Below are positions 1 to 64,000 of a DNA stretch of 64,000 nt, piece by piece. Made by a program: the position numbers and the translations under genes. Where the stretch lies: positions 1-64,000 of the forward strand of contig NZ_RCNV01000001.1 of assembly GCF_003667275.1 (NCBI RefSeq), written 5' to 3'. The notes below the pieces were generated by a model that saw only the letters and a program-made list of their open reading frames with translations, was not told the origin of the DNA and made no database searches. Position 1 is the stretch's first letter, and every line of letters begins with the position of its first letter. Source of the DNA: Mesonia aquimarina. Lineage in GTDB: Bacteria > Bacteroidota > Bacteroidia > Flavobacteriales > Flavobacteriaceae.

Positions 1-1685
1 ATATGGCGATACCATTGGCTGCTATCGGAGGTGTTTTTGCCCTTTGGTTAAGAGGTATGCCATTTAGCATTTCCGCAGGTGTAGGCTTCATTGTTCTGTT
101 TGGTGTTGCAGTTTTAAACGGACTGGTACTAATAAATAGATTCAATTCTTTAAAAGAAGAAGGAGTAACCAGTATAAGAGATAGAATTTTTACAGGAACC
201 AAAGAACGAATACGACCTATTATGTTAACAGCAACAACAGATATTTTCGGTTTTTTACCAATGGCATTTTCCACATCTGCCGGTGCAGAAGTTCAACAAC
301 CACTTGCTACAGTTGTTATAGGTGGTATGCTTACGGCTACCTTGCTTACGCTGGTGGTTCTTCCTGTCCTTTATACATTTGTAGAGAAGAGACGGGAGAA
401 AAAGGAACAGAACAAGCTTGGTTCTTCCAATTCACGATCTTTAGCTACGATTTTGATAATTGGCTTTGTTTTAGGCGGAACCTTTTCTGTAAATGCACAA
501 TCTGATGCAATGTCATCTGAATATTCACAACAGGATTCTTTACAAACTATTAGTTTGCAAGAGGCTAAAGAAATGGCAATCCAAAACTTTCCGCAATTAA
601 AAGCTGCTCAACTTGAAATTGAAAGTGAGGAAGTATTGCGTAAAACCGCCTATGATTTTGGAAATACCCAAATCTTTACAGGAAAAGAAGAAGTAGGAAA
701 TGGCTCTGATGGGGTCTATACTCAAATTGGCGTCCAACAGCAAGGCATTGATATTTTTGGAATTGCCCCCCGGTTAAAATTGCAGAAAGAAAGGGTTGCC
801 CTTGCTGAAAGTGCCTTAGAGTTATCTACTATTGAAATTGAACGTGAAGTAAGCAGGGCCTGGGCCTCGGTTTATACAACTAAAAGGACATTCCAGGTTT
901 ATAGAAAAATGGATTCAATTTTTGAAGATATTGAAAGGGCTGCAAGAATCAGGTATGAAACAGAGGCCACCTCCAAATTGGAATATCTTGCTACCTCCAA
1001 CCAGGCGAACGAGGTTAAAATACAGCTGGAACAATCGTACCGAGATTACCTGAAATCAATACAGCGTTTAAACCTATGGTTCGTTAGTGACACAATCTAT
1101 GATGTACCAGATTTGCCTGTTGAAACTTTAGACGAACCTTTAAACTTTCTGGTAGAGTCGCTTGAAAATCATCCGTTGCTACAGGTTTCGGAACAAAGGA
1201 TAGATGTTGCCAAAGCGGTTACCAGAGAACGAAAATCTGAATTTTTGCCCAAATTTCAGGGTCAGTACGGTAGGCAGGAAATAGCCGGGCAATCGGGTTT
1301 CTTCCAATATCAAATAGGAATTCAAATTCCGCTGTTTTTTGGGCCGGAATTAGGCCGTACACAGGAAGCACAAGTAAATAGACAGATTGCAGAGCAAAAC
1401 TTTTATCAGGATAAAATCGAACTGGAAACCGCCTATAAAAATATGCGTGAAGACTATATCAAATGGAGAAACTCATGGAATTATTATAGGGATGAAGCAC
1501 TTCCTTTAGCACAGGAACAACAGGAAGGGTCAGTATTAGCATTTAAAGAGGGAGCTATAGATTATATAACTTTCCTTCAAAATATAAGGGATGCCATTAG
1601 AATTGAGGTAAATGCCTGGAGTGCTTTTAATGATTATCTCGACAGCCGTTACCAACTGGAATATTACCTTAAGAATTCAAATTAA
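1..1685 (+). CDS. CusA/CzcA-type RND efflux pump fused to TolC-like outer-membrane factor (C-terminal part)
   Basis: The gene runs in from the left edge; the frame is open from base 3 and the first visible Met need not be the start. About the first 130 residues are the last membrane helices of a heavy-metal RND pump, including GFIVLFGVAVLNGLVLINR and the RPIMLTATTDIFGFLPMA signature. A basic linker and a second hydrophobic segment (about 146-166, ending NAQ, like a signal peptide) follow. The remaining 390 or so residues are a coiled-coil-rich TolC/CzcC-type outer-membrane factor. Such CusA-TolC fusions are common in Bacteroidota and would export monovalent or divalent metals across both membranes. 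The adaptor gene follows after 22 bases, so this is an efflux operon. The metal cannot be told from this fragment. Confidence 0.9.
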   Translation, partial: MAIPLAAIGGVFALWLRGMPFSISAGVGFIVLFGVAVLNGLVLINRFNSLKEEGVTSIRDRIFTGTKERIRPIMLTATTDIFGFLPMAFSTSAGAEVQQPLATVVIGGMLTATLLTLVVLPVLYTFVEKRREKKEQNKLGSSNSRSLATILIIGFVLGGTFSVNAQSDAMSSEYSQQDSLQTISLQEAKEMAIQNFPQLKAAQLEIESEEVLRKTAYDFGNTQIFTGKEEVGNGSDGVYTQIGVQQQGIDIFGIAPRLKLQKERVALAESALELSTIEIEREVSRAWASVYTTKRTFQVYRKMDSIFEDIERAARIRYETEATSKLEYLATSNQANEVKIQLEQSYRDYLKSIQRLNLWFVSDTIYDVPDLPVETLDEPLNFLVESLENHPLLQVSEQRIDVAKAVTRERKSEFLPKFQGQYGRQEIAGQSGFFQYQIGIQIPLFFGPELGRTQEAQVNRQIAEQNFYQDKIELETAYKNMREDYIKWRNSWNYYRDEALPLAQEQQEGSVLAFKEGAIDYITFLQNIRDAIRIEVNAWSAFNDYLDSRYQLEYYLKNSN

Positions 1686-1707
1686 AAATTAAAATAAGAA
1701 AATCGAT

Positions 1708-2958
1708 ATGAATACAAGATCAATAAATATTTTAATGCTTGCCTTAACGCTCAGCATATTCTTTGGATGTAAAGAAAATCCTGAGGAAGGGGATGACGCT
1801 TCCAGTGAAACTGCAACTACTAATACCGAAGAAGGTGAAAATCACGGTGAGGAAGGAGATGAAGAACACGGTGAAGAAGAAGGTGGGATGCGTTCGGTAC
1901 ATCTTTCAGAAATGAAATTCAATAGTCTGGGGATTAAAGTAGATACCTTACCTAAAAAAGCTTTGTCCGGTATTGTGGAAGCCAATGGCCAGTTAGAAGT
2001 GCCGCCACAATATGAGGCTACCGTGACGGCAGTTTTAGGCGGTAATATAACTTCTATAAAGGTTATTGAGGGGGATAAGGTAAATAAAGGTCAGGTACTG
2101 GCTTATCTTTCTCACCCAAATTTAACCAGAATGCAGTCTGATTATATTAATGCATATAGCAGGATGCAATTTTTGGAAAAGGAATTTGAAAGACAGAAAC
2201 GTTTATATGAAGCAGAGGTAGGATCTGGAAAATCTTTTCAACAAACCCAGGCAGATTACCAGTCTGTACAAGGTGAAGTGCGGGGGTACGAATCGCAATT
2301 GCGCCAGTTAAACCTAAATGCTTCCCAGGTTAGAGACGGTGAATTATATGAATATATTCCGGTAGTAAGCCCAATTGGAGGTTATATAGAAAAAGTACTG
2401 GTGCAGATAGGACAGTATGTGGAGCCGCAAACCAGCATGTTTATGGTAGTTGATAATGAACATGTTCATGCCGATCTAATGGTTTTTGAAAAAGATATTT
2501 ATAAGGTGAAAGAAGGCCAAAAGATTGCGTTTACACTGGAATCGGTTCCAGGCAGTAATTTAACCGGGGAAATTTATTCAGTGGGGAAACAATTTGAACA
2601 AAACCCCAAAGCGGTACATGTGCATGCAGAAATCGATAATAAAGAAGATTTTCTAATTCCGGGGATGTATATAAACGGAAAAATCAGGACCGGTGAAGAA
2701 GCTGTTCCTGCCTTACCGGAAGAAGCAATAATTGAAGAAGAAGGAAATCCCTACATCTTTACGGCCCAAAAACACCAGGAAGATGGTGAAACCGAATGGG
2801 AATTGAAACCAGTGCAGGTTAGAACGGGAATAAATGAAGATGGTTGGGTTGAAATTAAACTGCTGGAGCCTCTGCCTGAAGGTACGTTGGTTGCCTATAA
2901 TAATGCCTATTATCTGGTTTCTGAAATGCAGAAAAGCCAGACTTCCCATGGTCATTAA
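1708..2958 (+). CDS. RND efflux periplasmic adaptor (CusB/CzcB-like lipoprotein)
   Basis: This 416-residue membrane-fusion protein would link the inner-membrane RND pump to the outer-membrane factor. The N-terminus is a lipoprotein signal with the lipobox Cys at residue 21 (FFGC). An acidic, His-containing stretch follows (about 22-60, with repeated HGEE), a plausible metal-binding tether. The barrel-sandwich region carries VNKGQVLAYLSHP, then a helical hairpin (about 140-200), the second half barrel (SPIGGYIEKVLVQIGQYV) and the beta-barrel and membrane-proximal domains. It lies 22 bases after the pump gene and is clearly co-transcribed with it. Family membership is firm; metal specificity is not. 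Confidence 0.9.
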   Translation: MNTRSINILMLALTLSIFFGCKENPEEGDDASSETATTNTEEGENHGEEGDEEHGEEEGGMRSVHLSEMKFNSLGIKVDTLPKKALSGIVEANGQLEVPPQYEATVTAVLGGNITSIKVIEGDKVNKGQVLAYLSHPNLTRMQSDYINAYSRMQFLEKEFERQKRLYEAEVGSGKSFQQTQADYQSVQGEVRGYESQLRQLNLNASQVRDGELYEYIPVVSPIGGYIEKVLVQIGQYVEPQTSMFMVVDNEHVHADLMVFEKDIYKVKEGQKIAFTLESVPGSNLTGEIYSVGKQFEQNPKAVHVHAEIDNKEDFLIPGMYINGKIRTGEEAVPALPEEAIIEEEGNPYIFTAQKHQEDGETEWELKPVQVRTGINEDGWVEIKLLEPLPEGTLVAYNNAYYLVSEMQKSQTSHGH

Positions 2959-2974
2959 ATTAAAAAAATTAGAT

Positions 2975-3028
2975 GGATGGACTCTCTGTTAAATGTTTGT
3001 CTTAATTAAAATTCCAGAGGGTTCATCC
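2975..3028 (+). other. Long intergenic hairpin between efflux adaptor and PII gene
   Basis: A 14-base arm at 2975-2988 (starting GGATGG) pairs with 3015-3028 (ending TCATCC). Twelve pairs are Watson-Crick and two are G-U. The loop is about 26 bases and AT-rich. No T-run follows directly, so it is not a classic terminator. It may be an attenuator or a processing/stability hairpin splitting czcB from the PII gene. Confidence 0.45.
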
Positions 3029-3054
3029 TTAATACTAAAATTAATATTACAGCA

Positions 3055-3393
3055 ATGAAAGAAATAAAAGCATTTATAAAACCGAAACGAGTTCAAAATG
3101 TAATTGAAGCTCTTAGTGAAAGCGGATTTAAAAGTATGACCCTTTCCCAGGGAGAAGGAACGGGGGCTTTTAAAGCAAAAGGCGCATCACCTTCTTTAGA
3201 TTTCCGTGTAACAGACAGTCCGGTGGTAAAGTTAGAACTGGTATGTCAAAACGAAGAAGCACAATCAGCAATAGATATTATCCTTGAGAATGCAAAAACA
3301 ACTGAACCCGGTGACGGAATAATTTATCTTTCCGATATTGAAGATGCCTTCCAGATAAAAACCGGGGAATCCATAAAGCGTTACGATCCCTAA
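3055..3393 (+). CDS. PII-like signalling protein linked to metal efflux
   Basis: This is a 112-residue PII-superfamily protein. It opens with MKEIKAFIKPKRVQNVIEAL, matching the first beta-alpha unit of GlnB/GlnK. The C-terminus has GDGIIYLSDIEDAFQIKTGE, close to the GlnB motif GDGKIFV..VE.AIRIRTGE. The T-loop region (about residues 37-52, GEGTGAFKAKG) differs from GlnB and has no uridylylation Tyr. PII paralogues beside CusABC/CzcABC pumps form a known subgroup, so I infer a regulator or metal-binding partner of the efflux system rather than of nitrogen metabolism. It sits downstream of the adaptor across a hairpin and is followed 15 bases later by a Fur gene. Confidence 0.8.
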   Translation: MKEIKAFIKPKRVQNVIEALSESGFKSMTLSQGEGTGAFKAKGASPSLDFRVTDSPVVKLELVCQNEEAQSAIDIILENAKTTEPGDGIIYLSDIEDAFQIKTGESIKRYDP

Positions 3394-3408
3394 ATACTTT
3401 TATAGCAA

Positions 3409-3831
3409 ATGGAAAAAATAGTAAAAAAGTTGGAAAGCAAAGGCATCCGCCCTACGGCAATGCGCCTGATGACCTATAGACGGCTGGCACAACTGAATGT
3501 GGCCGTTAGCTTAGGCGACCTTGGAAAGGATTTCGAAAGCTCGGAAAGGAGTACGCTTTTCCGTACTATGAAGACATTTGAAGAAAAAGGAATCGTGCAT
3601 CAAATTGAGGATGGCACCGGCATCATTAAATATGCCCTGTGCGAAGACAATTGTGAATGCGAGGTTGGCAACGACCTTCACTTACATTTTCATTGCAATA
3701 GTTGCGGGGAAACCGTGTGCCTTACAGAGCACAAAATCCCTCAGATAAACCTGCCCGAAGGCTATGTGGCAGAGGATATCAATCTGGTGGCCAAGGGAGT
3801 CTGTGAGAAATGTAGCAATGACTTGGATTAA
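3409..3831 (+). CDS. Fur-family metalloregulator
   Basis: This 140-residue Fur/Zur-type repressor has an N-terminal winged helix (ESSERSTLFRTMKTFEEKGI is the recognition region). The C-terminal dimerisation/metal domain has HLHFHCNSCGETVCL and a final CEKC, giving two CxxC pairs for structural Zn plus the His-rich sensing site. It follows the PII gene by 15 bases, in the efflux operon. A paralogue is at 7998-8426. The two probably sense a divalent metal and control the neighbouring efflux and ATPase genes; the cognate metal is not evident. Confidence 0.88.
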   Translation: MEKIVKKLESKGIRPTAMRLMTYRRLAQLNVAVSLGDLGKDFESSERSTLFRTMKTFEEKGIVHQIEDGTGIIKYALCEDNCECEVGNDLHLHFHCNSCGETVCLTEHKIPQINLPEGYVAEDINLVAKGVCEKCSNDLD

Positions 3832-3857
3832 GTTTTTTGATTTAAAAAATTGGAACA

Positions 3858-4217
3858 ATGATGAAAATTTATAAGAAAGAAAGCAAGGTATATATGGTAG
3901 CTCAAAATAGATTGGATGCTACCGATTATGACAATTTGATATCTCAATTAAAAAACCATATACAGGCAAACCATAAAGTGTACTGGTATATTGAAATGGA
4001 AAATTTTGAGGGGTGGACCGCAAGTGCGTATTGGAAGGGCATTGAACTGAAACTTCCGAATGAAGAACGCGTTAAAAAGGTTGCATTGGTGGGAAATACA
4101 AAATGGAAGGAACAGTTTACGGAAGTTTTGATTCCCTTTACAAGGGCACATATTAAATTCTTTAGCCCTGAAGAAAAAGATTTGGCCAAGGAATGGATGG
4201 AGAAAGAAAATCATTAA
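3858..4217 (+). CDS. SpoIIAA-like (STAS/SEC14-type) protein, copy 1
   Basis: This 119-residue soluble protein has the SpoIIAA-like fold signatures: WYIEMENFEGW in the middle, KKVALVGNTKWKEQF, and a C-terminal FSPEEKDLAKEWM. It is homologous to the protein at 15624-15980 (WYFEMENFTGW, AMVGEKKWQDW) and to the decayed copy at 5143-5409. All three lie beside metal transporters. The biochemical role of the family is unknown; lipid or small-ligand binding has been suggested from the fold. The start is well placed 26 bases after the Fur gene. Confidence 0.8.
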   Translation: MMKIYKKESKVYMVAQNRLDATDYDNLISQLKNHIQANHKVYWYIEMENFEGWTASAYWKGIELKLPNEERVKKVALVGNTKWKEQFTEVLIPFTRAHIKFFSPEEKDLAKEWMEKENH

Positions 4218-4300
4218 AAAAGTTAAATAAATTTAAACAGAAGATAAGCGATGAGGAATTTGAACAAAAGAAGAAAGTCCTTCAGGATAAGAAGAAGTAG
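4193..4300 (+). CDS. Micro-ORF resembling a SHOCT domain
   Basis: A 35-residue reading frame starts inside the end of the SpoIIAA-like gene. It encodes a Lys-rich peptide with LKKLNKFKQKISDEEFEQKK, which closely fits the short C-terminal (SHOCT) domain pattern of Leu-rich helix, turn, EEFE, KK, L. No transmembrane part precedes it, so it is either a tiny stand-alone SHOCT peptide or the remnant of a larger SHOCT membrane protein. A different frame, 4251-4355, could encode a 34-residue very basic peptide over the same DNA; both cannot be judged from sequence alone. Confidence 0.35.
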   Translation: MDGERKSLKKLNKFKQKISDEEFEQKKKVLQDKKK

Positions 4301-4357
4301 TTATAAGGCACAGGCATCGAAAGCGATGGCACCTATGGCTTATAAAAGAAGGTAAAA

Positions 4358-4891
4358 ATGAAAAAACGCAAAGTATTTGTTTTTATATTCATTGGATTAG
4401 CCCTTGGCTTATTTATAATACAGCCCCTGGTTATTTCACTCCACATGTATGACATGCAGGGAGGTAATGGCGAATGGTGGAAATCTCTGCTTGCTTCATA
4501 TCAGCAGGAATTTAGTTCATGGGATTTGGATCAAGCCATAATCAAATTGCTATTTGGACTGCTGGGCATTGCCTTGTCGCTTATGTTTATGGTCAGGCAA
4601 AGAATATTTCAATTGACCGGAAGAAGAGATAAGCTGGAGGAGATTAGAGAGCTGATTGCGGCAGGAGAAAACCAGCAAGTAAAATTTAAATCTACCTTGA
4701 GATGGGATTTGAGGCAGTTTAAACCGAATAAGACTTTGGAAGACGTAATAGCAAAAACAATTGCCGGGTTTATGAACACCCAAGGAGGGCATTTAATTAT
4801 CGGAGTTGATGATGAAGGTAGTATTCTGGGGCTGGAACAGGATTATGGTACTTTAAAAAACCTAGCAAGGACGGGTTTGATCAATATATAA
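4358..4891 (+). CDS. AlbA_2/Schlafen-like ATP-binding membrane protein, N-terminal part (frameshifted)
   Basis: The 177-residue product has two transmembrane helices (about 5-25 and 65-82), then a Schlafen AlbA_2-type domain: GENQQVKFKSTL (the E/Q-x-x-x-F/K-S start), DVIAKTIAGFMNTQGGHLII and GVDDEGSILGLEQD. The frame breaks at 4855-4861 and stops at 4889, inside the domain. The rest of the domain continues in the -1 frame to 5118. The break falls exactly on A_AAA_AAC, a classic -1 slippery heptamer, in phase. It could be a simple A-run indel (pseudogene or sequencing error) or programmed frameshifting. Function of the family: putative nucleic-acid-linked regulators. Confidence 0.6.
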   Translation: MKKRKVFVFIFIGLALGLFIIQPLVISLHMYDMQGGNGEWWKSLLASYQQEFSSWDLDQAIIKLLFGLLGIALSLMFMVRQRIFQLTGRRDKLEEIRELIAAGENQQVKFKSTLRWDLRQFKPNKTLEDVIAKTIAGFMNTQGGHLIIGVDDEGSILGLEQDYGTLKNLARTGLINI

Positions 4892-5118
4892 TGCAATTGG
4901 TGTCCCTCAAGTTGGGTACCCATTTTTGCACTTTGGTTAAAGTGTCCTTTCACCAATTTGAAGAAAAGGATATCTGTTATGTAAGGGTTCATAAATCACA
5001 AAAACCTGTGTATTTGAATTTGAGTGACCGTTCGCATTTCTTTATCAGAACCGGGAATGGTACCCGTGAGTTGGATATGCCTGAGGCTCTGGAGTATTTG
5101 GAGATAGACTTAAATTAA
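4891..5118 (+). CDS. AlbA_2/Schlafen-like protein, C-terminal part (-1 frame)
   Basis: The frame entered by a -1 shift at 4861 reads PSKDGFDQYIMQLV across the upstream stop and continues to 5118. It carries the rest of the AlbA_2 domain, including DICYVRVHKS and the terminal FFIRTGNGTREL motif typical of the family (FYVRxGxST). As a separate 75-residue protein starting at 4891 it would lack its fold's N-terminal half, so I consider it the C-terminal exon-like piece of the gene at 4358. Confidence 0.55.
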   Translation: MQLVSLKLGTHFCTLVKVSFHQFEEKDICYVRVHKSQKPVYLNLSDRSHFFIRTGNGTRELDMPEALEYLEIDLN

Positions 5119-5142
5119 TATAGACCCTATAAAATTGAAAAA

Positions 5143-5409
5143 ATGATACAGGTATTGGACATAGAAAAAGAAAACTTGATTGCCGCTAAAGTCAATGGTA
5201 AAATCACAAAGAAGGATATAGAAAAAATCCATCCGCTCATCCACAACATCATCGGTAAAGATCATAAGGTGTAAAATGGCATTTGTAGGCGAAAAAAATA
5301 GCAGGAATGGGTCGCTAAAGCTACTGATTTCTTTACTGGTTCAGAAGTCAAATATTTTGACCTTCAGGATAAGGAACAAGCAAAAAACTGGATACAAATA
5401 ACTAAGGAT
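5143..5409 (+). pseudogene. Decayed SpoIIAA-like gene, copy 2
   Basis: The first 43 codons (5143-5274) match the start of the SpoIIAA-like protein at 15624, with KKDIEKIHPLIHNII. A stop then replaces the middle: the EMENF..GW segment, roughly 20-30 residues, is missing. The tail resumes as AFVGEK, with an in-frame TAG at 5299-5301 where the intact copies have Trp (GEKKWQ), and then reads QEWVAKATDFF and YFDLQDKEQAKNW. So it has an internal deletion, a one-base shift in an A-run and a nonsense codon. The tail frame stays open into the ATPase gene at 5410 with no stop between them. Confidence 0.75.
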
Positions 5410-7959
5410 ATGAAAAAACTAAAAATCAAAATTCCCGTAATCCTTCCACAGGTGCCAAATGAAAAAGACACTTGTGTGCAAAGGCTCATTGAAGAATTAG
5501 AAGCCAAAGAAGGTCTTGATAAAGTGCATATAAAAGACGATCAGGAAGATACGGTGCCACAATTGTACTTTCATTACGATCCGGATATAATTTCTATTGA
5601 CAGCATTCAATCATTGGCAGAAAGAACCGGGGCTGAAATTACCGCGAAATATGGACATTTGCTTATAGAGGTTGAGGGGATTAGGCATACCCGGCATGCA
5701 AGGACTTTAGAAAAGAGTCTGCTGAATATCAAAGGCGTTTTGGAAGCTTCCGCCAATGCCGGAGGAATGATCCGTTTAGAATATGATAAACGGGAAACAA
5801 GTTTTGATGAGATAACTACAAAGCTCGAAAAAGAAAACCTACAAGTCAAGAAAAGTGCCTCTGGCCATGAGAACGGCTTTAAATCTTCGGAAAAAACCTC
5901 TGATAAATTAAATAAAAAAAATAAGATGGGCCAGCGACACCAGCATGAAGATGAGGGAGTACAGAATCTTAAAGAAGCGGATAGCCACGGCGCCGGCGAA
6001 GATCATTCCCACGCACACGGAGGTATTTTTGGGAAAAATACAGAGCTTATTTTTGCCATTATTTGTGGGGTTTTGTTGGGGATAGGTTTTGGACTATCCT
6101 TTGTAGAATCAGTTCCGCAATGGGTTAGTCTTTCCCTTTATATTGGAGCCTATTTCTTTGGAGGGTTTTATACTGCTAAAGAAGCTGTGGAAACCGTAGC
6201 CAAAGGCGGGTTTGAAATTGATTTTCTCATGTTGGTCGCAGCGATTGGAGCGGCTATTTTAGGGGAATGGGCTGAAGGTGCCTTGTTATTATTTCTTTTT
6301 AGCCTGGGACATGCCCTGGAGCATTATGCAATGAACAAAGCACGAAAATCTATAGCCGCATTGGCAGAACTGGCGCCAAAAACAGCCTTGCTCAAAAAAG
6401 ATGGTAAGACGGAAGAAGTTGGTATCGAAAAACTCAATATTGGTGATATCATTGTGGTGAAACCAAATAGTAAAATATCTGCAGATGGCGTAGTGGTAGA
6501 TGGGCAGAGTAGCGTTAACCAGGCTCCAATAACCGGGGAGAGTGTACCGGTAGATAAAGTTCCTCTGAAAGACATCGAAAAGGATTACTCAGAGGTAGAT
6601 GATATCAAGGATGAAAACCGCGTTTTTGCTGGAACGATCAATGGGAATAATACTTTGGAAATTAAAGTGATCAAAGCAGCCAAAGATTCAACGCTTTCCC
6701 GATTGGTGAAACTGGTTAACGAAGCTCAGACTCAAAAATCGCCTACCCAGTTGCTCACCGATAAATTCGAAAAATATTTTGTGCCATCCGTCCTTATTTT
6801 GGTTGGTATTCTTTTATTCGCTTTTCTTGTAATAGACGAACCCTTTAGCGCCAGCTTTTACCGGGCTATGGCGGTACTGGTAGCTGCAAGTCCCTGTGCG
6901 TTGGCAATCTCGACCCCAAGTGCTGTATTGAGTGGAGTGGCCAGGGCCGCCCGTGGCGGGGTATTAATTAAAGGAGGCCGACCACTAGAGGATCTGGGAG
7001 AATTGACTGCCCTCGCCTTCGATAAAACCGGAACTCTAACGGAAGGAAAGCCAAAACTTACCCAAGTGGTGCCACTTGGAAATATATCTGAAAACGAACT
7101 TCTCAAAATAGCAGTAGCCGTGGAAGGTCTTAGTGATCACCCCCTGGCCAAAGCTGTAGTTCGTGATGGAAAAGAGCGTCTGGAAGGCGAGGAAATCCCA
7201 AATGCCTCTAATTTGGAGGCAGTTCTGGGTAAAGGGATTAAAGCATCATTTGGCAATGATAAAATCTATATAGGTAACCTCGACCTGTACGAAGGGCTTG
7301 ATGAGAGTACACCTTCCGAAAAAATAGCTACGAAAGTGCGTGGTCTTGAAGGTGGTGGAAATACAACAATGCTTATACGAAAAAATGAAGAATATATAGG
7401 CATCATTGCATTAATGGATACCCCTCGTGAAGCCGCCAAGGGAACCCTTAAAAAATTAAAAGAAATCGGCATTAAACGAATGATCATGCTTACCGGTGAT
7501 AACCAGAAGGTAGCAGACGCTGTAGCAGAAGAAATAGGATTGACCGATGCCTGGGGGAGCCTATTGCCGGAAGAAAAAGTGGATGCTATAAAAGAATTAA
7601 AAGAAAAGGAATCCAAGGTGGCAATGGTGGGCGATGGCGTTAATGATGCCCCTGCCATGGCAAACAGCACTGTAGGAATAGCTATGGGTGCTGCTGGAAG
7701 TGATGTGGCCCTAGAAACGGCGGATATTGCGCTAATGGCCGACAAGTTGGAAACCCTGCCCTTTGCCATAGGCTTAAGCAGGAAGGCAAAGGCGATTATC
7801 AGACAGAACCTTTGGGTAAGCCTTGGTATTGTTGCCCTACTTATACCTTCAACCATATTCGGCTTGGCAAATATTGGAATGGCGGTTGTAATCCATGAAG
7901 GTTCCACACTACTGGTGGTTTTTAATGCGTTAAGGCTTTTGGCTTATAAAAAAGAATAG
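5410..7959 (+). CDS. P1B-type metal-transporting ATPase, SPC class (P1B-4-like, CoaT/CtpD type)
   Basis: This 849-residue ATPase has a TGES actuator loop, DKTGTLT phosphorylation site (Asp about 538), SDHPLA, and MVGDGVNDAPAMA hinge. The ion path shows SPC (about 494, AASPCALAIS) rather than CPC, and HEGSTLL near 828 in the last helix. Together these are the P1B-4 signature, associated with Co, Fe or Zn export. The N-terminus has two HMA-like folds, but the CxxC metal site is replaced (EGIRHTRHARTL), and a His/Asp-rich linker (about 175-205) precedes the first helix. It reads through from a decayed SpoIIAA gene and is followed by a second Fur gene. Confidence 0.9.
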   Translation: MKKLKIKIPVILPQVPNEKDTCVQRLIEELEAKEGLDKVHIKDDQEDTVPQLYFHYDPDIISIDSIQSLAERTGAEITAKYGHLLIEVEGIRHTRHARTLEKSLLNIKGVLEASANAGGMIRLEYDKRETSFDEITTKLEKENLQVKKSASGHENGFKSSEKTSDKLNKKNKMGQRHQHEDEGVQNLKEADSHGAGEDHSHAHGGIFGKNTELIFAIICGVLLGIGFGLSFVESVPQWVSLSLYIGAYFFGGFYTAKEAVETVAKGGFEIDFLMLVAAIGAAILGEWAEGALLLFLFSLGHALEHYAMNKARKSIAALAELAPKTALLKKDGKTEEVGIEKLNIGDIIVVKPNSKISADGVVVDGQSSVNQAPITGESVPVDKVPLKDIEKDYSEVDDIKDENRVFAGTINGNNTLEIKVIKAAKDSTLSRLVKLVNEAQTQKSPTQLLTDKFEKYFVPSVLILVGILLFAFLVIDEPFSASFYRAMAVLVAASPCALAISTPSAVLSGVARAARGGVLIKGGRPLEDLGELTALAFDKTGTLTEGKPKLTQVVPLGNISENELLKIAVAVEGLSDHPLAKAVVRDGKERLEGEEIPNASNLEAVLGKGIKASFGNDKIYIGNLDLYEGLDESTPSEKIATKVRGLEGGGNTTMLIRKNEEYIGIIALMDTPREAAKGTLKKLKEIGIKRMIMLTGDNQKVADAVAEEIGLTDAWGSLLPEEKVDAIKELKEKESKVAMVGDGVNDAPAMANSTVGIAMGAAGSDVALETADIALMADKLETLPFAIGLSRKAKAIIRQNLWVSLGIVALLIPSTIFGLANIGMAVVIHEGSTLLVVFNALRLLAYKKE

Positions 7960-7997
7960 AAAATCCGGACTTAGACTGTTTTTCGAAAGAATATAAA

Positions 7998-8426
7998 ATG
8001 ACAAAAACGGAAAAAAAATTATCGTCCAAAGGGATACGTTCCACTGAAATGAGGTTGAAAATTTACAAATACCTCAAAAGGAAAACTTATGCGGTAAGTT
8101 TAAATGAAATGCAAAAAGTCTTTATCCATAAAAATATCAAAACAGCCAATAAGACCACTTTCTATAGGACGATAAAGCTCTTTGAGAAAAAAAGCATGGT
8201 GCACCAAATTGACGATGGAACTGCTTTTGCAAAATATGCGCTTTCTGATGAAAACACCAATGTTAAACTCAGTACAGGTTTACATATGCACTTTCATTGT
8301 ACCGATTGTAAGAAAACAATCTGTTTACCAAATAAAATATCGGAAGAGAGTTTGCCAGACCAGTATGAGGTGAACGATGTGAACCTGGTATTAAAAGGGA
8401 TATGTAAAAATTGTAGTAAAAAATAA
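7998..8426 (+). CDS. Fur-family metalloregulator, second copy
   Basis: This 142-residue protein is a paralogue of the product at 3409, with the same layout: SKGIRSTEMRLKIYKYL, a helix with KTTFYRTIKLFEKK, then LHMHFHCTDCKKTICL and a terminal GICKNC. It holds both CxxC pairs and the His cluster. It follows the P1B-4 ATPase by 38 bases and ends at a strong terminator, so it most likely represses that ATPase unit according to metal supply. Confidence 0.88.
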   Translation: MTKTEKKLSSKGIRSTEMRLKIYKYLKRKTYAVSLNEMQKVFIHKNIKTANKTTFYRTIKLFEKKSMVHQIDDGTAFAKYALSDENTNVKLSTGLHMHFHCTDCKKTICLPNKISEESLPDQYEVNDVNLVLKGICKNCSKK

Positions 8427-8438
8427 TAGGTGGGAGTG

Positions 8439-8485
8439 CCTTAAGCCTGAATCCCAGCCCCCAATGGTCAAGCTTAAGGTTTTTT
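8439..8485 (+). terminator. Rho-independent terminator after second fur gene
   Basis: CCTTAAGC at 8439-8446 pairs perfectly with GCTTAAGG at 8472-8479, followed by six T residues (8480-8485). The loop is 25 bases. It ends the ATPase-fur transcript 13 bases after the fur stop. Confidence 0.75.
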
Positions 8486-8510
8486 CCACCGTAACGAACT
8501 TAAAAAAAAT

Positions 8511-9920
8511 ATGAATATGGAAAAATTTGATGTAACTATAATAGGATCTGGCCCGGGCGGGTATGTAAGTGCGATCCGTTGCGCCCAATTAGGATTAAAA
8601 ATAGCCATTGTAGAAAGATACAGCACCCTGGGCGGCACCTGTCTAAACGTGGGCTGTATCCCGTCAAAAGCCTGGTTGGAAGCCTCTGAGCATTATTACA
8701 AACTCAAGCATCAATTCGAAAAATTTGGGATTGATGTTAAAGAGGCCAATGTCGATATCCTGAAAATGAGCCAAAGGGTTCAGGATGTGGTACAGGAAAT
8801 CATCAATGGCGTTGATTATCTGATGAAAAAGAACAAGGTTACCGTTTATGAAGGTCATGGCACCATCAAGGACAAAAACACGATTGAAATTAAGGGAGAA
8901 GATAAAACGGAAACCATAGCAACCGATAAAATCATCATTGCCACAGGGTCCAAACCCGCTTCATTGCCCAATATTAAAATAGACAAAAAGCGTATCATCT
9001 CTTCTACCGAAGCCCTTGCCCTACAGGAAATCCCCAAGCACTTAATGGTCGTTGGGGGTGGCGTTATCGGTGTTGAGATAGGTTCCGTATTCGCCCGCCT
9101 GGGTTCAAAGGTTTCCATAGTAGAATATTTTGATAGCCTTATCGCCACTATGGACGGCGCACTGGGACATCAATTGCACCGTTCCCTTAGAAAACAGGGA
9201 ATTGATTTTTATTTGGAACATAAGGTGACAAACGCAACGGCAACTGAGGATAAAGTAGAATTGAAAGCGGAAAATCTTTCCGATAAAGAAGAAATGAGTT
9301 TAGATGGCGATTACTGTCTTATGGCCATTGGCCGAAAACCATACACCGCCAGTTTAGGGCTTGAAAATATAGGAGTGGAAACCAATGAGAAAGGACAGAT
9401 AACGGTAGATAAAAACCTTGAAACCAACGTCAAGGGTGTGTATGCCATTGGGGATGTAATCCGGGGGGCAATGCTTGCCCATAAAGCCAGTGAAGAAGGC
9501 GTTTTTGTAGCCGAACGGATTGTTGGCCAAAAGCCCCATATCAATTATTCGCTTATCCCAAATATCGTGTACACCCAGCCTGAGGTCGCCGGTGTAGGCT
9601 TGACGGAAGAAGAACTGAAAAAGGCCAATAAAAGTATAAAAACAGGCTCTTTCCCTTTTAAGGCAAATGCACGGGCAAAGATAAGTATGGACACCGACGG
9701 TTTTATAAAAGTAATTGCAGATAAGGAAACCGATGAGATACTGGGCGTGCATATGATAGGCCCTCGCATAGCAGACAGCTACACCGAAGCGGTGGTAGCG
9801 ATGGAATTTAGGGCAGCTGCCGAAGACATAGCAAGAATGTCACACGGGCACCCCACCTTTTCAGAAACCTTTAAAGAAGCCTGTTTGGCAGCCACCGAAG
9901 ACAGGGCGTTGCATATTTAA
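8511..9920 (+). CDS. lpdA: Dihydrolipoamide dehydrogenase-like flavoprotein
   Basis: This 469-residue pyridine nucleotide-disulfide oxidoreductase has the FAD-binding GSGPGGYVSAIRCAQLG, the redox disulfide GGTCLNVGCIPSKA (about 41-54), the NAD site VVGGGVIGVEIGSVFARLG, the second FAD site AIGDV, and the C-terminal HGHPTFSETFKEA with the catalytic His-Glu pair. It fits E3 dihydrolipoamide dehydrogenase by length and motifs. No other 2-oxoacid dehydrogenase genes are nearby. In this metal island it may be cargo that repairs or reduces thiols, but that is inference. The start could also be the Met two codons in (8517). Confidence 0.85.
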   Translation: MNMEKFDVTIIGSGPGGYVSAIRCAQLGLKIAIVERYSTLGGTCLNVGCIPSKAWLEASEHYYKLKHQFEKFGIDVKEANVDILKMSQRVQDVVQEIINGVDYLMKKNKVTVYEGHGTIKDKNTIEIKGEDKTETIATDKIIIATGSKPASLPNIKIDKKRIISSTEALALQEIPKHLMVVGGGVIGVEIGSVFARLGSKVSIVEYFDSLIATMDGALGHQLHRSLRKQGIDFYLEHKVTNATATEDKVELKAENLSDKEEMSLDGDYCLMAIGRKPYTASLGLENIGVETNEKGQITVDKNLETNVKGVYAIGDVIRGAMLAHKASEEGVFVAERIVGQKPHINYSLIPNIVYTQPEVAGVGLTEEELKKANKSIKTGSFPFKANARAKISMDTDGFIKVIADKETDEILGVHMIGPRIADSYTEAVVAMEFRAAAEDIARMSHGHPTFSETFKEACLAATEDRALHI

Positions 9921-10017
9921 AGTTGACCTAACAGTAAGTTCTTAAAAATTAAGACGCTACTGAGCTTTTTGAAATATTAAGGTTTAAGTAATTAACTCAA
10001 AAAACAGATAAGATAAA

Positions 10018-11367
10018 ATGGGGCAATCAGTTCGAAATCAATCCACTATTGGGTATATCAGGGAAACGGCAACAAAGTTCCTCGACAGGGAAACAGCTGG
10101 GGGGATTTTTTTAATAATTGCTACTATAGTTGCCCTTCTTTTAGCTAATTCACAGTGGGCAAGTGCCTATCATCATTTTCTTGGCGATGAATTGCTTTTT
10201 GAATTTTCCGAGCATCTTAGTTTTGGGCTAACAATTGAAGAATGGATCAATGATGGCCTAATGGCAATTTTCTTTTTGGTTGCCGGCCTTGAATTGAAGA
10301 GGGAGGTTATGGTGGGGGAATTATCTTCAATTAAAAAAGCCTCAGCCCCCTTGTTGGCAGCTTTAGGTGGTATGGCAGTTCCGGCCCTCATTTTTATTAG
10401 CCTAAATTTAGGCACTGAAAATATAAAGGGTTGGGGCATCCCTATGGCTACCGATATCGCATATTCACTAGGGATTATTGGCCTACTGGGGAAAAATGTC
10501 CCCAGGCAGTTAAAAATATTTTTAATAGCCCTCGCTATTGCTGACGATATAGGTGCCATATTGGTGATAGCATTGTTTTATAGCAACGAGTTGAGCTGGA
10601 TATACCTTGGATCGGGCATGGGGGCATTTGGGTTATTATTATTAATGAATTGGACTGGGGTCAAAAATTTGATTTGGTATATTATTATTGGGATCATCTT
10701 ATGGTATTGCTTCCTTAATTCGGGGATCCATCCAACTATTGCGGGAGTACTTTTTGCCATTACCATTCCAATAGTGCCCAAATTAGACAGTAAAATATTA
10801 AAAGAAAGGACCGCCACAAACGTTACTAATCTTGAGAAAACAGAGCTGGAAAAATTAAATCCTCTTCAGGATAAAAAACAACAAATAATTTTAAAAGCCA
10901 TTAAAACAGATACTGAGAATTCAAGGCCTCCTTTGCTCAAACTGGAAAATTCCCTTGTTGATTTCAATGCTTTCTTTATCATTCCAATTTTTGCAGTCGC
11001 GAATGCGGGAGTAAAGCTCGATGTAAATTTAATTGAGGTTGTTTCCGGTTCTTTAGGGCTGGGGATCCTTTTGGGATTAGCAATTGGCAAAGTAACAGGG
11101 ATTGGTATTTTTACATTGATTGGGCAAAAACTTGGAGTTTCCGAATTACATATTACACTAAACTGGAAACATATAATTGGAATTGGTATGATTGCGGGAA
11201 TTGGCTTTACCATGTCCCTTTTTATTACCAATCTCGCATTTAATGATCAGGAATTGATTAAAATTTCGAAAATAAGCATTTTGATAGCTTCATTACTTGC
11301 AGCTATTGGCGGTGCGGTAATTCTCTTATTAACTTCCAATAAAGGAAAGAAAAATATAGTTAAGTGA
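10018..11367 (+). CDS. nhaA: Na+/H+ antiporter NhaA
   Basis: This 449-residue membrane protein matches NhaA, exchanging Na+ or Li+ for H+. Diagnostic stretches are GLELKREVMVGELS, PMATDIAYSLGIIGLLG (Asp133 equivalent) and IADDIGAILVIALFY (the Asp163-Asp164 pair). The C-terminal core has IPIFAVANAGV and GIGFTMSLFITNLAF. The cytosolic insert (about 265-305) is charged, as in Bacteroidota homologues. It is followed after 1 base by a CDF-like gene, suggesting an ion-homeostasis operon. Confidence 0.93.
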   Translation: MGQSVRNQSTIGYIRETATKFLDRETAGGIFLIIATIVALLLANSQWASAYHHFLGDELLFEFSEHLSFGLTIEEWINDGLMAIFFLVAGLELKREVMVGELSSIKKASAPLLAALGGMAVPALIFISLNLGTENIKGWGIPMATDIAYSLGIIGLLGKNVPRQLKIFLIALAIADDIGAILVIALFYSNELSWIYLGSGMGAFGLLLLMNWTGVKNLIWYIIIGIILWYCFLNSGIHPTIAGVLFAITIPIVPKLDSKILKERTATNVTNLEKTELEKLNPLQDKKQQIILKAIKTDTENSRPPLLKLENSLVDFNAFFIIPIFAVANAGVKLDVNLIEVVSGSLGLGILLGLAIGKVTGIGIFTLIGQKLGVSELHITLNWKHIIGIGMIAGIGFTMSLFITNLAFNDQELIKISKISILIASLLAAIGGAVILLLTSNKGKKNIVK

Positions 11368-11368
11368 T

Positions 11369-12169
11369 ATGGGAGAAATGAACAAAAGTACTTTTATAGT
11401 AAGTCAAATGGACTGTCCTTCAGAAGAACAGATGATCCGGATGAAGTTGGAGGCTTATACACAAGTGAAATATTTGGATTTTGATATTCCCAACAGGAAA
11501 TTGGAAGTATATCATGTGAATGGAATCGAAGATATACAAACATCAATAGCCAGTTTAAACCTTGGGGATTCCTTCCAAGGGACCGAAGAAGCCGATCCTC
11601 CCGTAATAGAAGACCAATCCAAACAGAAAACAATCCTTTGGTGGGTCTTTGGGATAAATTTCGGCTTTTTCATTATCGAAATGACCATGGGGTGGATCTC
11701 TTCTTCTATGGGCCTTATTGCAGATTCGTTGGATATGCTGGCAGATTCGATAGTATATGCGCTAAGTTTATTTGCAGTAGGTGGTGCCATTTCCAGAAAA
11801 AAGAAGGTGGCAAAATTCAGCGGGTATTTTCAGATGGCCTTGGCAACACTTGGTTTTGCAGAGGTATTAAGAAGGTTTTTTACCAGTAGTGAAACACCAA
11901 TTTTCCAATTGATGATCATTGTTTCCATTTTCGCCCTTTTGGGTAACCTTATTTCGCTTTGGTTGATAAATAAGGCCAAAAGTAAGGAGGCGCATATGCA
12001 GGCCAGTGCTATTTTTACCTCCAATGATATCATCGTAAACGGCGGGGTGATACTGGCCGGGGTGCTGGTCTATTTTCTGGATAGCAAATGGCCTGATTTG
12101 GTAATTGGCGGCATCGTTTTTACGTTTGTAATGCGGGGTGCCATAAGAATTTTAAAATTATCTAAATAA
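11369..12169 (+). CDS. CDF-like cation transporter with N-terminal HMA-like domain
   Basis: This 266-residue protein begins with a ferredoxin-fold HMA-like domain (about 1-75) keeping only one Cys (SQMDCPSEEQ), then a linker and a cation-diffusion-facilitator membrane domain: GLIADSLDMLADSIVYALS is TM2 with its metal-site Asp residues, and ASAIFTSNDIIVNGGVIL is TM5. It lacks a cytoplasmic C-terminal domain, so it is shorter than classic CDF proteins. The role is probably divalent metal efflux. It is co-directional with and 1 base after nhaA. A start four codons in (after MGE) is equally possible. Confidence 0.8.
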   Translation: MGEMNKSTFIVSQMDCPSEEQMIRMKLEAYTQVKYLDFDIPNRKLEVYHVNGIEDIQTSIASLNLGDSFQGTEEADPPVIEDQSKQKTILWWVFGINFGFFIIEMTMGWISSSMGLIADSLDMLADSIVYALSLFAVGGAISRKKKVAKFSGYFQMALATLGFAEVLRRFFTSSETPIFQLMIIVSIFALLGNLISLWLINKAKSKEAHMQASAIFTSNDIIVNGGVILAGVLVYFLDSKWPDLVIGGIVFTFVMRGAIRILKLSK

Positions 12170-12214
12170 TGCAAATATATGTTGCACAAGACGTTGGGCA
12201 ACAATAAGGAAATT

Positions 12215-12895
12215 ATGAATAAAAGTAGTGTAGCATTATTGATTTTACTGTTGTTGGTAATAGACCAGGCCATAAAGATTTATGTGAAGACCCATTTTTA
12301 TTATGGCGAGGAATATTTTGTGTTTGGCCTGGATTGGTTTCGCTTACATTTTTTGGAGAATCCCGGCATGGCCTGGGGCTTTAAATTTGGCGAGGGATAT
12401 CTGGCCAAATTTGTTTTAATACTATTTCGCTTCGTAGCCGTTATTTGGGGGACCTTTTATATCAAAAAAATGATACGTAAAGGATATGCAAAAGTCTTTA
12501 TAATCTGTGCCGCATTTATATACGCAGGTGCATTGGGCAATTTGATTGACGGTGCATTTTACGGACTGATTTTTGAAAAAAGTGATCCCGCACTTCGCAA
12601 TATTGCAGAAATATTCTCCTCAGGCGGTGGTTATGCGGGATTTTTAAATGGCAATGTGGTGGATATGTGGTTCTTTCCAATTATTGAAACAAGGCTTCCG
12701 GAATGGATGCTATTATGGGGAGGCAATGAATTTACTTTTTTCGACCCTGTATTCAATACCGCAGATGTTTGGATTAGCACGGGAGTGATTTTACTCCTGA
12801 TCTTTCAAAGCCAACAAAAAAAAGACCAGAAAATATCGGATAAGAAAAAGTTGAAATATACTGAAAGTAACAGGACAATTATAAAAATCGATTAG
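12215..12895 (+). CDS. lspA: Lipoprotein signal peptidase (LspA)
   Basis: About 226 residues from the chosen ATG at 12215, which has AAGGAAATT just upstream; an in-frame ATG at 12179 would add 12 hydrophilic residues before the first helix. Family features: LLLVIDQAIKIYVK, LENPGMAWGF, GALGNLIDG, NVVDMWFF and FNTADVWIS. The last two carry the catalytic aspartates. The long insert between helices 3 and 4 is usual in Bacteroidota. LspA genes recur beside metal ATPases (for example PbrC in lead resistance), so this may be a cargo copy rather than the housekeeping enzyme. Confidence 0.88.
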   Translation: MNKSSVALLILLLLVIDQAIKIYVKTHFYYGEEYFVFGLDWFRLHFLENPGMAWGFKFGEGYLAKFVLILFRFVAVIWGTFYIKKMIRKGYAKVFIICAAFIYAGALGNLIDGAFYGLIFEKSDPALRNIAEIFSSGGGYAGFLNGNVVDMWFFPIIETRLPEWMLLWGGNEFTFFDPVFNTADVWISTGVILLLIFQSQQKKDQKISDKKKLKYTESNRTIIKID

Positions 12896-12897
12896 TT

Positions 12898-13896
12898 ATG
12901 AACGCTTGGCTTTGGGTAGTAGTATTGGGATTGGCAGCTTGGGCTGCCCATTGGGGCGCGGACCAACTCCTTACCCCTTTAAAAATGCTGCGTAAGCAAT
13001 GGGGGCTTACTGCTTCTGCAGGGGCAGCTTTCCTGGCTATTGTAACAGCGAGCCCTGAAGTGGCGATAAATATTACGAGCGCCGCCCGTGGGGTATCTGA
13101 TATCGGGTTGGGGAATTTGCTTGGTTCCAATATAATTTCCATTCCGCTCATGGTAACCATTGCATACTTTGCTTCCAGAAGAAAGTTTAAAAACAATAAG
13201 GAACATCAAAAACATTTGGATGCCAACCTGCTGGCCCTGAACAAACGTTCTGTCTCGGTATTGTCCATCCCCTATCTGGCAATCATTGCTTTGGTAGCTA
13301 TACTAACCCTTCCAAAAGCCTGGCGTGGATTACAACCCATTGATGGGTGGATCATGCTGGCTGCCTATGCGGCTTTTTTAACGCATGCCATTATAAAAGG
13401 CAGGGAAAAGGGTCAGAAGGTAGAATGGGATAAAAAGAAAATATGGCTTTCGGTTGCAGGGGCCCTGGCCATAGCCGTGGGGGCTTTTTTTATTGTAAAA
13501 GCTACCGAAAATATTGTTTCGGCACTGAATATTTCCGAAATTGTTGGAGGGTTGTTTATCACCGGAATTATGACTACCGCCCCTGAAATATTTAAAACAT
13601 GGAGTGTGGTAAAGGGAGGTGAAGTGACTGCGGGTACCACCAGTGTGATTGCAGATAATGCCGTTACCATGACAGTGGCATTTTTCCCCCTGGCACTGGT
13701 AACGACCCCAATCGAAGATTTCCAGTTGTTTTGGGTCAACCTGGCTTTTGTAGGACTGATGCCGCTTTTATATTCAGTATTTGTCCATCAAAGCAAGGAA
13801 CTTCACGGGTTCAGCAGATGGCAGATATTCGTTTTCGATGCAGCGTATATTGTATATCTTTTAACTATGGTGTTTTTTGTTCTAAAACTATTTTAA
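12898..13896 (+). CDS. Calcium/sodium exchanger-family (CaCA) transporter
   Basis: This 332-residue protein has two homologous halves, each with an alpha-repeat: AFLAIVTASPEVAINITSAA with GNLLGSNI in the first, and ITGIMTTAPEIFKTWSVVKG with TTSVIADNAVT in the second. The acidic residues in both repeats bind the ion in this superfamily. It overlaps operon-wise with lspA (2-base gap) and with the small protein that follows (1-base gap). Ca2+ or another cation as substrate is inferred from the family only. Confidence 0.8.
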   Translation: MNAWLWVVVLGLAAWAAHWGADQLLTPLKMLRKQWGLTASAGAAFLAIVTASPEVAINITSAARGVSDIGLGNLLGSNIISIPLMVTIAYFASRRKFKNNKEHQKHLDANLLALNKRSVSVLSIPYLAIIALVAILTLPKAWRGLQPIDGWIMLAAYAAFLTHAIIKGREKGQKVEWDKKKIWLSVAGALAIAVGAFFIVKATENIVSALNISEIVGGLFITGIMTTAPEIFKTWSVVKGGEVTAGTTSVIADNAVTMTVAFFPLALVTTPIEDFQLFWVNLAFVGLMPLLYSVFVHQSKELHGFSRWQIFVFDAAYIVYLLTMVFFVLKLF

Positions 13897-13897
13897 A

Positions 13898-14083
13898 ATG
13901 AAGGAGGATTTATTTAAGGATTACCAGGAGAGGCTTAATGTGCTGGATGAAAATATTAGAGCAGTAGCATTAAAATATGCAAGGGATTTCTATTTGAACA
14001 AAAATTGTTCAAAAGAAGAGGCTATTGAGCGTGGCATCGTAAAGGCAGAGATGGAAAAAAGGAATTTAGATAGAAATGGATAA
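13898..14083 (+). CDS. Small conserved-looking protein, paralogue A
   Basis: This is a 61-residue helical, charged protein: it begins MKEDLFKDYQERL and has a core A-x-x-x-A-x-x-Y then SKEEAIERGIVKAEMEKR. I do not recognise the family by name. A clear relative lies at 15429-15605, with TKGNAIKEGIMKAEEW in the same place, so both frames are supported by conservation. It starts 1 base after the exchanger stop and precedes the APC permease. A role tied to membrane transport or stress is only a guess from position. Confidence 0.65.
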   Translation: MKEDLFKDYQERLNVLDENIRAVALKYARDFYLNKNCSKEEAIERGIVKAEMEKRNLDRNG

Positions 14084-14101
14084 TATATTACTAATAGTAT
14101 T

Positions 14102-15419
14102 ATGGCAGAATTAAAAAAATCTCTGGGTACTCTTCGCCTTACTTTTTATGGTGTAGGTACCATTGTTGGTGCTGGAATATATACTGTAATTGGTGCAGCC
14201 GCTGGACAGGCGGGAACAGACCTTTGGTTGAGTTTTATTTTTGCCGCCATTGCGGCCAGTGTCTCGGCAATGTCGTATGCAGAGCTGTCCTCTACCTATC
14301 CTAATGCCGGTGCAGAATTCATTTTTGTACGGAAAGCGTTTCCAAAAATCGACATTCCATCTTTTCTAACAGGTTGGACGATTGCATTTCACAGTTCGGC
14401 CACCATCGCCGCGGTGCTACTTGCTTTTTCAGGGTATTTCAATACGTTTTTTAACATCCCTTCCTTACTGGTTAGCTATGCTGTGCTACTGATTCTTGCA
14501 TTGATAAGCATTACGGGCATCAAAAAATCATCTACCGCCAATATCATTATGGTCAGTATTCAGCTATTGGGATTGTTTATTCTTATTGCGGTCGGACTTT
14601 TGGAAACAGGACCACCAAAATCAGAATTTTTTAAAGTGGAGTCCTTTTCCGGCACCCTGGCAGCGACTGCTACCTTATTTTTTGTTTATACCGGCTTTGA
14701 GCATATGGCAGCATTGGGTTCCGAGGTAAAAAATCCGGGCAAGACGATTCCGAGGGCATTTTTATTGACAATGGTGTTTACCACAATTATATACCTACTA
14801 ATATCTTTTACGGTACTCAATATAAGTGACCCCGCAGAAATAGCAAAGGTAAATTCCCCATTGTCGCTGGCCGCTTCAAATTTAAATTCCTGGTTGCCCG
14901 TAGCCCTGGCAGTTGCGGCACTTTTTGCTACGGCTAATGCGGCTTTTAGTGGCATTATTTCCATTAGCAGGTTGCTTTTCGGTATGGCAAGCGTGGGCGA
15001 GCTTCCAAAATTTATGACCAAGACCAATGCACAGAAAGTACCCTGGGTAACTACACTGGTGGTTATGGCTGCGGTAGCGGCATTTTTGTTATTGGGAGAT
15101 ATTAAAATTGTCGCAGGAATGTCCTCTTTAGGGGCGTTACTCGTTTTTGTAGCTGTGAATATTGCACTCATCGTTTTGCGTTATAAAGCACCTGACAAAG
15201 AAAGGCCCTTTAAAGTTCCCCCTTTCCATAGGAAAAGTACCTATCCTACCCATTTTGGCCATAATCATTAGCTTGTCTTTGGTAGTTCAGTTTAACTGGC
15301 AGGTGTATATTGCTTTTGTGGGCGCAATTATATTGGGCATCGTACTGGATTATTTTTTGGACAAAAAGTCAAGGAATGAGATGGATCCCGAAAAAGAAAA
15401 AGAACTGTTCAACCATTAA
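14102..15419 (+). pseudogene. APC-family amino-acid permease, frameshifted near the C-terminus
   Basis: The first frame (14102-15271) encodes about 370 residues of an amino acid-polyamine-organocation transporter: LTFYGVGTIVGAGIYTVIGA is TM1 and FFVYTGFEHMAALGSEVKNP is TM6. After ERPFKVP the reading frame shifts at the five-C run 15218-15222 and the true C-terminus continues in the next frame to 15419 as LSIGKVPILPILAIIISLS, ending in a charged tail. Deleting one C restores a single open frame of about 438 residues. It is either a recent inactivation or a sequence error; otherwise the gene looks intact. Confidence 0.8.
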
Positions 15420-15428
15420 AATGAAGCT

Positions 15429-15605
15429 ATGGAATGGACCTTTGAAGAATTTAAAGCCAGTTTGGATGGCCTCCATCCTGCAGTGAAGGAAAAAGCCCTG
15501 GAAATTGCTAAAAGTCTGGTTATAGAAAAGAATTATACTAAGGGAAATGCCATAAAAGAAGGAATTATGAAAGCTGAAGAATGGTTTTACGATTTAGGCG
15601 GTTAA
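15429..15605 (+). CDS. Small conserved-looking protein, paralogue B
   Basis: This 58-residue protein begins MEWTFEEFKASLDGL and ends EEWFYDLGG. Its central and C-terminal part (ALEIAKSLVIEKNYTKGNAI, KEGIMKAEEW) aligns with the 61-residue protein at 13898 (EEAIERGIVKAEMEKR). It starts 9 bases after the permease stop and precedes a SpoIIAA-like gene. Family and function unknown; presence of a diverged sister copy nearby supports it being a real gene. Confidence 0.65.
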   Translation: MEWTFEEFKASLDGLHPAVKEKALEIAKSLVIEKNYTKGNAIKEGIMKAEEWFYDLGG

Positions 15606-15623
15606 TAATTAATAAAAATAGAT

Positions 15624-15980
15624 ATGTTACAAATTATAGAGATTTCAGGAGATAATATTATTGCAACCAGAGCATCGGGAGATTTATCCGAAATGGATAT
15701 TGAGAAGGTACATCCCATTATTCATGCTATTTTGGACAAAGGATTAAACGTACGCTGGTATTTTGAAATGGAGAATTTTACCGGCTGGGATTTTCCAGGC
15801 CTGTGGGAAGATCTAAAAATGGATACTGCCCACGCAAAAGATTATGAAAAAATAGCGATGGTGGGTGAAAAAAAATGGCAGGATTGGATTGCCCAATTTA
15901 TGAAACCATTTACAAACGCCGAGATCAACTATTTTAGTTTAGAAGATAGAAAAACAGCTAAACAATGGATAAAAAAATAA
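15624..15980 (+). CDS. SpoIIAA-like (STAS/SEC14-type) protein, copy 3
   Basis: This 118-residue protein is the intact relative of 3858-4217 and of the decayed copy at 5143. Signatures are IEKVHPIIHAIL, WYFEMENFTGWD, AMVGEKKWQDWIAQF and a C-terminal TAKQWIKK. It lies just 11 bases before a CDF zinc exporter gene, repeating the pattern of one SpoIIAA-like protein per metal transporter. Molecular role unknown. Confidence 0.8.
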   Translation: MLQIIEISGDNIIATRASGDLSEMDIEKVHPIIHAILDKGLNVRWYFEMENFTGWDFPGLWEDLKMDTAHAKDYEKIAMVGEKKWQDWIAQFMKPFTNAEINYFSLEDRKTAKQWIKK

Positions 15981-15991
15981 ATTAGATAATT

Positions 15992-16888
15992 ATGGCACAC
16001 GATCATTCACACGGTTCACAGAACTACGGAAAGGCTTTTGGCATAGGCATAGCCTTGAACACTATTTATGTTGTCGTCGAGTTGTATTATGGTTTTATGG
16101 TCAATTCTTCAGCCCTCGTTGCAGATGCAGCCCACAATGCAAGCGATGTCTTTAGTCTGATCCTGGCCTGGGCGGCAATTAAAATAGCGACTAAAAGACC
16201 CTCAAAACGCTATACGTATGGTTTACGAAAAACGACCATTTTGGCTTCGATGATCAATGGGCTTATCATCATTGCGGCTGCGGGACTGATCGCTTGGGAC
16301 GCCATTCAAAAATTCCAAAATCCGGCAGAAATTTCCGGTAACATCGTAATGATTGTAGCGGCTATTGGTTTGGTGGTAAACACCGGTACGGCTTTCCTTT
16401 TTTGGAAAGGTTCAAAAGGCGATTTGAACATACGTGGCGCATTTTTACATATGGCCGCCGATGCCGGGGTAACTTTAGGAGTGCTTCTTGGTGGACTTGC
16501 CATTAAATACACAGGATTGACGTGGATAGACCCTGCGCTTAGTTTGGTCATTGTACTGGTCATTTTATATAGTGCCTGGGGACTTTTGAGGGATTCCGTA
16601 AAAATAGCCATTGATGCCGTTCCCAAAAACATCGACATCGATGAAGTGGAAAAATTCTTAATGGATATCGAAGGGGTCGAAGAAGTACACGATTTACATA
16701 TCTGGGCAATGAGTACCACGGAAACGGCACTTTCTACCCATCTGGTCGTTCCTGATGGGCACGAGGATCAGTTCATCTACGATATCCGGGAACAATTGCA
16801 CGATAAATTTGAAATAACCCATACCACCCTGCAAATCGAAAAAGAATTTGGGGACAAAGAATATAAACCCTATCAAGGTCTGGAATAA
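15992..16888 (+). CDS. CDF zinc/cobalt/cadmium exporter (CzcD/ZitB-like)
   Basis: This 298-residue cation diffusion facilitator starts with a His-rich tip (HDHSHGSQN). The transport site is ALVADAAHNASDV in TM2 and LHMAADAGVTLG in TM5, giving the HxxxD plus HxxxD arrangement of Zn-type CDFs. The cytoplasmic domain has DLHIWAMSTTETALSTHLVV, typical of CzcD. It sits 10 bases before the ZntA-type ATPase, so the pair forms a Zn/Cd efflux unit. Confidence 0.92.
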   Translation: MAHDHSHGSQNYGKAFGIGIALNTIYVVVELYYGFMVNSSALVADAAHNASDVFSLILAWAAIKIATKRPSKRYTYGLRKTTILASMINGLIIIAAAGLIAWDAIQKFQNPAEISGNIVMIVAAIGLVVNTGTAFLFWKGSKGDLNIRGAFLHMAADAGVTLGVLLGGLAIKYTGLTWIDPALSLVIVLVILYSAWGLLRDSVKIAIDAVPKNIDIDEVEKFLMDIEGVEEVHDLHIWAMSTTETALSTHLVVPDGHEDQFIYDIREQLHDKFEITHTTLQIEKEFGDKEYKPYQGLE

Positions 16889-16898
16889 TAAAATCACG

Positions 16899-18863
16899 AT
16901 GAAGAAAAAACAAAATCTAAGGGATATCGATACCCGGAAACATTCTGGCGAACACAGCCACGATGATGGCCATAACCACAGTAGTCCGGAAAAAGCATCA
17001 AAATTTAGAACCTACCTACCCGCTATTTTCAGTTTTGTAATGCTGATTGCGGGTATTGTCATCGATTATTTTGATGCCTTCCCGTTTTTCGAGGGTTGGG
17101 TTCGAATAATCTGGTACGTTGTAGCCTATATTCCTGTTGGGTTTCCCGTTATTATTGAAGGTTGGAAAAGTATAAAAAATGGGGATTTCTTTACCGAATT
17201 CCTTTTAATGTCACTCGCAACATTGGGGGCATTTGCCATAGGCGAATATCCCGAGGGCGTGGCAGTAATGCTTTTTTACGCGGTCGGCGAGCTCTTTCAA
17301 AGTGCTGCGGTCAAAAAAGCGAAGGGTAATATAAAAGCCCTTTTGGATGTGCGTCCCAATGAAGCTTTGGTATATCGTGATGGCGATTTTGTTTCCGTCA
17401 ACCCCGAAACGGTCGAGGTTGGTGATAAGATTCAGGTACGGGTGGGCGAGAAAATCCCTTTGGACGGTAAACTGTTATCCGAAAAAGCTTCGTTGAATAC
17501 TGCTGCCATTACCGGCGAAAGCAAACCCGATACCGTTGCAAAAGACGACAAGGTTTTTGCCGGAAGTATCAACCTCGATGGAGTTATTGAAATCGAGACC
17601 ACTAAGGAATTCAAGGACAGTTCAATTGCCCGTATCCTGGATTTGGTACAGAATGCCACCGCCCGTAAATCAAAAACGGAACTGTTCATTAGAAAATTCG
17701 CGAGGGTGTACACCCCCATCGTGGTATTCCTTGCCATTGGACTGACCTTTGTACCCTATCTATTTGTCGAGAATTACATCTTTGAAGATTGGTTGTACCG
17801 TGCCTTGATCTTCCTTGTTATTTCTTGTCCCTGCGCATTGGTTGTTTCGATTCCATTGGGCTATTTTGGTGGTTTGGGAGCAGCCTCGCACAACGGTATT
17901 CTTTTTAAGGGAGCTTCCTTCTTGGATACAATGACCAAAGTGAATACCGTGGTAATGGACAAAACGGGAACGGTTACCAAAGGGGTCTTTAAAATCAAGG
18001 ATGTTGTTAATAATGACACTTTCGCGGAAGCGGAATTTATGAAATACCTGATGGCGATGGAAGAACAGTCCACCCATCCCATTGCCAAGGCGATATTGGA
18101 ATATAAGACCAAAGGTGCGGATTTTGAAGCTTCCGAAGTATCTGAGGTGGCAGGAAAAGGCTTGAAAGGCACAGTAAACGGTAAAACGGTTTTAGTGGGC
18201 AATAAGGCTTTAATGACCTCAAACAATATAGAAGTCCCTGCGGAAACTGAAACCATTGTAGAATCTATTGTAATGGTATCAATTGATGGGAAATTTGCAG
18301 GCTACGTGACCATTGCCGACGAACTGAAGGAAGATGCCCACGAAGCAATCAAACAAATCCGTAAAGCGGGAATATCAAGAATCATAATGCTTTCTGGTGA
18401 CAAGGATTCCATTACCAAAGAAGTTGGTAGGGAAATGGGTGTGGATAGTGCAATGGGAGGATTATTACCGGAAGATAAACTCAACGAAGTGGAACGGCTT
18501 CAAAAAGTCACCGGCACTACCGTGGCTTTTATTGGTGATGGCATCAACGATGCTCCTGTACTTGCGACCAGCGATGTAGGTATGGCTATGGGAGGTCTGG
18601 GCAGCGATGTCGCCATTGAGACCGCAGATGTCATCATCCAGACCGACCAGCCTTCTAAAATTGCCCAAGCCATTAAAATTGGGCGTTCCACCAGACGAAT
18701 CGTTTGGCAGAATATAGGCTTGGCATTCGGGGTTAAAATTGCCGTTATGGCATTAGGTGCCTTTGGAATGGCGACAATGTGGGAGGCCGTATTTGCCGAT
18801 GTTGGAGTGGCGTTTTTAGCAATACTCAACGCCGTAAGATTACAGAAAATGAATTGGAAATAG
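16899..18863 (+). CDS. Zn/Cd/Pb-transporting P1B-2 ATPase (ZntA/CadA-like)
   Basis: The 654-residue product starts at ATG 16899, 10 bases after the CDF stop; an upstream in-frame ATG at 16848 lies inside the CDF gene and is unlikely. It has no HMA domain but a short His/Asp-rich N-terminus (HSGEHSHDDGHNHS). Core motifs: TGES actuator, SCPCALVVSIPLG (CPC about residue 310), DKTGTVT (Asp about 354), STHPIA, GDGINDAPVLA and DVGVAFLAILNAVRL near the end. CPC plus the terminal D-x-G fits Zn2+/Cd2+/Pb2+ export. It works in parallel with the adjacent CDF. Confidence 0.93.
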   Translation: MKKKQNLRDIDTRKHSGEHSHDDGHNHSSPEKASKFRTYLPAIFSFVMLIAGIVIDYFDAFPFFEGWVRIIWYVVAYIPVGFPVIIEGWKSIKNGDFFTEFLLMSLATLGAFAIGEYPEGVAVMLFYAVGELFQSAAVKKAKGNIKALLDVRPNEALVYRDGDFVSVNPETVEVGDKIQVRVGEKIPLDGKLLSEKASLNTAAITGESKPDTVAKDDKVFAGSINLDGVIEIETTKEFKDSSIARILDLVQNATARKSKTELFIRKFARVYTPIVVFLAIGLTFVPYLFVENYIFEDWLYRALIFLVISCPCALVVSIPLGYFGGLGAASHNGILFKGASFLDTMTKVNTVVMDKTGTVTKGVFKIKDVVNNDTFAEAEFMKYLMAMEEQSTHPIAKAILEYKTKGADFEASEVSEVAGKGLKGTVNGKTVLVGNKALMTSNNIEVPAETETIVESIVMVSIDGKFAGYVTIADELKEDAHEAIKQIRKAGISRIIMLSGDKDSITKEVGREMGVDSAMGGLLPEDKLNEVERLQKVTGTTVAFIGDGINDAPVLATSDVGMAMGGLGSDVAIETADVIIQTDQPSKIAQAIKIGRSTRRIVWQNIGLAFGVKIAVMALGAFGMATMWEAVFADVGVAFLAILNAVRLQKMNWK

Positions 18864-18872
18864 TTTAACAAG

Positions 18873-19040
18873 ATGTCTCAAAGTAGAAGAAATAGAAGAA
18901 AGAAAAAAGCTCAAAAACCAGCTAAAAACAAAATCACAAAAAAAGATAAAGTCAAGGGAGTTATTGTACTTGTCCTCTTGGTTATTGCCTCATTTCTGCT
19001 TTACTTTTTTGTGCTAAAAGGGAATATTCATAAGCATTGA
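18873..19040 (+). CDS. Small basic single-pass membrane protein
   Basis: The 55-residue protein has an Arg/Lys-rich N-terminal third (MSQSRRNRRKKKAQKPAKNK) and one transmembrane helix (VIVLVLLVIASFLLYFFVL, about 30-48), ending in a short His-containing tail (NIHKH). It follows the ZntA-type ATPase by 9 bases, so it is probably co-transcribed. The sequence is too short to assign a family. A small regulatory or stabilising partner of the ATPase is possible but unproven. Confidence 0.55.
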   Translation: MSQSRRNRRKKKAQKPAKNKITKKDKVKGVIVLVLLVIASFLLYFFVLKGNIHKH

Positions 19041-19077
19041 GTAACCAAGGGATTTACAAACTAATAAAGTTTATAAA

Positions 19078-19572
19078 ATGATTCATATTATCACCACAGG
19101 GGGAACTATTGAAGGCCTGGATTATGAAAACCCAGAAAATAATTTAGAGCAAAGTAAAATCACTATTCGGGAGTTTCTTGATTCTGCCAATGTTTCCTTT
19201 CCCTACATTATCGAAAAAGCATTCGCCAAAGATAGCCGATCAATTACCGATGAAGACAGGATGTTTTTACTAAAAAAAATAAAAGCTTCCAATGCGGAAA
19301 AAATCTTAATAACCCACGGCACTTTTACGATGGAAGATACCGCATTTTACCTTGGCAATAAGGGCCTTGAAAAAACTATTGTTCTCGTAGGCTCATTTAT
19401 AATAGGAAACTCTAAAGATACGGATGCCTCTTTCAATTTAGGGTTTGCCATTAGCTCTTTACAATTTCTAAAGCCCGATGTATATATTGCTATGAATGGT
19501 AAAATTTTTCATTGGAAGGATGTTACCAAGAATACAGATACCAACAAATTTATGTCCAAAAATAAAAATTAA
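19078..19572 (+). CDS. Asparaginase N-domain-like protein lacking a catalytic Asp
   Basis: This 164-residue protein matches only the N-terminal half of bacterial L-asparaginases. It keeps IITTGGTIEG with the nucleophile Thr, and THGTFTMEDTAFYL, where active enzymes have HGTDTMEDTA. The catalytic Asp of the TD pair is Phe here, and the whole C-terminal domain is absent (enzymes are about 330 residues). So it is probably not an ordinary asparaginase; ligand sensing or vestigial function is possible. It ends 2 bases before a membrane LuxR regulator and likely forms an operon with it, just upstream of rteC. Confidence 0.7.
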   Translation: MIHIITTGGTIEGLDYENPENNLEQSKITIREFLDSANVSFPYIIEKAFAKDSRSITDEDRMFLLKKIKASNAEKILITHGTFTMEDTAFYLGNKGLEKTIVLVGSFIIGNSKDTDASFNLGFAISSLQFLKPDVYIAMNGKIFHWKDVTKNTDTNKFMSKNKN

Positions 19573-19574
19573 AA

Positions 19575-20498
19575 ATGTTTGGCACACCGATACATTGGAC
19601 AACTTTCTTCTATCTTTTAATAGATACTCTCATCGTATCGTTTACGTTTTACCACCATTCATTTAAAAAAATTAGGAGTAACCATTTTAGGTTTTTAAAG
19701 CTTGGTTTACTTTTTATAGCATATAATGGCACAGGGGGGTTTTTACCCTTTGAAAACTTTCCAGGCCCATTCATCCTTCAATATATTATTACTTACGGTG
19801 TAGCTATAACCCTCTGCATTTACTTAATATACTACTTATATAAAGAATATGATATTCTTGTTGTTAGAATACATTTTTCAATTAAAAATTTGATAATTCT
19901 GGCAATTAGTAGTTTTATCTTATTATTTCTTATTCCTTACTTTCTTACCAGTTCCCTTTATTGGGCTAGAGTACTTTTTACAGTTCCCATATCAATAGTG
20001 GCTTTTGTATTTCTTTGGTTCTTTTATAAAAGAATATCAAACCTCGAAAATCCCAATTGCTTTTTTCTAAGGCGAAATAAATTTTCAATCCTAAGCGTAA
20101 GTTGTATCGCATTACTACCTATTTTAACAGTAATTGGTGATTACCAATGGTTAACTTTTACTGTAATGAACTTGGCTTTTTACGCTATTACCGCCATTGA
20201 AATAGAAAGGTATCTTTACCTACTTGAGAATAAGAGTAAAATGCATAAAATTTTTGATTGGAACAAAAAACAAAATGAATATCCTGCAAAGGACAGAATA
20301 GTTTATGAAAACTTAACCAAACGGGAAATTGAAGTCGCTTTATCAATTTTAAGTAATCAGTCTTATAAAGAAATTTCCAAAGATTTATATATTGCCGAAA
20401 GTACAGTATCTAAGCACGCATCTAACATCTACAAGAAAACAGGGGTGAAAAATAGGCGACAATTCTTATTAGGCTTTCGTAAAAAGTTCAAAAAATAA
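19575..20498 (+). CDS. Seven-TM LuxR-type transcriptional regulator
   Basis: This 307-residue protein has about seven hydrophobic segments between residues 5 and 215, followed by a C-terminal LuxR/GerE helix-turn-helix (about 245-300): LTKREIEVALSIL, YKEISKDLYIAESTVSKHAS and NIYKKTGVKNRRQFL. It would sense a membrane or extracellular cue and act on DNA while membrane-bound. Its position between an asparaginase-like gene and rteC suggests control of ICE excision or transfer in place of RteA/RteB. No receiver domain is present. Confidence 0.8.
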   Translation: MFGTPIHWTTFFYLLIDTLIVSFTFYHHSFKKIRSNHFRFLKLGLLFIAYNGTGGFLPFENFPGPFILQYIITYGVAITLCIYLIYYLYKEYDILVVRIHFSIKNLIILAISSFILLFLIPYFLTSSLYWARVLFTVPISIVAFVFLWFFYKRISNLENPNCFFLRRNKFSILSVSCIALLPILTVIGDYQWLTFTVMNLAFYAITAIEIERYLYLLENKSKMHKIFDWNKKQNEYPAKDRIVYENLTKREIEVALSILSNQSYKEISKDLYIAESTVSKHASNIYKKTGVKNRRQFLLGFRKKFKK

Positions 20499-20550
20499 GT
20501 TAGGATAGTATTCTATTATTTACCTATAAATACTCAGGTTTAATAGATTT

Positions 20551-20566
20551 CCGTAGGAAAATACGG
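20551..20566 (+). promoter_or_regulatory. CCGTA/TACGG dyad upstream of rteC
   Basis: CCGTA (20551-20555) and TACGG (20562-20566) form a 5-6-5 inverted repeat, about 110 bases before rteC. The same half-sites recur downstream of rteC (21536-21546 and 21673-21683). I infer an operator set, possibly for RteC itself. Confidence 0.45.
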
Positions 20567-20675
20567 TTTTTACGTAGCCAAATACGCTGTAATTCACTTG
20601 TATTTTATTGTTTTAAATTTATCTTTAAATGAATTCACTTAAACTCTTTAAAAATGATCTGTAAAATGATGGGTG

Positions 20676-21512
20676 ATGGATTTACAGTTACAAGCAGAAA
20701 TACTACTGGAAGGACTGAACGAAATTAAGCTTAAAAACAATGATATTTTGAATAGGGCTTTTCGTTCTATTGAAGTATGCCGTAATCTTCTTAGTTTGTT
20801 CAAAAAGGAAATTATTGCAAATGAATTTGGTTCCCTAGAACAAGAGATAGACTTTTTTAAGAACATTAAACAAATCCCGCTGGTACAGCTCATTTATTTC
20901 TCAGAAATCCATTCTTTAGAAATTCAATTTCCAAAAGTTGACAAAAAAGCCCAACTTAAATTCCTAAAAAAGAAAATTGGCAAGCTTAACCGTTTCTTTC
21001 TCTATAATATTGATTTCGGGCAGTATGTCAATTCCAAAGCTACCCATTTTGATAAGGAATATTATACACGTGATTATTTGGACACTTATCATATAACCAC
21101 TTCAAAATTCTACTTTCAGGATCCCGAGTTTTGCACCCCAAGGGATATGCTCTTAGGTAAATTTAAAGCATACAATTTATTGGTTGTCTATTTGGATGAG
21201 CGATTATTTAAGCTCAAAAATAATCTAAATGAGAAAAGTGTTAAATCGAATACAGAAAAAATCCCCTGGCCATTTACCAATACCGATTGGGTGGAGCTAG
21301 TTTATGCTTTAAGTTTTGCCGGAATAACAAATCAAAATGATTTAAGTATCATCAAACTCTCCAATAAGCTTCAAGAGATTTTTGATTTTAAACCTACCGC
21401 AAAAATTTACAATACCTACCAAGACATAAAAAATAGAAAACACAGCAGAACATTGTTTCTGGATTCACTAAGTACCTCCCTAATTTCTGAGATGAACAAG
21501 AGTGAAGAATAA
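20676..21512 (+). CDS. rteC: RteC-type regulator of ICE excision
   Basis: About 278 residues from ATG 20676 (a GTG lies one codon upstream). The sequence matches RteC proteins of Bacteroidetes conjugative elements: long helical N-terminus, ...KKIGKLNRFFLYNIDFGQY..., the HFDKEYYTRDY and DTYHITTSKFYFQDP segments, DMLLGKFKAYNLLVVYLDERL, and a C-terminal winged-helix-like region. In CTnDOT, RteC binds inverted half-sites upstream of the xis/exc operon and activates excision. Here an excisionase-like gene follows after a 297-base region holding two identical CCGTACTACGG dyads, so the same circuit is likely. Confidence 0.85.
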   Translation: MDLQLQAEILLEGLNEIKLKNNDILNRAFRSIEVCRNLLSLFKKEIIANEFGSLEQEIDFFKNIKQIPLVQLIYFSEIHSLEIQFPKVDKKAQLKFLKKKIGKLNRFFLYNIDFGQYVNSKATHFDKEYYTRDYLDTYHITTSKFYFQDPEFCTPRDMLLGKFKAYNLLVVYLDERLFKLKNNLNEKSVKSNTEKIPWPFTNTDWVELVYALSFAGITNQNDLSIIKLSNKLQEIFDFKPTAKIYNTYQDIKNRKHSRTLFLDSLSTSLISEMNKSEE

Positions 21513-21535
21513 TTCTAAAAACTGTTAAAAAAAGT

Positions 21536-21546
21536 CCGTACTACGG
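21536..21546 (+). promoter_or_regulatory. Candidate RteC operator 1
   Basis: Perfect dyad CCGTACTACGG, 24 bases after the rteC stop, embedded in GTCCGTACTACGGT, which is repeated exactly at the second site 137 bases on. Position between rteC and the excisionase gene matches the RteC-binding region of CTnDOT. A lone half-site (CCGTAAG) lies between at 21613. Confidence 0.5.
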
Positions 21547-21672
21547 TTGACCTATCGAAATCCTGCTTTTTAAGATTCTCCATTTAATCTGATTCTTTTA
21601 ATCTCATAGTTTCCGTAAGAAAAGACCCAAAACCTATCATAATCAGTCGAATTTCAAAATGTTAAATTTTGT

Positions 21673-21683
21673 CCGTACTACGG
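21673..21683 (+). promoter_or_regulatory. Candidate RteC operator 2
   Basis: Second perfect copy of CCGTACTACGG, 127 bases before the excisionase-like gene. The rest of the 21513-21809 gap is AT-rich with no open frame. This is also where a small RNA of the RteR kind would be encoded in CTnDOT-like elements, but I see no clear terminator to place one. Confidence 0.5.
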
Positions 21684-21809
21684 TCGTTATGGGGAATAAA
21701 ATCCACTAAACCAGGCCAAATTTGTAGAACGAAAGTCAAATCCTGCGAGGGGCTATCAATTAAAATGTTTAACCTTTTGGTAGTCCCTTTCTTTTAAAAC
21801 CGTTCTATT

Positions 21810-22094
21810 ATGCCTACAAGTATTATTACCACAGACGATCTTCGTGAATTCAAAATGGAATTACTCGATGATATTAAAAAACTGCTTACCAATCAGTCTA
21901 AAGGAAAGCTAAAAAAGTACCTAAAATCCTCTGAAGTAATGGATTTACTACAAGTAAGCCCAGGAACTTTACAAAACCTACGCATTAATGGCACGTTGCC
22001 CTACACCAAAGTGGGTGGCATCATCTACTACGATGCCGAGGAAATCCAGAACGTGATGACGGCCAACCGTGTGCAGCACGGATTAAATTCTTAG
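21810..22094 (+). CDS. Excisionase-like helix-turn-helix protein
   Basis: This 94-residue protein has an N-terminal helix (DDLREFKMELLDDIKKLL) and a MerR/excisionase-type winged helix: YLKSSEVMDLLQVSPGTLQNL then RINGTLPYTKVGGIIYY and DAEEIQNVM. The pattern is that of Xis/HTH_17 proteins in Bacteroidetes conjugative elements, which steer the integrase towards excision. It is downstream of rteC and its presumed operators, and is followed after 3 bases by the replication-like gene. Confidence 0.85.
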   Translation: MPTSIITTDDLREFKMELLDDIKKLLTNQSKGKLKKYLKSSEVMDLLQVSPGTLQNLRINGTLPYTKVGGIIYYDAEEIQNVMTANRVQHGLNS

Positions 22095-22097
22095 GCG

Positions 22098-22850
22098 ATG
22101 AACTATATAAAGCTACTCAATGCGGCTTTTGAAAAATTCTTCTTCGATGACCGCTTGAACCCAACGCATATCAGCCTTTATATGGCTCTGTTCCAAGAAT
22201 GGAACAGCAGCCGATTTGCTGATGAGTTTTTTGTGAACCGCAGGGAACTGATGCGCGTGGCCAAAATAGGCTCTAAATCTACCTATCATCGCTGCGTTAC
22301 CGACCTAAACTTGTGGGAATACCTATCCTATTTCCCATCCAATAATCCATACAAAGGGAGTAAGATCAAGATGGCCATTATCGGGACAAGTGATGAACCG
22401 GATATGGGACGGTACAATCCCGAATTGGAACAGCTTGCGGAACGGTACCGTCCCATACGTGAACCGGTAGTGTACCAGCACCGTCCCAGCAACGGACAAG
22501 CTGTGTACCAGCACCGTCCCGTGAGTGGACAAGCATTGGTATCTAATATAAACAATACCAAACAGGTAAACATTAATAAACAGCCAAAGGGCAGGCAGGC
22601 CGTTTTAGATTTTTTTATTGAAAAAGATTTTAATGCTGATGAAGGAAAAAAATTCTTTGCGCATTATGAAGCCAATGATTGGAAAACAAGCGATGGGAAA
22701 ACAATCAGGGATTGGCGTGCATTGGCCACAAATTGGATGGATAGAACCGAATTGTTTGCCGAAGAAAACAAACCAAACAAAAAGGGAGCCTCCCTAAATC
22801 GGGACAACCTCAAAACCACTAAAACCAAGGATTATGGACAACCCCTCTAA
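22098..22850 (+). CDS. ICE replication/regulatory winged-helix protein with internal repeats
   Basis: This 250-residue protein is typical of the gene between xis and a DnaC-like ATPase in flavobacterial ICEs. Its N-terminus (FDDRLNPTHISLYMALFQEW, VNRRELMRVAKIGSKSTYHR) looks like a winged-helix replication-initiator or DnaD-like domain. Residues about 110-152 are low complexity with an 11-residue repeat (VYQHRPSNGQA, VYQHRPVSGQA). The C-terminus is a helical domain ending in a basic tail. It overlaps the next gene by 17 bases. Exact function not established; replication of the excised circle is my inference. Confidence 0.7.
   Translation: MNYIKLLNAAFEKFFFDDRLNPTHISLYMALFQEWNSSRFADEFFVNRRELMRVAKIGSKSTYHRCVTDLNLWEYLSYFPSNNPYKGSKIKMAIIGTSDEPDMGRYNPELEQLAERYRPIREPVVYQHRPSNGQAVYQHRPVSGQALVSNINNTKQVNINKQPKGRQAVLDFFIEKDFNADEGKKFFAHYEANDWKTSDGKTIRDWRALATNWMDRTELFAEENKPNKKGASLNRDNLKTTKTKDYGQPL
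22406..22535 (+). repeat. Inverted and 33-bp direct repeats inside the replication-like gene
   Basis: GGGACGGTAC (22406-22415) is mirrored by GTACCGTCCC (22445-22454). Two copies of GTACCAGCACCGTCCC follow at 22472-22487 and 22505-22520, exactly 33 bases apart, keeping the reading frame. The clustered ACCGTCCC boxes resemble iterons and could be an origin or autoregulatory site within the gene. Confidence 0.6.
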
Positions 22851-23496
22851 AATAACCGAAGGCGGCGTGGAATATTCGCTGGGCAAATTTGACGGGAAAT
22901 GCGTGCTTTACGATTTCCCGAAAATCCTAATTTACTTGAATGCCAAGGGAAAGCTGCTTTTTGGAAAGAAATTTAAAATTTATGAAGAGGACAAGGATAT
23001 TTTGCTAAAGCTCTGTTCCTACTTCATCAAGGACAAGGAAAACTGCCAAAAATTTGATATCGATGTTGAAAAAGGCATTTTGCTTTCTGGGCCCGTTGGG
23101 TGCGGTAAAACCAGTTTATTGAAACTTTTACGGCATTTAGTACCGTTGCAACGCCCTTATGAAATGATCCCTTGCCGGAATGTAGCATTCAGTTTTAACC
23201 ATCTTGGTTTTAAAACCATTGAAGACTATGGAAATACGAAGTTTTTCTGTTTTGACGATCTGGGCGTTGAACCGGCCGGAAGGTTTTATGGCAAGGATCT
23301 CAATGTGATGGGTGAAGTTCTACTATCCAGATACGAGCTGTTCCTACAGACCAAACACAAAATCAAGACTCACGCGACAACGAACCTGAATGCAGAAGAA
23401 TTGGAGGAACGTTACGGAAACCGTGTTCGCAGCCGGATGCGGGAATTGTTTAATTTAATTGCCTTTGATAAAGGGGCTGGGGACAAGCGGAAATAG
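22834..23496 (+). CDS. DnaC/IstB-like AAA+ ATPase
   Basis: This 220-residue P-loop ATPase has Walker A GPVGCGKTSLL (about 89-99), Walker B FFCFDDLGVE, an Arg-rich sensor region NRVRSRMRELF and the HATTNLNAEELEERYG sensor-1 stretch. It fits helicase-loader-like ATPases that accompany the preceding gene in Bacteroidetes ICEs. The two genes overlap by 17 bases, so they are translationally coupled and probably act together in ICE replication. Confidence 0.8.
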   Translation: MDNPSKITEGGVEYSLGKFDGKCVLYDFPKILIYLNAKGKLLFGKKFKIYEEDKDILLKLCSYFIKDKENCQKFDIDVEKGILLSGPVGCGKTSLLKLLRHLVPLQRPYEMIPCRNVAFSFNHLGFKTIEDYGNTKFFCFDDLGVEPAGRFYGKDLNVMGEVLLSRYELFLQTKHKIKTHATTNLNAEELEERYGNRVRSRMRELFNLIAFDKGAGDKRK

Positions 23497-23547
23497 ATTT
23501 GAAAAAAACTGACACTATTCAAAGTATACTTGCTTCTGTTTTTTTTT

Positions 23548-23877
23548 TCAATTTCTCGGTGCGTAATAAATAATGCAAACACCCAATAATGCAATCAATG
23601 CTCCTATTATATCGTATTTGTCGGGCGAATAATTGTCAAACTTCATCGACCATAGTAGTGACATTACAATAAAAACTCCGCCATAAGTTGCATAAACTCT
23701 CGCAAAGCTTGCGGTTTGCAAAGTTGCAACCACACCGTAAAATGCAAGAAGTAGGCCTCCTATTAAACCATACCAAATAGGCTTATCTTCCTTCAACCAT
23801 AGCCAAATAAGATAACCTCCACCGATTTCGCAAAGTCCTGCTAAAATGAATATGGGAATTGATTTAATAATCTGCAT
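23548..23877 (-). CDS. YnfA-family small membrane protein
   Basis: This is a UPF0060/YnfA protein of 109 residues, with four transmembrane helices: [48 protein letters not shown]-like [18 protein letters not shown], and a final [16 protein letters not shown]. The start chosen at 23877 overlaps the stop of the upstream GDCCVxC gene by one base. It resembles small-multidrug-type exporters, but no substrate is known. As the last gene of the mer-like operon it may export or exclude the metal. Confidence 0.85.
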
Positions 23878-24083
23878 TAGCAACAATTTTTATTTTCTTG
23901 AATTGGTGGACAAGGTACAGTTCCATAAGAGCAATAAACACAACAATCTCCTTCGTTTGGTTTTAGAACCGTTTTACAATTCTCACACTCATAAAAGAAT
24001 TGACAAGCGTTTGTTGGCATTTCCTCTACTTTTTTATGTCCGCAGGTTGGACAGGTAATTTCTGATTTTAATATAGTTTCCAT
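23877..24083 (-). CDS. GDCCVxC-domain Cys-rich small protein
   Basis: The 68-residue protein contains a zinc-ribbon-like CPTCGHKK, then CENCKTVL, the diagnostic [16 protein letters not shown] and a terminal NCC, ten or so Cys in all. This family is repeatedly found with mercury-resistance genes and is presumed to bind Hg2+ or another thiophilic metal. It is between the flavin reductase gene (12-base gap) and ynfA (one-base overlap). A selenocysteine form exists in other taxa; here the codons are ordinary Cys. Confidence 0.85.
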
Positions 24084-24094
24084 TCGATTTTTTG

Positions 24095-25441
24095 TTAAAG
24101 CATATGTGTTATGTCCGAAGCCAATGTTGGATATGAGAAAATCATTGTTCTAATATCATTAACCTTCATCTTTGTTTTTATGGCCATTGCGAAGATATTT
24201 ATTGTTTCTTCTGAATTGGGTCCGATTAAATGCGCTCCCAAAATTGTTTGGGTTTCATTGTCAATTATAGTTTTGAACGCATATTCTTCTACATTCAAGC
24301 GTTTAGCATTGAACCAATTGCCAACCCCTTTATAGTTTATCCTAATGTTGTAATTCAGCTCTTTCGCTTTCAATTCAGTAAAGCCAACAGAAGCCATAGT
24401 AGGCAAAGTAAAAACTACCGTTGGCATTGGTGGATAACTTATTTCTTTAGAATTGCCTTTAATTATATTTGAAGCAACAGTATGACCTTCCAAAACTGCA
24501 ACTGGCGTTAAGGGCAAACCTTCTGAATATGCGGCATCGCCCGCTGTATAAATGTATGGATTTGAAGTACTTTGAAGGTATTTGTCCATCGTAATACCTT
24601 TTTTTGTAAAGGCTATCTTTGCTTTCTCTAAATTCAAATCAAAAATTGCTGGTGGTCTGCCGGCAGAATTAAAAACAGTTTCTGCTTCAAAATTTTCTGT
24701 TTTTTCAACGGATTTACCTTTCACTCTATACTTGTTACCGACTTTTTCAATAGCGGTAACCTCTGTATTAAGAATGAGTTTTATGCCTAACTCTTTTGTG
24801 GCAGAAACAAGATGTTTTACAATATCCTGGTCAAAATTTCCCAACGGATTTTCTCCACGATGAACAATAGTAACTTCTGCTCCACATCGAGCTGCTATAT
24901 GCGCAAACTCAAAAGCAATATATCCACCACCGATAAATAATACCGATTTTGGTAATTTTTCTAAATTCAAGAAATCGGTACTGGATTTGGCAAAGTGCCC
25001 TCCTTCAAATTCTAAAACTCTTGGCTTGGAACCCGATGCGATTACAATTTTGTTGGCTTTTACCTTCTCATTTCCGACTTCTAATGTGTTTTCTGACAGG
25101 AATTTTGCTGAACTATGATAAGTGTCTATTCCGTTTTTTTTATATCCTTTTTCAATTTTCGGTGGCATTTCATCCACAAAGGATTGTTTAAATGCCATTA
25201 TGTCCTTCCAATTGACTTTAGGTATGGTATCTATGCCATTACCTTTAAGCCTTTTAGCAAAGTCTCGTACTTCCGTAGCGCCAATAATTACTTTTTTTGG
25301 GTCACAACCTCTCAATGCGCAAGTGCCACCATACGGTAATTCATCTGTGATTCCGACTTTCAGGCCTTTTGAAGCGCATTTGTTGGCGATGGTCATTCCC
25401 GCCATTCCTGAACCAATTATAAATACATCATATTCTTTCAT
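24095..25441 (-). CDS. MerA-like FAD/NAD(P)-dependent disulfide reductase
   Basis: The 448-residue flavoenzyme has FAD site FIIGSGMAGMTIANKCASKG, redox disulfide GGTCALRGCDPKKV (about 41-54), NADPH site FIGGGYIAFEFAHIAARCG and TAGDA. It lacks the N-terminal HMA domain and the C-terminal vicinal Cys pair that hand Hg2+ to the active site in classical MerA (it ends SDITHML). Position after merTP makes Hg(II) or another thiol-metal reductase likely, but a glutathione-reductase-like role is equally open. Confidence 0.75.
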   Translation of the reverse strand: MKEYDVFIIGSGMAGMTIANKCASKGLKVGITDELPYGGTCALRGCDPKKVIIGATEVRDFAKRLKGNGIDTIPKVNWKDIMAFKQSFVDEMPPKIEKGYKKNGIDTYHSSAKFLSENTLEVGNEKVKANKIVIASGSKPRVLEFEGGHFAKSSTDFLNLEKLPKSVLFIGGGYIAFEFAHIAARCGAEVTIVHRGENPLGNFDQDIVKHLVSATKELGIKLILNTEVTAIEKVGNKYRVKGKSVEKTENFEAETVFNSAGRPPAIFDLNLEKAKIAFTKKGITMDKYLQSTSNPYIYTAGDAAYSEGLPLTPVAVLEGHTVASNIIKGNSKEISYPPMPTVVFTLPTMASVGFTELKAKELNYNIRINYKGVGNWFNAKRLNVEEYAFKTIIDNETQTILGAHLIGPNSEETINIFAMAIKTKMKVNDIRTMIFSYPTLASDITHML

Positions 25442-25442
25442 A

Positions 25443-26045
25443 CTAATTGATTTCTTTTTTGTCGGTTACTTTATAACCTGTTGAGTTAATTGCTTTCTCA
25501 ATTTCCGTTTCGTTCGTTTTGGTTTGGTCAAATTCAATGATTGCATTTCCATTTTCGTAGGACGCTTTTGAGTTTACAATTCCATTTAGTTTATTTACTT
25601 CGTGATTTACGTGTTCTTGACAGCTCGCACAAGTCATTCCGCTGATTTTAAATTCAGTTGTTTTAATGTCCGATTTGTCAACTACGATTATTTGCTTTTC
25701 TGTGTTTGGGTAAAAAATTCCTGAATAGTATGGGAAAGCCAACATCACAATTGCAAATACGGTTACAATTCCTAAAAACTTTTTTGATTGAATAAATTTT
25801 GGTTTTTCGTCCGTCTCACATTCGCAGTCAATTTCTTTTTTAGGTTTTAGCTTTTGATACCAAGCAAAACCCAGAACTAAAATTGTCAGTCCGATTAAAT
25901 AAGGTCTAAAAGGTTCTATCCAAGAAAATGTTGAAGCAATTCCGCTTGTTCCTGCGATTAGAGCCAAAACTGGTGTAATACAACATAATGATGCTGTAAT
26001 TGCAGTTAACACACCTGCACCTATTAATTTGTTGTCACTTTTCAT
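25443..26045 (-). CDS. merTP: MerTP fusion mercuric transport protein
   Basis: The 200-residue protein joins MerT and MerP. The MerT part has SLCCITPVLALIAG with the vicinal Cys pair in TM1, further helices, and a cytosolic CECET loop. A third helix is followed by an HMA domain with KISGMTCASCQEHV, the MerP metal site. It would carry Hg2+ from periplasm to the reductase. It overlaps the arsR start region by 4 bases and is one base before the reductase gene. Confidence 0.9.
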   Translation of the reverse strand: MKSDNKLIGAGVLTAITASLCCITPVLALIAGTSGIASTFSWIEPFRPYLIGLTILVLGFAWYQKLKPKKEIDCECETDEKPKFIQSKKFLGIVTVFAIVMLAFPYYSGIFYPNTEKQIIVVDKSDIKTTEFKISGMTCASCQEHVNHEVNKLNGIVNSKASYENGNAIIEFDQTKTNETEIEKAINSTGYKVTDKKEIN

Positions 26046-26416
26046 ATCGTTTCTAAAATTTTGTTTTTATCAAGTATCTCAAAAAACGGATTTAGCATTT
26101 TTTCGTATTCAGTTGTGAGTGAGTAAAAAATCGTTTGGGCTTCTCTATCGGTTTCCAATAGATTTCGGTCTTTCATTTTCCTTAAATGTTGAGAAATAGC
26201 AGAAATGTTCATTCCGAGAATATCACTTAAATCACAAACACAAAGTCTTTTTTCCTCAAAGAGTAGGTAAAGTATTTTCAGCCGAACGCTATTTCCGACC
26301 AATGAAAGTCCATTCGCTAAATAGTCGAACGATTCACTTAATTTCGAAACTGTGTCTTTGCAACGGTTTATTTGTTCAATATCCGCTTGTTGTCTTATGC
26401 AAGAATTATTTTCCAT
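26042..26416 (-). CDS. ArsR/SmtB-family repressor of the mer-like operon
   Basis: This 124-residue winged-helix repressor has SVRLKILYLLFEEKRLCVCDLS (CVC metal-site pair in the alpha3 helix), then ILGMNISAISQHLRKMKDRN as the recognition helix, and RNLLETDREAQTIFYSL as the wing. Additional Cys lie at the N-terminus (SCIRQQ and NRCK). Such ArsR proteins replace MerR in Bacteroidota mer operons. A perfect 9-6-9 palindrome is 23 bases upstream. Confidence 0.88.
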   Translation of the reverse strand: MENNSCIRQQADIEQINRCKDTVSKLSESFDYLANGLSLVGNSVRLKILYLLFEEKRLCVCDLSDILGMNISAISQHLRKMKDRNLLETDREAQTIFYSLTTEYEKMLNPFFEILDKNKILETI

Positions 26417-26438
26417 AAAACAAAATTACGATTATTTC

Positions 26439-26462
26439 TTATTTAAGCAAATTCTTAAATAA
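26439..26462 (-). promoter_or_regulatory. ArsR operator candidate
   Basis: TTATTTAAG and CTTAAATAA form a perfect inverted repeat around the 6-base centre CAAATT, just upstream of the arsR gene. The spacing and AT-rich arms suit an ArsR/SmtB dimer and allow autoregulation of the whole five-gene operon. Confidence 0.65.
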
Positions 26463-26540
26463 TAAAATTATAATTCTTTCAATTTAATTGCCTTTTATAA
26501 GATGTCTGGGGATAAGAGAAAATAAAAATAAAATTCCTTA

Positions 26541-26559
26541 ATTTATAATAAGTCTAAAT
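26541..26559 (+). promoter_or_regulatory. Fur-box-like dyad before TonB receptor gene
   Basis: A 19-base partial palindrome has outer arms ATTTA and TAAAT, as in Fur boxes. It precedes a Bacteroidetes -7-like box TATATTTG (26572-26579) and the receptor ATG at 26602. No clear -33 box is seen. Iron control is inferred. Confidence 0.35.
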
Positions 26560-26601
26560 AAATATAATTTTTATATTTGGCAAAAATTAAATTATCGACC
26601 A

Positions 26602-28953
26602 ATGAAATTCAACTTAAAATTACTATTTGCCACGTTTAGTTTATTTAGTTCTATTGCATATGCACAAACAACATTAAAGGGTACCGTCAAAGATAAAAAT
26701 GGCGAACCCCTTATGGGAGCCAATATAATGTTAACCCCATCCAAGGGAACCATTACCGATTTTGAGGGAAAATATTCCATTAAAAATATTGAGAATGGCA
26801 ATTATACTGTCAGGGTTAGTTTTTTGGGATATAAATCGAAGAACAAACTTATAGAGATAAACAGCCAAAAAGCTATCACACTTAACTTTACCCTTATGGA
26901 CTCAAACCAAGAGTTGGGGGAAGTCATAATCACTTCCAACAGGACCCGTGAAACTTTGGACGAAGTGCCTTCTTCCGTCTCGGTATTGAACGCTCGCCAA
27001 ATCGAAAATCTAGCTCAAACGAGTAATTCTGTCGCAGATGTACTGACTGAAGTACCCGGCCTGGCCTTAAGTTCTAACCGAACAAGCAGTACCGGACAGA
27101 CTCTAAGAGGAAGGAATATGCTTATATTGATTGACGGAATCCCACAGTCCACACCTCTTCGTAAAGGAGGAAGGGATGTAAATACCATTGACCCGAGCAC
27201 CTTGGAAAGAATTGAAGTGATAAAAGGTGCCACCGCAATATATGGGAATGGTGCAGACGGTGGCATTGTAAACTACATCACCAAAAAACCCAACACCACC
27301 AAAAAATTGGAAAGTACTACTTCCATTGGGGCTGAAGGCGCTTTGGCGGATATTGATAAAACCGTAGGGGCCAACGTGACCCAAACATTTTCTGGGCAGC
27401 TTGGCAAGTTGGGATACGTGACAAGCGGAAGGTTTAGGCAAACAGGTGTTTATAAAGATGCGAACGGTGCGGTTTTGTCGCCATTTTATGGTTTGGGAGA
27501 GACAAGTCAGTACAGCCTATTTGGCAAATTAAATTATCAAATTACCGAAAAACAACGGGTTGAGTTAATGTACAATTACTTCAGCAGTAACCAGGATTCC
27601 GATTATATTCCCGAGGTTGGCATTTATGGCCAAACCCCAACCATTGGTATCCTTGGGGAAGACCTGGGGGAAGATCAGGGCAATAGGTACAATCATAATG
27701 CACAATTAACCTATGATTACGATGATATTTTTGGGAGTTCCGATTTCAGGTTAAATCTCTATTTGCAGGATTTTAAAACGGTCTATGGTTATACAGACAG
27801 TTTTTACGATCCCAATTTAGGTTTCGATGGCGGACAATCATCAATATTATCTACAAAAAAAGGGGCAAGATTAAACTTTAAAACCCCGTATTCTTTCGGT
27901 AATGTAACGGGGAATATTCTTTATGGAGTTGATATTTTAAATGATAAAACTTCTCAGGAATTAGTTGATGGCAGGAAATGGGTGCCGCAAATGGATATGA
28001 AAAATTTTGCGCCTTATGCACAATTAAAAACACTTTATACAAATTTTGTCCTAAAGGCAGGGATCAGATTAGAAAATATCAATATTCAGGTTCCGGATTA
28101 TACCACACTTACCAGGTATAATGTAGGCGAAACAACTCCCAATAGTGGCGGGATAGATATTAAAGGGGGAGAATTAAATTACAATGCCACGGTATTCAAT
28201 GCGGGGATACGTTATAACAAATGGCAGGCGTTTAAACCTTTTGTTAGTTTCTCCCAAAGTTTTTCGGTTGCAGATTTAGGAAGGACATTACGCTCTGCAA
28301 CAGAAAATACTATCAACCAAATAAACTCTGAAGCCGTGATAGCAAATAATTATGAAGCTGGTTTTAATACCCATTTAGGAAGCACAAGTTTGAGCGGTGC
28401 ATATTTTATCAGTACCTCAGATTTGGGTTCTACTTATAGGGAAACCCCAAGCGGTGCCTTTGAAATATTAAGGCAACCTGAAAAAGTGTACGGATTTGAG
28501 CTTTCTTTGGATACCGAACTTTTGAGGAACGTCAATTTTGGAACTTCGGCTTCTTATACAGAAGGTAAAATAGATACCCAAGATAATGGGGATTATGACA
28601 CTTTTATAGGAGGGGATAGAATCCCACCACTAAAGCTTGTTTCCTATGTTTCCTACAAATGGAACAATAAGTTTGATGCACGTCTAACCCATATTTACAG
28701 CGGCGATAGAAATCGCTTTGAACCAAATGAAAACGGGGGGTATACGTATGGTAAAGGCCCGGTAAACAGCTTTAATATATTTAACCTTACCACAAACTAT
28801 CAACTTACCCCTACTACAGAAATAGGCGTTGGTGTCAGAAATTTATTGAATGAAGATTACTACCCGCCAATTTCCCAATGGAATGCAAGGGACTCCAATT
28901 ACATAAAGGCCAATGGGACGCAATTTAATGTGTCGCTTACCGTACATTTATAG
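26602..28953 (+). CDS. TonB-dependent outer-membrane receptor (siderophore type)
   Basis: The 783-residue receptor has a signal peptide (about 1-22, ending YAQ), a carboxypeptidase-like regulatory domain (GTVKDKNGEPLMGANIML), a TonB-box/plug region (EVIITSNRTRETLDEVPSSV, LIDGIPQSTPL, IEVIKGATAIYGNGADGG) and a 22-strand barrel ending in SLTVHL with aromatic NxxVxL-like character. Size and plug match ferric-siderophore or metallophore receptors. A PepSY membrane protein follows after 12 bases, a standard pairing for reductive iron release from siderophores. Confidence 0.9.
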   Translation: MKFNLKLLFATFSLFSSIAYAQTTLKGTVKDKNGEPLMGANIMLTPSKGTITDFEGKYSIKNIENGNYTVRVSFLGYKSKNKLIEINSQKAITLNFTLMDSNQELGEVIITSNRTRETLDEVPSSVSVLNARQIENLAQTSNSVADVLTEVPGLALSSNRTSSTGQTLRGRNMLILIDGIPQSTPLRKGGRDVNTIDPSTLERIEVIKGATAIYGNGADGGIVNYITKKPNTTKKLESTTSIGAEGALADIDKTVGANVTQTFSGQLGKLGYVTSGRFRQTGVYKDANGAVLSPFYGLGETSQYSLFGKLNYQITEKQRVELMYNYFSSNQDSDYIPEVGIYGQTPTIGILGEDLGEDQGNRYNHNAQLTYDYDDIFGSSDFRLNLYLQDFKTVYGYTDSFYDPNLGFDGGQSSILSTKKGARLNFKTPYSFGNVTGNILYGVDILNDKTSQELVDGRKWVPQMDMKNFAPYAQLKTLYTNFVLKAGIRLENINIQVPDYTTLTRYNVGETTPNSGGIDIKGGELNYNATVFNAGIRYNKWQAFKPFVSFSQSFSVADLGRTLRSATENTINQINSEAVIANNYEAGFNTHLGSTSLSGAYFISTSDLGSTYRETPSGAFEILRQPEKVYGFELSLDTELLRNVNFGTSASYTEGKIDTQDNGDYDTFIGGDRIPPLKLVSYVSYKWNNKFDARLTHIYSGDRNRFEPNENGGYTYGKGPVNSFNIFNLTTNYQLTPTTEIGVGVRNLLNEDYYPPISQWNARDSNYIKANGTQFNVSLTVHL

Positions 28954-28965
28954 CAGTGTGATTAT

Positions 28966-30009
28966 ATGAAAAACAGGGTCCTATTAAAATACCATTCCTA
29001 TTTCGGAATTATTGCAGGCACATTTTTATTTGTTATGGGCATTACGGGCTCTGTATTGGTTTTTACAGAAGATATAGACCATCTGCTTTTTAGTAAATAC
29101 GATGTGGAAAACAACACTACCGATTTACAGTTAGATAAAGCCACAGCAGTAGTTCAAGAAAAATTTCCTGATTGGGACACCAGGATAATTAAGTTCGGGA
29201 AGGGCAAAACTATTCTATTTAATTTAAGGAGACCGGAAGCTAGAAAATATGTTTTTGTCAATCCCGGTACAGGTAATATTATCAAAGTTATAAATGCGAA
29301 CACTCATTTTACGAAATGGATTTTAAAACTGCATTATTCCCTGTATTCCGGGATTATCGGTAGGTTTCTGGTGCTTTTTGCAGGAATTGCTTTTTTTCTT
29401 TCTTTGCTTACCGGGATCATCCTTTACCGTAAAATGATTGTTAAAACGCTTTTATTTAGAACTAAAATAAAAAAGAGCAATAAAAGGACTTTTTATTCTG
29501 CCCTTCATCGATATGTGGGGGTCTGGGCCGTGTTATTGAATCTCGTCATTGCAATCACGGGGATCTTTTTGGCGTATAAAGTTGTCAATTCAGGATTGAG
29601 TGAAAGTGTAGAACCTTCGCCCCCCATAGTAAAAACATCATTGGAAGCATCTTTAATTAAACTTGAAAAAGAATATCCTAATTTCAGAGCAAGCTACATT
29701 AGGTTGCCCTCTTCAGAAAAAGGGAATATTATTTTTAATGGCACTTTCAAAAATGATCCGTTTTATTTAAGTAAATATTACAATAAGGTCTCCGTCGATT
29801 ATAAAACCGGAGCTGTTGTAAGTATTTATAAGATTAATGAAGCAGACTTCATTACTAAGTTCAATAGTAGTATCCTGCCGCTCCACTTCGGTCAATACGG
29901 AGGTTGGGTCAGTAAAGTTATGTACTGTATCGTCGGGCTGTCCGGTCCTTTTTTATCCATATCTGGTTATTTCATCTGGTTAAAACGAAAAAAATTACGT
30001 CGCATTTAA
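28966..30009 (+). CDS. PepSY-associated membrane protein (siderophore reductase-like)
   Basis: This 347-residue protein has four transmembrane helices: LKYHSYFGIIAGTFLFVMGI at the start, LVLFAGIAFFLSLLTGIILY, RYVGVWAVLLNLVIAITGIF and a final VMYCIVGLSGPFLSISGYFI. Conserved His residues at helix ends (KYHSY, LHYSLYSG, ALHRYVG, LPLHFGQYGG) fit the heme-type ferric reductases (FhuF/PiuB-like PepSY group). It most likely reduces the metal-chelate brought in by the adjacent receptor. Confidence 0.85.
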   Translation: MKNRVLLKYHSYFGIIAGTFLFVMGITGSVLVFTEDIDHLLFSKYDVENNTTDLQLDKATAVVQEKFPDWDTRIIKFGKGKTILFNLRRPEARKYVFVNPGTGNIIKVINANTHFTKWILKLHYSLYSGIIGRFLVLFAGIAFFLSLLTGIILYRKMIVKTLLFRTKIKKSNKRTFYSALHRYVGVWAVLLNLVIAITGIFLAYKVVNSGLSESVEPSPPIVKTSLEASLIKLEKEYPNFRASYIRLPSSEKGNIIFNGTFKNDPFYLSKYYNKVSVDYKTGAVVSIYKINEADFITKFNSSILPLHFGQYGGWVSKVMYCIVGLSGPFLSISGYFIWLKRKKLRRI

Positions 30010-30138
30010 GAAATTGAATGATGAACTTTATGCAGTACCTGATTAATCCCTCATTTTAATTTCGGCATTTCAAAATCACTATTATATAGGTCAATATCAA
30101 TTCCCGAATAATTCTTATCACTTTTAGAAACAATTCTT

Positions 30139-30798
30139 TCATAGTTGTATTTTTAAGTAGTTATCCATTCCCAACAAAATAGCCAAGGCCGTTGCCTTGA
30201 CATTTGAGGTTTCTAAAAAATAGGCACTTTCATCGCTATTGGTAAGAAACCCCAATTCAACCAAAATAGCTGGGCAATGCCCAATTGTTTCCCTTAGCAC
30301 TTGAAAGTTGGCAAATTTCATCCCCCTGTCCTCAATTTTAAGATGAAGCTTGGCTTCGCCCAAAATTTCCGTCCCCAGGGCAATCGATTTTTTAATGTTC
30401 GGCTCTGAATCTTCAGAAAAGGAATTCAGGGTATAAACCTCCATTCCTCTGGAATTGTTTGTGGAAGCATTGCAATGCAGGGAAACGAACATACAGGCGT
30501 TTAAAGACTTCGCCAATCGGCTCCTGTCTGAAAGCGGTATAAATCTGTCATCGTATCGCGTTAAATAAATATCGTACCTGCCTTTGAAAATCATTTTATT
30601 CAGTATGCATATTTCTTTTGCAATCCCAAGAACCACATCGTTTTCTTTAATTCCATTTAACCCTATCGCACCGGAATCTTTTCCACCGTGCCCAACATCA
30701 ATAACAATTCGTTTTTGGGTTACCGGTTCTTGTCCCAAAACGAAGCACATTTTTAGGAGCAAAAAGACAAAACTGACGTTTTTGAGCACTTTTTTCAT
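30139..30798 (-). CDS. N-acetylmuramoyl-L-alanine amidase (Amidase_3)
   Basis: From the preferred start at 30798 the protein has 219 residues with a signal peptide (MKKVLKNVSFVFLLLKMCFV, ending at LGQ); an upstream ATG at 30822 would add eight basic residues. Zinc/catalytic motifs: VIDVGHGGKDSGAIG, IKENDVV, SLHCNAS and ILVELGFLTN. It would cut septal or local peptidoglycan in the periplasm. It faces away from the tra operon, directly upstream of it, so a role in making room for the conjugation channel is plausible. Confidence 0.88.
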   Translation of the reverse strand: MKKVLKNVSFVFLLLKMCFVLGQEPVTQKRIVIDVGHGGKDSGAIGLNGIKENDVVLGIAKEICILNKMIFKGRYDIYLTRYDDRFIPLSDRSRLAKSLNACMFVSLHCNASTNNSRGMEVYTLNSFSEDSEPNIKKSIALGTEILGEAKLHLKIEDRGMKFANFQVLRETIGHCPAILVELGFLTNSDESAYFLETSNVKATALAILLGMDNYLKIQL

Positions 30799-30901
30799 TT
30801 TCACTTTTCGAGTTATCAACACCCTACCATCCGAAATCCATAGAATTTGATATCAAATAACACCATCCAAATTCAATTCAATACAAATAATATTTTATTC
30901 A

Positions 30902-30936
30902 CAAATATTTGATTATCAGTTATTTGTAAGCAAATA
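30902..30936 (+). promoter_or_regulatory. Twin palindromes in the tra promoter region
   Basis: CAAATATTTG (30902-30911) and TATTTG-TAAG-CAAATA (30921-30936) are two perfect dyads sharing ATTTG/CAAAT half-sites, 50-90 bases upstream of traE and between it and the divergent amidase gene. A repressor or activator site controlling transfer genes is inferred. Confidence 0.45.
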
Positions 30937-30987
30937 TATGTATTTTTCCCTTAACGAAAATGAATCAAAAATTTAAACTGTTCCGTT

Positions 30988-31275
30988 ATGAAAAAATCAA
31001 TCTATCTGGCAACTTTTTTGTCTTTGCTCTCAACATCGCTTTTTGCCCAAATTGGAGGCATCGAAGATTCGGTCGATGATGTTTCCAATACCATCAGAAC
31101 CATTTTCCCGATCATCCTTGGGGTCATCTTCCTTATCGGTTTCCTTTTCAATGCAGGGCACTTCTTCGGGGAAAACGCTGACCTTAAAAAAGGGATTACC
31201 CGTGTACTTGTATTTGTTCTGATTGCCGGCGCGGTCGTGGGCATCTTTACTTACCTAATCGGCATCGTAGTCTAA
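30988..31275 (+). CDS. traE: Conjugal transfer protein TraE (DUF4134)
   Basis: A 95-residue protein with a signal peptide (ending SLFAQ), a short acidic segment (IEDSVDDVSNTIRTIF) and two transmembrane helices (IILGVIFLIGFLFNAGHFF and VLVFVLIAGAVVGIFTYL). It matches the DUF4134/TraE subunit of Bacteroidetes conjugation systems, a VirB2-pilin-like or channel component. First gene of the tra operon. Confidence 0.88.
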   Translation: MKKSIYLATFLSLLSTSLFAQIGGIEDSVDDVSNTIRTIFPIILGVIFLIGFLFNAGHFFGENADLKKGITRVLVFVLIAGAVVGIFTYLIGIVV

Positions 31276-31297
31276 GCCTCTAAGAGGCATTTTTAAA
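31276..31297 (+). other. Mini hairpin with GCATTT tail, traE-traF
   Basis: GCCTC-TAA-GAGGC (31276-31288) is immediately followed by ATTTTTAAA. Similar hairpins with a GGGCATTTAAAA tail recur before traM (36037) and traN (37006). Possibly an mRNA processing or translation element. Confidence 0.4.
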
Positions 31298-31313
31298 GTA
31301 ATCAACTGTACTT

Positions 31314-31592
31314 ATGAAAAAGTTCGAGGTCTATAAAAACATCAGGAAACGGGCGGTCATTTTCGGACTGCCCATATCCCTGTTTGCCCTAATGATGGTT
31401 TCCATCCTCGCTTCACTATTGGTCATCATCTTCTCGTTCAGCTTCGGGATTATCATTGGCGTATTGCTTTTCAATTCAGCTTTGTATATCGCTTTGACCC
31501 GGATAACCGGCAATCCACAGCTTTTCCAGATAGCGAAAGCATTCCCTAAAATCATCAGTAACAAAAGAAACTCCGACATCGATTATGAATAA
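31314..31592 (+). CDS. traF: Conjugal transfer protein TraF (DUF4133)
   Basis: This 92-residue membrane protein has a basic N-terminus (KNIRKRAVIFGLPISLFALM) and two closely spaced helices (VSILASLLVIIFSFSF and IIIGVLLFNSALYIALT). It matches the DUF4133/TraF family, a VirB3-like inner-membrane component. Its last codons overlap the start of traG by 8 bases, as VirB3 and VirB4 genes usually do. Confidence 0.88.
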   Translation: MKKFEVYKNIRKRAVIFGLPISLFALMMVSILASLLVIIFSFSFGIIIGVLLFNSALYIALTRITGNPQLFQIAKAFPKIISNKRNSDIDYE

Positions 31593-33981
31593 GATTAACC
31601 TTTCGGCATACCGACCCATCGCAGATATTCAGGACAATATCATTTTTGCCAACAATGGCAACGTAGTCTTATGTTACGAAGGCAATTTGCCCGAGATTTA
31701 TTCCTTGTCCGAAAAAGATTTTGAGGATATGCACGGGGCTTGGTTTCAGGCTTTGAAGTCATTACCCGTGGGTACGGTAATCCATAAACAGGACATTTAT
31801 TTGAAAAAATCCTACTCTTCGGAACAACTGCCCAGTAAAACCTTTCTGGAAAAGGCGACTCACGACCATTTTAAAGGGCGTGAGTATATGGAGCACCGCT
31901 GCTTCCTGTTCTTTATCCTGACCAAGAATAAAGCGCTCAACAATCCAAAATATGTCAACCCTTTCCGAAAGGTTTCAAAGAGTATTATTAGGGAACTCGA
32001 TGATACCGTGCAACGTTTTATCGGCTCGGTAAGTGATTCGGTTTCCTTTATCAACAATAGCCGTAAAATGGAATTTCTTCCGCTTGAAGCGAAAGGGATT
32101 GAGCAACTGACCAATGGGTATTTCAATGGCTTCAATGAAGGTTTTGATACGGATATTTTACTTGAAAAGAAAAACGTCAATATAGGCGAAAATTATTTTG
32201 ATGCCCTGGCCATCAACAGCGAACTGTGCTTTGGCGAAAGTGTACAGAGCAGCAAGCCCAATGAGAAATTCACTTCTGACGATTTTGTATTTCATCAAGG
32301 GTTTATTGATGGTTTAGGGCTTACGCTAAACGAAAACCACATCGTCAACCAAATTCTTTATCTGGACGATAAACAAAAGTGGCGCAAGCTGCTCGATAAG
32401 AAAGTCGAGGAACTGAACAAAAGTTCCAACTTTGGTTCGCAAAACAAAGTGGTACTTGGAAAAATCCAGCACATTCTTGACCAGATCAATGCCGATGATA
32501 ATGCCCGGATTATTCGTGGTCATTTGAATATTGTCTATTGGGACCGGGAGGCCCGGAGCCTTGATAGAATTTCTTCTAAAATAAAAACCGAGTTTAAGGA
32601 ATTGGATATTATTCCCTATTATCCACGGGGCGAGGAACGTAAGAATTACATTCTGAACAGCTACTGCTGTTTTTCTTCCAATTTCTCGAATAATGATCTG
32701 TACGTAACCGATCTGAAACACGCGCTTTGCCTGTTCATCAATAACACCAACTACAAATCGGATGCTACCGGAATCATCTTTAACGACCGGGAACATAATA
32801 TTCCTGTTCTCAAAGATGTCTGGGACGAACAAAAAAAGCGAATCAAGGCACGGAATTTTGCCATTTTCGCGCCCACCGGTGAAGGCAAATCCTTTTTAGC
32901 AAACAATATCCTTCGACAATATTTTGAAAGTGGTGTTCGCCTGGTCATCATCGACCTGGGTGGTTCTTATACCAAATTCGCCAAACTCTATCCAGAACAG
33001 TACACCGTCTTGCGCTATGAAAGTGGAAAGAACCTGGGAATCAACCCATTTTACATCAGCGATATCAATGACCTAACACCGGAACGCTTGGAAGATTTAT
33101 CGGTGTTCCTATTTGAGCTGTTCGCTTCCGATTTAAAAGTAACCAAGGCACAATCTGTTTCCGTCAAGAAAATATTGCGCCATTATTATGATAGCACTTT
33201 AGAAAACCACTCCTTGGATGGTTTTTATCATTTTATCGAGCGCAACCAAAAAGACCTTTTGGGTAAACTTAAAATCCATCGGGACTACTTCAATGTTACG
33301 GGCTTCTTGCACGTGATGTCGGAGTATGTTGGCGATGGGCTATATAGCTTCCTCTTTGAAGTCAGAGAAGACCAGACCTATAAAATCGAGGATAAACGTT
33401 TGATCGTTTTTGAGCTGGACGAAGTAAAGGACAATAAGGAAATCCTGTCCGTAATGTTGAAGCTCATTAAGTCCGCCATCCAACGAACCATTTGGAAGAA
33501 CCGTGCGGAAAAGGGGATCATCCTTTTCGATGAGTTTGCCAAGCAGTTGAAGTTTGAAAACGTACTGGAAAGTGTTGAATTCTACTATCAGGCCATCCGT
33601 AAACAGAACGGAGCGATTGGGATTATTCTGCAATCCATCAATCAACTTCCAAATAATTCAACTTCGGCAAGCATCCTAGAAAATACACAGGTTATCTACA
33701 GCCTGAACAACGAGAAAGGCTATGCGGAACTTGTCAAGCGGCTTAACCTATCAAGCCACGATTTAAACCAATTAAAATCCATCAAGAACAATCTTTCCGG
33801 AAAACGAAAGTACACTGAAATGTTCATCAAGATTGGTAAGGAGAGTAACATTTTTAGGCTTGAAGTTCCCAAGGAAGTATATGCCGCTTATCTCACGGAT
33901 GGAAAGGAAAATGAAGAAATAATGAAGCTTTTCGAAAAACATCAGGATATGGAAAAAGCAATCACGGAATATTCATCTTAA
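31585..33981 (+). CDS. traG: Conjugation ATPase TraG (VirB4-like)
   Basis: The 798-residue T4SS ATPase has Walker A FAPTGEGKSFLANNIL (about 431-438) and Walker B GIILFDEFAKQ (about 646-656). The N-terminal half carries the CagE/VirB4-type domain, with HKQDIYLKKSYSS and the HRCFLFFILTKN strand. It is the energy source for building the channel and pilus. It is intact and of usual length for Bacteroidetes TraG. Confidence 0.92.
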   Translation: MNKINLSAYRPIADIQDNIIFANNGNVVLCYEGNLPEIYSLSEKDFEDMHGAWFQALKSLPVGTVIHKQDIYLKKSYSSEQLPSKTFLEKATHDHFKGREYMEHRCFLFFILTKNKALNNPKYVNPFRKVSKSIIRELDDTVQRFIGSVSDSVSFINNSRKMEFLPLEAKGIEQLTNGYFNGFNEGFDTDILLEKKNVNIGENYFDALAINSELCFGESVQSSKPNEKFTSDDFVFHQGFIDGLGLTLNENHIVNQILYLDDKQKWRKLLDKKVEELNKSSNFGSQNKVVLGKIQHILDQINADDNARIIRGHLNIVYWDREARSLDRISSKIKTEFKELDIIPYYPRGEERKNYILNSYCCFSSNFSNNDLYVTDLKHALCLFINNTNYKSDATGIIFNDREHNIPVLKDVWDEQKKRIKARNFAIFAPTGEGKSFLANNILRQYFESGVRLVIIDLGGSYTKFAKLYPEQYTVLRYESGKNLGINPFYISDINDLTPERLEDLSVFLFELFASDLKVTKAQSVSVKKILRHYYDSTLENHSLDGFYHFIERNQKDLLGKLKIHRDYFNVTGFLHVMSEYVGDGLYSFLFEVREDQTYKIEDKRLIVFELDEVKDNKEILSVMLKLIKSAIQRTIWKNRAEKGIILFDEFAKQLKFENVLESVEFYYQAIRKQNGAIGIILQSINQLPNNSTSASILENTQVIYSLNNEKGYAELVKRLNLSSHDLNQLKSIKNNLSGKRKYTEMFIKIGKESNIFRLEVPKEVYAAYLTDGKENEEIMKLFEKHQDMEKAITEYSS

Positions 33982-33993
33982 AATATATAAACA

Positions 33994-34563
33994 ATGAAAA
34001 CAAAACTCTTAATTCTCGCAATGGCATTACTGTTCAGCTTCAATATGAAAGCGCAAGGAATGCCTACTTATGACAATACCAATTTTATCAGCTTGGTAAA
34101 GCAACTTATAGAATCTGGGAAACAGACGGCTCAAATGATAAAGTCTGTAAAGTTCCTAAAAGATGCGAAGGAAAGCATTGAGAAAGTATCAAACGTGGTA
34201 CAACAGTTAAGAGCTGTTCAAGAAATTGGTCAGAATAATCAGCGCCTTATCAATGTAATGCAAAATGACCTACAGGATATCCTGAACTCGCCTTACATCA
34301 AACCAGATGAAGTTAGCAGAGTTGTGGAATCGTTCGATGCCATAGTTCAAAACTCCTTGGAAACGGTTGACTTTATTGATCAAGTTTTATCAAGTGATTA
34401 TCTAAAAATGAGCGATGCCGAACGTGCAGAAATCTTGAAAGAAAAAGAACTGGAATCGAAAGAAATGGTTTCGGAAATCACATTGAAAACTAAACGATAC
34501 CGAGATATAATTTCTTTCCGCAAGATGCAGGATAAAATCAATAATAGGGAAACAGGATATTAA
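33994..34563 (+). CDS. traI: Conjugal transfer protein TraI-like (VirB5 position)
   Basis: This 189-residue protein has a signal peptide (ending MKAQG) followed by an almost wholly helical body with coiled-coil stretches (LKDAKESIEKVSNVVQQLRA, KEKELESKEMVSEITLK). It is in the traI slot between traG and traJ, and matches periplasmic helical DUF4141-type conjugation proteins. Shorter than many TraI copies, but no damage is visible. Confidence 0.75.
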   Translation: MKTKLLILAMALLFSFNMKAQGMPTYDNTNFISLVKQLIESGKQTAQMIKSVKFLKDAKESIEKVSNVVQQLRAVQEIGQNNQRLINVMQNDLQDILNSPYIKPDEVSRVVESFDAIVQNSLETVDFIDQVLSSDYLKMSDAERAEILKEKELESKEMVSEITLKTKRYRDIISFRKMQDKINNRETGY

Positions 34564-34565
34564 TT

Positions 34566-35408
34566 ATGACCGCGGCAATCATTTTAGGGATAGGCTTGGA
34601 ATACGTTGATACCGTTTTCCAGACCATACAGAACAGCAGCTTCTCACAATATACCATTGCGGGAATGAAAACGCTTGCCGTACTGTTCTTTCTGATCAAC
34701 ATCCTCAAAAAATATAATGAGGGCGTTACAGATCAGGGTAGTTATACTTGGGGATTAAGTCCAGCGGAACTGATCAAAAATTTCGCGGTCGTTCTTCTGG
34801 TCATATTTTCAACACAGGTATTGGGCTTTTTTGACGGTATTCTGGTGGCCATCGAAGTACAATATCGGGGAACTGCTCCGGCTTTGTTGCCCTTGCAGAT
34901 GCAGGATATTCCCATTGAGGAAGAGGTAAATATTATAAAAGCAGCCCAGGCCGCAATGTCTTTGCTTTATGAAGCTTTGGTAACACCACTTTTCGGTTTT
35001 AAGATATTTGCCTTCGTCGTGAGTACAATATTATGGATTCTCGATTTGTTCATTTACCCATTATTCCTTGCGGAACGTTTCTTCTTGTTGGGAATAATGC
35101 AGGCATTCTTCCCATTGGTCATAAGCCTTGCCGTTTTTGAAAAGTTCCGTTCGCTCGCCTATAACTTTTTCAAATTGTACGCTGCTGTTTATATGCTGGT
35201 ACCTGCGTTCTTTCTGGTCAATGTATTCGTCAATGCGCTTTATACCGAGATAAATACCAATTTCTGGACGAACTTATTTGGAACTGACGTTGGTAGCGGC
35301 TTTTTTGCCCCGGTCGTACAGCTTGGTTCGGTAGGATTTATCGTCTTTCTAAAATTCAAACTTTACCGGCGCGCGACCTCATTTACCCTAAAATTATTTA
35401 CTGCCTAA
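34566..35408 (+). CDS. traJ: Conjugal transfer protein TraJ (TrbL/VirB6-like)
   Basis: The 280-residue polytopic protein has about six helices including MKTLAVLFFLINIL, IFAFVVSTILWILDLFIYPL, FFLLGIMQAFFPLVISLAVF and YMLVPAFFLVNVFVNAL. Size, hydropathy and operon place (after traI, before traK) match TraJ, the inner-membrane channel subunit analogous to VirB6. The gene begins 2 bases after traI. Confidence 0.88.
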   Translation: MTAAIILGIGLEYVDTVFQTIQNSSFSQYTIAGMKTLAVLFFLINILKKYNEGVTDQGSYTWGLSPAELIKNFAVVLLVIFSTQVLGFFDGILVAIEVQYRGTAPALLPLQMQDIPIEEEVNIIKAAQAAMSLLYEALVTPLFGFKIFAFVVSTILWILDLFIYPLFLAERFFLLGIMQAFFPLVISLAVFEKFRSLAYNFFKLYAAVYMLVPAFFLVNVFVNALYTEINTNFWTNLFGTDVGSGFFAPVVQLGSVGFIVFLKFKLYRRATSFTLKLFTA

Positions 35409-35419
35409 AACCCATACAA

Positions 35420-36034
35420 ATGAAAACACCTTATAAAAATATTTACGCAGTCCTTAGAATTAATCGGTTCATCGTCTTGGCCGTTGTCATTTGCTCCGTT
35501 TTGTCCAGTTTCTTTGCCGTTTGGATGGTATTCAACATCAATAAAAAAGTCCTGAACAATGCCTTTGCGATCAATACCGATGGAAGTATTATTCCCCTAA
35601 AACTCGTTACCCAAAAGGAAAACTTTAAGGTGGAAGCCTTGGCCCATTTGGAACTGTTCCACAATTACTTCTACAACATTGATGCAAGCAATTATGAAAA
35701 GAACTTGGAAAAGGCACTTTGGTTGGGTAACAGTTCCGTGGACAATCTCTATCGCCAAAAGAAGGCCGATGGTGTCTATAATCGGTTACTGCAATATTCA
35801 TTAGTCCAAAAGGTGGTCAGTATCGATTCCCAAGTCGAGGAAAAAAATGGAGTTTACACCTTCAAGACGGTTACCGTATTTGAAATCAATCGGGGTTCGA
35901 TTATCGATACTTATGAACTGGTTTCCACCGGAAACCTGATTACGGTCGACCGAAACTTCCCCAACAATCCACACGGATTGTTGATTACGAACTATTTTGA
36001 AAAATCCCTTAAAAAACTGAACAATGAAAATTGA
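35420..36034 (+). CDS. traK: Conjugal transfer protein TraK (VirB8-like)
   Basis: The 204-residue bitopic protein has a single N-terminal helix (FIVLAVVICSVLSSFFAVWM) and a periplasmic NTF2-like domain with HLELFHNYFYNIDASNYEKN, LVQKVVSIDSQ and RGSIIDTYELVSTGNLI. This is the TraK pattern of Bacteroidetes T4SS, equivalent to VirB8, the assembly scaffold of the inner-membrane complex. Confidence 0.9.
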   Translation: MKTPYKNIYAVLRINRFIVLAVVICSVLSSFFAVWMVFNINKKVLNNAFAINTDGSIIPLKLVTQKENFKVEALAHLELFHNYFYNIDASNYEKNLEKALWLGNSSVDNLYRQKKADGVYNRLLQYSLVQKVVSIDSQVEEKNGVYTFKTVTVFEINRGSIIDTYELVSTGNLITVDRNFPNNPHGLLITNYFEKSLKKLNNEN

Positions 36035-36036
36035 AA

Positions 36037-36057
36037 GCCCATAATGGGCATTTAAAA
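36037..36057 (+). other. Mini hairpin with GCATTT tail, traK-traM
   Basis: GCCCA-TAA-TGGGC (36037-36049) followed by ATTTAAAA, right after the traK stop. Same design as at 31276: five-base stem, TAA loop, and ATTTNAAA tail. Confidence 0.4.
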
Positions 36058-36067
36058 ACCAATGATT

Positions 36068-36997
36068 ATGAAGATAGAAAAGAACAAAATAGTCTTTGCA
36101 GCGGTGCTTGCCGTAGTATTCATTTTCCTGATTTCCTATTCCATTATGGTTATGGGCAATGATGAAAGTGAAAACGAAAACCTTAAAGAGACGTCGGTTC
36201 CCGCATTGGAAGAAGATCAAAAGGAGTACGATTCCAAACTGGATGCCATCAATGATCTTAAGGAAGTGCGGGAAACCAACGCACCAAGCATCTACGATGA
36301 AAAGCTGATCGATTCCCTCGGCTTTTACGATCCAGATTTGCCCGAACAGGAAAAGGAACGCATTGTGGATAGTATCTACTCCGCAGGGAAAATCAAGTAT
36401 TCCGAAAAAAATTATCGGAATATTGGGGTTAAGAAAACTGTTGTCAAGGTCGCAAAAGTGGTTGACTCCGCTGCAATAAAAGCGGAAGAAAAAATTGCTG
36501 CAAAGGAAATGGGGCTGGAACACCAGTTGTTTTTTGCTTCCGATCCCAAGGAAAGCACTGTTTCCGTGTCCGGTTCAACGGATGCTGTAATCTATGCCGT
36601 TGTAGATGGTGACCAAGTAGTCAAGGCAAATTCGCGTTTGCGGATGCGCCTGACCAAAACCGCCACCATCAATAGCAAACGGATTCCAAAAAACACTCCA
36701 ATTTACGGTTTTATCAGTTTTCAGCCCAATCGGGTTTTGATTGAGATCGAGAACATTCAACATCAACCCACAAAACTGAAAGCATTCGATCTACAGGATG
36801 GTAGCGATGGCATTTATGTGGAAAACAACTTTCGTGCAGAGGTAACCAGCGAAGTTGTAGGCGATATGGTGGATGACATAAACATTACGGGTGTACCACA
36901 AGTAAGCGGTTTCAAAAAGATATTTCAGCGCAACCACCGGAACGTAAAGGTTACCGTACTCAACAATTACAGACTAATCCTAAAGCCTAAATTATGA
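36068..36997 (+). CDS. traM: Conjugal transfer protein TraM (VirB10-like)
   Basis: About 309 residues from the ATG at 36068 (an ATG at 36062 is two codons upstream). It has one N-terminal transmembrane helix (IVFAAVLAVVFIFLISYSIM), a charged Pro-poor linker, and a C-terminal conjugative TraM domain with IYAVVDGDQVVKANSRLRMR, IPKNTPIYGFISFQPNRVLI and a final NNYRLILKPK. This is the VirB10-type protein spanning both membranes. traL is absent between traK and traM, which is common in flavobacterial elements. Confidence 0.9.
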   Translation: MKIEKNKIVFAAVLAVVFIFLISYSIMVMGNDESENENLKETSVPALEEDQKEYDSKLDAINDLKEVRETNAPSIYDEKLIDSLGFYDPDLPEQEKERIVDSIYSAGKIKYSEKNYRNIGVKKTVVKVAKVVDSAAIKAEEKIAAKEMGLEHQLFFASDPKESTVSVSGSTDAVIYAVVDGDQVVKANSRLRMRLTKTATINSKRIPKNTPIYGFISFQPNRVLIEIENIQHQPTKLKAFDLQDGSDGIYVENNFRAEVTSEVVGDMVDDINITGVPQVSGFKKIFQRNHRNVKVTVLNNYRLILKPKL

Positions 36998-37005
36998 CCC
37001 CATAA

Positions 37006-37036
37006 TCCCGAACTGAATTCGGGACAAGTAGGGCAT
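37006..37036 (+). other. Hairpin before traN
   Basis: TCCCGAA (37006-37012) pairs with TTCGGGA (37018-37024) around a 5-base loop; GGGCATTTAAAA follows at 37031. It is the third traE-traN intergenic hairpin with the same tail. Confidence 0.45.
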
Positions 37037-37052
37037 TTAAAAACTCACTCTT

Positions 37053-37886
37053 ATGAAAAATTATATTTTTATCTCAATATTTCTGTGCGGTACAGCCTTC
37101 GCAAAAGCGCAAACACCTATCACACTCGATACCATTTATGCCAATGACCAAAAGAACGTGGCCTTGTTCTTCCCAGAACCCATACGTCAGGGAATTACGG
37201 GATCAGACAATTTTGTATTCACCTACAATCGCGAGAAAGAACAGTATTTTGGATTGCTCCAAGCAAAGCCGGGAATGGAAAGTAATCTGTTGGTGGTCAA
37301 TAGAAATGGTTCAGTTTTTTCGTATATTGTAAGGTATAAGAAACAGCTTGATAGACTGAATTATTTTATACCGAAGTCTAAAAGCATCGGCAATGAAAAG
37401 CCTATTGTTGCTGATTCGACAAAAGTAGTTGTGTTTAAGAAGGAGTTGGGAAATGAGGTCTATTATTACCAAAAATTTTGTTCCTATTTAATTGATCGAA
37501 AGCAACGGATTGGTCGTATAAAAAAGCGAAATGAGGGCATCGTTTTAAGTATTGAAAACATTGTTTTTGATAAGGAAGAGCTTTACTTCGTAATCCAGAT
37601 TGAAAATAAATCTACCTTGGATTACGATCTGAATTTCTTAAAATTATCGGTAGAGACGAGACAAAAGGGTAAAAAGAAATCATTGCAAAGTCTTTATCAA
37701 GAGCCTATTTTTAAATATAATCTGCCTACCAAAGTAGTTGAAAATGAAACCGTTAGACTGGTTTACGTGCTGCCAAAATTTTCGATAAGCAATGACCGCA
37801 GGGCGGTTTTAGAGATCAACGAAAAGAACGGGGAAAGGCACTTAAAATTAAAAATATCGCATAGATTTATCAATAACCCAAATTAA
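37053..37886 (+). CDS. traN: Conjugal transfer protein TraN (DUF4138, VirB9-like)
   Basis: The 277-residue secreted protein has a signal peptide (ending AKAQ) and the DUF4138 pattern: FPEPIRQGITGSDNFVFTYN, YFGLLQAKPGMESNLLVVN, GSVFSYIVRYKK and a C-terminal beta domain with IENIVFDKEELYFVIQIENK and KLKISHRFIN. It would form the outer-membrane side of the channel with TraM. Last recognised tra gene; traO, traP and traQ homologues do not follow. Confidence 0.88.
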   Translation: MKNYIFISIFLCGTAFAKAQTPITLDTIYANDQKNVALFFPEPIRQGITGSDNFVFTYNREKEQYFGLLQAKPGMESNLLVVNRNGSVFSYIVRYKKQLDRLNYFIPKSKSIGNEKPIVADSTKVVVFKKELGNEVYYYQKFCSYLIDRKQRIGRIKKRNEGIVLSIENIVFDKEELYFVIQIENKSTLDYDLNFLKLSVETRQKGKKKSLQSLYQEPIFKYNLPTKVVENETVRLVYVLPKFSISNDRRAVLEINEKNGERHLKLKISHRFINNPN

Positions 37887-37893
37887 CTTAGAT

Positions 37894-38259
37894 ATGAAAA
37901 GAATAGCCATTTTTTCGTTAGTAGCACTTTTTCTGTCCTGTGCTGGGAAACAAGATCTTTCGCCGAGCGAAACTTCAAAAATCGTGGTGGAAAGTTTCTA
38001 CAATAAAGATAATACAACCCTAAAGAAACATACCACCCCCGAAGGTTTTGAAGGTCTAAAAATGATACAGGATTTGATGACCGCAGGCAAATCAGGGGAT
38101 TCCAATTTTAAAGTTTTGGAAGAAACTTCCGATGATAAGACCGCTTGGGTAAGGTTTACAACCTCTTATGAAGAAAATCCTGAATTATTCAAACTGCTTA
38201 AGGTAGATGGTCAATGGAAGGTTACGCAGCAAGGGCCAAGGGAGAAAGGGCCGTTTTGA
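37894..38259 (+). CDS. Lipoprotein with NTF2-like/DUF4878-type fold
   Basis: The 121-residue lipoprotein has lipobox LFLSC (Cys at 16), then SETSKIVVESFYNKDNTTLK, LDEETSDDKTAWVRFTTS-type strands and a final LLKVDGQWKVTQQ, the pattern of DUF4878/NTF2-like proteins. It is 7 bases after traN, so it is co-transcribed with tra genes; surface or entry exclusion roles are possible but not shown. Confidence 0.7.
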   Translation: MKRIAIFSLVALFLSCAGKQDLSPSETSKIVVESFYNKDNTTLKKHTTPEGFEGLKMIQDLMTAGKSGDSNFKVLEETSDDKTAWVRFTTSYEENPELFKLLKVDGQWKVTQQGPREKGPF

Positions 38260-38264
38260 AATAG

Positions 38265-39055
38265 TTACATTTGTGGAATTACCGTTTCCTTCAACCAATG
38301 GAACGCAGCTTTTTGATCGTATTGGATTTCCGGCCGTAACAAGCCTTCCATATCACCTTCAAAAGCTGCATCGTTTTCTTTGGCTTCCATATTTAGGAGG
38401 AACTCTTTTTGTGAAGGGACTTTGCCAACGGAAAATTCCATATAAGCCTTAAAGCACTTGATAATTTCATCAATGTCGATATCTACATTTTGTCTGGAAT
38501 AATCCAGATCAAACAAATCCCTTCCTTTACTTCGTTGATAGAGTGCCCTTAACTTCGTGCCCAAAAGTTCATTGATTTTATATGTTTTAATATCCGCTCT
38601 TCCCGAAAACCAGGGGTTATCTATATCAAACGAGAATTCCATTCACTTCAGTACCTTAAAATGTTCTTTGCAGTTGATCTCTATCTTGAGCCGGCGACGC
38701 TCATTTTCATATTCCGATGTAAAACGGTACAGCGCTTTTGCTCCGTGCCCCCTTTTACCTGTGTACGCCTATCTTCCTCAAAAAAAGTAATGACCTCGCC
38801 TATGCGCTTCATAATGGGTTTGATAGGGCCTTCCTTAACCTGTACAAGGTCAATATCCTCGGAATACCTTGGAGCGGGGTTGAGATAAAGTTTATGTAAG
38901 GCTGTACCACCACGGAAAGCGAGGTTCTCCCTCAAAAAATCATCGTCAAAAATTGCCACCAATGCTCGGCTAATGACTAAATCCTGTTCAACCTGTGCAA
39001 ATTCTTTCCAAGGTGCGTTTTCCCGCCATTGGGCTATATAAGGTTTTGAAATCAT
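38265..39055 (-). pseudogene. abiEii: AbiEii-type toxin (nucleotidyltransferase), inactivated
   Basis: The N-terminal frame (start 39055, sharing ATGA with the antitoxin stop) keeps LAFRGGTALHKLYLNP and RYSEDIDLV, the nucleotidyltransferase active site. It is then broken: after TEQK the frame shifts near 38735, and the shifted frame (ALYRFTSEYENERRR, INCKEHFKVLK) meets a TGA at about 38643 where a Trp codon is likely. The C-terminal piece (38265-38642) has INELLGTKLRALYQRSKGRD with LFDL. One frameshift plus one nonsense codon make a full toxin unlikely. Confidence 0.85.
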
Positions 39056-39840
39056 AAGTCGCTTTCTAACTGTAGGTTGGTATCTACCTTCCATTTATTA
39101 TCCACCGAACCAGGTCGTTGTTGGTTGGTCGGCTTCAATAAAACCGGATGTATTTTTTGATTTTCCAAATGTTGAAAAATTAAATTGGACAAACTATTCT
39201 CTTGATCTATTTCATCCAATAAAAAACCCAGTCGTTGGAGTGTTGCCTTATTGCCATACCAACTCAATAAATCATCAAGATCATTATGGGTAACTTCTTC
39301 CAACAATTCTTCGATGGTGGATAGCATCCGGTTCAGCCCCCCCAATTTATTTTGATAATGCACCAAGTCTGCCAAGGTCAACGCCGGACTGGAAATATGA
39401 TAAATACCGGCATCTGATTTTTTGGAAAGTATATTTTTTTCCGGCCAAGCGGAAGTGGTCAAAAACCGGATATTAATGGCCGACTTTTGAATATTCAATA
39501 GTTTGGGAGTTACTGTCATTACATAATCGTGCTGGGCTTGTTGATGGCTTGCACCATAAGCTTTTGCGGCACTATAAAAACCCAAATAATAACTACGGTC
39601 TAAATAATCAAAAAGTTTATCGATATAGAGACTTATGGGTAGTTTTCCGAAATTGGAATATCTGGGAGTGAGTATTAGGTAAAAACCTTTTCTTAAATTA
39701 ATGACTTTGTTCTTTTCAATTAAATGAGCCAATTCCAGCCAAATTGCATTTTTGCTCTTCGTGGTCTTTTCCAATAGTTCATCAAGGGAAAAAGAATATT
39801 CTTCCACAGACAGCAATTTATCAATATATTCCGTTACCAT
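39052..39840 (-). CDS. abiEi: AbiEi-family antitoxin/regulator
   Basis: The 262-residue protein is the antitoxin of an AbiE (type IV) toxin-antitoxin system. It has an N-terminal winged helix (YSFSLDELLEKTTKSKNAIW, LAHLIEKNKVINLRKGFYLI) and the AbiEi body: YYLGFYSAAKAYGASHQQAQ, IRFLTTSAWPEK, and SPALTLADLVHYQNKLGG. It appears intact while its toxin is broken, so it may now act only as a repressor, perhaps against related toxins on other elements. Confidence 0.88.
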   Translation of the reverse strand: MVTEYIDKLLSVEEYSFSLDELLEKTTKSKNAIWLELAHLIEKNKVINLRKGFYLILTPRYSNFGKLPISLYIDKLFDYLDRSYYLGFYSAAKAYGASHQQAQHDYVMTVTPKLLNIQKSAINIRFLTTSAWPEKNILSKKSDAGIYHISSPALTLADLVHYQNKLGGLNRMLSTIEELLEEVTHNDLDDLLSWYGNKATLQRLGFLLDEIDQENSLSNLIFQHLENQKIHPVLLKPTNQQRPGSVDNKWKVDTNLQLESDL

Positions 39841-39985
39841 AACTTTAGTAATTATTAGAGCAATATATAGTTTTTAGACATAAAACTAAAATAAATACTA
39901 TTAAAAGCTCAAGATAATGCGTAGTTGTGCACTAACCCACACAGTTGCTTATAGCAAAAGTTGTGCTGACGCTTTTATCTTTCGT

Positions 39986-40417
39986 TCAGGTTTTCGATTT
40001 AAAGATCAAATTGTCCACTTCCAAATATTTCCGTTTCATAAGACTTAAAGCAAAAGCTCCGGCAGAAGCAGTAAAAACAGAAAAATCAAAAGCTCCTTTT
40101 ATTCCGGTTGAAAAGGTCATTGACAAAGCAAACAGTAAAAGTAGCAATCCGCTCAATTTTGCAAACAGTTCCGTCTTAAATCCGATTATCAAAAAAACCG
40201 CAAAAATAATTTCAGCTCCTGTGGCCAAAATTCCGATGGTGGGGACGAGTGAATTCGGGATCCAAGGATTTATCAGTTGGGTATAGCCCAGAAAATTATC
40301 CCAATTGCCCCAAACAGAAACATTTTTGCTCCATATTCCGAACCTGTCGGCCACTGCCGATAAAAATCCGAATGAAATTGCCAATCGCAAAAAGAGCTTG
40401 ATTATCTTAACAGTCAT
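39986..40417 (-). CDS. DoxX-family membrane protein
   Basis: This 143-residue protein has four helices: FLRLAISFGFLSAVADRFGI, TIGILATGAEIIFAVFLIIG, LFAKLSGLLLLLFALSMTFS and FTASAGAFALSLM. The pattern LRLaiGxxFlsa plus G-T-xxE fits DoxX/DoxD-like proteins. Its role is unclear; some members associate with redox complexes. Flanked by abiE genes and a CDF exporter, both on the same strand. Confidence 0.8.
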   Translation of the reverse strand: MTVKIIKLFLRLAISFGFLSAVADRFGIWSKNVSVWGNWDNFLGYTQLINPWIPNSLVPTIGILATGAEIIFAVFLIIGFKTELFAKLSGLLLLLFALSMTFSTGIKGAFDFSVFTASAGAFALSLMKRKYLEVDNLIFKSKT

Positions 40418-40472
40418 ATTTATATACTTAAAAATTCCATTTTTCGATCAGGTTTGGTAAAACGCATCACAA

Positions 40473-41363
40473 CTAGGCATCATCAGAAAGGGTATCTGGC
40501 TCAATATGAATCAAAATATTCATTAATTGGGGGAGTTCATTATGCAATCTATCTTTCAGTTTATGCGCAAGGTCGTGGCCTTCTTCAACACTTATTTTTC
40601 CATTGACGGTGGCGTGTAGATCCAAATGGTACTTCATCCCTGCTTTACGGACAAAGCATTTCTCCGTTCCCAATATTCCATCTACTTTTAGTGATACGTC
40701 ACAGATTTTCTCTACCAGATCATCATAAACGTGTTCGTCCATTATTTCGCCAAGTGCCGGCCTGAAAATAAGGTAGGAATTGTACAAAATAAAAGCAGAT
40801 GCAAAAAGTGCCGCCCAATCATCGGCAGTTTCATAACCCTTTCCAAAGATCAATGCAATACTGATACCAATAAAAGCGGTAACTGATGTAATGGCATCGC
40901 TTCGGTGGTGCCACGCATCGGCTTTGAGCGACGAACTGTTCGTTACCGCCGCTTTTTTGGAAACATAGCGATAAGACCCTTCTTTCCAAATGATGATTAC
41001 ACCAAGAACAATGAGTGTCCAAGCTTTAGGGACTTTATGCGGAGTTTGTATATTGATGATACTTTCATAAGCGATAATGGTAGCAGAGGTCACCAAAAAG
41101 GCAACCACCAAAAAGGTAATCAAAGGTTCTATTCGGGTATGACCATAGGGATGGTTTTTATCTGGTGGCCTCTGTGCGTATTTTAAACCTAAAAGAACAA
41201 ATGTTGAAGAAAAAATATCAGCGGTAGATTCAATGGCATCAGCTATTAAAGCGTAAGAATTTCCTAAAATACCGGCACTTCCCTTGATCAAGGCCAATAA
41301 AATATTGCCCACTATGCTAAAGTAGCTTGATTTTATTGCCGTTTCCTCGTTTGTAACACCCAT
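40473..41363 (-). CDS. CDF cation exporter (FieF-like group)
   Basis: The 296-residue transporter has SYALIADAIESTADIFSSTF (TM2) and KADAWHHRSDAITS (TM5), and a cytosolic domain with HLDLHATVNGKISVEEGHDL and HIEPD near the C-terminus. The second site is H-x-x-x-D; the first is D-x-x-x-S, so the metal may not be Zn alone (Fe, Co or Mn are options). A DUF2231-like gene lies 12 bases upstream on the same strand. Confidence 0.88.
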   Translation of the reverse strand: MGVTNEETAIKSSYFSIVGNILLALIKGSAGILGNSYALIADAIESTADIFSSTFVLLGLKYAQRPPDKNHPYGHTRIEPLITFLVVAFLVTSATIIAYESIINIQTPHKVPKAWTLIVLGVIIIWKEGSYRYVSKKAAVTNSSSLKADAWHHRSDAITSVTAFIGISIALIFGKGYETADDWAALFASAFILYNSYLIFRPALGEIMDEHVYDDLVEKICDVSLKVDGILGTEKCFVRKAGMKYHLDLHATVNGKISVEEGHDLAHKLKDRLHNELPQLMNILIHIEPDTLSDDA

Positions 41364-41375
41364 TGACCGCCCGTT

Positions 41376-41876
41376 TTATTTAACAAATTCAGAACAATCG
41401 GGGGAAGGCTGATAGGTTCCTGCGCCTTGCTGATAAACGAGGGAGGCACCTAAATGCCCAGTGTAGCAAAGTCCGAAAAGTCCGGCAGCCAATAAAAGAA
41501 GGGAAAAAGGCCTTGCCAAGGATAAAAATCTCTTGGGCATAAATCGAAAGCCTATTATCAATGCCAATGCAACGGAATACGTGATAAGGCTAGCATAACC
41601 CCACCATTGGTGTTCTTGAAGCACCTCGGGATCACATATTTTCCTTACTTCAATGTCGTACGCCAATTCCCCGGTATAAATGGTAATCCAGCCACTCAAC
41701 ACTCCAATAAACAACATTACAATGGTCGTTTGACCTAAAAAAAGTTTATGACCATCATTTGAGAAAAAAGGCTTCAATAGTGCTGCTATTGAAGCCAATA
41801 ATAGGGTAACAATAGGCAAATGGACGAGAAAAGAATGCCATAATTCTTCCCTCCATATTGAAGGAATTTCTGCCAT
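41376..41876 (-). CDS. DUF2231-like membrane protein
   Basis: The 166-residue protein has four helices and conserved His residues: LWHSFLVHLPIVTLLLASIA, EHQWWGYASLITYSVALALI and GLCYTGHLGASLVYQQGAG. The HxxxxHLP and TGHLGGxxVYxxGAGV motifs fit the DUF2231 group of putative heme-linked membrane proteins. It is in a compact three-gene unit with a lipoprotein (5-base gap) and the CDF exporter. Confidence 0.75.
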   Translation of the reverse strand: MAEIPSIWREELWHSFLVHLPIVTLLLASIAALLKPFFSNDGHKLFLGQTTIVMLFIGVLSGWITIYTGELAYDIEVRKICDPEVLQEHQWWGYASLITYSVALALIIGFRFMPKRFLSLARPFSLLLLAAGLFGLCYTGHLGASLVYQQGAGTYQPSPDCSEFVK

Positions 41877-41881
41877 TAAAA

Positions 41882-42199
41882 TCAGTTTAAGACTTTAACA
41901 GAAATAGGCACGAGCTTATTACCCTTTTTTTCAACGGTAACCTCTACTTTGCCATCTTCTTTTAAACTGTCGAAGGTAGTGGTGCTACCATCTTTGGTTA
42001 GGGTCGTTTCATCGGTAAAATAGAGTTCCAACAATTTATCATCTGAAGTCCTAACATAAATTTCTTTCTCTCCCGGCTCTACTGTTTCGGCAACACCTTG
42101 ATAAGTACCTGAATCCACTATGTCGGTTTTCTTGTTTTCTCCGCAGGAATTCAATAAAAATAGGCAGCCGAATAGTGCGGTTAAAATTAATTTTTTCAT
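41882..42199 (-). CDS. Small periplasmic lipoprotein
   Basis: 105 residues with a lipoprotein signal (LFGCLFLLNSC, Cys at about 19) and a beta-rich domain (GTYQGVAETVEPGEKEIYVR, LLELYFTDETTLTKDG). I do not recognise a named family; it resembles small OB-fold-like periplasmic metal- or stress-linked lipoproteins. First gene of the unit leading to the CDF exporter; a 190-base divergent promoter region separates it from the DUF2147 gene. Confidence 0.6.
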   Translation of the reverse strand: MKKLILTALFGCLFLLNSCGENKKTDIVDSGTYQGVAETVEPGEKEIYVRTSDDKLLELYFTDETTLTKDGSTTTFDSLKEDGKVEVTVEKKGNKLVPISVKVLN

Positions 42200-42389
42200 C
42201 TTTTTTGAATTTTTAGTTTTTCAAAGTTACTAAAATATCGTTCAAATGCTTATCAATATTGATAATTGATTGATGAATTTATAGAACCATCAAATAATAA
42301 TCACAGAAGACAAGTGTAAGAAATATATTACATTTAAGGTTTTTTTAGAATCTTCAAAATAATTTATAAAAAACTCGGTTATCTTACGT

Positions 42390-42821
42390 ATGAAAAATTG
42401 GTTATTAAGTATAAGTTTTGGTTTGCTTTCTTGTTTTTACTCAAATGCCCAGGATATTTTTGGAAAGTGGGAAACATACAATCGTCACACCGGCGAAGTT
42501 CGCTCTATAGTAGAGGTCTTTCAAAAAAACGGAAAAGTATATGGCAAGGTTTTACGGATTATGGATAAAGAAGACCGCGATAACCTTTGCACCGAATGTG
42601 AAGGAGACGACAAAAACAAGAAAATAGAAGGCCTTGTTTTAATGAAAAATTATGAGAAGGACGGAGAAGAATATGTTGATGGGACAATTACCAATCCGAA
42701 TGACGGAAAAGTTTACCGGTCAAAAATATGGCTCGATGAAAATGACCCCAATATTTTGAACGTTCGGGGCTACATTGGCTTTTTCTATAAAACAATGGAA
42801 TGGGAACGGATGACGGAGTAG
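42390..42821 (+). CDS. DUF2147-domain secreted protein
   Basis: The 143-residue protein has a signal peptide (ending SNAQD) and the DUF2147 pattern: IFGKWETYNRHTGEVRSIVE, GKVYGKVLRIMDKEDRDNLC, TECEGDDKNKKIEGLVLMKN, then DGTITNPNDGKVYRSKIWLD and YIGFFYKTMEWER. This periplasmic/secreted family is common in Bacteroidota with no firm function. Divergent from the lipoprotein-CDF unit, convergent with mobC. Confidence 0.85.
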   Translation: MKNWLLSISFGLLSCFYSNAQDIFGKWETYNRHTGEVRSIVEVFQKNGKVYGKVLRIMDKEDRDNLCTECEGDDKNKKIEGLVLMKNYEKDGEEYVDGTITNPNDGKVYRSKIWLDENDPNILNVRGYIGFFYKTMEWERMTE

Positions 42822-42836
42822 AAATGATGCATAACT

Positions 42837-44420
42837 TCATTTTTCAAATATCGACCTCGCCTCCTCATAAACCCGCTCAAAATTAGTTTCTAAATCAACT
42901 TGGGTAAATTGCTTTGATTCCTCGGGAAGCTCTCGCTGAATCTGCTGCAATTTAAACTGCACTTTTTTATCCTTCCCATCGGCATAGGTTATAAACTCGC
43001 CCTGTTTCAAGCGAAAGAATACATCTGCCCGGATTTTAGGGATTTCCTTTTCCCCTGTGGTTATGCGGGTATCAAAATCAAGGTTATGCCCACGGCTCAC
43101 GCTTTTGGTAGGATCCTTTATAATCTCAAAAAAGCGTTCGTAATATTTGGCGGTGTCCGGGTCATTTACCTTACCGAAAAACTGGTAGGAAAGGTTGCTC
43201 AAGATCGCCTTGCTTGCCTTATCGCCGTACATCATATCGTTCTGTATCTTGTCCTGCATCACGTAGATGGTGGCAATGTCATAACTCCGCAAAGTTGCCG
43301 GAATCCGGTGCATATTCAATAGCCGTATGGTCGGGGCTTCTTCCATCAACAGAAACGATGGTTTGGAATTGCGCACACTCATTTGTTTGGTGATCGTATG
43401 GATTATTGTTGCAATGACGGGCGAATAGGAGGTTTCAAATTTTGGATTGTTCACAATCGAAATTACCGCAGGGTTATCTTCATTATTGATGTTGAGCGGC
43501 ACTTCGTCTGCGGATAATGCCATAAAGATACGTTGGGTGCTTATCCGTTTTAGTGCATTGGCCAAGGTGCTTTTTACACCGGCGGTCTGCCGTTCGGAAT
43601 CCTTTCCGCTTATAAAAGCGTCCGCCATTGCCCGTACTGTTGTGTTGGTTTCCAAAAACTGGATGAGACTGTCCGTGTCCAGATACTGATAAATGGCGAT
43701 CAGATGCGGCAGGGTACAGAATTTTGGATAAGAGGTTTTTAGCTTCCAGATCAGTCCACCAATCAATCCTTCCGCAGCATCATTGAAAAATTTGGTCGTT
43801 CCCGAAGTTCCGGACTCCCTTTGCTCCAACAAGTTCTCGATCAGCACCCGGGAAACCTCGTTTACGCTTTCCTCGTTCTCTAAATACCGTGGGGCAATAG
43901 GATTGACCCTATGTATAATTTTATCAAAGGAAATCACTTTAAAAGGGATGTCACTATCCTTGAAAAGCGGATAAGCCATTTCCGTCAACTCAAAATCTTT
44001 GTAGTCGTGAATGATCCCGCAAAAGCCCTCTTTTTGGAAATGTTTCAGGAAACCATAAACTACGCTCTCGGTCTTGCCACTTCCGGCAGATCCTATGATG
44101 GATGCTCCACGTTTTACATTTTCCAATGTAAAACTTTCCTTGCTCGTTGCAAAGCTTACACGATACTTGCTCTCGGCACTTTTTGGCTCGTCCGTTTTGT
44201 GCAAAAAAACGTACAGTCCCGTATTAATTAGCATCAGCGGGCAAACCAGAATCAATGAAATCAAAATCAGTTCATTGTTGCTCGATTGGTAAAACACCAG
44301 AACCCCAAGTAAAATCACGTTTAAAATAAAGGCATAACGCGTCAACCTGTACAGCATATAAAATAGCGTACTTGTTAAACCAATGATTGCGAGTACCGTT
44401 GTAAGGTTGTCCAGTTGCAT
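42837..44420 (-). CDS. mobC: Type IV coupling protein MobC (TraD/VirD4-like)
   Basis: The 527-residue ATPase has two or three N-terminal helices, Walker A ASIIGSAGSGKTESVVYG (about 110-127) and Walker B KPSFLLMEEAPTIRLL. It joins the relaxosome to the transfer channel. It is the last gene of the mobA-mobB-mobC operon on the - strand. The C-terminal tail (VDLETNFERVYEEARSIFEK) is typical of the Bacteroidetes form. Confidence 0.92.
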   Translation of the reverse strand: MQLDNLTTVLAIIGLTSTLFYMLYRLTRYAFILNVILLGVLVFYQSSNNELILISLILVCPLMLINTGLYVFLHKTDEPKSAESKYRVSFATSKESFTLENVKRGASIIGSAGSGKTESVVYGFLKHFQKEGFCGIIHDYKDFELTEMAYPLFKDSDIPFKVISFDKIIHRVNPIAPRYLENEESVNEVSRVLIENLLEQRESGTSGTTKFFNDAAEGLIGGLIWKLKTSYPKFCTLPHLIAIYQYLDTDSLIQFLETNTTVRAMADAFISGKDSERQTAGVKSTLANALKRISTQRIFMALSADEVPLNINNEDNPAVISIVNNPKFETSYSPVIATIIHTITKQMSVRNSKPSFLLMEEAPTIRLLNMHRIPATLRSYDIATIYVMQDKIQNDMMYGDKASKAILSNLSYQFFGKVNDPDTAKYYERFFEIIKDPTKSVSRGHNLDFDTRITTGEKEIPKIRADVFFRLKQGEFITYADGKDKKVQFKLQQIQRELPEESKQFTQVDLETNFERVYEEARSIFEK

Positions 44421-44429
44421 AACTAAGAT

Positions 44430-45461
44430 TTAGATTCCGATGGAACTTGATTTGATGGCCACATCCAAACCCTTGCGCAGCTTATTGAAAACCTTTAGGG
44501 CAAGCTGTGCTTGATTGGTCGGGATACTTGGCATTATCGGGATACCCGTTTCCCGCATCAACTTAAAAGCAATCGCTTTTTCATTGGTGGGCAGTTTCAT
44601 CAACGAGGCAAAATAGATTTTTGGGTTTTTAATAAAATCCTTCCTCGCCTTGTAGGTTTCTGCGAAGTTTCTTTGGTAGCCAAACGTCCTGTCAAAGGTC
44701 TTTTCGGCATTTTCAAAAAACTTGTCCCGGTCGAAACCCCGTTTGACTTTCTTACCGTTCATCTCGACATCGGAGGCTTTGTATTTGCTCCCGGGCGAAA
44801 GACTGAACGAATTGGAAGCGTCTTTCCGGCTCACGACGATGTGGATATGACTTTGGTTTCCGGCCTTGGGCATTCCCTGGACGATCCGTTTGCCATCCTG
44901 TTGGTGTGGCGCTTGGCGTTCCAGTTTTGCGATTTCTTTTTCTCGTTTCCTAACACTTCCTTCCATCGAGCCGCTTTCAATACTTCGGATCTCGTTTTTC
45001 AGCTGAAGTATTTTGGTGGCAAAGGGTTGGTTTTCCTTGATCTGTTTGTCGGTTCCCTTAAAGGTTCGTTGGTGTTCAATTTTTGCATAATATTTTATAT
45101 CATCGATATTGACTGGCCGCCCATTGATTTTCCGGTTGAATGATGCTACATAATCTTTCATCAGCTCACGGGTGTACTTTTTTAAATCTTCGCTGCTGTT
45201 CTGCAATCTGTTTAATTCATACTTCGACGGACTGACCGTAATTGAATAAAATTTAGGTTCTTTCTTTTTTAATTTTGCACCGTTTCCATCAATATCTTTT
45301 ACCACTTCTTCCGCTGAAAACTCATCGCCATATTGATTGAAAAAGTGTTCCATCTCTTCCTGTTCCAGACCTTGATTTTCCTTTTCCAAATAGCCCACAA
45401 AATCGCCTGAACTTTGTGAATAATTTCCTCCTAATTTTTGGGGTGTGATCGTGATATACAT
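44430..45461 (-). CDS. mobB: Relaxase MobB (MOBP-like, Bacteroidetes type)
   Basis: The 343-residue relaxase begins MYITITPQKLGGNYSQSSGD and has KFYSITVSPSKYEL, DIKYYAKIEHQRTFKG with a candidate catalytic Tyr pair, and the metal-binding QSHIHIVVSRKDASN (HxH). It nicks oriT and leads the strand into the recipient. The gene is between mobA (11-base gap) and mobC (9-base gap). The dense antisense frame opposite (44511-45143) is an overlap artefact. Confidence 0.9.
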   Translation of the reverse strand: MYITITPQKLGGNYSQSSGDFVGYLEKENQGLEQEEMEHFFNQYGDEFSAEEVVKDIDGNGAKLKKKEPKFYSITVSPSKYELNRLQNSSEDLKKYTRELMKDYVASFNRKINGRPVNIDDIKYYAKIEHQRTFKGTDKQIKENQPFATKILQLKNEIRSIESGSMEGSVRKREKEIAKLERQAPHQQDGKRIVQGMPKAGNQSHIHIVVSRKDASNSFSLSPGSKYKASDVEMNGKKVKRGFDRDKFFENAEKTFDRTFGYQRNFAETYKARKDFIKNPKIYFASLMKLPTNEKAIAFKLMRETGIPIMPSIPTNQAQLALKVFNKLRKGLDVAIKSSSIGI

Positions 45462-45472
45462 AGCTCAAAAAT

Positions 45473-45853
45473 TTATAGTTCTTTACTTTGGTTTTGCTTT
45501 TCTCGGAAACGTACTTCCTTCTTTTCTTCCACAAATTTCTTCTCTAAGATCAAGGGTTTCTTTTTGGGTACTTCGGTCTGAAAAAGGGATTCGATCATCG
45601 CCACGGTGGGTTTGGTTTGGGTCTTTTCCATATCCCTCATTATGGCGATTACCGCATTGATCCGTTTCTTTAAATTTGCCTCGATCGTCCTTCCGGTCGG
45701 GCCCAGTTTTTCCCGTGGGGATATTTCGTTGTAGAAGAAAAAATCGAGCATCACAGCCATTGCCTCGGTGTGTGATTTGAAGTGTGCTCTTGAAAATTGC
45801 TGGAAACGCTTGGCGGTTTCCTTTTTGAATCTAATGCCTATAAATGAGTCCAT
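45473..45853 (-). CDS. mobA: Mobilisation protein MobA (oriT accessory DNA-binding protein)
   Basis: The 126-residue protein starts MDSFIGIRFKKETAKRFQQF and has a ribbon-helix-helix-like N-terminus and long basic helices (FKSHTEAMAVMLDFFFYNEI, RTIEANLKKRINAVIAIMRD). It matches MobA/relaxosome accessory proteins placed before mobB in Bacteroidetes elements. The upstream 544-base gap holds repeated TTTGTCGCAAA dyads and stem-loops, the likely oriT and autoregulatory region. Confidence 0.88.
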   Translation of the reverse strand: MDSFIGIRFKKETAKRFQQFSRAHFKSHTEAMAVMLDFFFYNEISPREKLGPTGRTIEANLKKRINAVIAIMRDMEKTQTKPTVAMIESLFQTEVPKKKPLILEKKFVEEKKEVRFREKQNQSKEL

Positions 45854-45861
45854 AATTCGCC

Positions 45862-46046
45862 GATTTGTCGCAAATCCTTCCCTAAAAATGGGCGCTCACA
45901 GGGCGTTTGTCGCAAATTGTAGAAATCTAAATAATCGAATAATTTTTAAGTATTTAAAAATCAGATTATTAACAAGGAAAAGGAGTACTTAACATCGCAT
46001 CGCGTGTTACCCTCTTGCTACTCCTTTTCGTTCGCCACGGGCGAAC
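45862..46046. other. Candidate origin of transfer (oriT) region
   Basis: Directly upstream of mobA: GATTTG-TCG-CAAATC (45862-45876), a second TTTG-TCG-CAAA (45906-45916), a 10-base perfect inverted repeat AAAAGGAGTA/TACTCCTTTT (45978-45987 and 46019-46028), then GTTCGCC-ACG-GGCGAAC (46030-46046). Dense dyads beside the relaxase operon are what oriT regions look like. The nic site itself is not identifiable by eye. The rest of 45854-46397 is AT-rich with no gene. Confidence 0.55.
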
Positions 46047-46302
46047 AAAAATTTCGTACAATCTGGCTAAAAGCCAATTGCCAATTTCAGGGAAAAAATT
46101 TCCCGTTATGTGATTTTTCGATGGGCAGGGTTATCGGCGAAAGTCAAAAAATGGATACCCCTGCGTAAAATTGAATGCTGAATTTCAGCGAAATAAAGAT
46201 AGGTATTTTTCAACTTATGGGATATAATTTTCTTAAAAAATAGCTTCTTTTTTTAGAAAAAGTATTAAATTTAAACAGTAGACCTTTCAAGGTCTAAAGA
46301 AC

Positions 46303-46342
46303 AAAGGGAAAATTCAGGTAACAGCGAATTTTCCCTTTTTAG
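46303..46342. terminator. Strong 13-bp terminator hairpin between mob and ssb units
   Basis: AAAGGGAAAATTC (46303-46315) pairs perfectly with GAATTTTCCCTTT (46326-46338), continuing in T on the + strand. A second dyad AGACCTT/AAGGTCT is at 46280-46295. It lies 56 bases past the - strand gene ending at 46398, which it probably terminates, though the T-run favours + strand termination. Confidence 0.6.
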
Positions 46343-46397
46343 TTATTATATGTACCCCTGAAATTTCAAAGGTTTTTCCATTCCTATTTAGACAATT

Positions 46398-46595
46398 TCA
46401 AATATTAAACACATAGGTATAACTGTACAGATTCCGTAGTGCTTCCTCTTCGATCATCACATCAAAATTGGTGCAATGTTCTTTGGCATATTTTCGGATA
46501 TCATCTCCAAATTTATGCTCAACGTCCTTTTTTGAACTTTTTAAAAGGCGCTCTTGGGCTTCCCCGTTCAGGTCTGAAAAATTTAGATAGATCAT
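46398..46595 (-). CDS. Hypothetical ICE protein, 65 residues
   Basis: A small acidic protein: MIYLNFSDLNGEAQERLLK, VEHKFGDDIRKYAKEHCTN and EEEALRNLYSYTYVFNI. I recognise no family, but small proteins of this kind sit beside DUF6876 and ssb genes in Bacteroidetes ICEs. It is 20 bases after the DUF6876 gene in the same operon, ahead of a terminator, which supports expression. Confidence 0.65.
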   Translation of the reverse strand: MIYLNFSDLNGEAQERLLKSSKKDVEHKFGDDIRKYAKEHCTNFDVMIEEEALRNLYSYTYVFNI

Positions 46596-46615
46596 AATTT
46601 TTAGGTTTTGAAGGG

Positions 46616-46996
46616 TTAGTATTCGCTCGGTAACATCAACGTATTATCCACAAAAAATAACCTTAATTCATCAAGTGGAAAATCCGTTACATTGTATCGG
46701 TGGGTTTCAAAAATATTTCCATTGCCATCACTATAAATTATCTCGGCTTCATAGCCTGAATAATCCTGTTTTTCCTTGGGCAACCTTTTAAAGTCGATGG
46801 TTACAAAATAGCTTTTGCCCATCAAGGTTTTGGCAAATGCGGAGGTATCGGTTATCAGCCAAAAGCATTCCGCAGCTTCCGCCAAATATTTCAGTCCGTT
46901 GGTGTATCGGGTTCTTAATAATGGGATTTGAAACACGGTTTCTGAACCGTGAAAATGTTGTAATCCCTCTTTGATTTCGTTAACTTGTGCTTTCAT
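46616..46996 (-). CDS. DUF6876-like ICE protein
   Basis: The 126-residue protein fits the DUF6876 pattern: GLQHFHGSETVFQIPLLRTR, YTNGLKYLAEAAECFWLITD, VTIDFKRLPKE and IIYSDGNGNIF then FPLDELRLFFVDNTLMLPSE. Genes of this family are standard passengers of Bacteroidetes conjugative elements; no function is known. It follows ssb by about 85 bases on the same strand. Confidence 0.78.
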   Translation of the reverse strand: MKAQVNEIKEGLQHFHGSETVFQIPLLRTRYTNGLKYLAEAAECFWLITDTSAFAKTLMGKSYFVTIDFKRLPKEKQDYSGYEAEIIYSDGNGNIFETHRYNVTDFPLDELRLFFVDNTLMLPSEY

Positions 46997-47081
46997 TGTT
47001 ATCTAATTTTAATTAATGGATAATGAAAAAGAGGGCGAAACTTTAGACGGAAACGCCCTCTTTATTTTTAAATTAATCGGC

Positions 47082-47429
47082 TTAACTATTGCCGTCCTTA
47101 GTACCTAACAAAAGAATTTCATTGGCTTCCACTTCGGTAACATATCTTTTGATACCGTCCTTGTCCTCGTAGCTTCGGGATTTCAGTTTTCCCGTTACCC
47201 CGATTTCTTTGCCCTTTCCGGCATATTTCTCGATGATTTCGGCAGTTTTGCCCCAGGCTACTATCGTGTGCCATTCGGTATTTTGGATTTTTTCGCCCTC
47301 GCTGTTTTTGTAATACTCATTTGTGGCGAGTGAAAGACGGGCTACCTTTTTACCGCTTTCAAGGTTCGTAATGGTTGGCTCCTGTCCAACGTTTCCGATC
47401 AACTGTACGTGATTTTTTAAAGTACTCAT
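47082..47429 (-). CDS. ssb: Single-stranded DNA-binding protein
   Basis: The 115-residue OB-fold protein starts MSTLKNHVQLIGNVGQEPTI, has ARLSLATNEYYKNSEGEKIQ, TEWHTIVAWGKTAEII and GKLKSRSYEDKDGIKRYVTE. The frame extends upstream to 47660 without a stop, but the extra 77 Lys-rich residues have no SSB character, so the start at 47429 fits the family. It lacks the acidic SSB tail of cellular copies and likely coats the transferred strand in ICE transfer. Confidence 0.88.
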   Translation of the reverse strand: MSTLKNHVQLIGNVGQEPTITNLESGKKVARLSLATNEYYKNSEGEKIQNTEWHTIVAWGKTAEIIEKYAGKGKEIGVTGKLKSRSYEDKDGIKRYVTEVEANEILLLGTKDGNS

Positions 47430-47851
47430 AATAAAAGATTTAAAGATTAATTGAAATGCTACCCGAGACCCATTCGGATAGTTTACGTTTATGTTTTTTT
47501 GAAGTGATTTACTTATTATATCCAGAGCGTTTTCCTTTTTTTGTTTTTTTAGTCCCGCTTCCTTTTTGATGTTTTTGTAAGATTTCATACTATTCAGTTT
47601 AGATTTACTTCCCATAGAGCCGTCCGCTGTTACCTTTTTTTGTTGCTGATACATTTTCAATATTTGGAATTAATAAGGACTTATAAAAGGGAGGTACGAC
47701 CGGTTATGCAGTCCGTTTAACTTCCAAATGTTGGTATTTTGCTTACAAAAAAACGGTTGGGACAGCGGCGGTGCGGGAGTAGGTCTAAATGCCTTTTGTG
47801 AAGTACAAAAACATAGGAGGCGGGACTAAATTATAAATGGAATTCCGATGA

Positions 47852-48241
47852 AAAGCGGACTCCGTTCACGGTTTCGTATTGGAATGGAGTGCGCTTCCCG
47901 GCAGCGCGGGAAGGGCAAACGGAACGGAAAGTAGCAATCGGGGACGGTGTCCAAGACCTTTGTAGGGAAGCGCTTTGCCCGGAATGTAGCTTTTCGCGGA
48001 ATGGAGCGGCAATGTGCTGACCGGCTTATGAAAACAGTTTATCCTTTGAAGTAGGATTTAAAGCGGACTTGACTTCAAAGATGTAGATGGGAATGGAGTT
48101 TGGCCGCTTCCCGACCTTTCTCGGGAATGGGCGGGCAAGTGGAATGGAAATCGAAAGCTTTGGAGTTGTGTCCAAGACCTTTTTAATGAAGCGCTTTTCC
48201 CGAAATGAAGCTTTTTCTGCGGAATGCAGGGGAATGGCTGA
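47852..48241. repeat. Two diverged tandem copies of a structured non-coding unit
   Basis: Unit A (47852-48020) and unit B (48060-48241) share AAGCGGACT, GGAATGGAGT, GTGTCCAAGACCTTT, AAGCGCTTT, and GCGGAATG in the same order with a period of about 208 bases. Both contain a CTTCCCG..CGGGAA hairpin with a changed loop (GCAGCG against CCTTTC), so the stem is kept. The 47430-48360 gap has no convincing gene. Non-coding RNA, recombination site or origin are options. Confidence 0.65.
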
Positions 48242-48360
48242 ATAAGGTAAGAAACATAGCATTCATTCCAATTCATTAACTAATGAAGATTTAAGGTCTA
48301 TCAGTTAATAGATTTTTAAGATATTTGTTAATCAAAATATAATAAAAATCAAAACTATAT

Positions 48361-50880
48361 ATGAATATATTTAAGAAAAAATTAGAAGACACATCTCCAA
48401 AGGAATTAAATTTTGAACCGATAGAATTATTTCAAGATTTGTTTCATAAGGAGGGATACGCGTATTTAAGAGGAATACAGGAAGAGGTATTAAATTCTTG
48501 GCATAGCATAAGGGGTCAACGAGATGTTTTGTGCAAAATGAATACAGGGTCTGGAAAAACTCTGGTAAGCCTATTGATGCTGTACTCAAAAATGATTGAA
48601 GGAGTTGGTCCAAGTTTGTATCTATGTCCAGACAAACAATTATTAGAACAGGCAAAGTTGCAAGCGGATTTATATGGGATATCTGTCTGTGAAATTGAAT
48701 ATCACGGGCAAAGAAGTGTTTTTCCGGATGATTTTTTAAACTCAAAAGCCATCTTATTATGCACATTCCAAAAATTGTTCAATTCACGTTCCATTTTTGA
48801 AAGGGATAATATTGACGTTGGTTCAATCGTCCTTGATGATGCCCACGTCTGTCTTGACAAAGCTAGAGAAGCAACTACATTAAATATACCCTTCAAACAC
48901 GACTTGGCAGATAGGTTACTGAAGTTATTCGAAGAAGAACTGAAATACCAAGCCCCAGGAACTTATCACAGACTAATTCAAGGTGATCCGTATGCGAAAA
49001 TACTCAAAGTCCCTTATTGGGCTTGGTTAACTCGTATTAACGAGTTAATAAAACTAATAGGCAGTTTTAGTGAAGACAGAGAACTTATGTTCAAATGGGG
49101 TTTAATAGCTGACGACTTGAAATCTTACGATTGTTATGTCGGGCCCAAAGGAATTGAGATAGCACCATCCTATGTGCCATTTCATAATATTAGAGCTTTT
49201 AATGAGGCCAAACATAGATATATTTTATCTGCTACATTTGAAGATCAGATTGATTTAATTAAAGATTTAGGTATTAATATTAATAGTATAAAGAATGCCT
49301 TGATCCCTAAAGATCGTAAAGACGTTGGGCAAAGATTGATCCTTGCTCCTCAAAGATTTGATTCAAGAATAACAGATAAGCAGATTATGACATTGGCCAA
49401 AGAATATTCTGAATCTGGTATAAATGTAATGGTACTAACACCTTCCTCTAATAGGGCGACTAAATGGGAAGATTTTGGTGCAGAAATAATTAATAATGAT
49501 AATATAAATGAAGACATCGCCAAATTAAGAACTGAGAAAGGATTATTCTATGTTTTAGTTAATCGCTACGATGGGGTTGACTTGAATGGAGATATGTGCC
49601 GAGTTTTAATATTAGATGGTTACCCATCATTCAGTTCTTATGAACAACTTTATGCGGAATTACGCTTGGAATCTGTCAAGGCTTCTTTGAAAGCGCAGAT
49701 AATAGAACAAGGACTTGGTAGAGCTGTAAGATCAGGCAGCGATTATTGTACGGTTTATTTAATGGGTAAAGATTTACTGCAATTTGTGGGTAACAAATCA
49801 AACTTGCAATATTTCACACCAGTAACCCGAAAACAACTGAAACTTGGACTATCACTTCTAGATGATGAATCTACTGATAACTCTCTTCAGACTATTAGGG
49901 ATACCGCAAACTTATGCTTAGTTCAAGATATGAGCTGGAGGGAATATCATTCAGAAATACTGTCAAAAGTGGATGTTGAAAAAACTGACGAACGAATCAT
50001 AAAAAATCTAGAGGTTGCAGATTCTGAATCACAAGCAATCGAAAATTACAGAAGAAGGGATTTTGAAGGTGCATCGAAGCTAATATTAGATAAAATAGTT
50101 GATACGGTTGAATTGACCGACAAGCAGAAGGGCTGGTATTTTGAAAAAGCAGCTAATTATCTTCACTTAGATAATGCACCAAAATCAAATGACCTTCAAA
50201 TTAAAGCAGCACAAACAACTTCCCATATGCTGCAATCAAAAAATGGACATAGTTATACGAAAATTATGGCTAGTGAAGAGCAGGCATCTCAAGTTTTAAA
50301 TTTTATCAAGCAATTTGAGACTTCCCAAGACTTTAAAATGTATTTTGAAACCTTATTGGAAAATCTTCAATTTAGTCAAGATATACCTCATACGAAATTT
50401 GAGAATGCTTTTGCTGAAATAGGTAGGCTTATAGGTTTTTACACTCAGGAACCTGAAGCGGAATTTGGAAATGGCCCTGATGTACTATGGGTGATGACTG
50501 GAAATCATTACCTCGTTTTAGAAGCCAAGTCTAGAGCCATACACGATGAAATCACCAGAGATAATATTAATCAATTGTTAGGTTCAGGTGAATGGTTCAA
50601 AAAACTCTATGGGGGTGCTGCAAATTTTAATTTGGTTACCATTCAACCTCCAAATATAAAAGGATGGAATGTAAATACAAGTGAAAATACACGAGTGATT
50701 GATGAAGAATCATTAAATTTATTAAAAGATAATCTTAGAAGATTTGTTGATGGAATCAATAATTCAGGTTTCACGGCAACTAGTACTAAAGAAATAGCTA
50801 ACTTATTGGGCATACACAATTTAACGACAAACGGTTTTTTGAAAAGTTTCTTAAAACCTGTAATTTCTAAAAAAGGATAA
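48361..50880 (+). CDS. Helicase with C-terminal PD-(D/E)XK nuclease domain (putative defence protein)
   Basis: The 839-residue protein has an SF2 helicase core: Walker A MNTGSGKTLVSLLML (about 61-67), motif II IVLDDAH (DDAH in place of DEAH, about 160) and motif VI EQGLGRAVRSGS (about 450). A helical middle section follows. The C-terminus (about 675-750) has GPDVLWVM and HYLVLEAKSRA, a PD-(D/E)XK pattern D..EAK. Helicase-nuclease fusions of this shape are typical of anti-mobile-element proteins and of some restriction systems, but no methyltransferase or partner is adjacent. A tRNA gene starts 10 bases after the stop. Helicase call firm; nuclease call good; role inferred. Confidence 0.8.
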   Translation: MNIFKKKLEDTSPKELNFEPIELFQDLFHKEGYAYLRGIQEEVLNSWHSIRGQRDVLCKMNTGSGKTLVSLLMLYSKMIEGVGPSLYLCPDKQLLEQAKLQADLYGISVCEIEYHGQRSVFPDDFLNSKAILLCTFQKLFNSRSIFERDNIDVGSIVLDDAHVCLDKAREATTLNIPFKHDLADRLLKLFEEELKYQAPGTYHRLIQGDPYAKILKVPYWAWLTRINELIKLIGSFSEDRELMFKWGLIADDLKSYDCYVGPKGIEIAPSYVPFHNIRAFNEAKHRYILSATFEDQIDLIKDLGININSIKNALIPKDRKDVGQRLILAPQRFDSRITDKQIMTLAKEYSESGINVMVLTPSSNRATKWEDFGAEIINNDNINEDIAKLRTEKGLFYVLVNRYDGVDLNGDMCRVLILDGYPSFSSYEQLYAELRLESVKASLKAQIIEQGLGRAVRSGSDYCTVYLMGKDLLQFVGNKSNLQYFTPVTRKQLKLGLSLLDDESTDNSLQTIRDTANLCLVQDMSWREYHSEILSKVDVEKTDERIIKNLEVADSESQAIENYRRRDFEGASKLILDKIVDTVELTDKQKGWYFEKAANYLHLDNAPKSNDLQIKAAQTTSHMLQSKNGHSYTKIMASEEQASQVLNFIKQFETSQDFKMYFETLLENLQFSQDIPHTKFENAFAEIGRLIGFYTQEPEAEFGNGPDVLWVMTGNHYLVLEAKSRAIHDEITRDNINQLLGSGEWFKKLYGGAANFNLVTIQPPNIKGWNVNTSENTRVIDEESLNLLKDNLRRFVDGINNSGFTATSTKEIANLLGIHNLTTNGFLKSFLKPVISKKG

Positions 50881-50889
50881 TCTTTTAAA

Positions 50890-50976
50890 ATATAGGTGGT
50901 CGAGTGGTCTAAGGCACCTGATTGAAGATCAGGCGTACGGGAAACTGTACCGGGAGTTCGAATCTTCCTCTATCCG
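50890..50976 (+). tRNA. Class II tRNA with GAA (Phe) anticodon and Ser-like body
   Basis: D-arm GTCGAGTGGTCTAAGGC, anticodon stem CCTGA/TCAGG around loop TTGAAGA (anticodon GAA), long variable arm with a 6-pair stem (GTACGG/CTGTAC, one G-U pair) capped by GAAA, T-arm GGGAG/CTTCC around TTCGAAT, discriminator G (50976). The long arm and G73 are tRNA-Ser traits while GAA is the Phe anticodon. The acceptor stem has two mismatches (A1-C72, T2-C71) and one G-T pair, so the 5' end is damaged. Either a decayed tRNA or a recoding tRNA. Confidence 0.65.
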
Positions 50977-50994
50977 CAAATACGTAAGTATTAT

Positions 50995-51018
50995 AGCCCG
51001 CAGCTTCTGTTGCGGGCT
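50995..51018 (+). terminator. Hairpin after the tRNA
   Basis: AGCCCGCA (50995-51002) pairs with TGCGGGCT (51011-51018), 18 bases after the tRNA, followed by TGTTGG. The T-run is weak, so it may be a processing or weak terminator hairpin. Confidence 0.5.
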
Positions 51019-51141
51019 TGTTGGTTAAATCAAGACCTTGAAATGAAACACTTTTTTTGAATACAGCTTTTCCAACAACGTAAGAGAGGAATTAAGTGTA
51101 ATTTGTGTACCAATGAGTAGACACAACCTGATATTTAAAAA

Positions 51142-52575
51142 TTAAATAGCTTCAGATAAATAAAGTACAGCAAACGTAAGAACAACCATAGTTAAAATCC
51201 ATAGGATTACATAGACGCTTATTCTTGTATTAAAATATGATATTTCATCATCAAATTCAGAGTCATTTTTCAAAATTCGCTCAATGTCCGATTTTTCCAT
51301 TATATCTAGGTTTTTTGACTTAACATTTTGATAGTGTTTTTTTATTCTATCCCTCATCGTGATAACCGACCAAATTGTGTAAATAAGATATATTACGGAT
51401 ATTCCTATAAAAGCGAAGAAAAGCACAGTAGTATCTTTGGTGAAAATCTGTTCAAAATCTTTTTTAATTAGGGTTCTAATTACGTAAACAGACATAAAAA
51501 AGGATATGTAGAGAAAATTACTTTTTTGATAGTTTGTTCTTAATTCTTGAAGGCTACTCCTTATTTCTTTTAAAATATCAGCTAATTCATCATTGATTTT
51601 TGATCTAACTTTGAGATATTGTGAAACATTTTCTTTGAGGTAAATTTTGTGTCCTGAGAGAATAGAGCTAAATACTGAATCATTTAAAATTATGTTGTTT
51701 GCGGTAATATGTAGGGAAATAATGTTTTTCGATATGCCTAGTTTATCTGCAATATTGGCACTATCATCAAAAATCCAATTGTTAATTTTTGAATATATGT
51801 CGTATTTCTCTGTTAGATCCTTCGCAGGTATCTTTCCTTGAAAAAATTTATAACCTTTTAACTGGTAGAATAAATTCTCCCCCTGCAAATAGGTAACATC
51901 AAATAGGCTCGTAATTGAAAATAGATTACTTAAATTCGTAAGACGGGACTGTAAAAAAGGACAACTCACTTTTTTCTCTGAAACTCTAAAATCACTCCCT
52001 ATGTATGGATATTCGTTATTTTGATCAAAGTTCGAATATTCAGGATATGCTTTTAAATTTTTGTTTACAGAGGTTGAATCATTTACTCTAATACGCTTTG
52101 AATACAAATAAGCTTGTTTGTTTTCAATTATATTGAAATTGACAAAACCATTCCTTTTTATATCACTAGAAGTTGTCTTTAACAGTTCAATGGCCGATCT
52201 AGATTGAACCCACTCGTTAAAAGCTTTTTCGCAATATACATTTCTATTAGCCTTCCTTGTATTTTTGTAAATTTCTAATTTTATTGATAATTTATCATCT
52301 GGAAGAAGTTGAAGCCCATTATACTCACTAACAAAACTATGATCTATAGAATTCGAACAGGTCAATAAATTTTCATCCTCATTTAGAGTAATTGTCAAGC
52401 TCCATTCATCAGAAATATCATTAAAAAAGTTATTTAATTTTCCTTCATTTCTTAATGATGTTTTTTTCTTGACAATTCCTGAAATGATAGTCTTTTCATA
52501 GCGATCATCACAAACAAGATTGTCTCCATTGGAAAAAATAAAACCTACTATTTCTGAAATGTTATTCATCTTCAT
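51142..52575 (-). CDS. Unrecognised membrane protein, second gene of a two-gene operon
   Basis: The 477-residue protein has a long soluble N-terminal domain (about 1-345) with no motif I can name, then three transmembrane helices (FLYISFFMSVYVIRTLI, LFFAFIGISVIYLIYTIWSV and the C-terminal VYVILWILTMVVLTFAVLYL) around a coiled segment of Lys/Asp-rich helix. Its start overlaps the stop of the upstream gene by 14 bases, so the two are translationally coupled. In this island position a membrane effector with a cytosolic partner is plausible, as in Kiwa-like two-gene defences, but I see no proof of homology. Confidence 0.7.
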   Translation of the reverse strand: MKMNNISEIVGFIFSNGDNLVCDDRYEKTIISGIVKKKTSLRNEGKLNNFFNDISDEWSLTITLNEDENLLTCSNSIDHSFVSEYNGLQLLPDDKLSIKLEIYKNTRKANRNVYCEKAFNEWVQSRSAIELLKTTSSDIKRNGFVNFNIIENKQAYLYSKRIRVNDSTSVNKNLKAYPEYSNFDQNNEYPYIGSDFRVSEKKVSCPFLQSRLTNLSNLFSITSLFDVTYLQGENLFYQLKGYKFFQGKIPAKDLTEKYDIYSKINNWIFDDSANIADKLGISKNIISLHITANNIILNDSVFSSILSGHKIYLKENVSQYLKVRSKINDELADILKEIRSSLQELRTNYQKSNFLYISFFMSVYVIRTLIKKDFEQIFTKDTTVLFFAFIGISVIYLIYTIWSVITMRDRIKKHYQNVKSKNLDIMEKSDIERILKNDSEFDDEISYFNTRISVYVILWILTMVVLTFAVLYLSEAI

Positions 52576-53590
52576 TTCTCAAAAACTCTTTATAAACATC
52601 TTCATTTTCTGTTAAAATCTGTAAATACATTTGTCCACTGCTAGTTTTACCCGAGCGTAATGTTTTTCTGAAATGAGGCACGTCTGTTTTTAAGTACAGA
52701 TCAATTGCATCAGATACTTTGACCCTAGTGGACATTCTTTTTTTAATGTGTTTTTTTGAAATATCAAATGCTTTATCAAAACCTAAACTGGATGGTAAAG
52801 ATCTAATTTTAGCAACCAAGGGATCAATTTTTAAATTTTCATCCTCAGGTTCATAATTTGAGAAAAGAGTTTCTATAAAATCTTCTATTTCAAATATATC
52901 CTTCCTGCGATAGTAGCCAACGAAGCTGTTTCTGAGAATACGATAATCAGCTGGATGTTTCTTCTTAATTCCGCTAAAAACACGGGTGTCAAAAAAATCC
53001 ATAGATTTTTCTGTATTAAAAGCATCTGTATGTTTAGCTTCAAGCTCTAAAAATTCTCTCCACCAATATTTAGATAAGTTAGCATCCAAGACATCGACTT
53101 CATCTGCAACAATTCCATCTTTCAAATGTATCAACGCTGCTTTAAAAATCTTTTTATCCCAAGGCAATCCACTACGAATCGTAAGAGAATTTTCATCAAG
53201 AAATTCATTATGATCGGCCTTACAAATAATAATATTTTCCTTTCCATCTATTTCAATATATGCTTGGAACAAACTGCCCTTTAAAATATCTACTTTTAAT
53301 TTCTTATTGTCAAGCTGTTGTTGGGCATCTTTTTCTTTATTTAAGAGGCGCTGGGCAGCCAAATTAATTGATTTTTTCCGGTTGTTATCTGTAACGATAT
53401 CATCTAAAACATTTCTTACCTCTGATTTTGAACTAGAAAATATATACTGTCTTTTTCTGGGGCTATCCGTTATTTCCTTAAATAGTTTGTCTGTATATTC
53501 CTTTAAGGAGTCGCTATGTGTAATGTTAATATCTCTTATTGAAGAGTCTCTATGATTTATATGGTTAAGGGAAGCATATTTTATAGTCAT
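52562..53590 (-). CDS. NdpA/YejK-like or DUF4868-like protein, first gene of a two-gene operon
   Basis: The 342-residue soluble protein has LLNKEKDAQQQL, a beta region LFQAYIEIDGKENIIICKAD, and VLDANLSKYWWREFLELEAK with MDFFDTRVFSGIKKKH, an arrangement recalling nucleoid-associated NdpA/YejK proteins (D..W..FL, K..DFF). I could not tell this from DUF4868 (KwaB-type) proteins. Expected role: DNA- or complex-binding sensor. It precedes the membrane gene with 14-base overlap; a 10-base perfect dyad lies 94 bases upstream. Confidence 0.6.
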   Translation of the reverse strand: MTIKYASLNHINHRDSSIRDINITHSDSLKEYTDKLFKEITDSPRKRQYIFSSSKSEVRNVLDDIVTDNNRKKSINLAAQRLLNKEKDAQQQLDNKKLKVDILKGSLFQAYIEIDGKENIIICKADHNEFLDENSLTIRSGLPWDKKIFKAALIHLKDGIVADEVDVLDANLSKYWWREFLELEAKHTDAFNTEKSMDFFDTRVFSGIKKKHPADYRILRNSFVGYYRRKDIFEIEDFIETLFSNYEPEDENLKIDPLVAKIRSLPSSLGFDKAFDISKKHIKKRMSTRVKVSDAIDLYLKTDVPHFRKTLRSGKTSSGQMYLQILTENEDVYKEFLRNEDE

Positions 53591-53683
53591 AAATAAAAAA
53601 TTTTGTTAAAGATATTAATATTACGGAAAATCAATTCTTTTCTTCAAAATTATCTTGATAATTACAAATAGTCATTCACTTTT

Positions 53684-53714
53684 ATCAATGGTATTTTACG
53701 AGTTTACCATTGAT
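53684..53714. promoter_or_regulatory. Ten-base perfect dyad upstream of the two-gene operon
   Basis: ATCAATGGTA (53684-53693) and TACCATTGAT (53705-53714) around an 11-base centre, upstream of the NdpA-like gene. A -7-like box TAATTTTG is on the - strand at 53645-53652, between the dyad and the start codon. I see nothing else in the 53591-53928 gap. No T-run follows on either side, so operator rather than terminator. Confidence 0.5.
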
Positions 53715-53928
53715 TATAAGCAAACTTTACCACTTATATTTTTATTTAGATTTAAAACCATAAACGAAAATTTACATTTGCGTAGTAAGCTTTCCTATTT
53801 TAAGGATATAAAATGACTTAACACAGAAAATTATGGCTCAATAAAAAACCAAAATCAGCAAAGGATTAGACCAGAAAAAATAAGAGCGCCGACTGGATTA
53901 GAACCTAAAAGGTGTTTTCCAAACCGGA

Positions 53929-55182
53929 TTATTGATAAAGTACCCTTGTTTCGGCCTTGTCCGTGGTGTTTAATTTACTCCGTAACGAACGCATATCCGA
54001 TGACACTTTTTGTTCGATGACCCTAGCATATATCTGTGTTGTAGAAAGCTTGGTATGCCCCAACAGTTTTGATACGGTCTCAATGGGCACGCCATTGGAA
54101 AGGGTAACGGTAGTGGCAAACGTATGTCTGGCCGCGTGGAACGTAAGCTTTTTATTGATTTTTAGGATTGTCGCTATTTCCTTCAAATATTTATTGATCT
54201 TTTGATTGGAAAATACCGGCAGCAGTTGTTCCTGTTTGTTTTCGGTATCTTGGTCATACCTTTTTAATATATCAAGGGCTTTATCCAAAAGCGGGATTTT
54301 AACCGCTTCATCGTTCTTTTCCCTTTTTGTAAATATCCAGTAATCCCCATCGATGCCTCTTACGATATGGTCGTCGCAGAGCAATTTCACGTCGATATAA
54401 GATAATCCCGTGTAACAGGCAAAAACAAAAACGTCCCTCGTTTTTCGGTGCATCCCTTTTGAAAGCTGACCGGATTCCAAGACTTCAAGTTCCGATTGTG
54501 ATAAAAATGCCCGTTGGTGTTTTGTGAACTTAAGTGAGAACCTGACAAAAGGGTCTTTCTCGACCCATTCCAACCGAAGGGCAAGGTTCATCATCTTTTT
54601 CAAACGTTCCAAATGTTTCATAACCCCGTTGTTCTTTAAGGGCTGGGAACGGTTTATGGATTTTCCGGTGCGTAGGAACTGTTCAAAGTCAATGATGAAT
54701 TTGTACGACAGCTGTTTCAGAAAAACGTCATTGGTCTTTAGTTTGCGCTTCAAATACCGTTTAATATAGCGTTCCGTTGTGAAATAATTTTTCAACGTGC
54801 CGGGCTTGAGTACTGAAACCATATTCTCATTATGGTAGGTAACCAGTTGAAGCAGCGTTTTGTGCTGTTCATCTTCCCCGAGATAACGGGCTTTGATAGC
54901 TTGGGCGGTAACGTATTTGGATTCGCCCAGAAGCTGTTTGTGGCATTCCAGTAAATCGGAATAGACCTGGTCTAAATAGACATTGAGGGCTTTCCCCTCA
55001 GAAGTTCTCGAATTTGCCCTCTTGGAACGGGTATCCCAATAGGTAACCGATGTGGATCGTTTTAAACTGATCTCGGCACGTTTCCCATCTACCGTAATAC
55101 GGCCATAAATGGGTGCCAAATCATCTTTTTTCTTGGCCATACTCAGCCAAAAATGAATACTAAAAGTCTTTGAAGTCTGCAT
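53929..55182 (-). CDS. int: CTnDOT-family tyrosine integrase
   Basis: The 417-residue recombinase starts at MQTSKTFSIHFWLSMAKKKD (an ATG 15 codons upstream at 55227 is less likely). It has an arm-binding domain (KDDLAPIYGRITVDGKRAEI), a SAM-like core domain and the catalytic domain: ACYTGLSYIDVKLL, FHAARHTFATT, LSNGVPIETVSKLLGHTKLS and the nucleophile in TTQIYARV. Box I has Ser where most integrases have Arg (TGLS), a known trait of IntDOT-like enzymes. It is 229 bases from the tRNA-Pro fragment, so it most likely inserts this ICE there. Confidence 0.93.
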   Translation of the reverse strand: MQTSKTFSIHFWLSMAKKKDDLAPIYGRITVDGKRAEISLKRSTSVTYWDTRSKRANSRTSEGKALNVYLDQVYSDLLECHKQLLGESKYVTAQAIKARYLGEDEQHKTLLQLVTYHNENMVSVLKPGTLKNYFTTERYIKRYLKRKLKTNDVFLKQLSYKFIIDFEQFLRTGKSINRSQPLKNNGVMKHLERLKKMMNLALRLEWVEKDPFVRFSLKFTKHQRAFLSQSELEVLESGQLSKGMHRKTRDVFVFACYTGLSYIDVKLLCDDHIVRGIDGDYWIFTKREKNDEAVKIPLLDKALDILKRYDQDTENKQEQLLPVFSNQKINKYLKEIATILKINKKLTFHAARHTFATTVTLSNGVPIETVSKLLGHTKLSTTQIYARVIEQKVSSDMRSLRSKLNTTDKAETRVLYQ

Positions 55183-55320
55183 AAACTCTCGCTTTAAGTG
55201 AATAATCGATTTGTTTACGAAAGTCAAATCGCTGCGAAAGTCAAATCTATTGAATTACCAATGTAGTGAAAATTCTGGTAACAATTTAGGTAACCGAATA
55301 GGTAACCTTTGAATTGATAT

Positions 55321-55382
55321 TATAGCCAATCTTATGATTTCAAGAAAAATGAAAATCCTTGATTTTCATAAGATTAGCTATA
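55321..55382. repeat. Nested inverted repeats at the ICE end
   Basis: TATAGCCAATCTTATGA (55321-55337) is mirrored by 55366-55382 with one mismatch in 17. Inside and partly overlapping, ATGAAAATC (55349-55357) pairs with GATTTTCAT (55361-55369). The two hairpins are mutually exclusive. Another hairpin GGTGTC-TATT-GACACC is at 55387-55402. Likely integrase/excisionase arm sites. Confidence 0.55.
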
Positions 55383-55410
55383 TTTTGGTGTCTATTGACA
55401 CCGTAATTGT

Positions 55411-55454
55411 CGGGGTGGCAGGATTCGAACCTGCGACCTCCTGCTCCCAAAGCA
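55411..55454 (-). other. attachment site: 3' fragment of tRNA-Pro(UGG)
   Basis: On the - strand the sequence reads from the anticodon stem-loop (TGCTTTGGGAGCAGG, anticodon TGG) through the variable and T-arms (GGTTCGAATCC) to the acceptor end CCACCCCG. The 5' half is absent; AT-rich DNA replaces it at 55455. This is the duplicated core left by insertion of an element into tRNA-Pro. The remaining 55228-55741 gap holds only the repeats listed and AT-rich sequence. Confidence 0.85.
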
Positions 55455-55741
55455 AATATTTTTTATAATAAAAACAATACCTTAAAGGGTTTTATTTAAT
55501 ATTTCGTAAACTTATCGTAAACATTATAAAGCAAAAATACTAAGCGATGTTAAATAAAAAATGAACATAAATCCAAAAAGTAGCAAAAAGAAAACGAATA
55601 AATTTTTTAATTTCATAATAATTTTAAGTTGGTTAGATTATTATAGAATCAAAAATAATACCATAACAAATCATATTTTACCAACTTCAACCTTAAGCCA
55701 ATTAACTAGATCACGGTAATTTTGCTCGCTGAATTTGTTGC

Positions 55742-56008
55742 TTAATTAAAAAACATCCTTTTAAAATCGTTGTCATCGATTTCTGCTGGGATTAGATAAG
55801 GTCGCAATTCTAAAGCACCGCATATTTTTAAGAAATTAATCAAGCTTATTTCTGTTTTTCGGTTGAAGTTTTGGCTTAGGGTTCCTTCAGGAATACCTGT
55901 AAGTTTTGAAAGGCGGTAAAAAGAAACCCCGCGTTCTTCCATTGCGTTTTTAATATGTTTTATTAATATGTCCATTGCTACATTTGCGGAATTGTCGTAA
56001 TTTGCCAT
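55742..56008 (-). CDS. XRE-type helix-turn-helix regulator
   Basis: The 88-residue protein has a Cro/CI-type fold: HIKNAMEERGVSFYRLSKLT, GIPEGTLSQNFNRKTEISLI and NFLKICGALELRPYLI. It is at the edge of the prophage next to the att site. A prophage or boundary-gene regulator is likely; targets unknown. Its 5' side is bounded by a terminator hairpin at 56047-56072. Confidence 0.85.
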   Translation of the reverse strand: MANYDNSANVAMDILIKHIKNAMEERGVSFYRLSKLTGIPEGTLSQNFNRKTEISLINFLKICGALELRPYLIPAEIDDNDFKRMFFN

Positions 56009-56046
56009 CGATTAATGTTATTTTTAATATTAATTATTCAACATTT

Positions 56047-56072
56047 AAAAGCCCTCTTAATTGAGGGCTTTT
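56047..56072. terminator. Bidirectional terminator
   Basis: AAAAGCCCTC (56047-56056) pairs with GAGGGCTTTT (56063-56072) around TTAATT. It follows the - strand gene ending at 56079 and has A/T runs on both sides. Confidence 0.85.
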
Positions 56073-56078
56073 ATCATT

Positions 56079-56417
56079 TTAAAATTTAACTAATCTTCTT
56101 TTTACTAATTTTTTTGCTCCAGTATTTCTATCATAAGCAGTATCATATTTAAAAAGAACTTCTTCATAATCGTTTAATTTTTCTTTTTTTACTACTTTAT
56201 TTTGAACATCTTGCATTTGACGTTCTGCAAGTTCAACTATTTCTTTTTTATCGATAGGCAAAAGCGTTTCCGGGTCAATTTCTACAACTTTAATATTGCT
56301 TGTGCTTTTTATATAATTGTTAGCAAATTTCTCCGCTGATTCTAAGCTTTCAGCATTGAAGTCGTAGTTTACGTTGTTTAAAATTTCAGTGTTGTAAGTT
56401 GCTCTAAAAGTCTTCAT
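56079..56417 (-). CDS. Hypothetical prophage protein, 112 residues
   Basis: A soluble, charged protein beginning MKTFRATYNTEILNNVNYDF, with SLESAEKFANNYIKSTSNI and a Lys-rich end (KKLVKRRLVKF). No family recognised. It has its own upstream AT-rich promoter-like region (56418-56540), and a strong terminator right after it, so it is an independent transcription unit. Close relatives would be needed to say more. Confidence 0.55.
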   Translation of the reverse strand: MKTFRATYNTEILNNVNYDFNAESLESAEKFANNYIKSTSNIKVVEIDPETLLPIDKKEIVELAERQMQDVQNKVVKKEKLNDYEEVLFKYDTAYDRNTGAKKLVKRRLVKF

Positions 56418-56538
56418 AATGTTTAATTTTAATTGTTATACTAATTATTCAACACTTCAAAGATATAATTTACTTTCATATATGAAAGTAAAAATATAAA
56501 CTTTAACATTTTAAAACTCAAACTTTAACATTTAAGCA

Positions 56539-56565
56539 TAAAAAAACCACCCTTATAGAGTGGTC
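56539..56565 (-). terminator. Terminator of the prophage late operon
   Basis: On the - strand ACCAC..GTGGT form the stem, followed by a seven-T run. It lies 27 bases after the stop of the spanin-like gene at 56592 and ends the leftward late transcript. Confidence 0.8.
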
Positions 56566-56591
56566 TCAGTTGTTAAGCATTACTTAATAAC

Positions 56592-57320
56592 TCAAAACCA
56601 AAAAATTGTATAAGTAAGCGCTAAGCCAGCGGAAGGCTGAAAACTGAAATTGCTACCTAAACCATAACCAACATACGCGGAAATCCCTAAACGTTTTCTT
56701 CTTTCGGTAAACGTTCCGCCGTCTAAACCTGTAATTGAAACGTGCGGGTTTGAACTTGTCGCTTCAAATTTGTATTCTGTTGAAAAGAAGTTTTTTCGTT
56801 TTTCGCCAATACCGAAACTTATTAGAGTTGGTATGTAAAGGCTATCGATTTTAATTCCTACTTGTGAAGCTTTACCGTATATAGAGTAAAACTTGTCATT
56901 TTTTGACCATTCTCGAATAAAATCAAATTCAATAGGCTCATCAAAATCTATCTGAATATCTTCTAGCTTGGTTTCGGTTGTGATGTTTCCGGCTGCATCT
57001 ATCGTTTTAAATTCGCTCACGAGCTTCTTTAATTGTTGCGTGCTATCTACTTGTTTAGAAAGCAACACCTGAAGAACATCGTTATTTTTAGATAGTTTAT
57101 TATTCGAGCCTTTCAAAGCGGATTTTTCAGCAACTAATTGACCGTTTTTATTTTTGTAATAATCGATTGAATCATTGAGGAAAGTCTGAATGCTTTCCTT
57201 TTCGTTTTCTGCGGTTTTACGACTTCCGCATTCTTCAAGCCATAGAAATACAAAAAATGCAACTGCAATCATTAAAATAAATGATCGGTTTTTTTTGATA
57301 TAATCTATAGCTTTTTTCAT
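56592..57320 (-). CDS. Spanin-like/structural prophage membrane protein
   Basis: The 242-residue protein has a single N-terminal helix (SFILMIAVAFFVFLWLEECG), a long coiled-coil segment (about 45-95, LVAEKSALKGSNNKLSKNND) and a C-terminal beta-rich part with IGEKRKNFFSTEYKFEATSS and ISAYVGYGLGSNFSFQPSAG, resembling an outer-membrane-type barrel end. It follows the endolysin gene by 2 bases, the place of spanin genes, but the fold may instead be an outer-membrane-contacting lysis protein. Not named with certainty. Confidence 0.6.
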   Translation of the reverse strand: MKKAIDYIKKNRSFILMIAVAFFVFLWLEECGSRKTAENEKESIQTFLNDSIDYYKNKNGQLVAEKSALKGSNNKLSKNNDVLQVLLSKQVDSTQQLKKLVSEFKTIDAAGNITTETKLEDIQIDFDEPIEFDFIREWSKNDKFYSIYGKASQVGIKIDSLYIPTLISFGIGEKRKNFFSTEYKFEATSSNPHVSITGLDGGTFTERRKRLGISAYVGYGLGSNFSFQPSAGLALTYTIFWF

Positions 57321-57322
57321 AA

Positions 57323-57868
57323 TTATCTATTTGAAGGCAAAACTTCTTTTTTGCCGTTGTTAGAATTGTAGAATTCGTATTCAGGAATAGCATCAAAGCA
57401 CGGGCATTCTTTTATGCGCTCCCAACTTTCAATTACTCCGGAACCATCTTTGTCATCTGAAAAATCACGATGCCCCAAGACCATTAAATCCTGATAAATA
57501 TCTTTTCCGTTTTCCTGAAGCCAGTTAATTGCTTCAATAATGCAGCTTTCAATTGCTACCTTTTGCGCAGAAGTTCGCGTATCTTCAGCGATGTATTTGC
57601 CTTTTTTGTATTGCTCGTAATTTACACCTCCGACGTAGCTTATATGAATACATTCGGTATTATAACCAGCCACGCCATTAGTAACGCGAGAAAACGGGTA
57701 CATTTCTTTAATGGTTCCATCCGGTTCAATAATTCTATGATAACCACCGGTACGCCAGCCACGACCGCCTTTACTTTTTGGACGTGTGAAATAGTTTTGA
57801 ACACCGGCTGCATTTGTCCATCCAGCGGTGCAATGAATTACGATGTATTTTATTTGGCTAGCTTCCAT
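57323..57868 (-). CDS. Phage endolysin: N-acetylmuramoyl-L-alanine amidase (Amidase_2)
   Basis: The 181-residue enzyme has Zn-binding motifs IVIHCTAGWTNAA, TGGYHRIIEPDGTIKEMYPF, HISYVGG and LMVLGHRDFSDDKDGSG with the C-terminal CPCFDA. It cleaves the amide bond between sugar and peptide in murein. No signal peptide, so export would rely on the holin-like neighbours. It overlaps the upstream coiled-coil gene by 11 bases. Confidence 0.9.
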   Translation of the reverse strand: MEASQIKYIVIHCTAGWTNAAGVQNYFTRPKSKGGRGWRTGGYHRIIEPDGTIKEMYPFSRVTNGVAGYNTECIHISYVGGVNYEQYKKGKYIAEDTRTSAQKVAIESCIIEAINWLQENGKDIYQDLMVLGHRDFSDDKDGSGVIESWERIKECPCFDAIPEYEFYNSNNGKKEVLPSNR

Positions 57869-58229
57869 AATCTTTTTTAGATTTTAATTTTTCCCGAAGT
57901 ATTCTATTTTCATTCTTCAGTTCAGCAACCATTTGTTTAAGCTGATTGTTTTCAGTCATTAATTGTGATATATCTCGATGCAGTTTACCGTTATCTTCTT
58001 GTAACAGTCGCATTGTTTTTCGTTGCTCTCTATTCTCTAGCTTTATATCTTCAATCTCTTTTTTAATACCGCTGGCCATTCCATCATAAACTTCTTTAAA
58101 AGTTTGCAATGCGTTAGCTTCTTCTTTCTTTTCGTTTATTTTTTTTAGTTTTCTACCACCAAAAAAAGCAAATACCGATGCTATTGCACCGCTGATTAAC
58201 TGCCAGTTATCTAGTATTATTTTTGTCAT
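57858..58229 (-). CDS. Membrane-anchored coiled-coil prophage protein
   Basis: The 123-residue protein has one N-terminal helix (NWQLISGAIASVFAFFGGRK) and a long heptad-rich coiled coil (MRLLQEDNGKLHRDISQLM, NNQLKQMVAELKNENRILRE). It is directly upstream of the endolysin gene (11-base overlap), suggesting a lysis-cassette part such as a pinholin-like or spanin partner. No family name recognised. Confidence 0.65.
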   Translation of the reverse strand: MTKIILDNWQLISGAIASVFAFFGGRKLKKINEKKEEANALQTFKEVYDGMASGIKKEIEDIKLENREQRKTMRLLQEDNGKLHRDISQLMTENNQLKQMVAELKNENRILREKLKSKKDYGS

Positions 58230-58252
58230 TTTTTAAAAAATCATTACCCCAA

Positions 58253-58537
58253 TTAAACTCCAAATACGAAAACCAAAACCAATGTAATCAATACCGGCAA
58301 TGCAATTGTTGCAAAGTAATCTTTAGGGTCTGGCGTGCCTTTTTGCATTAATCCATCAAAAATTGTTTCCTTTCCCCATCCTGCTAGAAAAACAGGAACT
58401 AAAACAACTGGAAATTCTCTCCAAGCGTTATACCAATGTTCGCCCGTTGTGATCTCGCAAACAATTAAGAATAATACTATTGCTATTGCGTAAATTACTA
58501 GCCCTGCTGCGATGTGTTTATTTTTGTCTTGTTTCAT
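58253..58537 (-). CDS. Putative holin-like membrane protein, 94 residues
   Basis: Three hydrophobic segments: AAGLVIYAIAIVLFLIVCEI, VVLVPVFLAGWGKETI and ATIALPVLITLVLVFVFGV, with a charged start MKQDKNKHI. Small size, placement between another small membrane protein (ATGA overlap) and the coiled-coil/endolysin genes suggest holin function. Some similar phage proteins belong to putative periplasmic lipoprotein-like families, so the call is tentative. Confidence 0.6.
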   Translation of the reverse strand: MKQDKNKHIAAGLVIYAIAIVLFLIVCEITTGEHWYNAWREFPVVLVPVFLAGWGKETIFDGLMQKGTPDPKDYFATIALPVLITLVLVFVFGV

Positions 58538-58764
58538 TTTGTGTGTTTTTGAATTAGCGATTTTAATCCTAAAGTCAAAATATCAATCAAATCATCTTGC
58601 GCGCGCATAATCAGTAAGCCTACTGCTATAATTACGCCTGATTGCCATAACTCAACATCTTGCTTTAGATCAAAAAAATATCTTCCTGTCATTAAGACAA
58701 CACCTATAACCGCTATTGCTATTCCTATAATTGTTGTAAATGGGTTTTTCTTAAAATTTTCCAT
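58534..58764 (-). CDS. Small prophage membrane protein, 76 residues (holin candidate)
   Basis: Two helices (FTTIIGIAIAVIGVVLMTG and SGVIIAVGLLIMRAQDDLI). Overlaps the next gene by 4 bases (ATGA), so both form a coupled lysis pair. It follows the tail fibre gene closely (6-base gap). Confidence 0.6.
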   Translation of the reverse strand: MENFKKNPFTTIIGIAIAVIGVVLMTGRYFFDLKQDVELWQSGVIIAVGLLIMRAQDDLIDILTLGLKSLIQKHTK

Positions 58765-58769
58765 ATCTA

Positions 58770-61586
58770 TTAATTTATAATTTTTGTTATTTCAAAATAT
58801 ATTTGATACTGAACCCCGCTTTCAAACTCTCCATAAATATCTCCCGTAGAGGATTCTATCTGAAAAACTCCTGATTGAAAATCATCTATATGAGATACCA
58901 CACTTCTATTTCCATCTGGTATATATCCCGTAGGTAGATTGCAAATTATACCGTCTCCTGTTGCTGATCCTGTATAGAAACCTTTTACAATTAGTCTATT
59001 GCCTATTGTTTTGCATTCTATTGTTCCAGACGTTGTATTTGTTGCGTTCAAAGTAACGCTCTGCCACCCGCTATCGCCTTGAACTTGCCCTAACGTAGCT
59101 AGTTCATTGTCTTCGGTTGCGTCTTCTGCTTCAACTTTTCCGTAAAATGTACCCGCTAAAAATGTTGAAGGTACTCCGTTATTCCCTTCGTATAGCTTAA
59201 GTTTGCTTGTGAATCCAGTTCCTTGTTTTGTGCTAAATACTAATCCATAACCGATTAATCCTTGAATTGAGTTTTTTCCGTCTAAAAATTCGTGTCCAAA
59301 CTCTATAAAACCATCTTTAACAAATGTGGTGTTTGTAGTCCCTATAAAAACAGGTTGCTCAAATTCATTTACCCCAGTAAAGGTGTTGTTTCCGTCTATT
59401 TGAGCATAATCACCTAAAGAACCCCAATATAAATTATTAGGACTACTTCCCGTTGTCATTAAAACTTCACCTGAATTACCTAAACTATTCCCGTCAACTA
59501 GCATTGTAGACCCATTCTCGTTAAATCTTAAGCTCCCGCCTTCCGCTTGCATTTCAACATACTTATCGTTATCATCTACACGTAAATAAGCGCCTCCTGT
59601 AGGGTTAAAAAAGTTGCTATCACCAATAGTTAAAAAATTGCTTTCATCTGAAATAGGAACATTGCTTTCTGTGAATGTTACGCTAGAACCATTGTCTACA
59701 ACATCTTGCAGGTCTTGGTCTGAATCTGTTATATAACCAGCATCATTAGTTAATTCACTTATATTGTCGTTTGGTTGTAAAGCTTGATTCCATTGGTCTG
59801 AATTGCCTCCTGTTGCTGTAATTACTCCCTCTACGTCTAAATCAACATAAGAAGTATTTTTATTCCACACACTTTCAAATACAGTAGCCCCTTCTGTATC
59901 ACCAACATTCTGTACAGGTCTTATTTGCACTATTGTAGCACCATTTTCATCAGCTGTACCACCTCCTATATTTACAGCATTAACACCATTATTTCCTACA
60001 AGATACATCCCCATAAAAGTATTAGAATCTGCATACTGTAAACCTCTAACTCTACCAAGTTTAACCTGATTATTACCTTGATTTTGCGATAAATCAATGT
60101 CTCTACCAAATATTTCTCTAGTATTATTTACTAATGGATTTCCATTTACATAATAACGTGTAGCGTTAAGATTGTTTGTAATAGTTAAATTTCCTGTTAG
60201 GGTACCTGTTGTGTTTTTTAAATAATTATCAGTATTAATATTTTTTATATCATCGTATACATCCTTAATGTAATTTTCTAACCATTGATTTTTATTGAAA
60301 TACCTAGATTCAAACAGTCCATTCGGGCTTATCTCTCTTGGAAATTCCTTAATTGTTGGCGGGTATATATTTTTCCCTAAATTTGTATTAATCTCAAACT
60401 GAAATATATTTGCTATTTCTTGATTACTTGTGTCATCCCCATCTCTTTCCGTATAATTTACCAAGTATTTATCGTCGGAAGTCTTCACTAATTGTGGGTA
60501 TCCATAAGTTGTCTCTCTTTGCCATCTAGCTCTTTGAGTTGATATTTTTCGCCAGTTATCAGCATTGCCTAATATTTCAGAAGACTTATTTGCATATAAG
60601 TTTATTTCGCTGAAAAATGAATCATTTCTTTCAGCAGCGATGGTATATATATTATCTTTTGATTCGTCGTAGTACAAAAATGCAGCTGTCCCCATAAATC
60701 TACCATTGTTGATGTTTGTTGTGTCGGGCTGAGTCCAAGTGACACCAGCGTCGTGACTTTCTATTTGAACCCACGGACTGTCCGAATCTATACCGCCTCT
60801 TATCATTCCTAATATTGTGTCGTTGGTAATCTTTGTGAACCACGGCTCATTATAATCTGTTACACCGTCATAAACAGTTCTGCTATAGTTCCAGGTATCG
60901 CCTTCATCTTCTGAAAGAAGCCACTCACATGTAGAATTTTTATAAAATGAAGCATAATGTTTTCCGTTGATCTGTATAATCTTACCGTAAGGTATTAATT
61001 TTCCGTTTTGAAATTTGGAATCAATAGTTGTATAATTACTCCAACTTTCACCCCCGTCATTTGATGTTATATATCCTACATCTTGCGTTATGTATGTCGG
61101 CACTTCAAACTTTCTGAAAAATAGAATTAATTTATCCCCTATTTTGTCAAATATATAATTTCGTACATCGTAATTTGAATCTACATATACGGGCGTGGCG
61201 TCAGTCCATGTTTTTCCGTAATCATAGCTTTTTTGTAAATACGGATTACCATTGTTGCCAGCGTGTTGATTTGTTGTGTCTAAACGAAATACACGAAACA
61301 AAGTGTCATTCATCTTAGTCATTTGACTTTCCGATGCGTGTGATTTTTCAAAAGAAGGCAATGCTATATCCATAGAAATCTGCTCGTACCATTCTCGCTC
61401 TGGTCGAACGTCTAAACCAGTCTTAGAGATATACCCATTCAAAAGACCGCGATGATCTAAAACCGCCAAACTATCTGAATCGTTTTGCTCTGTTGCATTC
61501 GGAAACCAAGCCCCATTAGGAAAAGGCGTTTGCGCAAAACTTGTTAAACTAATTAATAATACTACTGCTGTAATTAATCTTTTCAT
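58770..61586 (-). CDS. Phage tail fibre/spike with signal peptide and sialidase-like Asp-box repeats
   Basis: The 938-residue protein starts with a signal-like segment (MKRLITAVVLLISLTSFAQ). Residues about 90-400 hold Asp-boxes SYDYGKTWTD, SNDGGESWSN, SEDEGDTWNY, SHDAGVTWTQ of a six-bladed sialidase-like propeller. The middle has tail-fibre sequence (NLTITNNLNATRYYVNGNPL, TNDAGYITDSDQDLQDVVD), and the C-terminus ends in a receptor-binding-type fold (SVTLNATNTTSGTIECKT). It likely recognises or cuts surface glycans. The signal peptide is unusual for a virion protein. Confidence 0.85.
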   Translation of the reverse strand: MKRLITAVVLLISLTSFAQTPFPNGAWFPNATEQNDSDSLAVLDHRGLLNGYISKTGLDVRPEREWYEQISMDIALPSFEKSHASESQMTKMNDTLFRVFRLDTTNQHAGNNGNPYLQKSYDYGKTWTDATPVYVDSNYDVRNYIFDKIGDKLILFFRKFEVPTYITQDVGYITSNDGGESWSNYTTIDSKFQNGKLIPYGKIIQINGKHYASFYKNSTCEWLLSEDEGDTWNYSRTVYDGVTDYNEPWFTKITNDTILGMIRGGIDSDSPWVQIESHDAGVTWTQPDTTNINNGRFMGTAAFLYYDESKDNIYTIAAERNDSFFSEINLYANKSSEILGNADNWRKISTQRARWQRETTYGYPQLVKTSDDKYLVNYTERDGDDTSNQEIANIFQFEINTNLGKNIYPPTIKEFPREISPNGLFESRYFNKNQWLENYIKDVYDDIKNINTDNYLKNTTGTLTGNLTITNNLNATRYYVNGNPLVNNTREIFGRDIDLSQNQGNNQVKLGRVRGLQYADSNTFMGMYLVGNNGVNAVNIGGGTADENGATIVQIRPVQNVGDTEGATVFESVWNKNTSYVDLDVEGVITATGGNSDQWNQALQPNDNISELTNDAGYITDSDQDLQDVVDNGSSVTFTESNVPISDESNFLTIGDSNFFNPTGGAYLRVDDNDKYVEMQAEGGSLRFNENGSTMLVDGNSLGNSGEVLMTTGSSPNNLYWGSLGDYAQIDGNNTFTGVNEFEQPVFIGTTNTTFVKDGFIEFGHEFLDGKNSIQGLIGYGLVFSTKQGTGFTSKLKLYEGNNGVPSTFLAGTFYGKVEAEDATEDNELATLGQVQGDSGWQSVTLNATNTTSGTIECKTIGNRLIVKGFYTGSATGDGIICNLPTGYIPDGNRSVVSHIDDFQSGVFQIESSTGDIYGEFESGVQYQIYFEITKIIN

Positions 61587-61589
61587 TTT

Positions 61590-62807
61590 TTATCTTTTTA
61601 TGTATTGAATTGTTACTTTTACACCGCTTCCAAAAAGAAGGCTTGAATCTACTGTTACTTGTGTTACTTCACCATTTGGAACTTGATCAGGATATACACC
61701 TTGACCTATAAAAACGTTCAACACCTTAACCGCTACGTCAGGAAGAGCAAATGTGTTATCCGTTCCGTTATATGTGAATGTTTTAGAATCAAATTTTTCA
61801 CTAATATTTTTTCTGCAAAACCAAGCCTGAAACCCATATAGCTCCCCTTCTTCAAAAGCTCCACTTATGACCCCTAATTCCCATACTTTATAACCGCTAA
61901 CGCTGCTTGTGTCAGGCTGTTCTAAATCAAATTTTGCATTACTTAATCCTATATGTATCCTCGAGCCTATAAAATCTTCATCATTCGTTTTTTTTGAAGC
62001 AAAATAAAAGTTAGGTTCTGCCGTGGCTAGTATGTAAAACTTATCCGTTAAATAATCAAAATCAGATAAATTATTTTGTTTAGAGAAAGCGTGATTATCA
62101 TAAAAACTATCGCTTAATTGCTGTTGTGTTATATAATCAGTAGGGCTAGGAGGTGAAGGCGTTATGTCCCCTGTCAAAATAAAATTACTGCTATCTACTT
62201 GTGTTTCTCCGTTTCCTATTAATATTTGAGTTTCACCAACATAATAGTAAACTTGATCTTCTCCATCTAAATTAATTTCAAACTTAACTACACTTTCAGC
62301 GGGTATAACATAAGGACCGGAAGCGTTAACCACATCTTCTACGGTTGTAGATGTTTGGGTTAGTAAATCATAATTTATAGTACTCCCTGCACCTTCTTGG
62401 TAAGAACCAACAAAAGAAAAACTAGCAAAACTAACAGCGTTGCCACCATTACCCCAAACACCTTTTCCTAAATCAAAACGCCAAACATAAGTGACAGCAG
62501 ATAATACATTGTTAGGATCTGTTGGGTTGCCACTAACATATTTTGTAGAATGAATAAAAACATTCTGATTGCCTAATTTTGTAAAACCGCCATTCGCATT
62601 ATTATTAATGTAATCAGCTATTTGCGTAGTATAAGCCGTATCTAAAGGATCATCAAAATCAACAAATGCATATTTATAAATATTAACGTTGTCTGCTAAT
62701 GATTCAAGATATGCGAAATTTGAATTAATAACGGCGCCACCAACTCTTAATTCATCACCATTCCCATCATCGGGAGAAATACCTAAATCTATTTCTTCAA
62801 TTGCCAT
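61590..62807 (-). CDS. Prophage tail/baseplate-type structural protein
   Basis: The 405-residue protein begins MAIEEIDLGISPDDGNGDEL and is beta-rich with many Gly/Asn/Thr. C-terminal part: FALPDVAVKVLNVFIGQGVY and KVTIQYIKR. This pattern is found in tail-associated proteins upstream of fibre genes in flavobacterial phages. No enzymatic motif seen. It is in the middle of the late operon, 3 bases before the fibre gene and one base after a 48-residue gene. Confidence 0.65.
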   Translation of the reverse strand: MAIEEIDLGISPDDGNGDELRVGGAVINSNFAYLESLADNVNIYKYAFVDFDDPLDTAYTTQIADYINNNANGGFTKLGNQNVFIHSTKYVSGNPTDPNNVLSAVTYVWRFDLGKGVWGNGGNAVSFASFSFVGSYQEGAGSTINYDLLTQTSTTVEDVVNASGPYVIPAESVVKFEINLDGEDQVYYYVGETQILIGNGETQVDSSNFILTGDITPSPPSPTDYITQQQLSDSFYDNHAFSKQNNLSDFDYLTDKFYILATAEPNFYFASKKTNDEDFIGSRIHIGLSNAKFDLEQPDTSSVSGYKVWELGVISGAFEEGELYGFQAWFCRKNISEKFDSKTFTYNGTDNTFALPDVAVKVLNVFIGQGVYPDQVPNGEVTQVTVDSSLLFGSGVKVTIQYIKR

Positions 62808-62808
62808 A

Positions 62809-62955
62809 TTATTGATTGTCTAGTGTTACTATTGTACTATCCCAAGTTATTTGCGTGCTATCCCAAGTTATTTTCACTCCCGGCACCGGTAAATTACTTT
62901 CGTTAATTGCATTATCTTCATCGTCGCCGTACCATATTTTTTTGTTTTCACTCAT
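62809..62955 (-). CDS. Small prophage protein with ITWDST repeat, 48 residues
   Basis: Too short to be called easily: MSENKKIWYGDDEDNAINES, then a duplicated KITWDST/QITWDST and a TIVTLDNQ end. It begins one base before the stop of the upstream gene region (62957) and ends one base before the next start, with no gap, so it fits the operon. Possibly a short tail accessory or linker protein; no family known. Confidence 0.55.
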   Translation of the reverse strand: MSENKKIWYGDDEDNAINESNLPVPGVKITWDSTQITWDSTIVTLDNQ

Positions 62956-62956
62956 A

Positions 62957-64000
62957 TTATAATTGCTTATATGCTTCTACAAATGCTTGCAATCCGGTAA
63001 GGCTTACATTTCCTAAAGCGGTTTCATAATTGGTAAAGGTTATTCTAGATTGCGCGTAAGAAGAAAAACTAAATTGCGGATCTTCATCTATCTCAATAAA
63101 AAGCGTAATAAATATTTCATCCCCTTTTCGGTAAGAAATTATGCCTGTTTCATTTTTTTCACCGGCTATTGCAGGATTAGTGTTATTACTTTCTACATCT
63201 ATTTTCCAAATAAATGCTTGACCGTTACGCTCAATTAATAAAGATGCAGTTGTAGTTCCGGAAACTTCGGTATCTAAATGAATGTTATAAAACAGATTAA
63301 TAGCTTCATTTAAATTTAAATCCGGACTTATAATTAGCTTGTATTTTACGGTTTCTTTATAATATCCCGAAGAACTTGTTATACTGCTATCTGCCGGTAT
63401 TACCTGAAAACTAATTGACGTTTCTGTCAATCTATCTATAGACAGAACATTACTAGCGGTATTACCCGCATTGTCGGTTACGGTTAATTCATATTCGTAA
63501 TGATCTCCGGTTAGGTTGCTAAAAGTAGGAGCAAGGCTGTTTCCGTTACTAATAACATCGCCCGACGGACCTGCAATTTTTTGCCATACAATATTATCTA
63601 TTGTTCCATCAGGATCAAAAGCGGCGGCGTTACTTACCGTTACACTTTGCCCGGTAGAAGAAAGTAGTTTATCATCACCTGCATCGGCATAAGGTTTTAA
63701 GTTTCCAAAAGAAGCGCCATCGTAAACATTTTCTATCATTGTTATGGTAGAAGTGTTATCATCCGGGCGCCACTCGCAATTGCTTATGCTAAAATATTTA
63801 AACTCGCCCTGGTATTTAAACCGAATAATATCATTAAATTTTACCGGCTTATCTACTGTAGCTTCTATACGTAAAAATTTAGATCGGTATAATTTCTGCT
63901 GAATTTCAGCAACTATTTGTCCGTACGGTTTTTGCTGAAGCTTATAAATATCATCAGTCCATTTTAACCATTCGGCACGATCTATAGTAGTCGGTTTTAT
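62957..64000 (-). CDS. Large prophage tail protein with PKD-like domain (C-terminal part)
   Basis: The frame is open from the right edge; a Met at 63739 is internal, so the gene continues beyond 64000. The visible 347 residues include RAEWLKWTDDIYKLQQKPYG, KFNDIIRFKYQGEFKYFSIS, then a PKD-like immunoglobulin fold (ADAGDDKLLSSTGQSVTVS, AAFDPDGTIDNIVWQKIAGP, YELTVTDNAGN) and a further beta domain. It lies upstream of the other tail genes and looks like a baseplate or minor tail protein. Confidence 0.75.
   Translation of the reverse strand: MKPTTIDRAEWLKWTDDIYKLQQKPYGQIVAEIQQKLYRSKFLRIEATVDKPVKFNDIIRFKYQGEFKYFSISNCEWRPDDNTSTITMIENVYDGASFGNLKPYADAGDDKLLSSTGQSVTVSNAAAFDPDGTIDNIVWQKIAGPSGDVISNGNSLAPTFSNLTGDHYEYELTVTDNAGNTASNVLSIDRLTETSISFQVIPADSSITSSSGYYKETVKYKLIISPDLNLNEAINLFYNIHLDTEVSGTTTASLLIERNGQAFIWKIDVESNNTNPAIAGEKNETGIISYRKGDEIFITLFIEIDEDPQFSFSSYAQSRITFTNYETALGNVSLTGLQAFVEAYKQL

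Follow-up and report, generated by a model that had tools for sequence, protein, structure and literature searches.

A class II tRNA gene with a serine-type body and a GAA anticodon accompanies the defence gene hna in Flavobacteriaceae

Why should a tRNA gene that joins a serine-type body to the anticodon GAA stand directly behind a nuclease gene, and what might its product do there? The question was raised by a window of 64,000 bases, the window being the whole stretch of DNA analysed (bases 1–64000 of contig 11 in a genome of 3.28 Mb and 25 contigs). A preliminary description made from the letters had pointed to a class II tRNA with a Ser-type body, the anticodon GAA in a loop TTGAAGA and two acceptor mismatches, A1-C72 and T2-C71. 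Each of these traits was recovered here. ARAGORN called tRNA-Phe(gaa) at 50890–50977 on the forward strand, the sole tRNA found in the window, and the Rfam family RF00005 matched 50890–50976 (+) above its gathering threshold of 29 bits, with the lowest score (34 bits) among the 36 matches in the genome. The drawn cloverleaf contained GAA within TTGAAGA, left both mismatched acceptor pairs open and gave the discriminator G73; the Ser-type body was borne out by G73 and by the single base between variable arm and T stem. The features are listed in Table 1.

Table 1. Coordinates of the odd tRNA gene, its parts and its immediate neighbours in the window
Feature	Position	Strand	Basis
hna ortholog, 839 aa, SF2 helicase domains and C-terminal PD-(D/E)XK-type nuclease (GPD...EAKS)	48361–50880	+	Pfam, PADLOC, phmmer
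Class II tRNA gene, Ser-type body, anticodon GAA, A1xC72 and T2xC71 unpaired, G73	50890–50976	+	ARAGORN, Rfam, cloverleaf drawing
Anticodon GAA, followed by G37; GAA in 10/10 alleles	50924–50926	+	Allele alignment
Variable arm, 6 bp, tetraloop GAAA in the window allele	50935–50950	+	Cloverleaf drawing, allele pair counts
Short hairpin AATAC-GTAA-GTATT immediately downstream of the tRNA	50979–50992	+	Alignment, predicted pairs 105–118 to 109–114
G+C-rich terminator-like stem, then TGTTGGTT	50995–51018	+	Alignment, consensus fold

Cloverleaves were drawn for 33 distinct tRNAs of the host genome. Pair 2:71 was absent only in the odd tRNA, and pair 1:72 only in the odd tRNA and in a single tRNA-Met(cat) whose first base is C, which we read as the initiator type. 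Besides a normal tRNA-Phe(gaa), the host set contains tRNA-Ser with three anticodons (gct, gga and tga). A37 was present in all eight host tRNAs whose anticodon ends in A (A36) and G37 in all eight whose anticodon ends in G; the odd tRNA, against this pattern, combines A36 with G37.

The class of the body was assigned by comparison with ordinary tRNAs. All three host tRNA-Ser have G73 as the odd tRNA does, and A73 was found in the host Leu, Tyr and normal Phe tRNAs. One unpaired base separates the variable arm from the T stem in the odd tRNA and the host tRNA-Ser, two in the host Leu tRNAs and three in tRNA-Tyr, where the arm was drawn. A covariance model built from the odd tRNAs (R1) scored its own kind at 104–114 bits and, among the ordinary tRNAs given, ranked two tRNA-Ser(gga) of relatives highest (90.8 and 82.5 bits); the host Ser tRNAs reached 70.6, 67.8 and 47.8 bits and the Leu tRNAs included 37.5–43.4 bits. 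Because of G73, the Ser-like arm spacing and this ranking, the body is considered Ser-type and the GAA anticodon is not. The closest ordinary tRNA by R1 among those tested (90.8 bits) is a tRNA-Ser(GGA) from another family of the order Flavobacteriales (L037), which is 73% identical over query bases 3–99 and, by eye, has most of the variable arm in common; unlike the odd tRNA, it carries G1-C72, G2-C71, a GGA loop and A37.

The RNA thus has the long variable arm with Ser spacing and the G73 of an elongator tRNA-Ser and lacks two of its other traits: A1xC72 and Y2xC71 replace G1-C72 and G2-C71 in 10/10 distinct alleles (defined below), and GAA replaces a Ser anticodon in as many. PMC9976931 describes G1-C72 and G2-C71 as absolutely conserved in E. 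coli and in the tRNA-Ser of most bacteria; at the first of these pairs, Ser(gga) of the host itself carries A1-T72. A tRNA-Phe would be expected to have GAA followed by A37, a class I body and A73; the body here is class II with G73, and base 37 is G in eight of the ten alleles, A in one and T in one. It is highly improbable that the RNA is nevertheless of Phe type or of dual identity, charged by PheRS as an extra Phe isoacceptor for the element. Its G34, A35 and A36, given as PheRS determinants in PMC9976931, are invariant, as are G30-C40 and A31-U39, which are common to the host tRNA-Phe and named there as recognition elements for human PheRS. These two pairs, however, also occur in other host tRNAs, such as Arg(acg) and Thr(tgt), the discriminator is G73 rather than A73, the variable arm is long, the acceptor top is open, and the host already has a normal tRNA-Phe (L014).

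The gene in front of the tRNA encodes a protein with the Pfam domains DEAD/ResIII and Helicase_C_2, which matched the PADLOC candidate PDC-S28 with 937 bits. Using phmmer, its residues 4–830 were aligned to residues 4–837 of a solved protein (PDB 10uj/9yhn/9ykj; E 1.2e-120), with GPD and EAKS of the window protein falling on GPD and ECKS of the PDB chain. The PDB table names this entry 'Helicase ATP-binding domain-containing protein'; its length, taken together with the Hna structure paper, leads us to infer that the chain is the Hna of S. meliloti. A tblastn search with the window protein also found S. meliloti pSymA (30.6%), the replicon on which hna is placed by PMC12445080. With full-length homology, helicase and nuclease domains and the GPD...E.K motif all present, the gene is, judged by its sequence, an ortholog of hna, whose product would act as a helicase/ssDNA exonuclease in abortive infection. 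In PMC13381803, Hna is described as a 3'-5' ssDNA exonuclease that is held as an ATP-bound inhibited dimer and released by phage SSB, upon which abortive infection follows; Hna with a disturbed catalytic balance is toxic. The tRNA had been placed 10 bases after a nuclease gene; its position directly behind that gene stands, and the gap is corrected to 9 nt.

Related Hna loci were collected from public genomes. They numbered 19, comprising 18 close ones (73–96% identity), all in Flavobacteriaceae with Salinimicrobium nearest, and one fragment of 29%. Just behind the hna stop codon, ARAGORN called tRNA-Phe(gaa) in 15 of the 18 close homologs; a sixteenth carrier (L092), uncalled by ARAGORN, was detected by a regular expression and R1 (104.4 bits), and the two Kordia loci among the 18 are without the odd tRNA. 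The gap between hna stop and tRNA, 9 nt in the window, is 10–13 nt in the 16 carriers (10 nt in L092, measured from the frame end). The carriers belong to Salinimicrobium, Zunongwangia, Leeuwenhoekiella, Galbibacter, Aequorivita, Maribacter, Aureibaculum, Lacinutrix, Aquimarina and Allomuricauda, with one record bearing no genus name, and include near copies, Hna being identical within L081–L084, L088/L096 and L089/L090. In 15 carriers the DNA homology to the window takes in hna, tRNA, small hairpin and terminator together with part or all of the conjugation genes at 43–46 kb, as far as the contigs reach. It ends at 51026–51028 in 14/16 carriers and at 51044 in two Salinimicrobium loci. The homology around hna in L092 consists of hna, tRNA and terminator only (48361–51026), without the conjugation region, and its other neighbours are unlike those of the window except for the downstream integrase (49.6% identical); since its element shares this related integrase with the window, L092 is not a fully independent case.

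Outside this set, neither ARAGORN nor R1 found such a tRNA in the flanks (up to 1.5 kb) of nine other whole-genome Hna homologs, one of which (L238) is a fragment at a contig end, and R1 found none beside eight Hna homologs from plasmid and phage records. A midpoint-rooted tree of 35 Hna rows sets the 17 tRNA-bearing rows on one side of a branch with support 95/97 and has some long branches elsewhere; the presence of the tRNA takes one change on this tree, a result that holds in 93% of 200 bootstrap trees. Just outside this clade stand Kordia and L235, a homolog from the same family with 62% identity. From the tree and the absence in other homologs, it follows that the tRNA was probably gained once and then travelled with hna. 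The recurrence of the same RNA behind the same gene in other genera is, as far as the sequences tell, more than chance, and the odd tRNA is very probably a conserved partner gene of hna.

Copies away from hna were searched for in several collections. A DNA search of 397 genomes of the family, in which two candidates were scored per genome, gave three strong matches besides the window (E 6e-34 to 1e-29), all behind hna and belonging to the genomes of L086, L088 and L096. Of the weaker matches, those examined were ordinary tRNA-Ser (L042, L043, L054 and L055), and others are short pieces. Among 295 genomes of the class, the covariance model applied at E 1e-23 with strict filters returned the window only. 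In viral contigs, two degenerate patterns hit 123 new loci without a class II GAA tRNA. A third pattern hit five stretches, of which only one (L006) has such a tRNA; all its 3,484 bases agree with the window, so that it stems from the same genome or one nearly identical. In records of plasmids and phages, the long matches were 71–78% identical, the phage matches listed being annotated as tRNA-Ser or, twice, as tRNA-Thr and the plasmid matches carrying no annotation.

For pair counting, the 16 carriers and the window were collapsed to ten distinct alleles. In their alignment 63/89 columns are invariant, including U33-G34-A35-A36 and two hallmarks of the tertiary fold, the D-loop GG and the T loop TTCGAAT, and positions 32, 37 and 38 of the anticodon loop vary; because so many columns are invariant, the constancy of GAA is by itself weak evidence. 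The D, variable and T stems are paired at 100% and the anticodon stem at 98%. Pairs 1:72 and 2:71 are open in all ten alleles, and the 5' end reads A, then T or C, then ATAG in every one. Two pairs have changed on both sides. The observed percentage paired, number of cells changed on both sides or covariation score was reached by 2/500 shuffles, the count of pairs changed on both sides by 41/500 and the type measure by 249/500, and one slid control gave three pairs changed on both sides against the two observed. Covariation is therefore modest, and conservation is the stronger argument.

The tRNA differs from that of the window at 5–12 of 89 sites across the 16 carriers. At fourfold sites of hna, differences from the window amount to 59–70% in 14/16 carriers, in which synonymous sites are near saturation, but to only 27% in the two Salinimicrobium loci; the value for L087, counted without gaps, is 63% (147/233). 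Over the last 50 hna codons, third positions differ by 38–56% in six of seven loci and the tRNA by 6–13%; in the seventh (L079), both differ by 6%. As a separate observation, hna of L087 (Maribacter sp. 4G9, 5001–7520) has an in-frame stop at codon 47, possibly an assembly error, followed by an intact frame of 784 aa from codon 56 and an intact tRNA. The preliminary description had suspected that the tRNA was decayed or that an insertion had altered its 5' end. This suspicion is contradicted by the recurrence of the same 5' end and the same mispairs in 10/10 alleles, and by the complete pairing of the D, variable and T stems while the third positions of the adjoining hna diverge. Since it occupies the same place in many relatives, the odd tRNA looks like a working part rather than debris.

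Around the cassette, conjugation genes (a P-loop TraG, TraM and a coupling protein) lie at 31.6–44.4 kb, an SSB gene at 47.1–47.7 kb and a tyrosine integrase gene at 53.9–55.2 kb, and a 46-bp repeat at 55409–55454 recurs at 89765–89810 on contig 11 as the 3' part of a tRNA-Pro(tgg). An integrative conjugative element is the likely setting, given the conjugation genes, the integrase and the tRNA-Pro repeat; a left end of this putative element was not found in the search. Mobile elements often carry tRNA pieces, and the odd RNA could be a relic of a tRNA-Ser that an ancestral element captured at its attachment site and that is now drifting, a history to which the att-like repeat, itself a piece of a tRNA, would lend some colour. 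Such an origin is very unlikely: the repeat derives from a different tRNA at a distance of 4.4 kb, the odd tRNA is whole and evolves more slowly than hna in most comparisons, and the relic explanation appears largely refuted by this conservation. Within the 100 kb examined, a small number of pieces of the region, 12 to 14 nt long, occur again; the longest, taken from the tRNA's 3' edge, is found at 65035 in a 592-codon open frame and not at a recognised element end.

Other candidates for element ends were discarded. The odd tRNA itself was rejected as attachment site, the att-like repeat belonging to tRNA-Pro(tgg). In two genomes (G172 and G282), an 18-nt stretch matching the tRNA's 3' edge lies some 4.3 kb upstream, inside a 73-codon open frame on the opposite strand, and a 19-nt match in a third (G416, L063), with surroundings similar by eye, falls in a 94-codon open frame; all three were taken for chance matches. 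The 46-bp repeat also suggests that another island, about 34 kb long, lies between the integrase and the intact tRNA-Pro.

Downstream of the tRNA, the short hairpin has, by eye, a GNRA-type loop in 9/10 alleles. Together with the terminator it suits a putative co-transcription of the tRNA with hna. The cloverleaf is the minimum-energy fold in none of the ten alleles; as a control, it is the minimum in only 5/33 host tRNAs, and the energy gap of the window allele (4.9 kcal/mol) falls inside the span covered by the remaining 32 host tRNAs (0–7.6). Compared with shuffles, the 87-nt RNA alone is not more stable (z -0.65, 48/200 as good), but the 147-nt stretch from leader to terminator is (z -2.39, 1/200 as good), mostly owing to the two downstream hairpins. 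RNAalifold on the extended alignment drew the anticodon, variable and T arms and left out the acceptor and D stems.

This arrangement bears on the idea that the tRNA shape is only a cis element at the end of the hna message, without function in trans, where RNase P and 3' processing would set the mRNA end and hold a toxic nuclease low. The tRNA follows the hna stop within 9 nt in the window and 10–13 nt in the carriers, the conserved hairpin and terminator come next, where the DNA homology stops, and the reported toxicity of unbalanced Hna (PMC13381803) would give such control a use. Neither the conserved U33-GAA nor the conserved frayed acceptor would be required of a processing element, however, and a well-paired acceptor should be the better substrate, so that we regard this explanation as distinctly unlikely.

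The loss of both 1:72 and 2:71 and the G37 after A36, with elbow, arms and anticodon nevertheless kept, lead us to place the function mainly outside elongation: the RNA would be a tRNA-shaped accessory of the Hna cassette, acting as a decoy or regulator or through a similar accessory mechanism, a reading to which we assign a probability of roughly 40%. The transcription unit would then run from hna through its stop, 9 nt, the tRNA and the small hairpin to the terminator, and ordinary tRNA-processing enzymes would cut the tRNA out of the transcript. The charging end of the product would be frayed, while its body, elbow, variable arm, U33 and GAA anticodon would still be recognisable. In its likeliest form it would serve as decoy or sensor for a recogniser of the GAA anticodon arm or the class II body; possible targets are PheRS, SerRS or a phage- or host-encoded enzyme that cuts tRNAs. 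Several points weigh against the accessory RNA: the 9 whole-genome and 8 plasmid and phage homologs of Hna do without such a tRNA, covariation is modest and in no allele does the cloverleaf have the lowest energy, fourfold sites in Salinimicrobium differ at only 27%, and in L079 the last hna codons differ no more than the tRNA.

The same frayed acceptor could instead belong to a tuned missense tRNA, weakly charged by SerRS, which disregards the anticodon, and inserting Ser at some Phe codons, as the preliminary description had proposed in case the tRNA is active; the open pairs and G37 would limit the damage in healthy cells. Such mistranslation might be a second arm of abortive infection or tolerated noise. 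The Ser-type body, with its one-base spacer and the G73 of all three host tRNA-Ser, and the first rank of tRNA-Ser among the ordinary tRNAs given to R1 fit this proposal, and altering 1:72 dampens a mistranslating tRNA-Ser in yeast, according to PMC6827378. Two pairs that are near-universal in bacterial tRNA-Ser are lost, however, G37 follows A36, and mispairs so constant resemble the outcome of selection against charging or against use by EF-Tu, from which initiator tRNA is kept away by a mispair at 1:72. No shift between Ser and Phe was seen in Hna itself, 0/449 fixed columns having Ser in the three tRNA-less and Phe in the tRNA-bearing proteins, a result that bears on reassignment and not on low-level mistranslation. 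We consider the missense tRNA unlikely, although it is the main rival. A broader proposal, that Hna forms in this clade a two-part anti-phage cassette in which the RNA, with a selectively crippled charging end and a Phe anticodon, acts during infection as bait, sensor or inducible missense agent, is made tentatively and is itself doubtful. Were it true, a tRNA would be part of the working machinery of a defence system and not its target. The odd tRNA also offers a natural test of what retains, against purging, a tRNA whose serine body is combined with a foreign anticodon and whose acceptor end is unpaired.

To our knowledge, the nev-tRNAs of nematodes are linked to no particular gene and have no frayed acceptor. 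They resemble the odd tRNA in joining a class II body to a foreign anticodon, and differ in accepting Leu and in being eukaryotic (PMC4300185). Allo-tRNAs, described in PMC7609411 as Ser-accepting class II tRNAs with non-Ser anticodons, are likewise class II and Ser-type, their anticodons being mostly not for Ser. Their acceptor domain, however, has 12 bp in an 8/4 or 9/3 layout, whereas the odd tRNA has a 7/5 layout with its two top pairs open (5/7 acceptor pairs formed); moreover, that paper places them in Clostridia, Proteobacteria and Acidobacteria, whereas the odd tRNA occurs in Flavobacteriaceae, tied to hna. The S. meliloti Hna system is alike in its protein, to which the window protein is orthologous over the whole length, but is described as a single-effector system (PMC13381803 and PMC12445080). 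The word 'tRNA' is not mentioned in the main texts of these two papers, and no tRNA lies beside the S. meliloti pSymA hna (L265). Searches of open-licence papers listed no description of an hna-tRNA pairing or of a defence gene with an altered tRNA of its own. Attack on tRNAs is a known strategy of bacterial defence systems, and tRNAs carried by some phages serve for escape (PMC12409363 and PMC11555353); a defence gene that itself supplies an altered tRNA would be an arrangement different from the tRNA as target.

Three further observations concern the surroundings of hna. A 40,103-bp contig of a viral collection (L006, L078) begins with the first base of the hna start codon (48361), and the element around this start looks conjugative rather than viral. 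Upstream of hna, a 48-nt direct repeat (88%) occupies 47947–47994 and 48168–48215; L085 has further copies, as does L080, where they lie on the downstream side of the cassette. The SSB gene of the element (47082–47660, reverse strand) lies divergently just upstream of hna, and an SSB homolog takes the same position in 6/10 annotated loci; as the reported trigger of Hna is a phage SSB, the pairing of hna with SSB may be more than chance.
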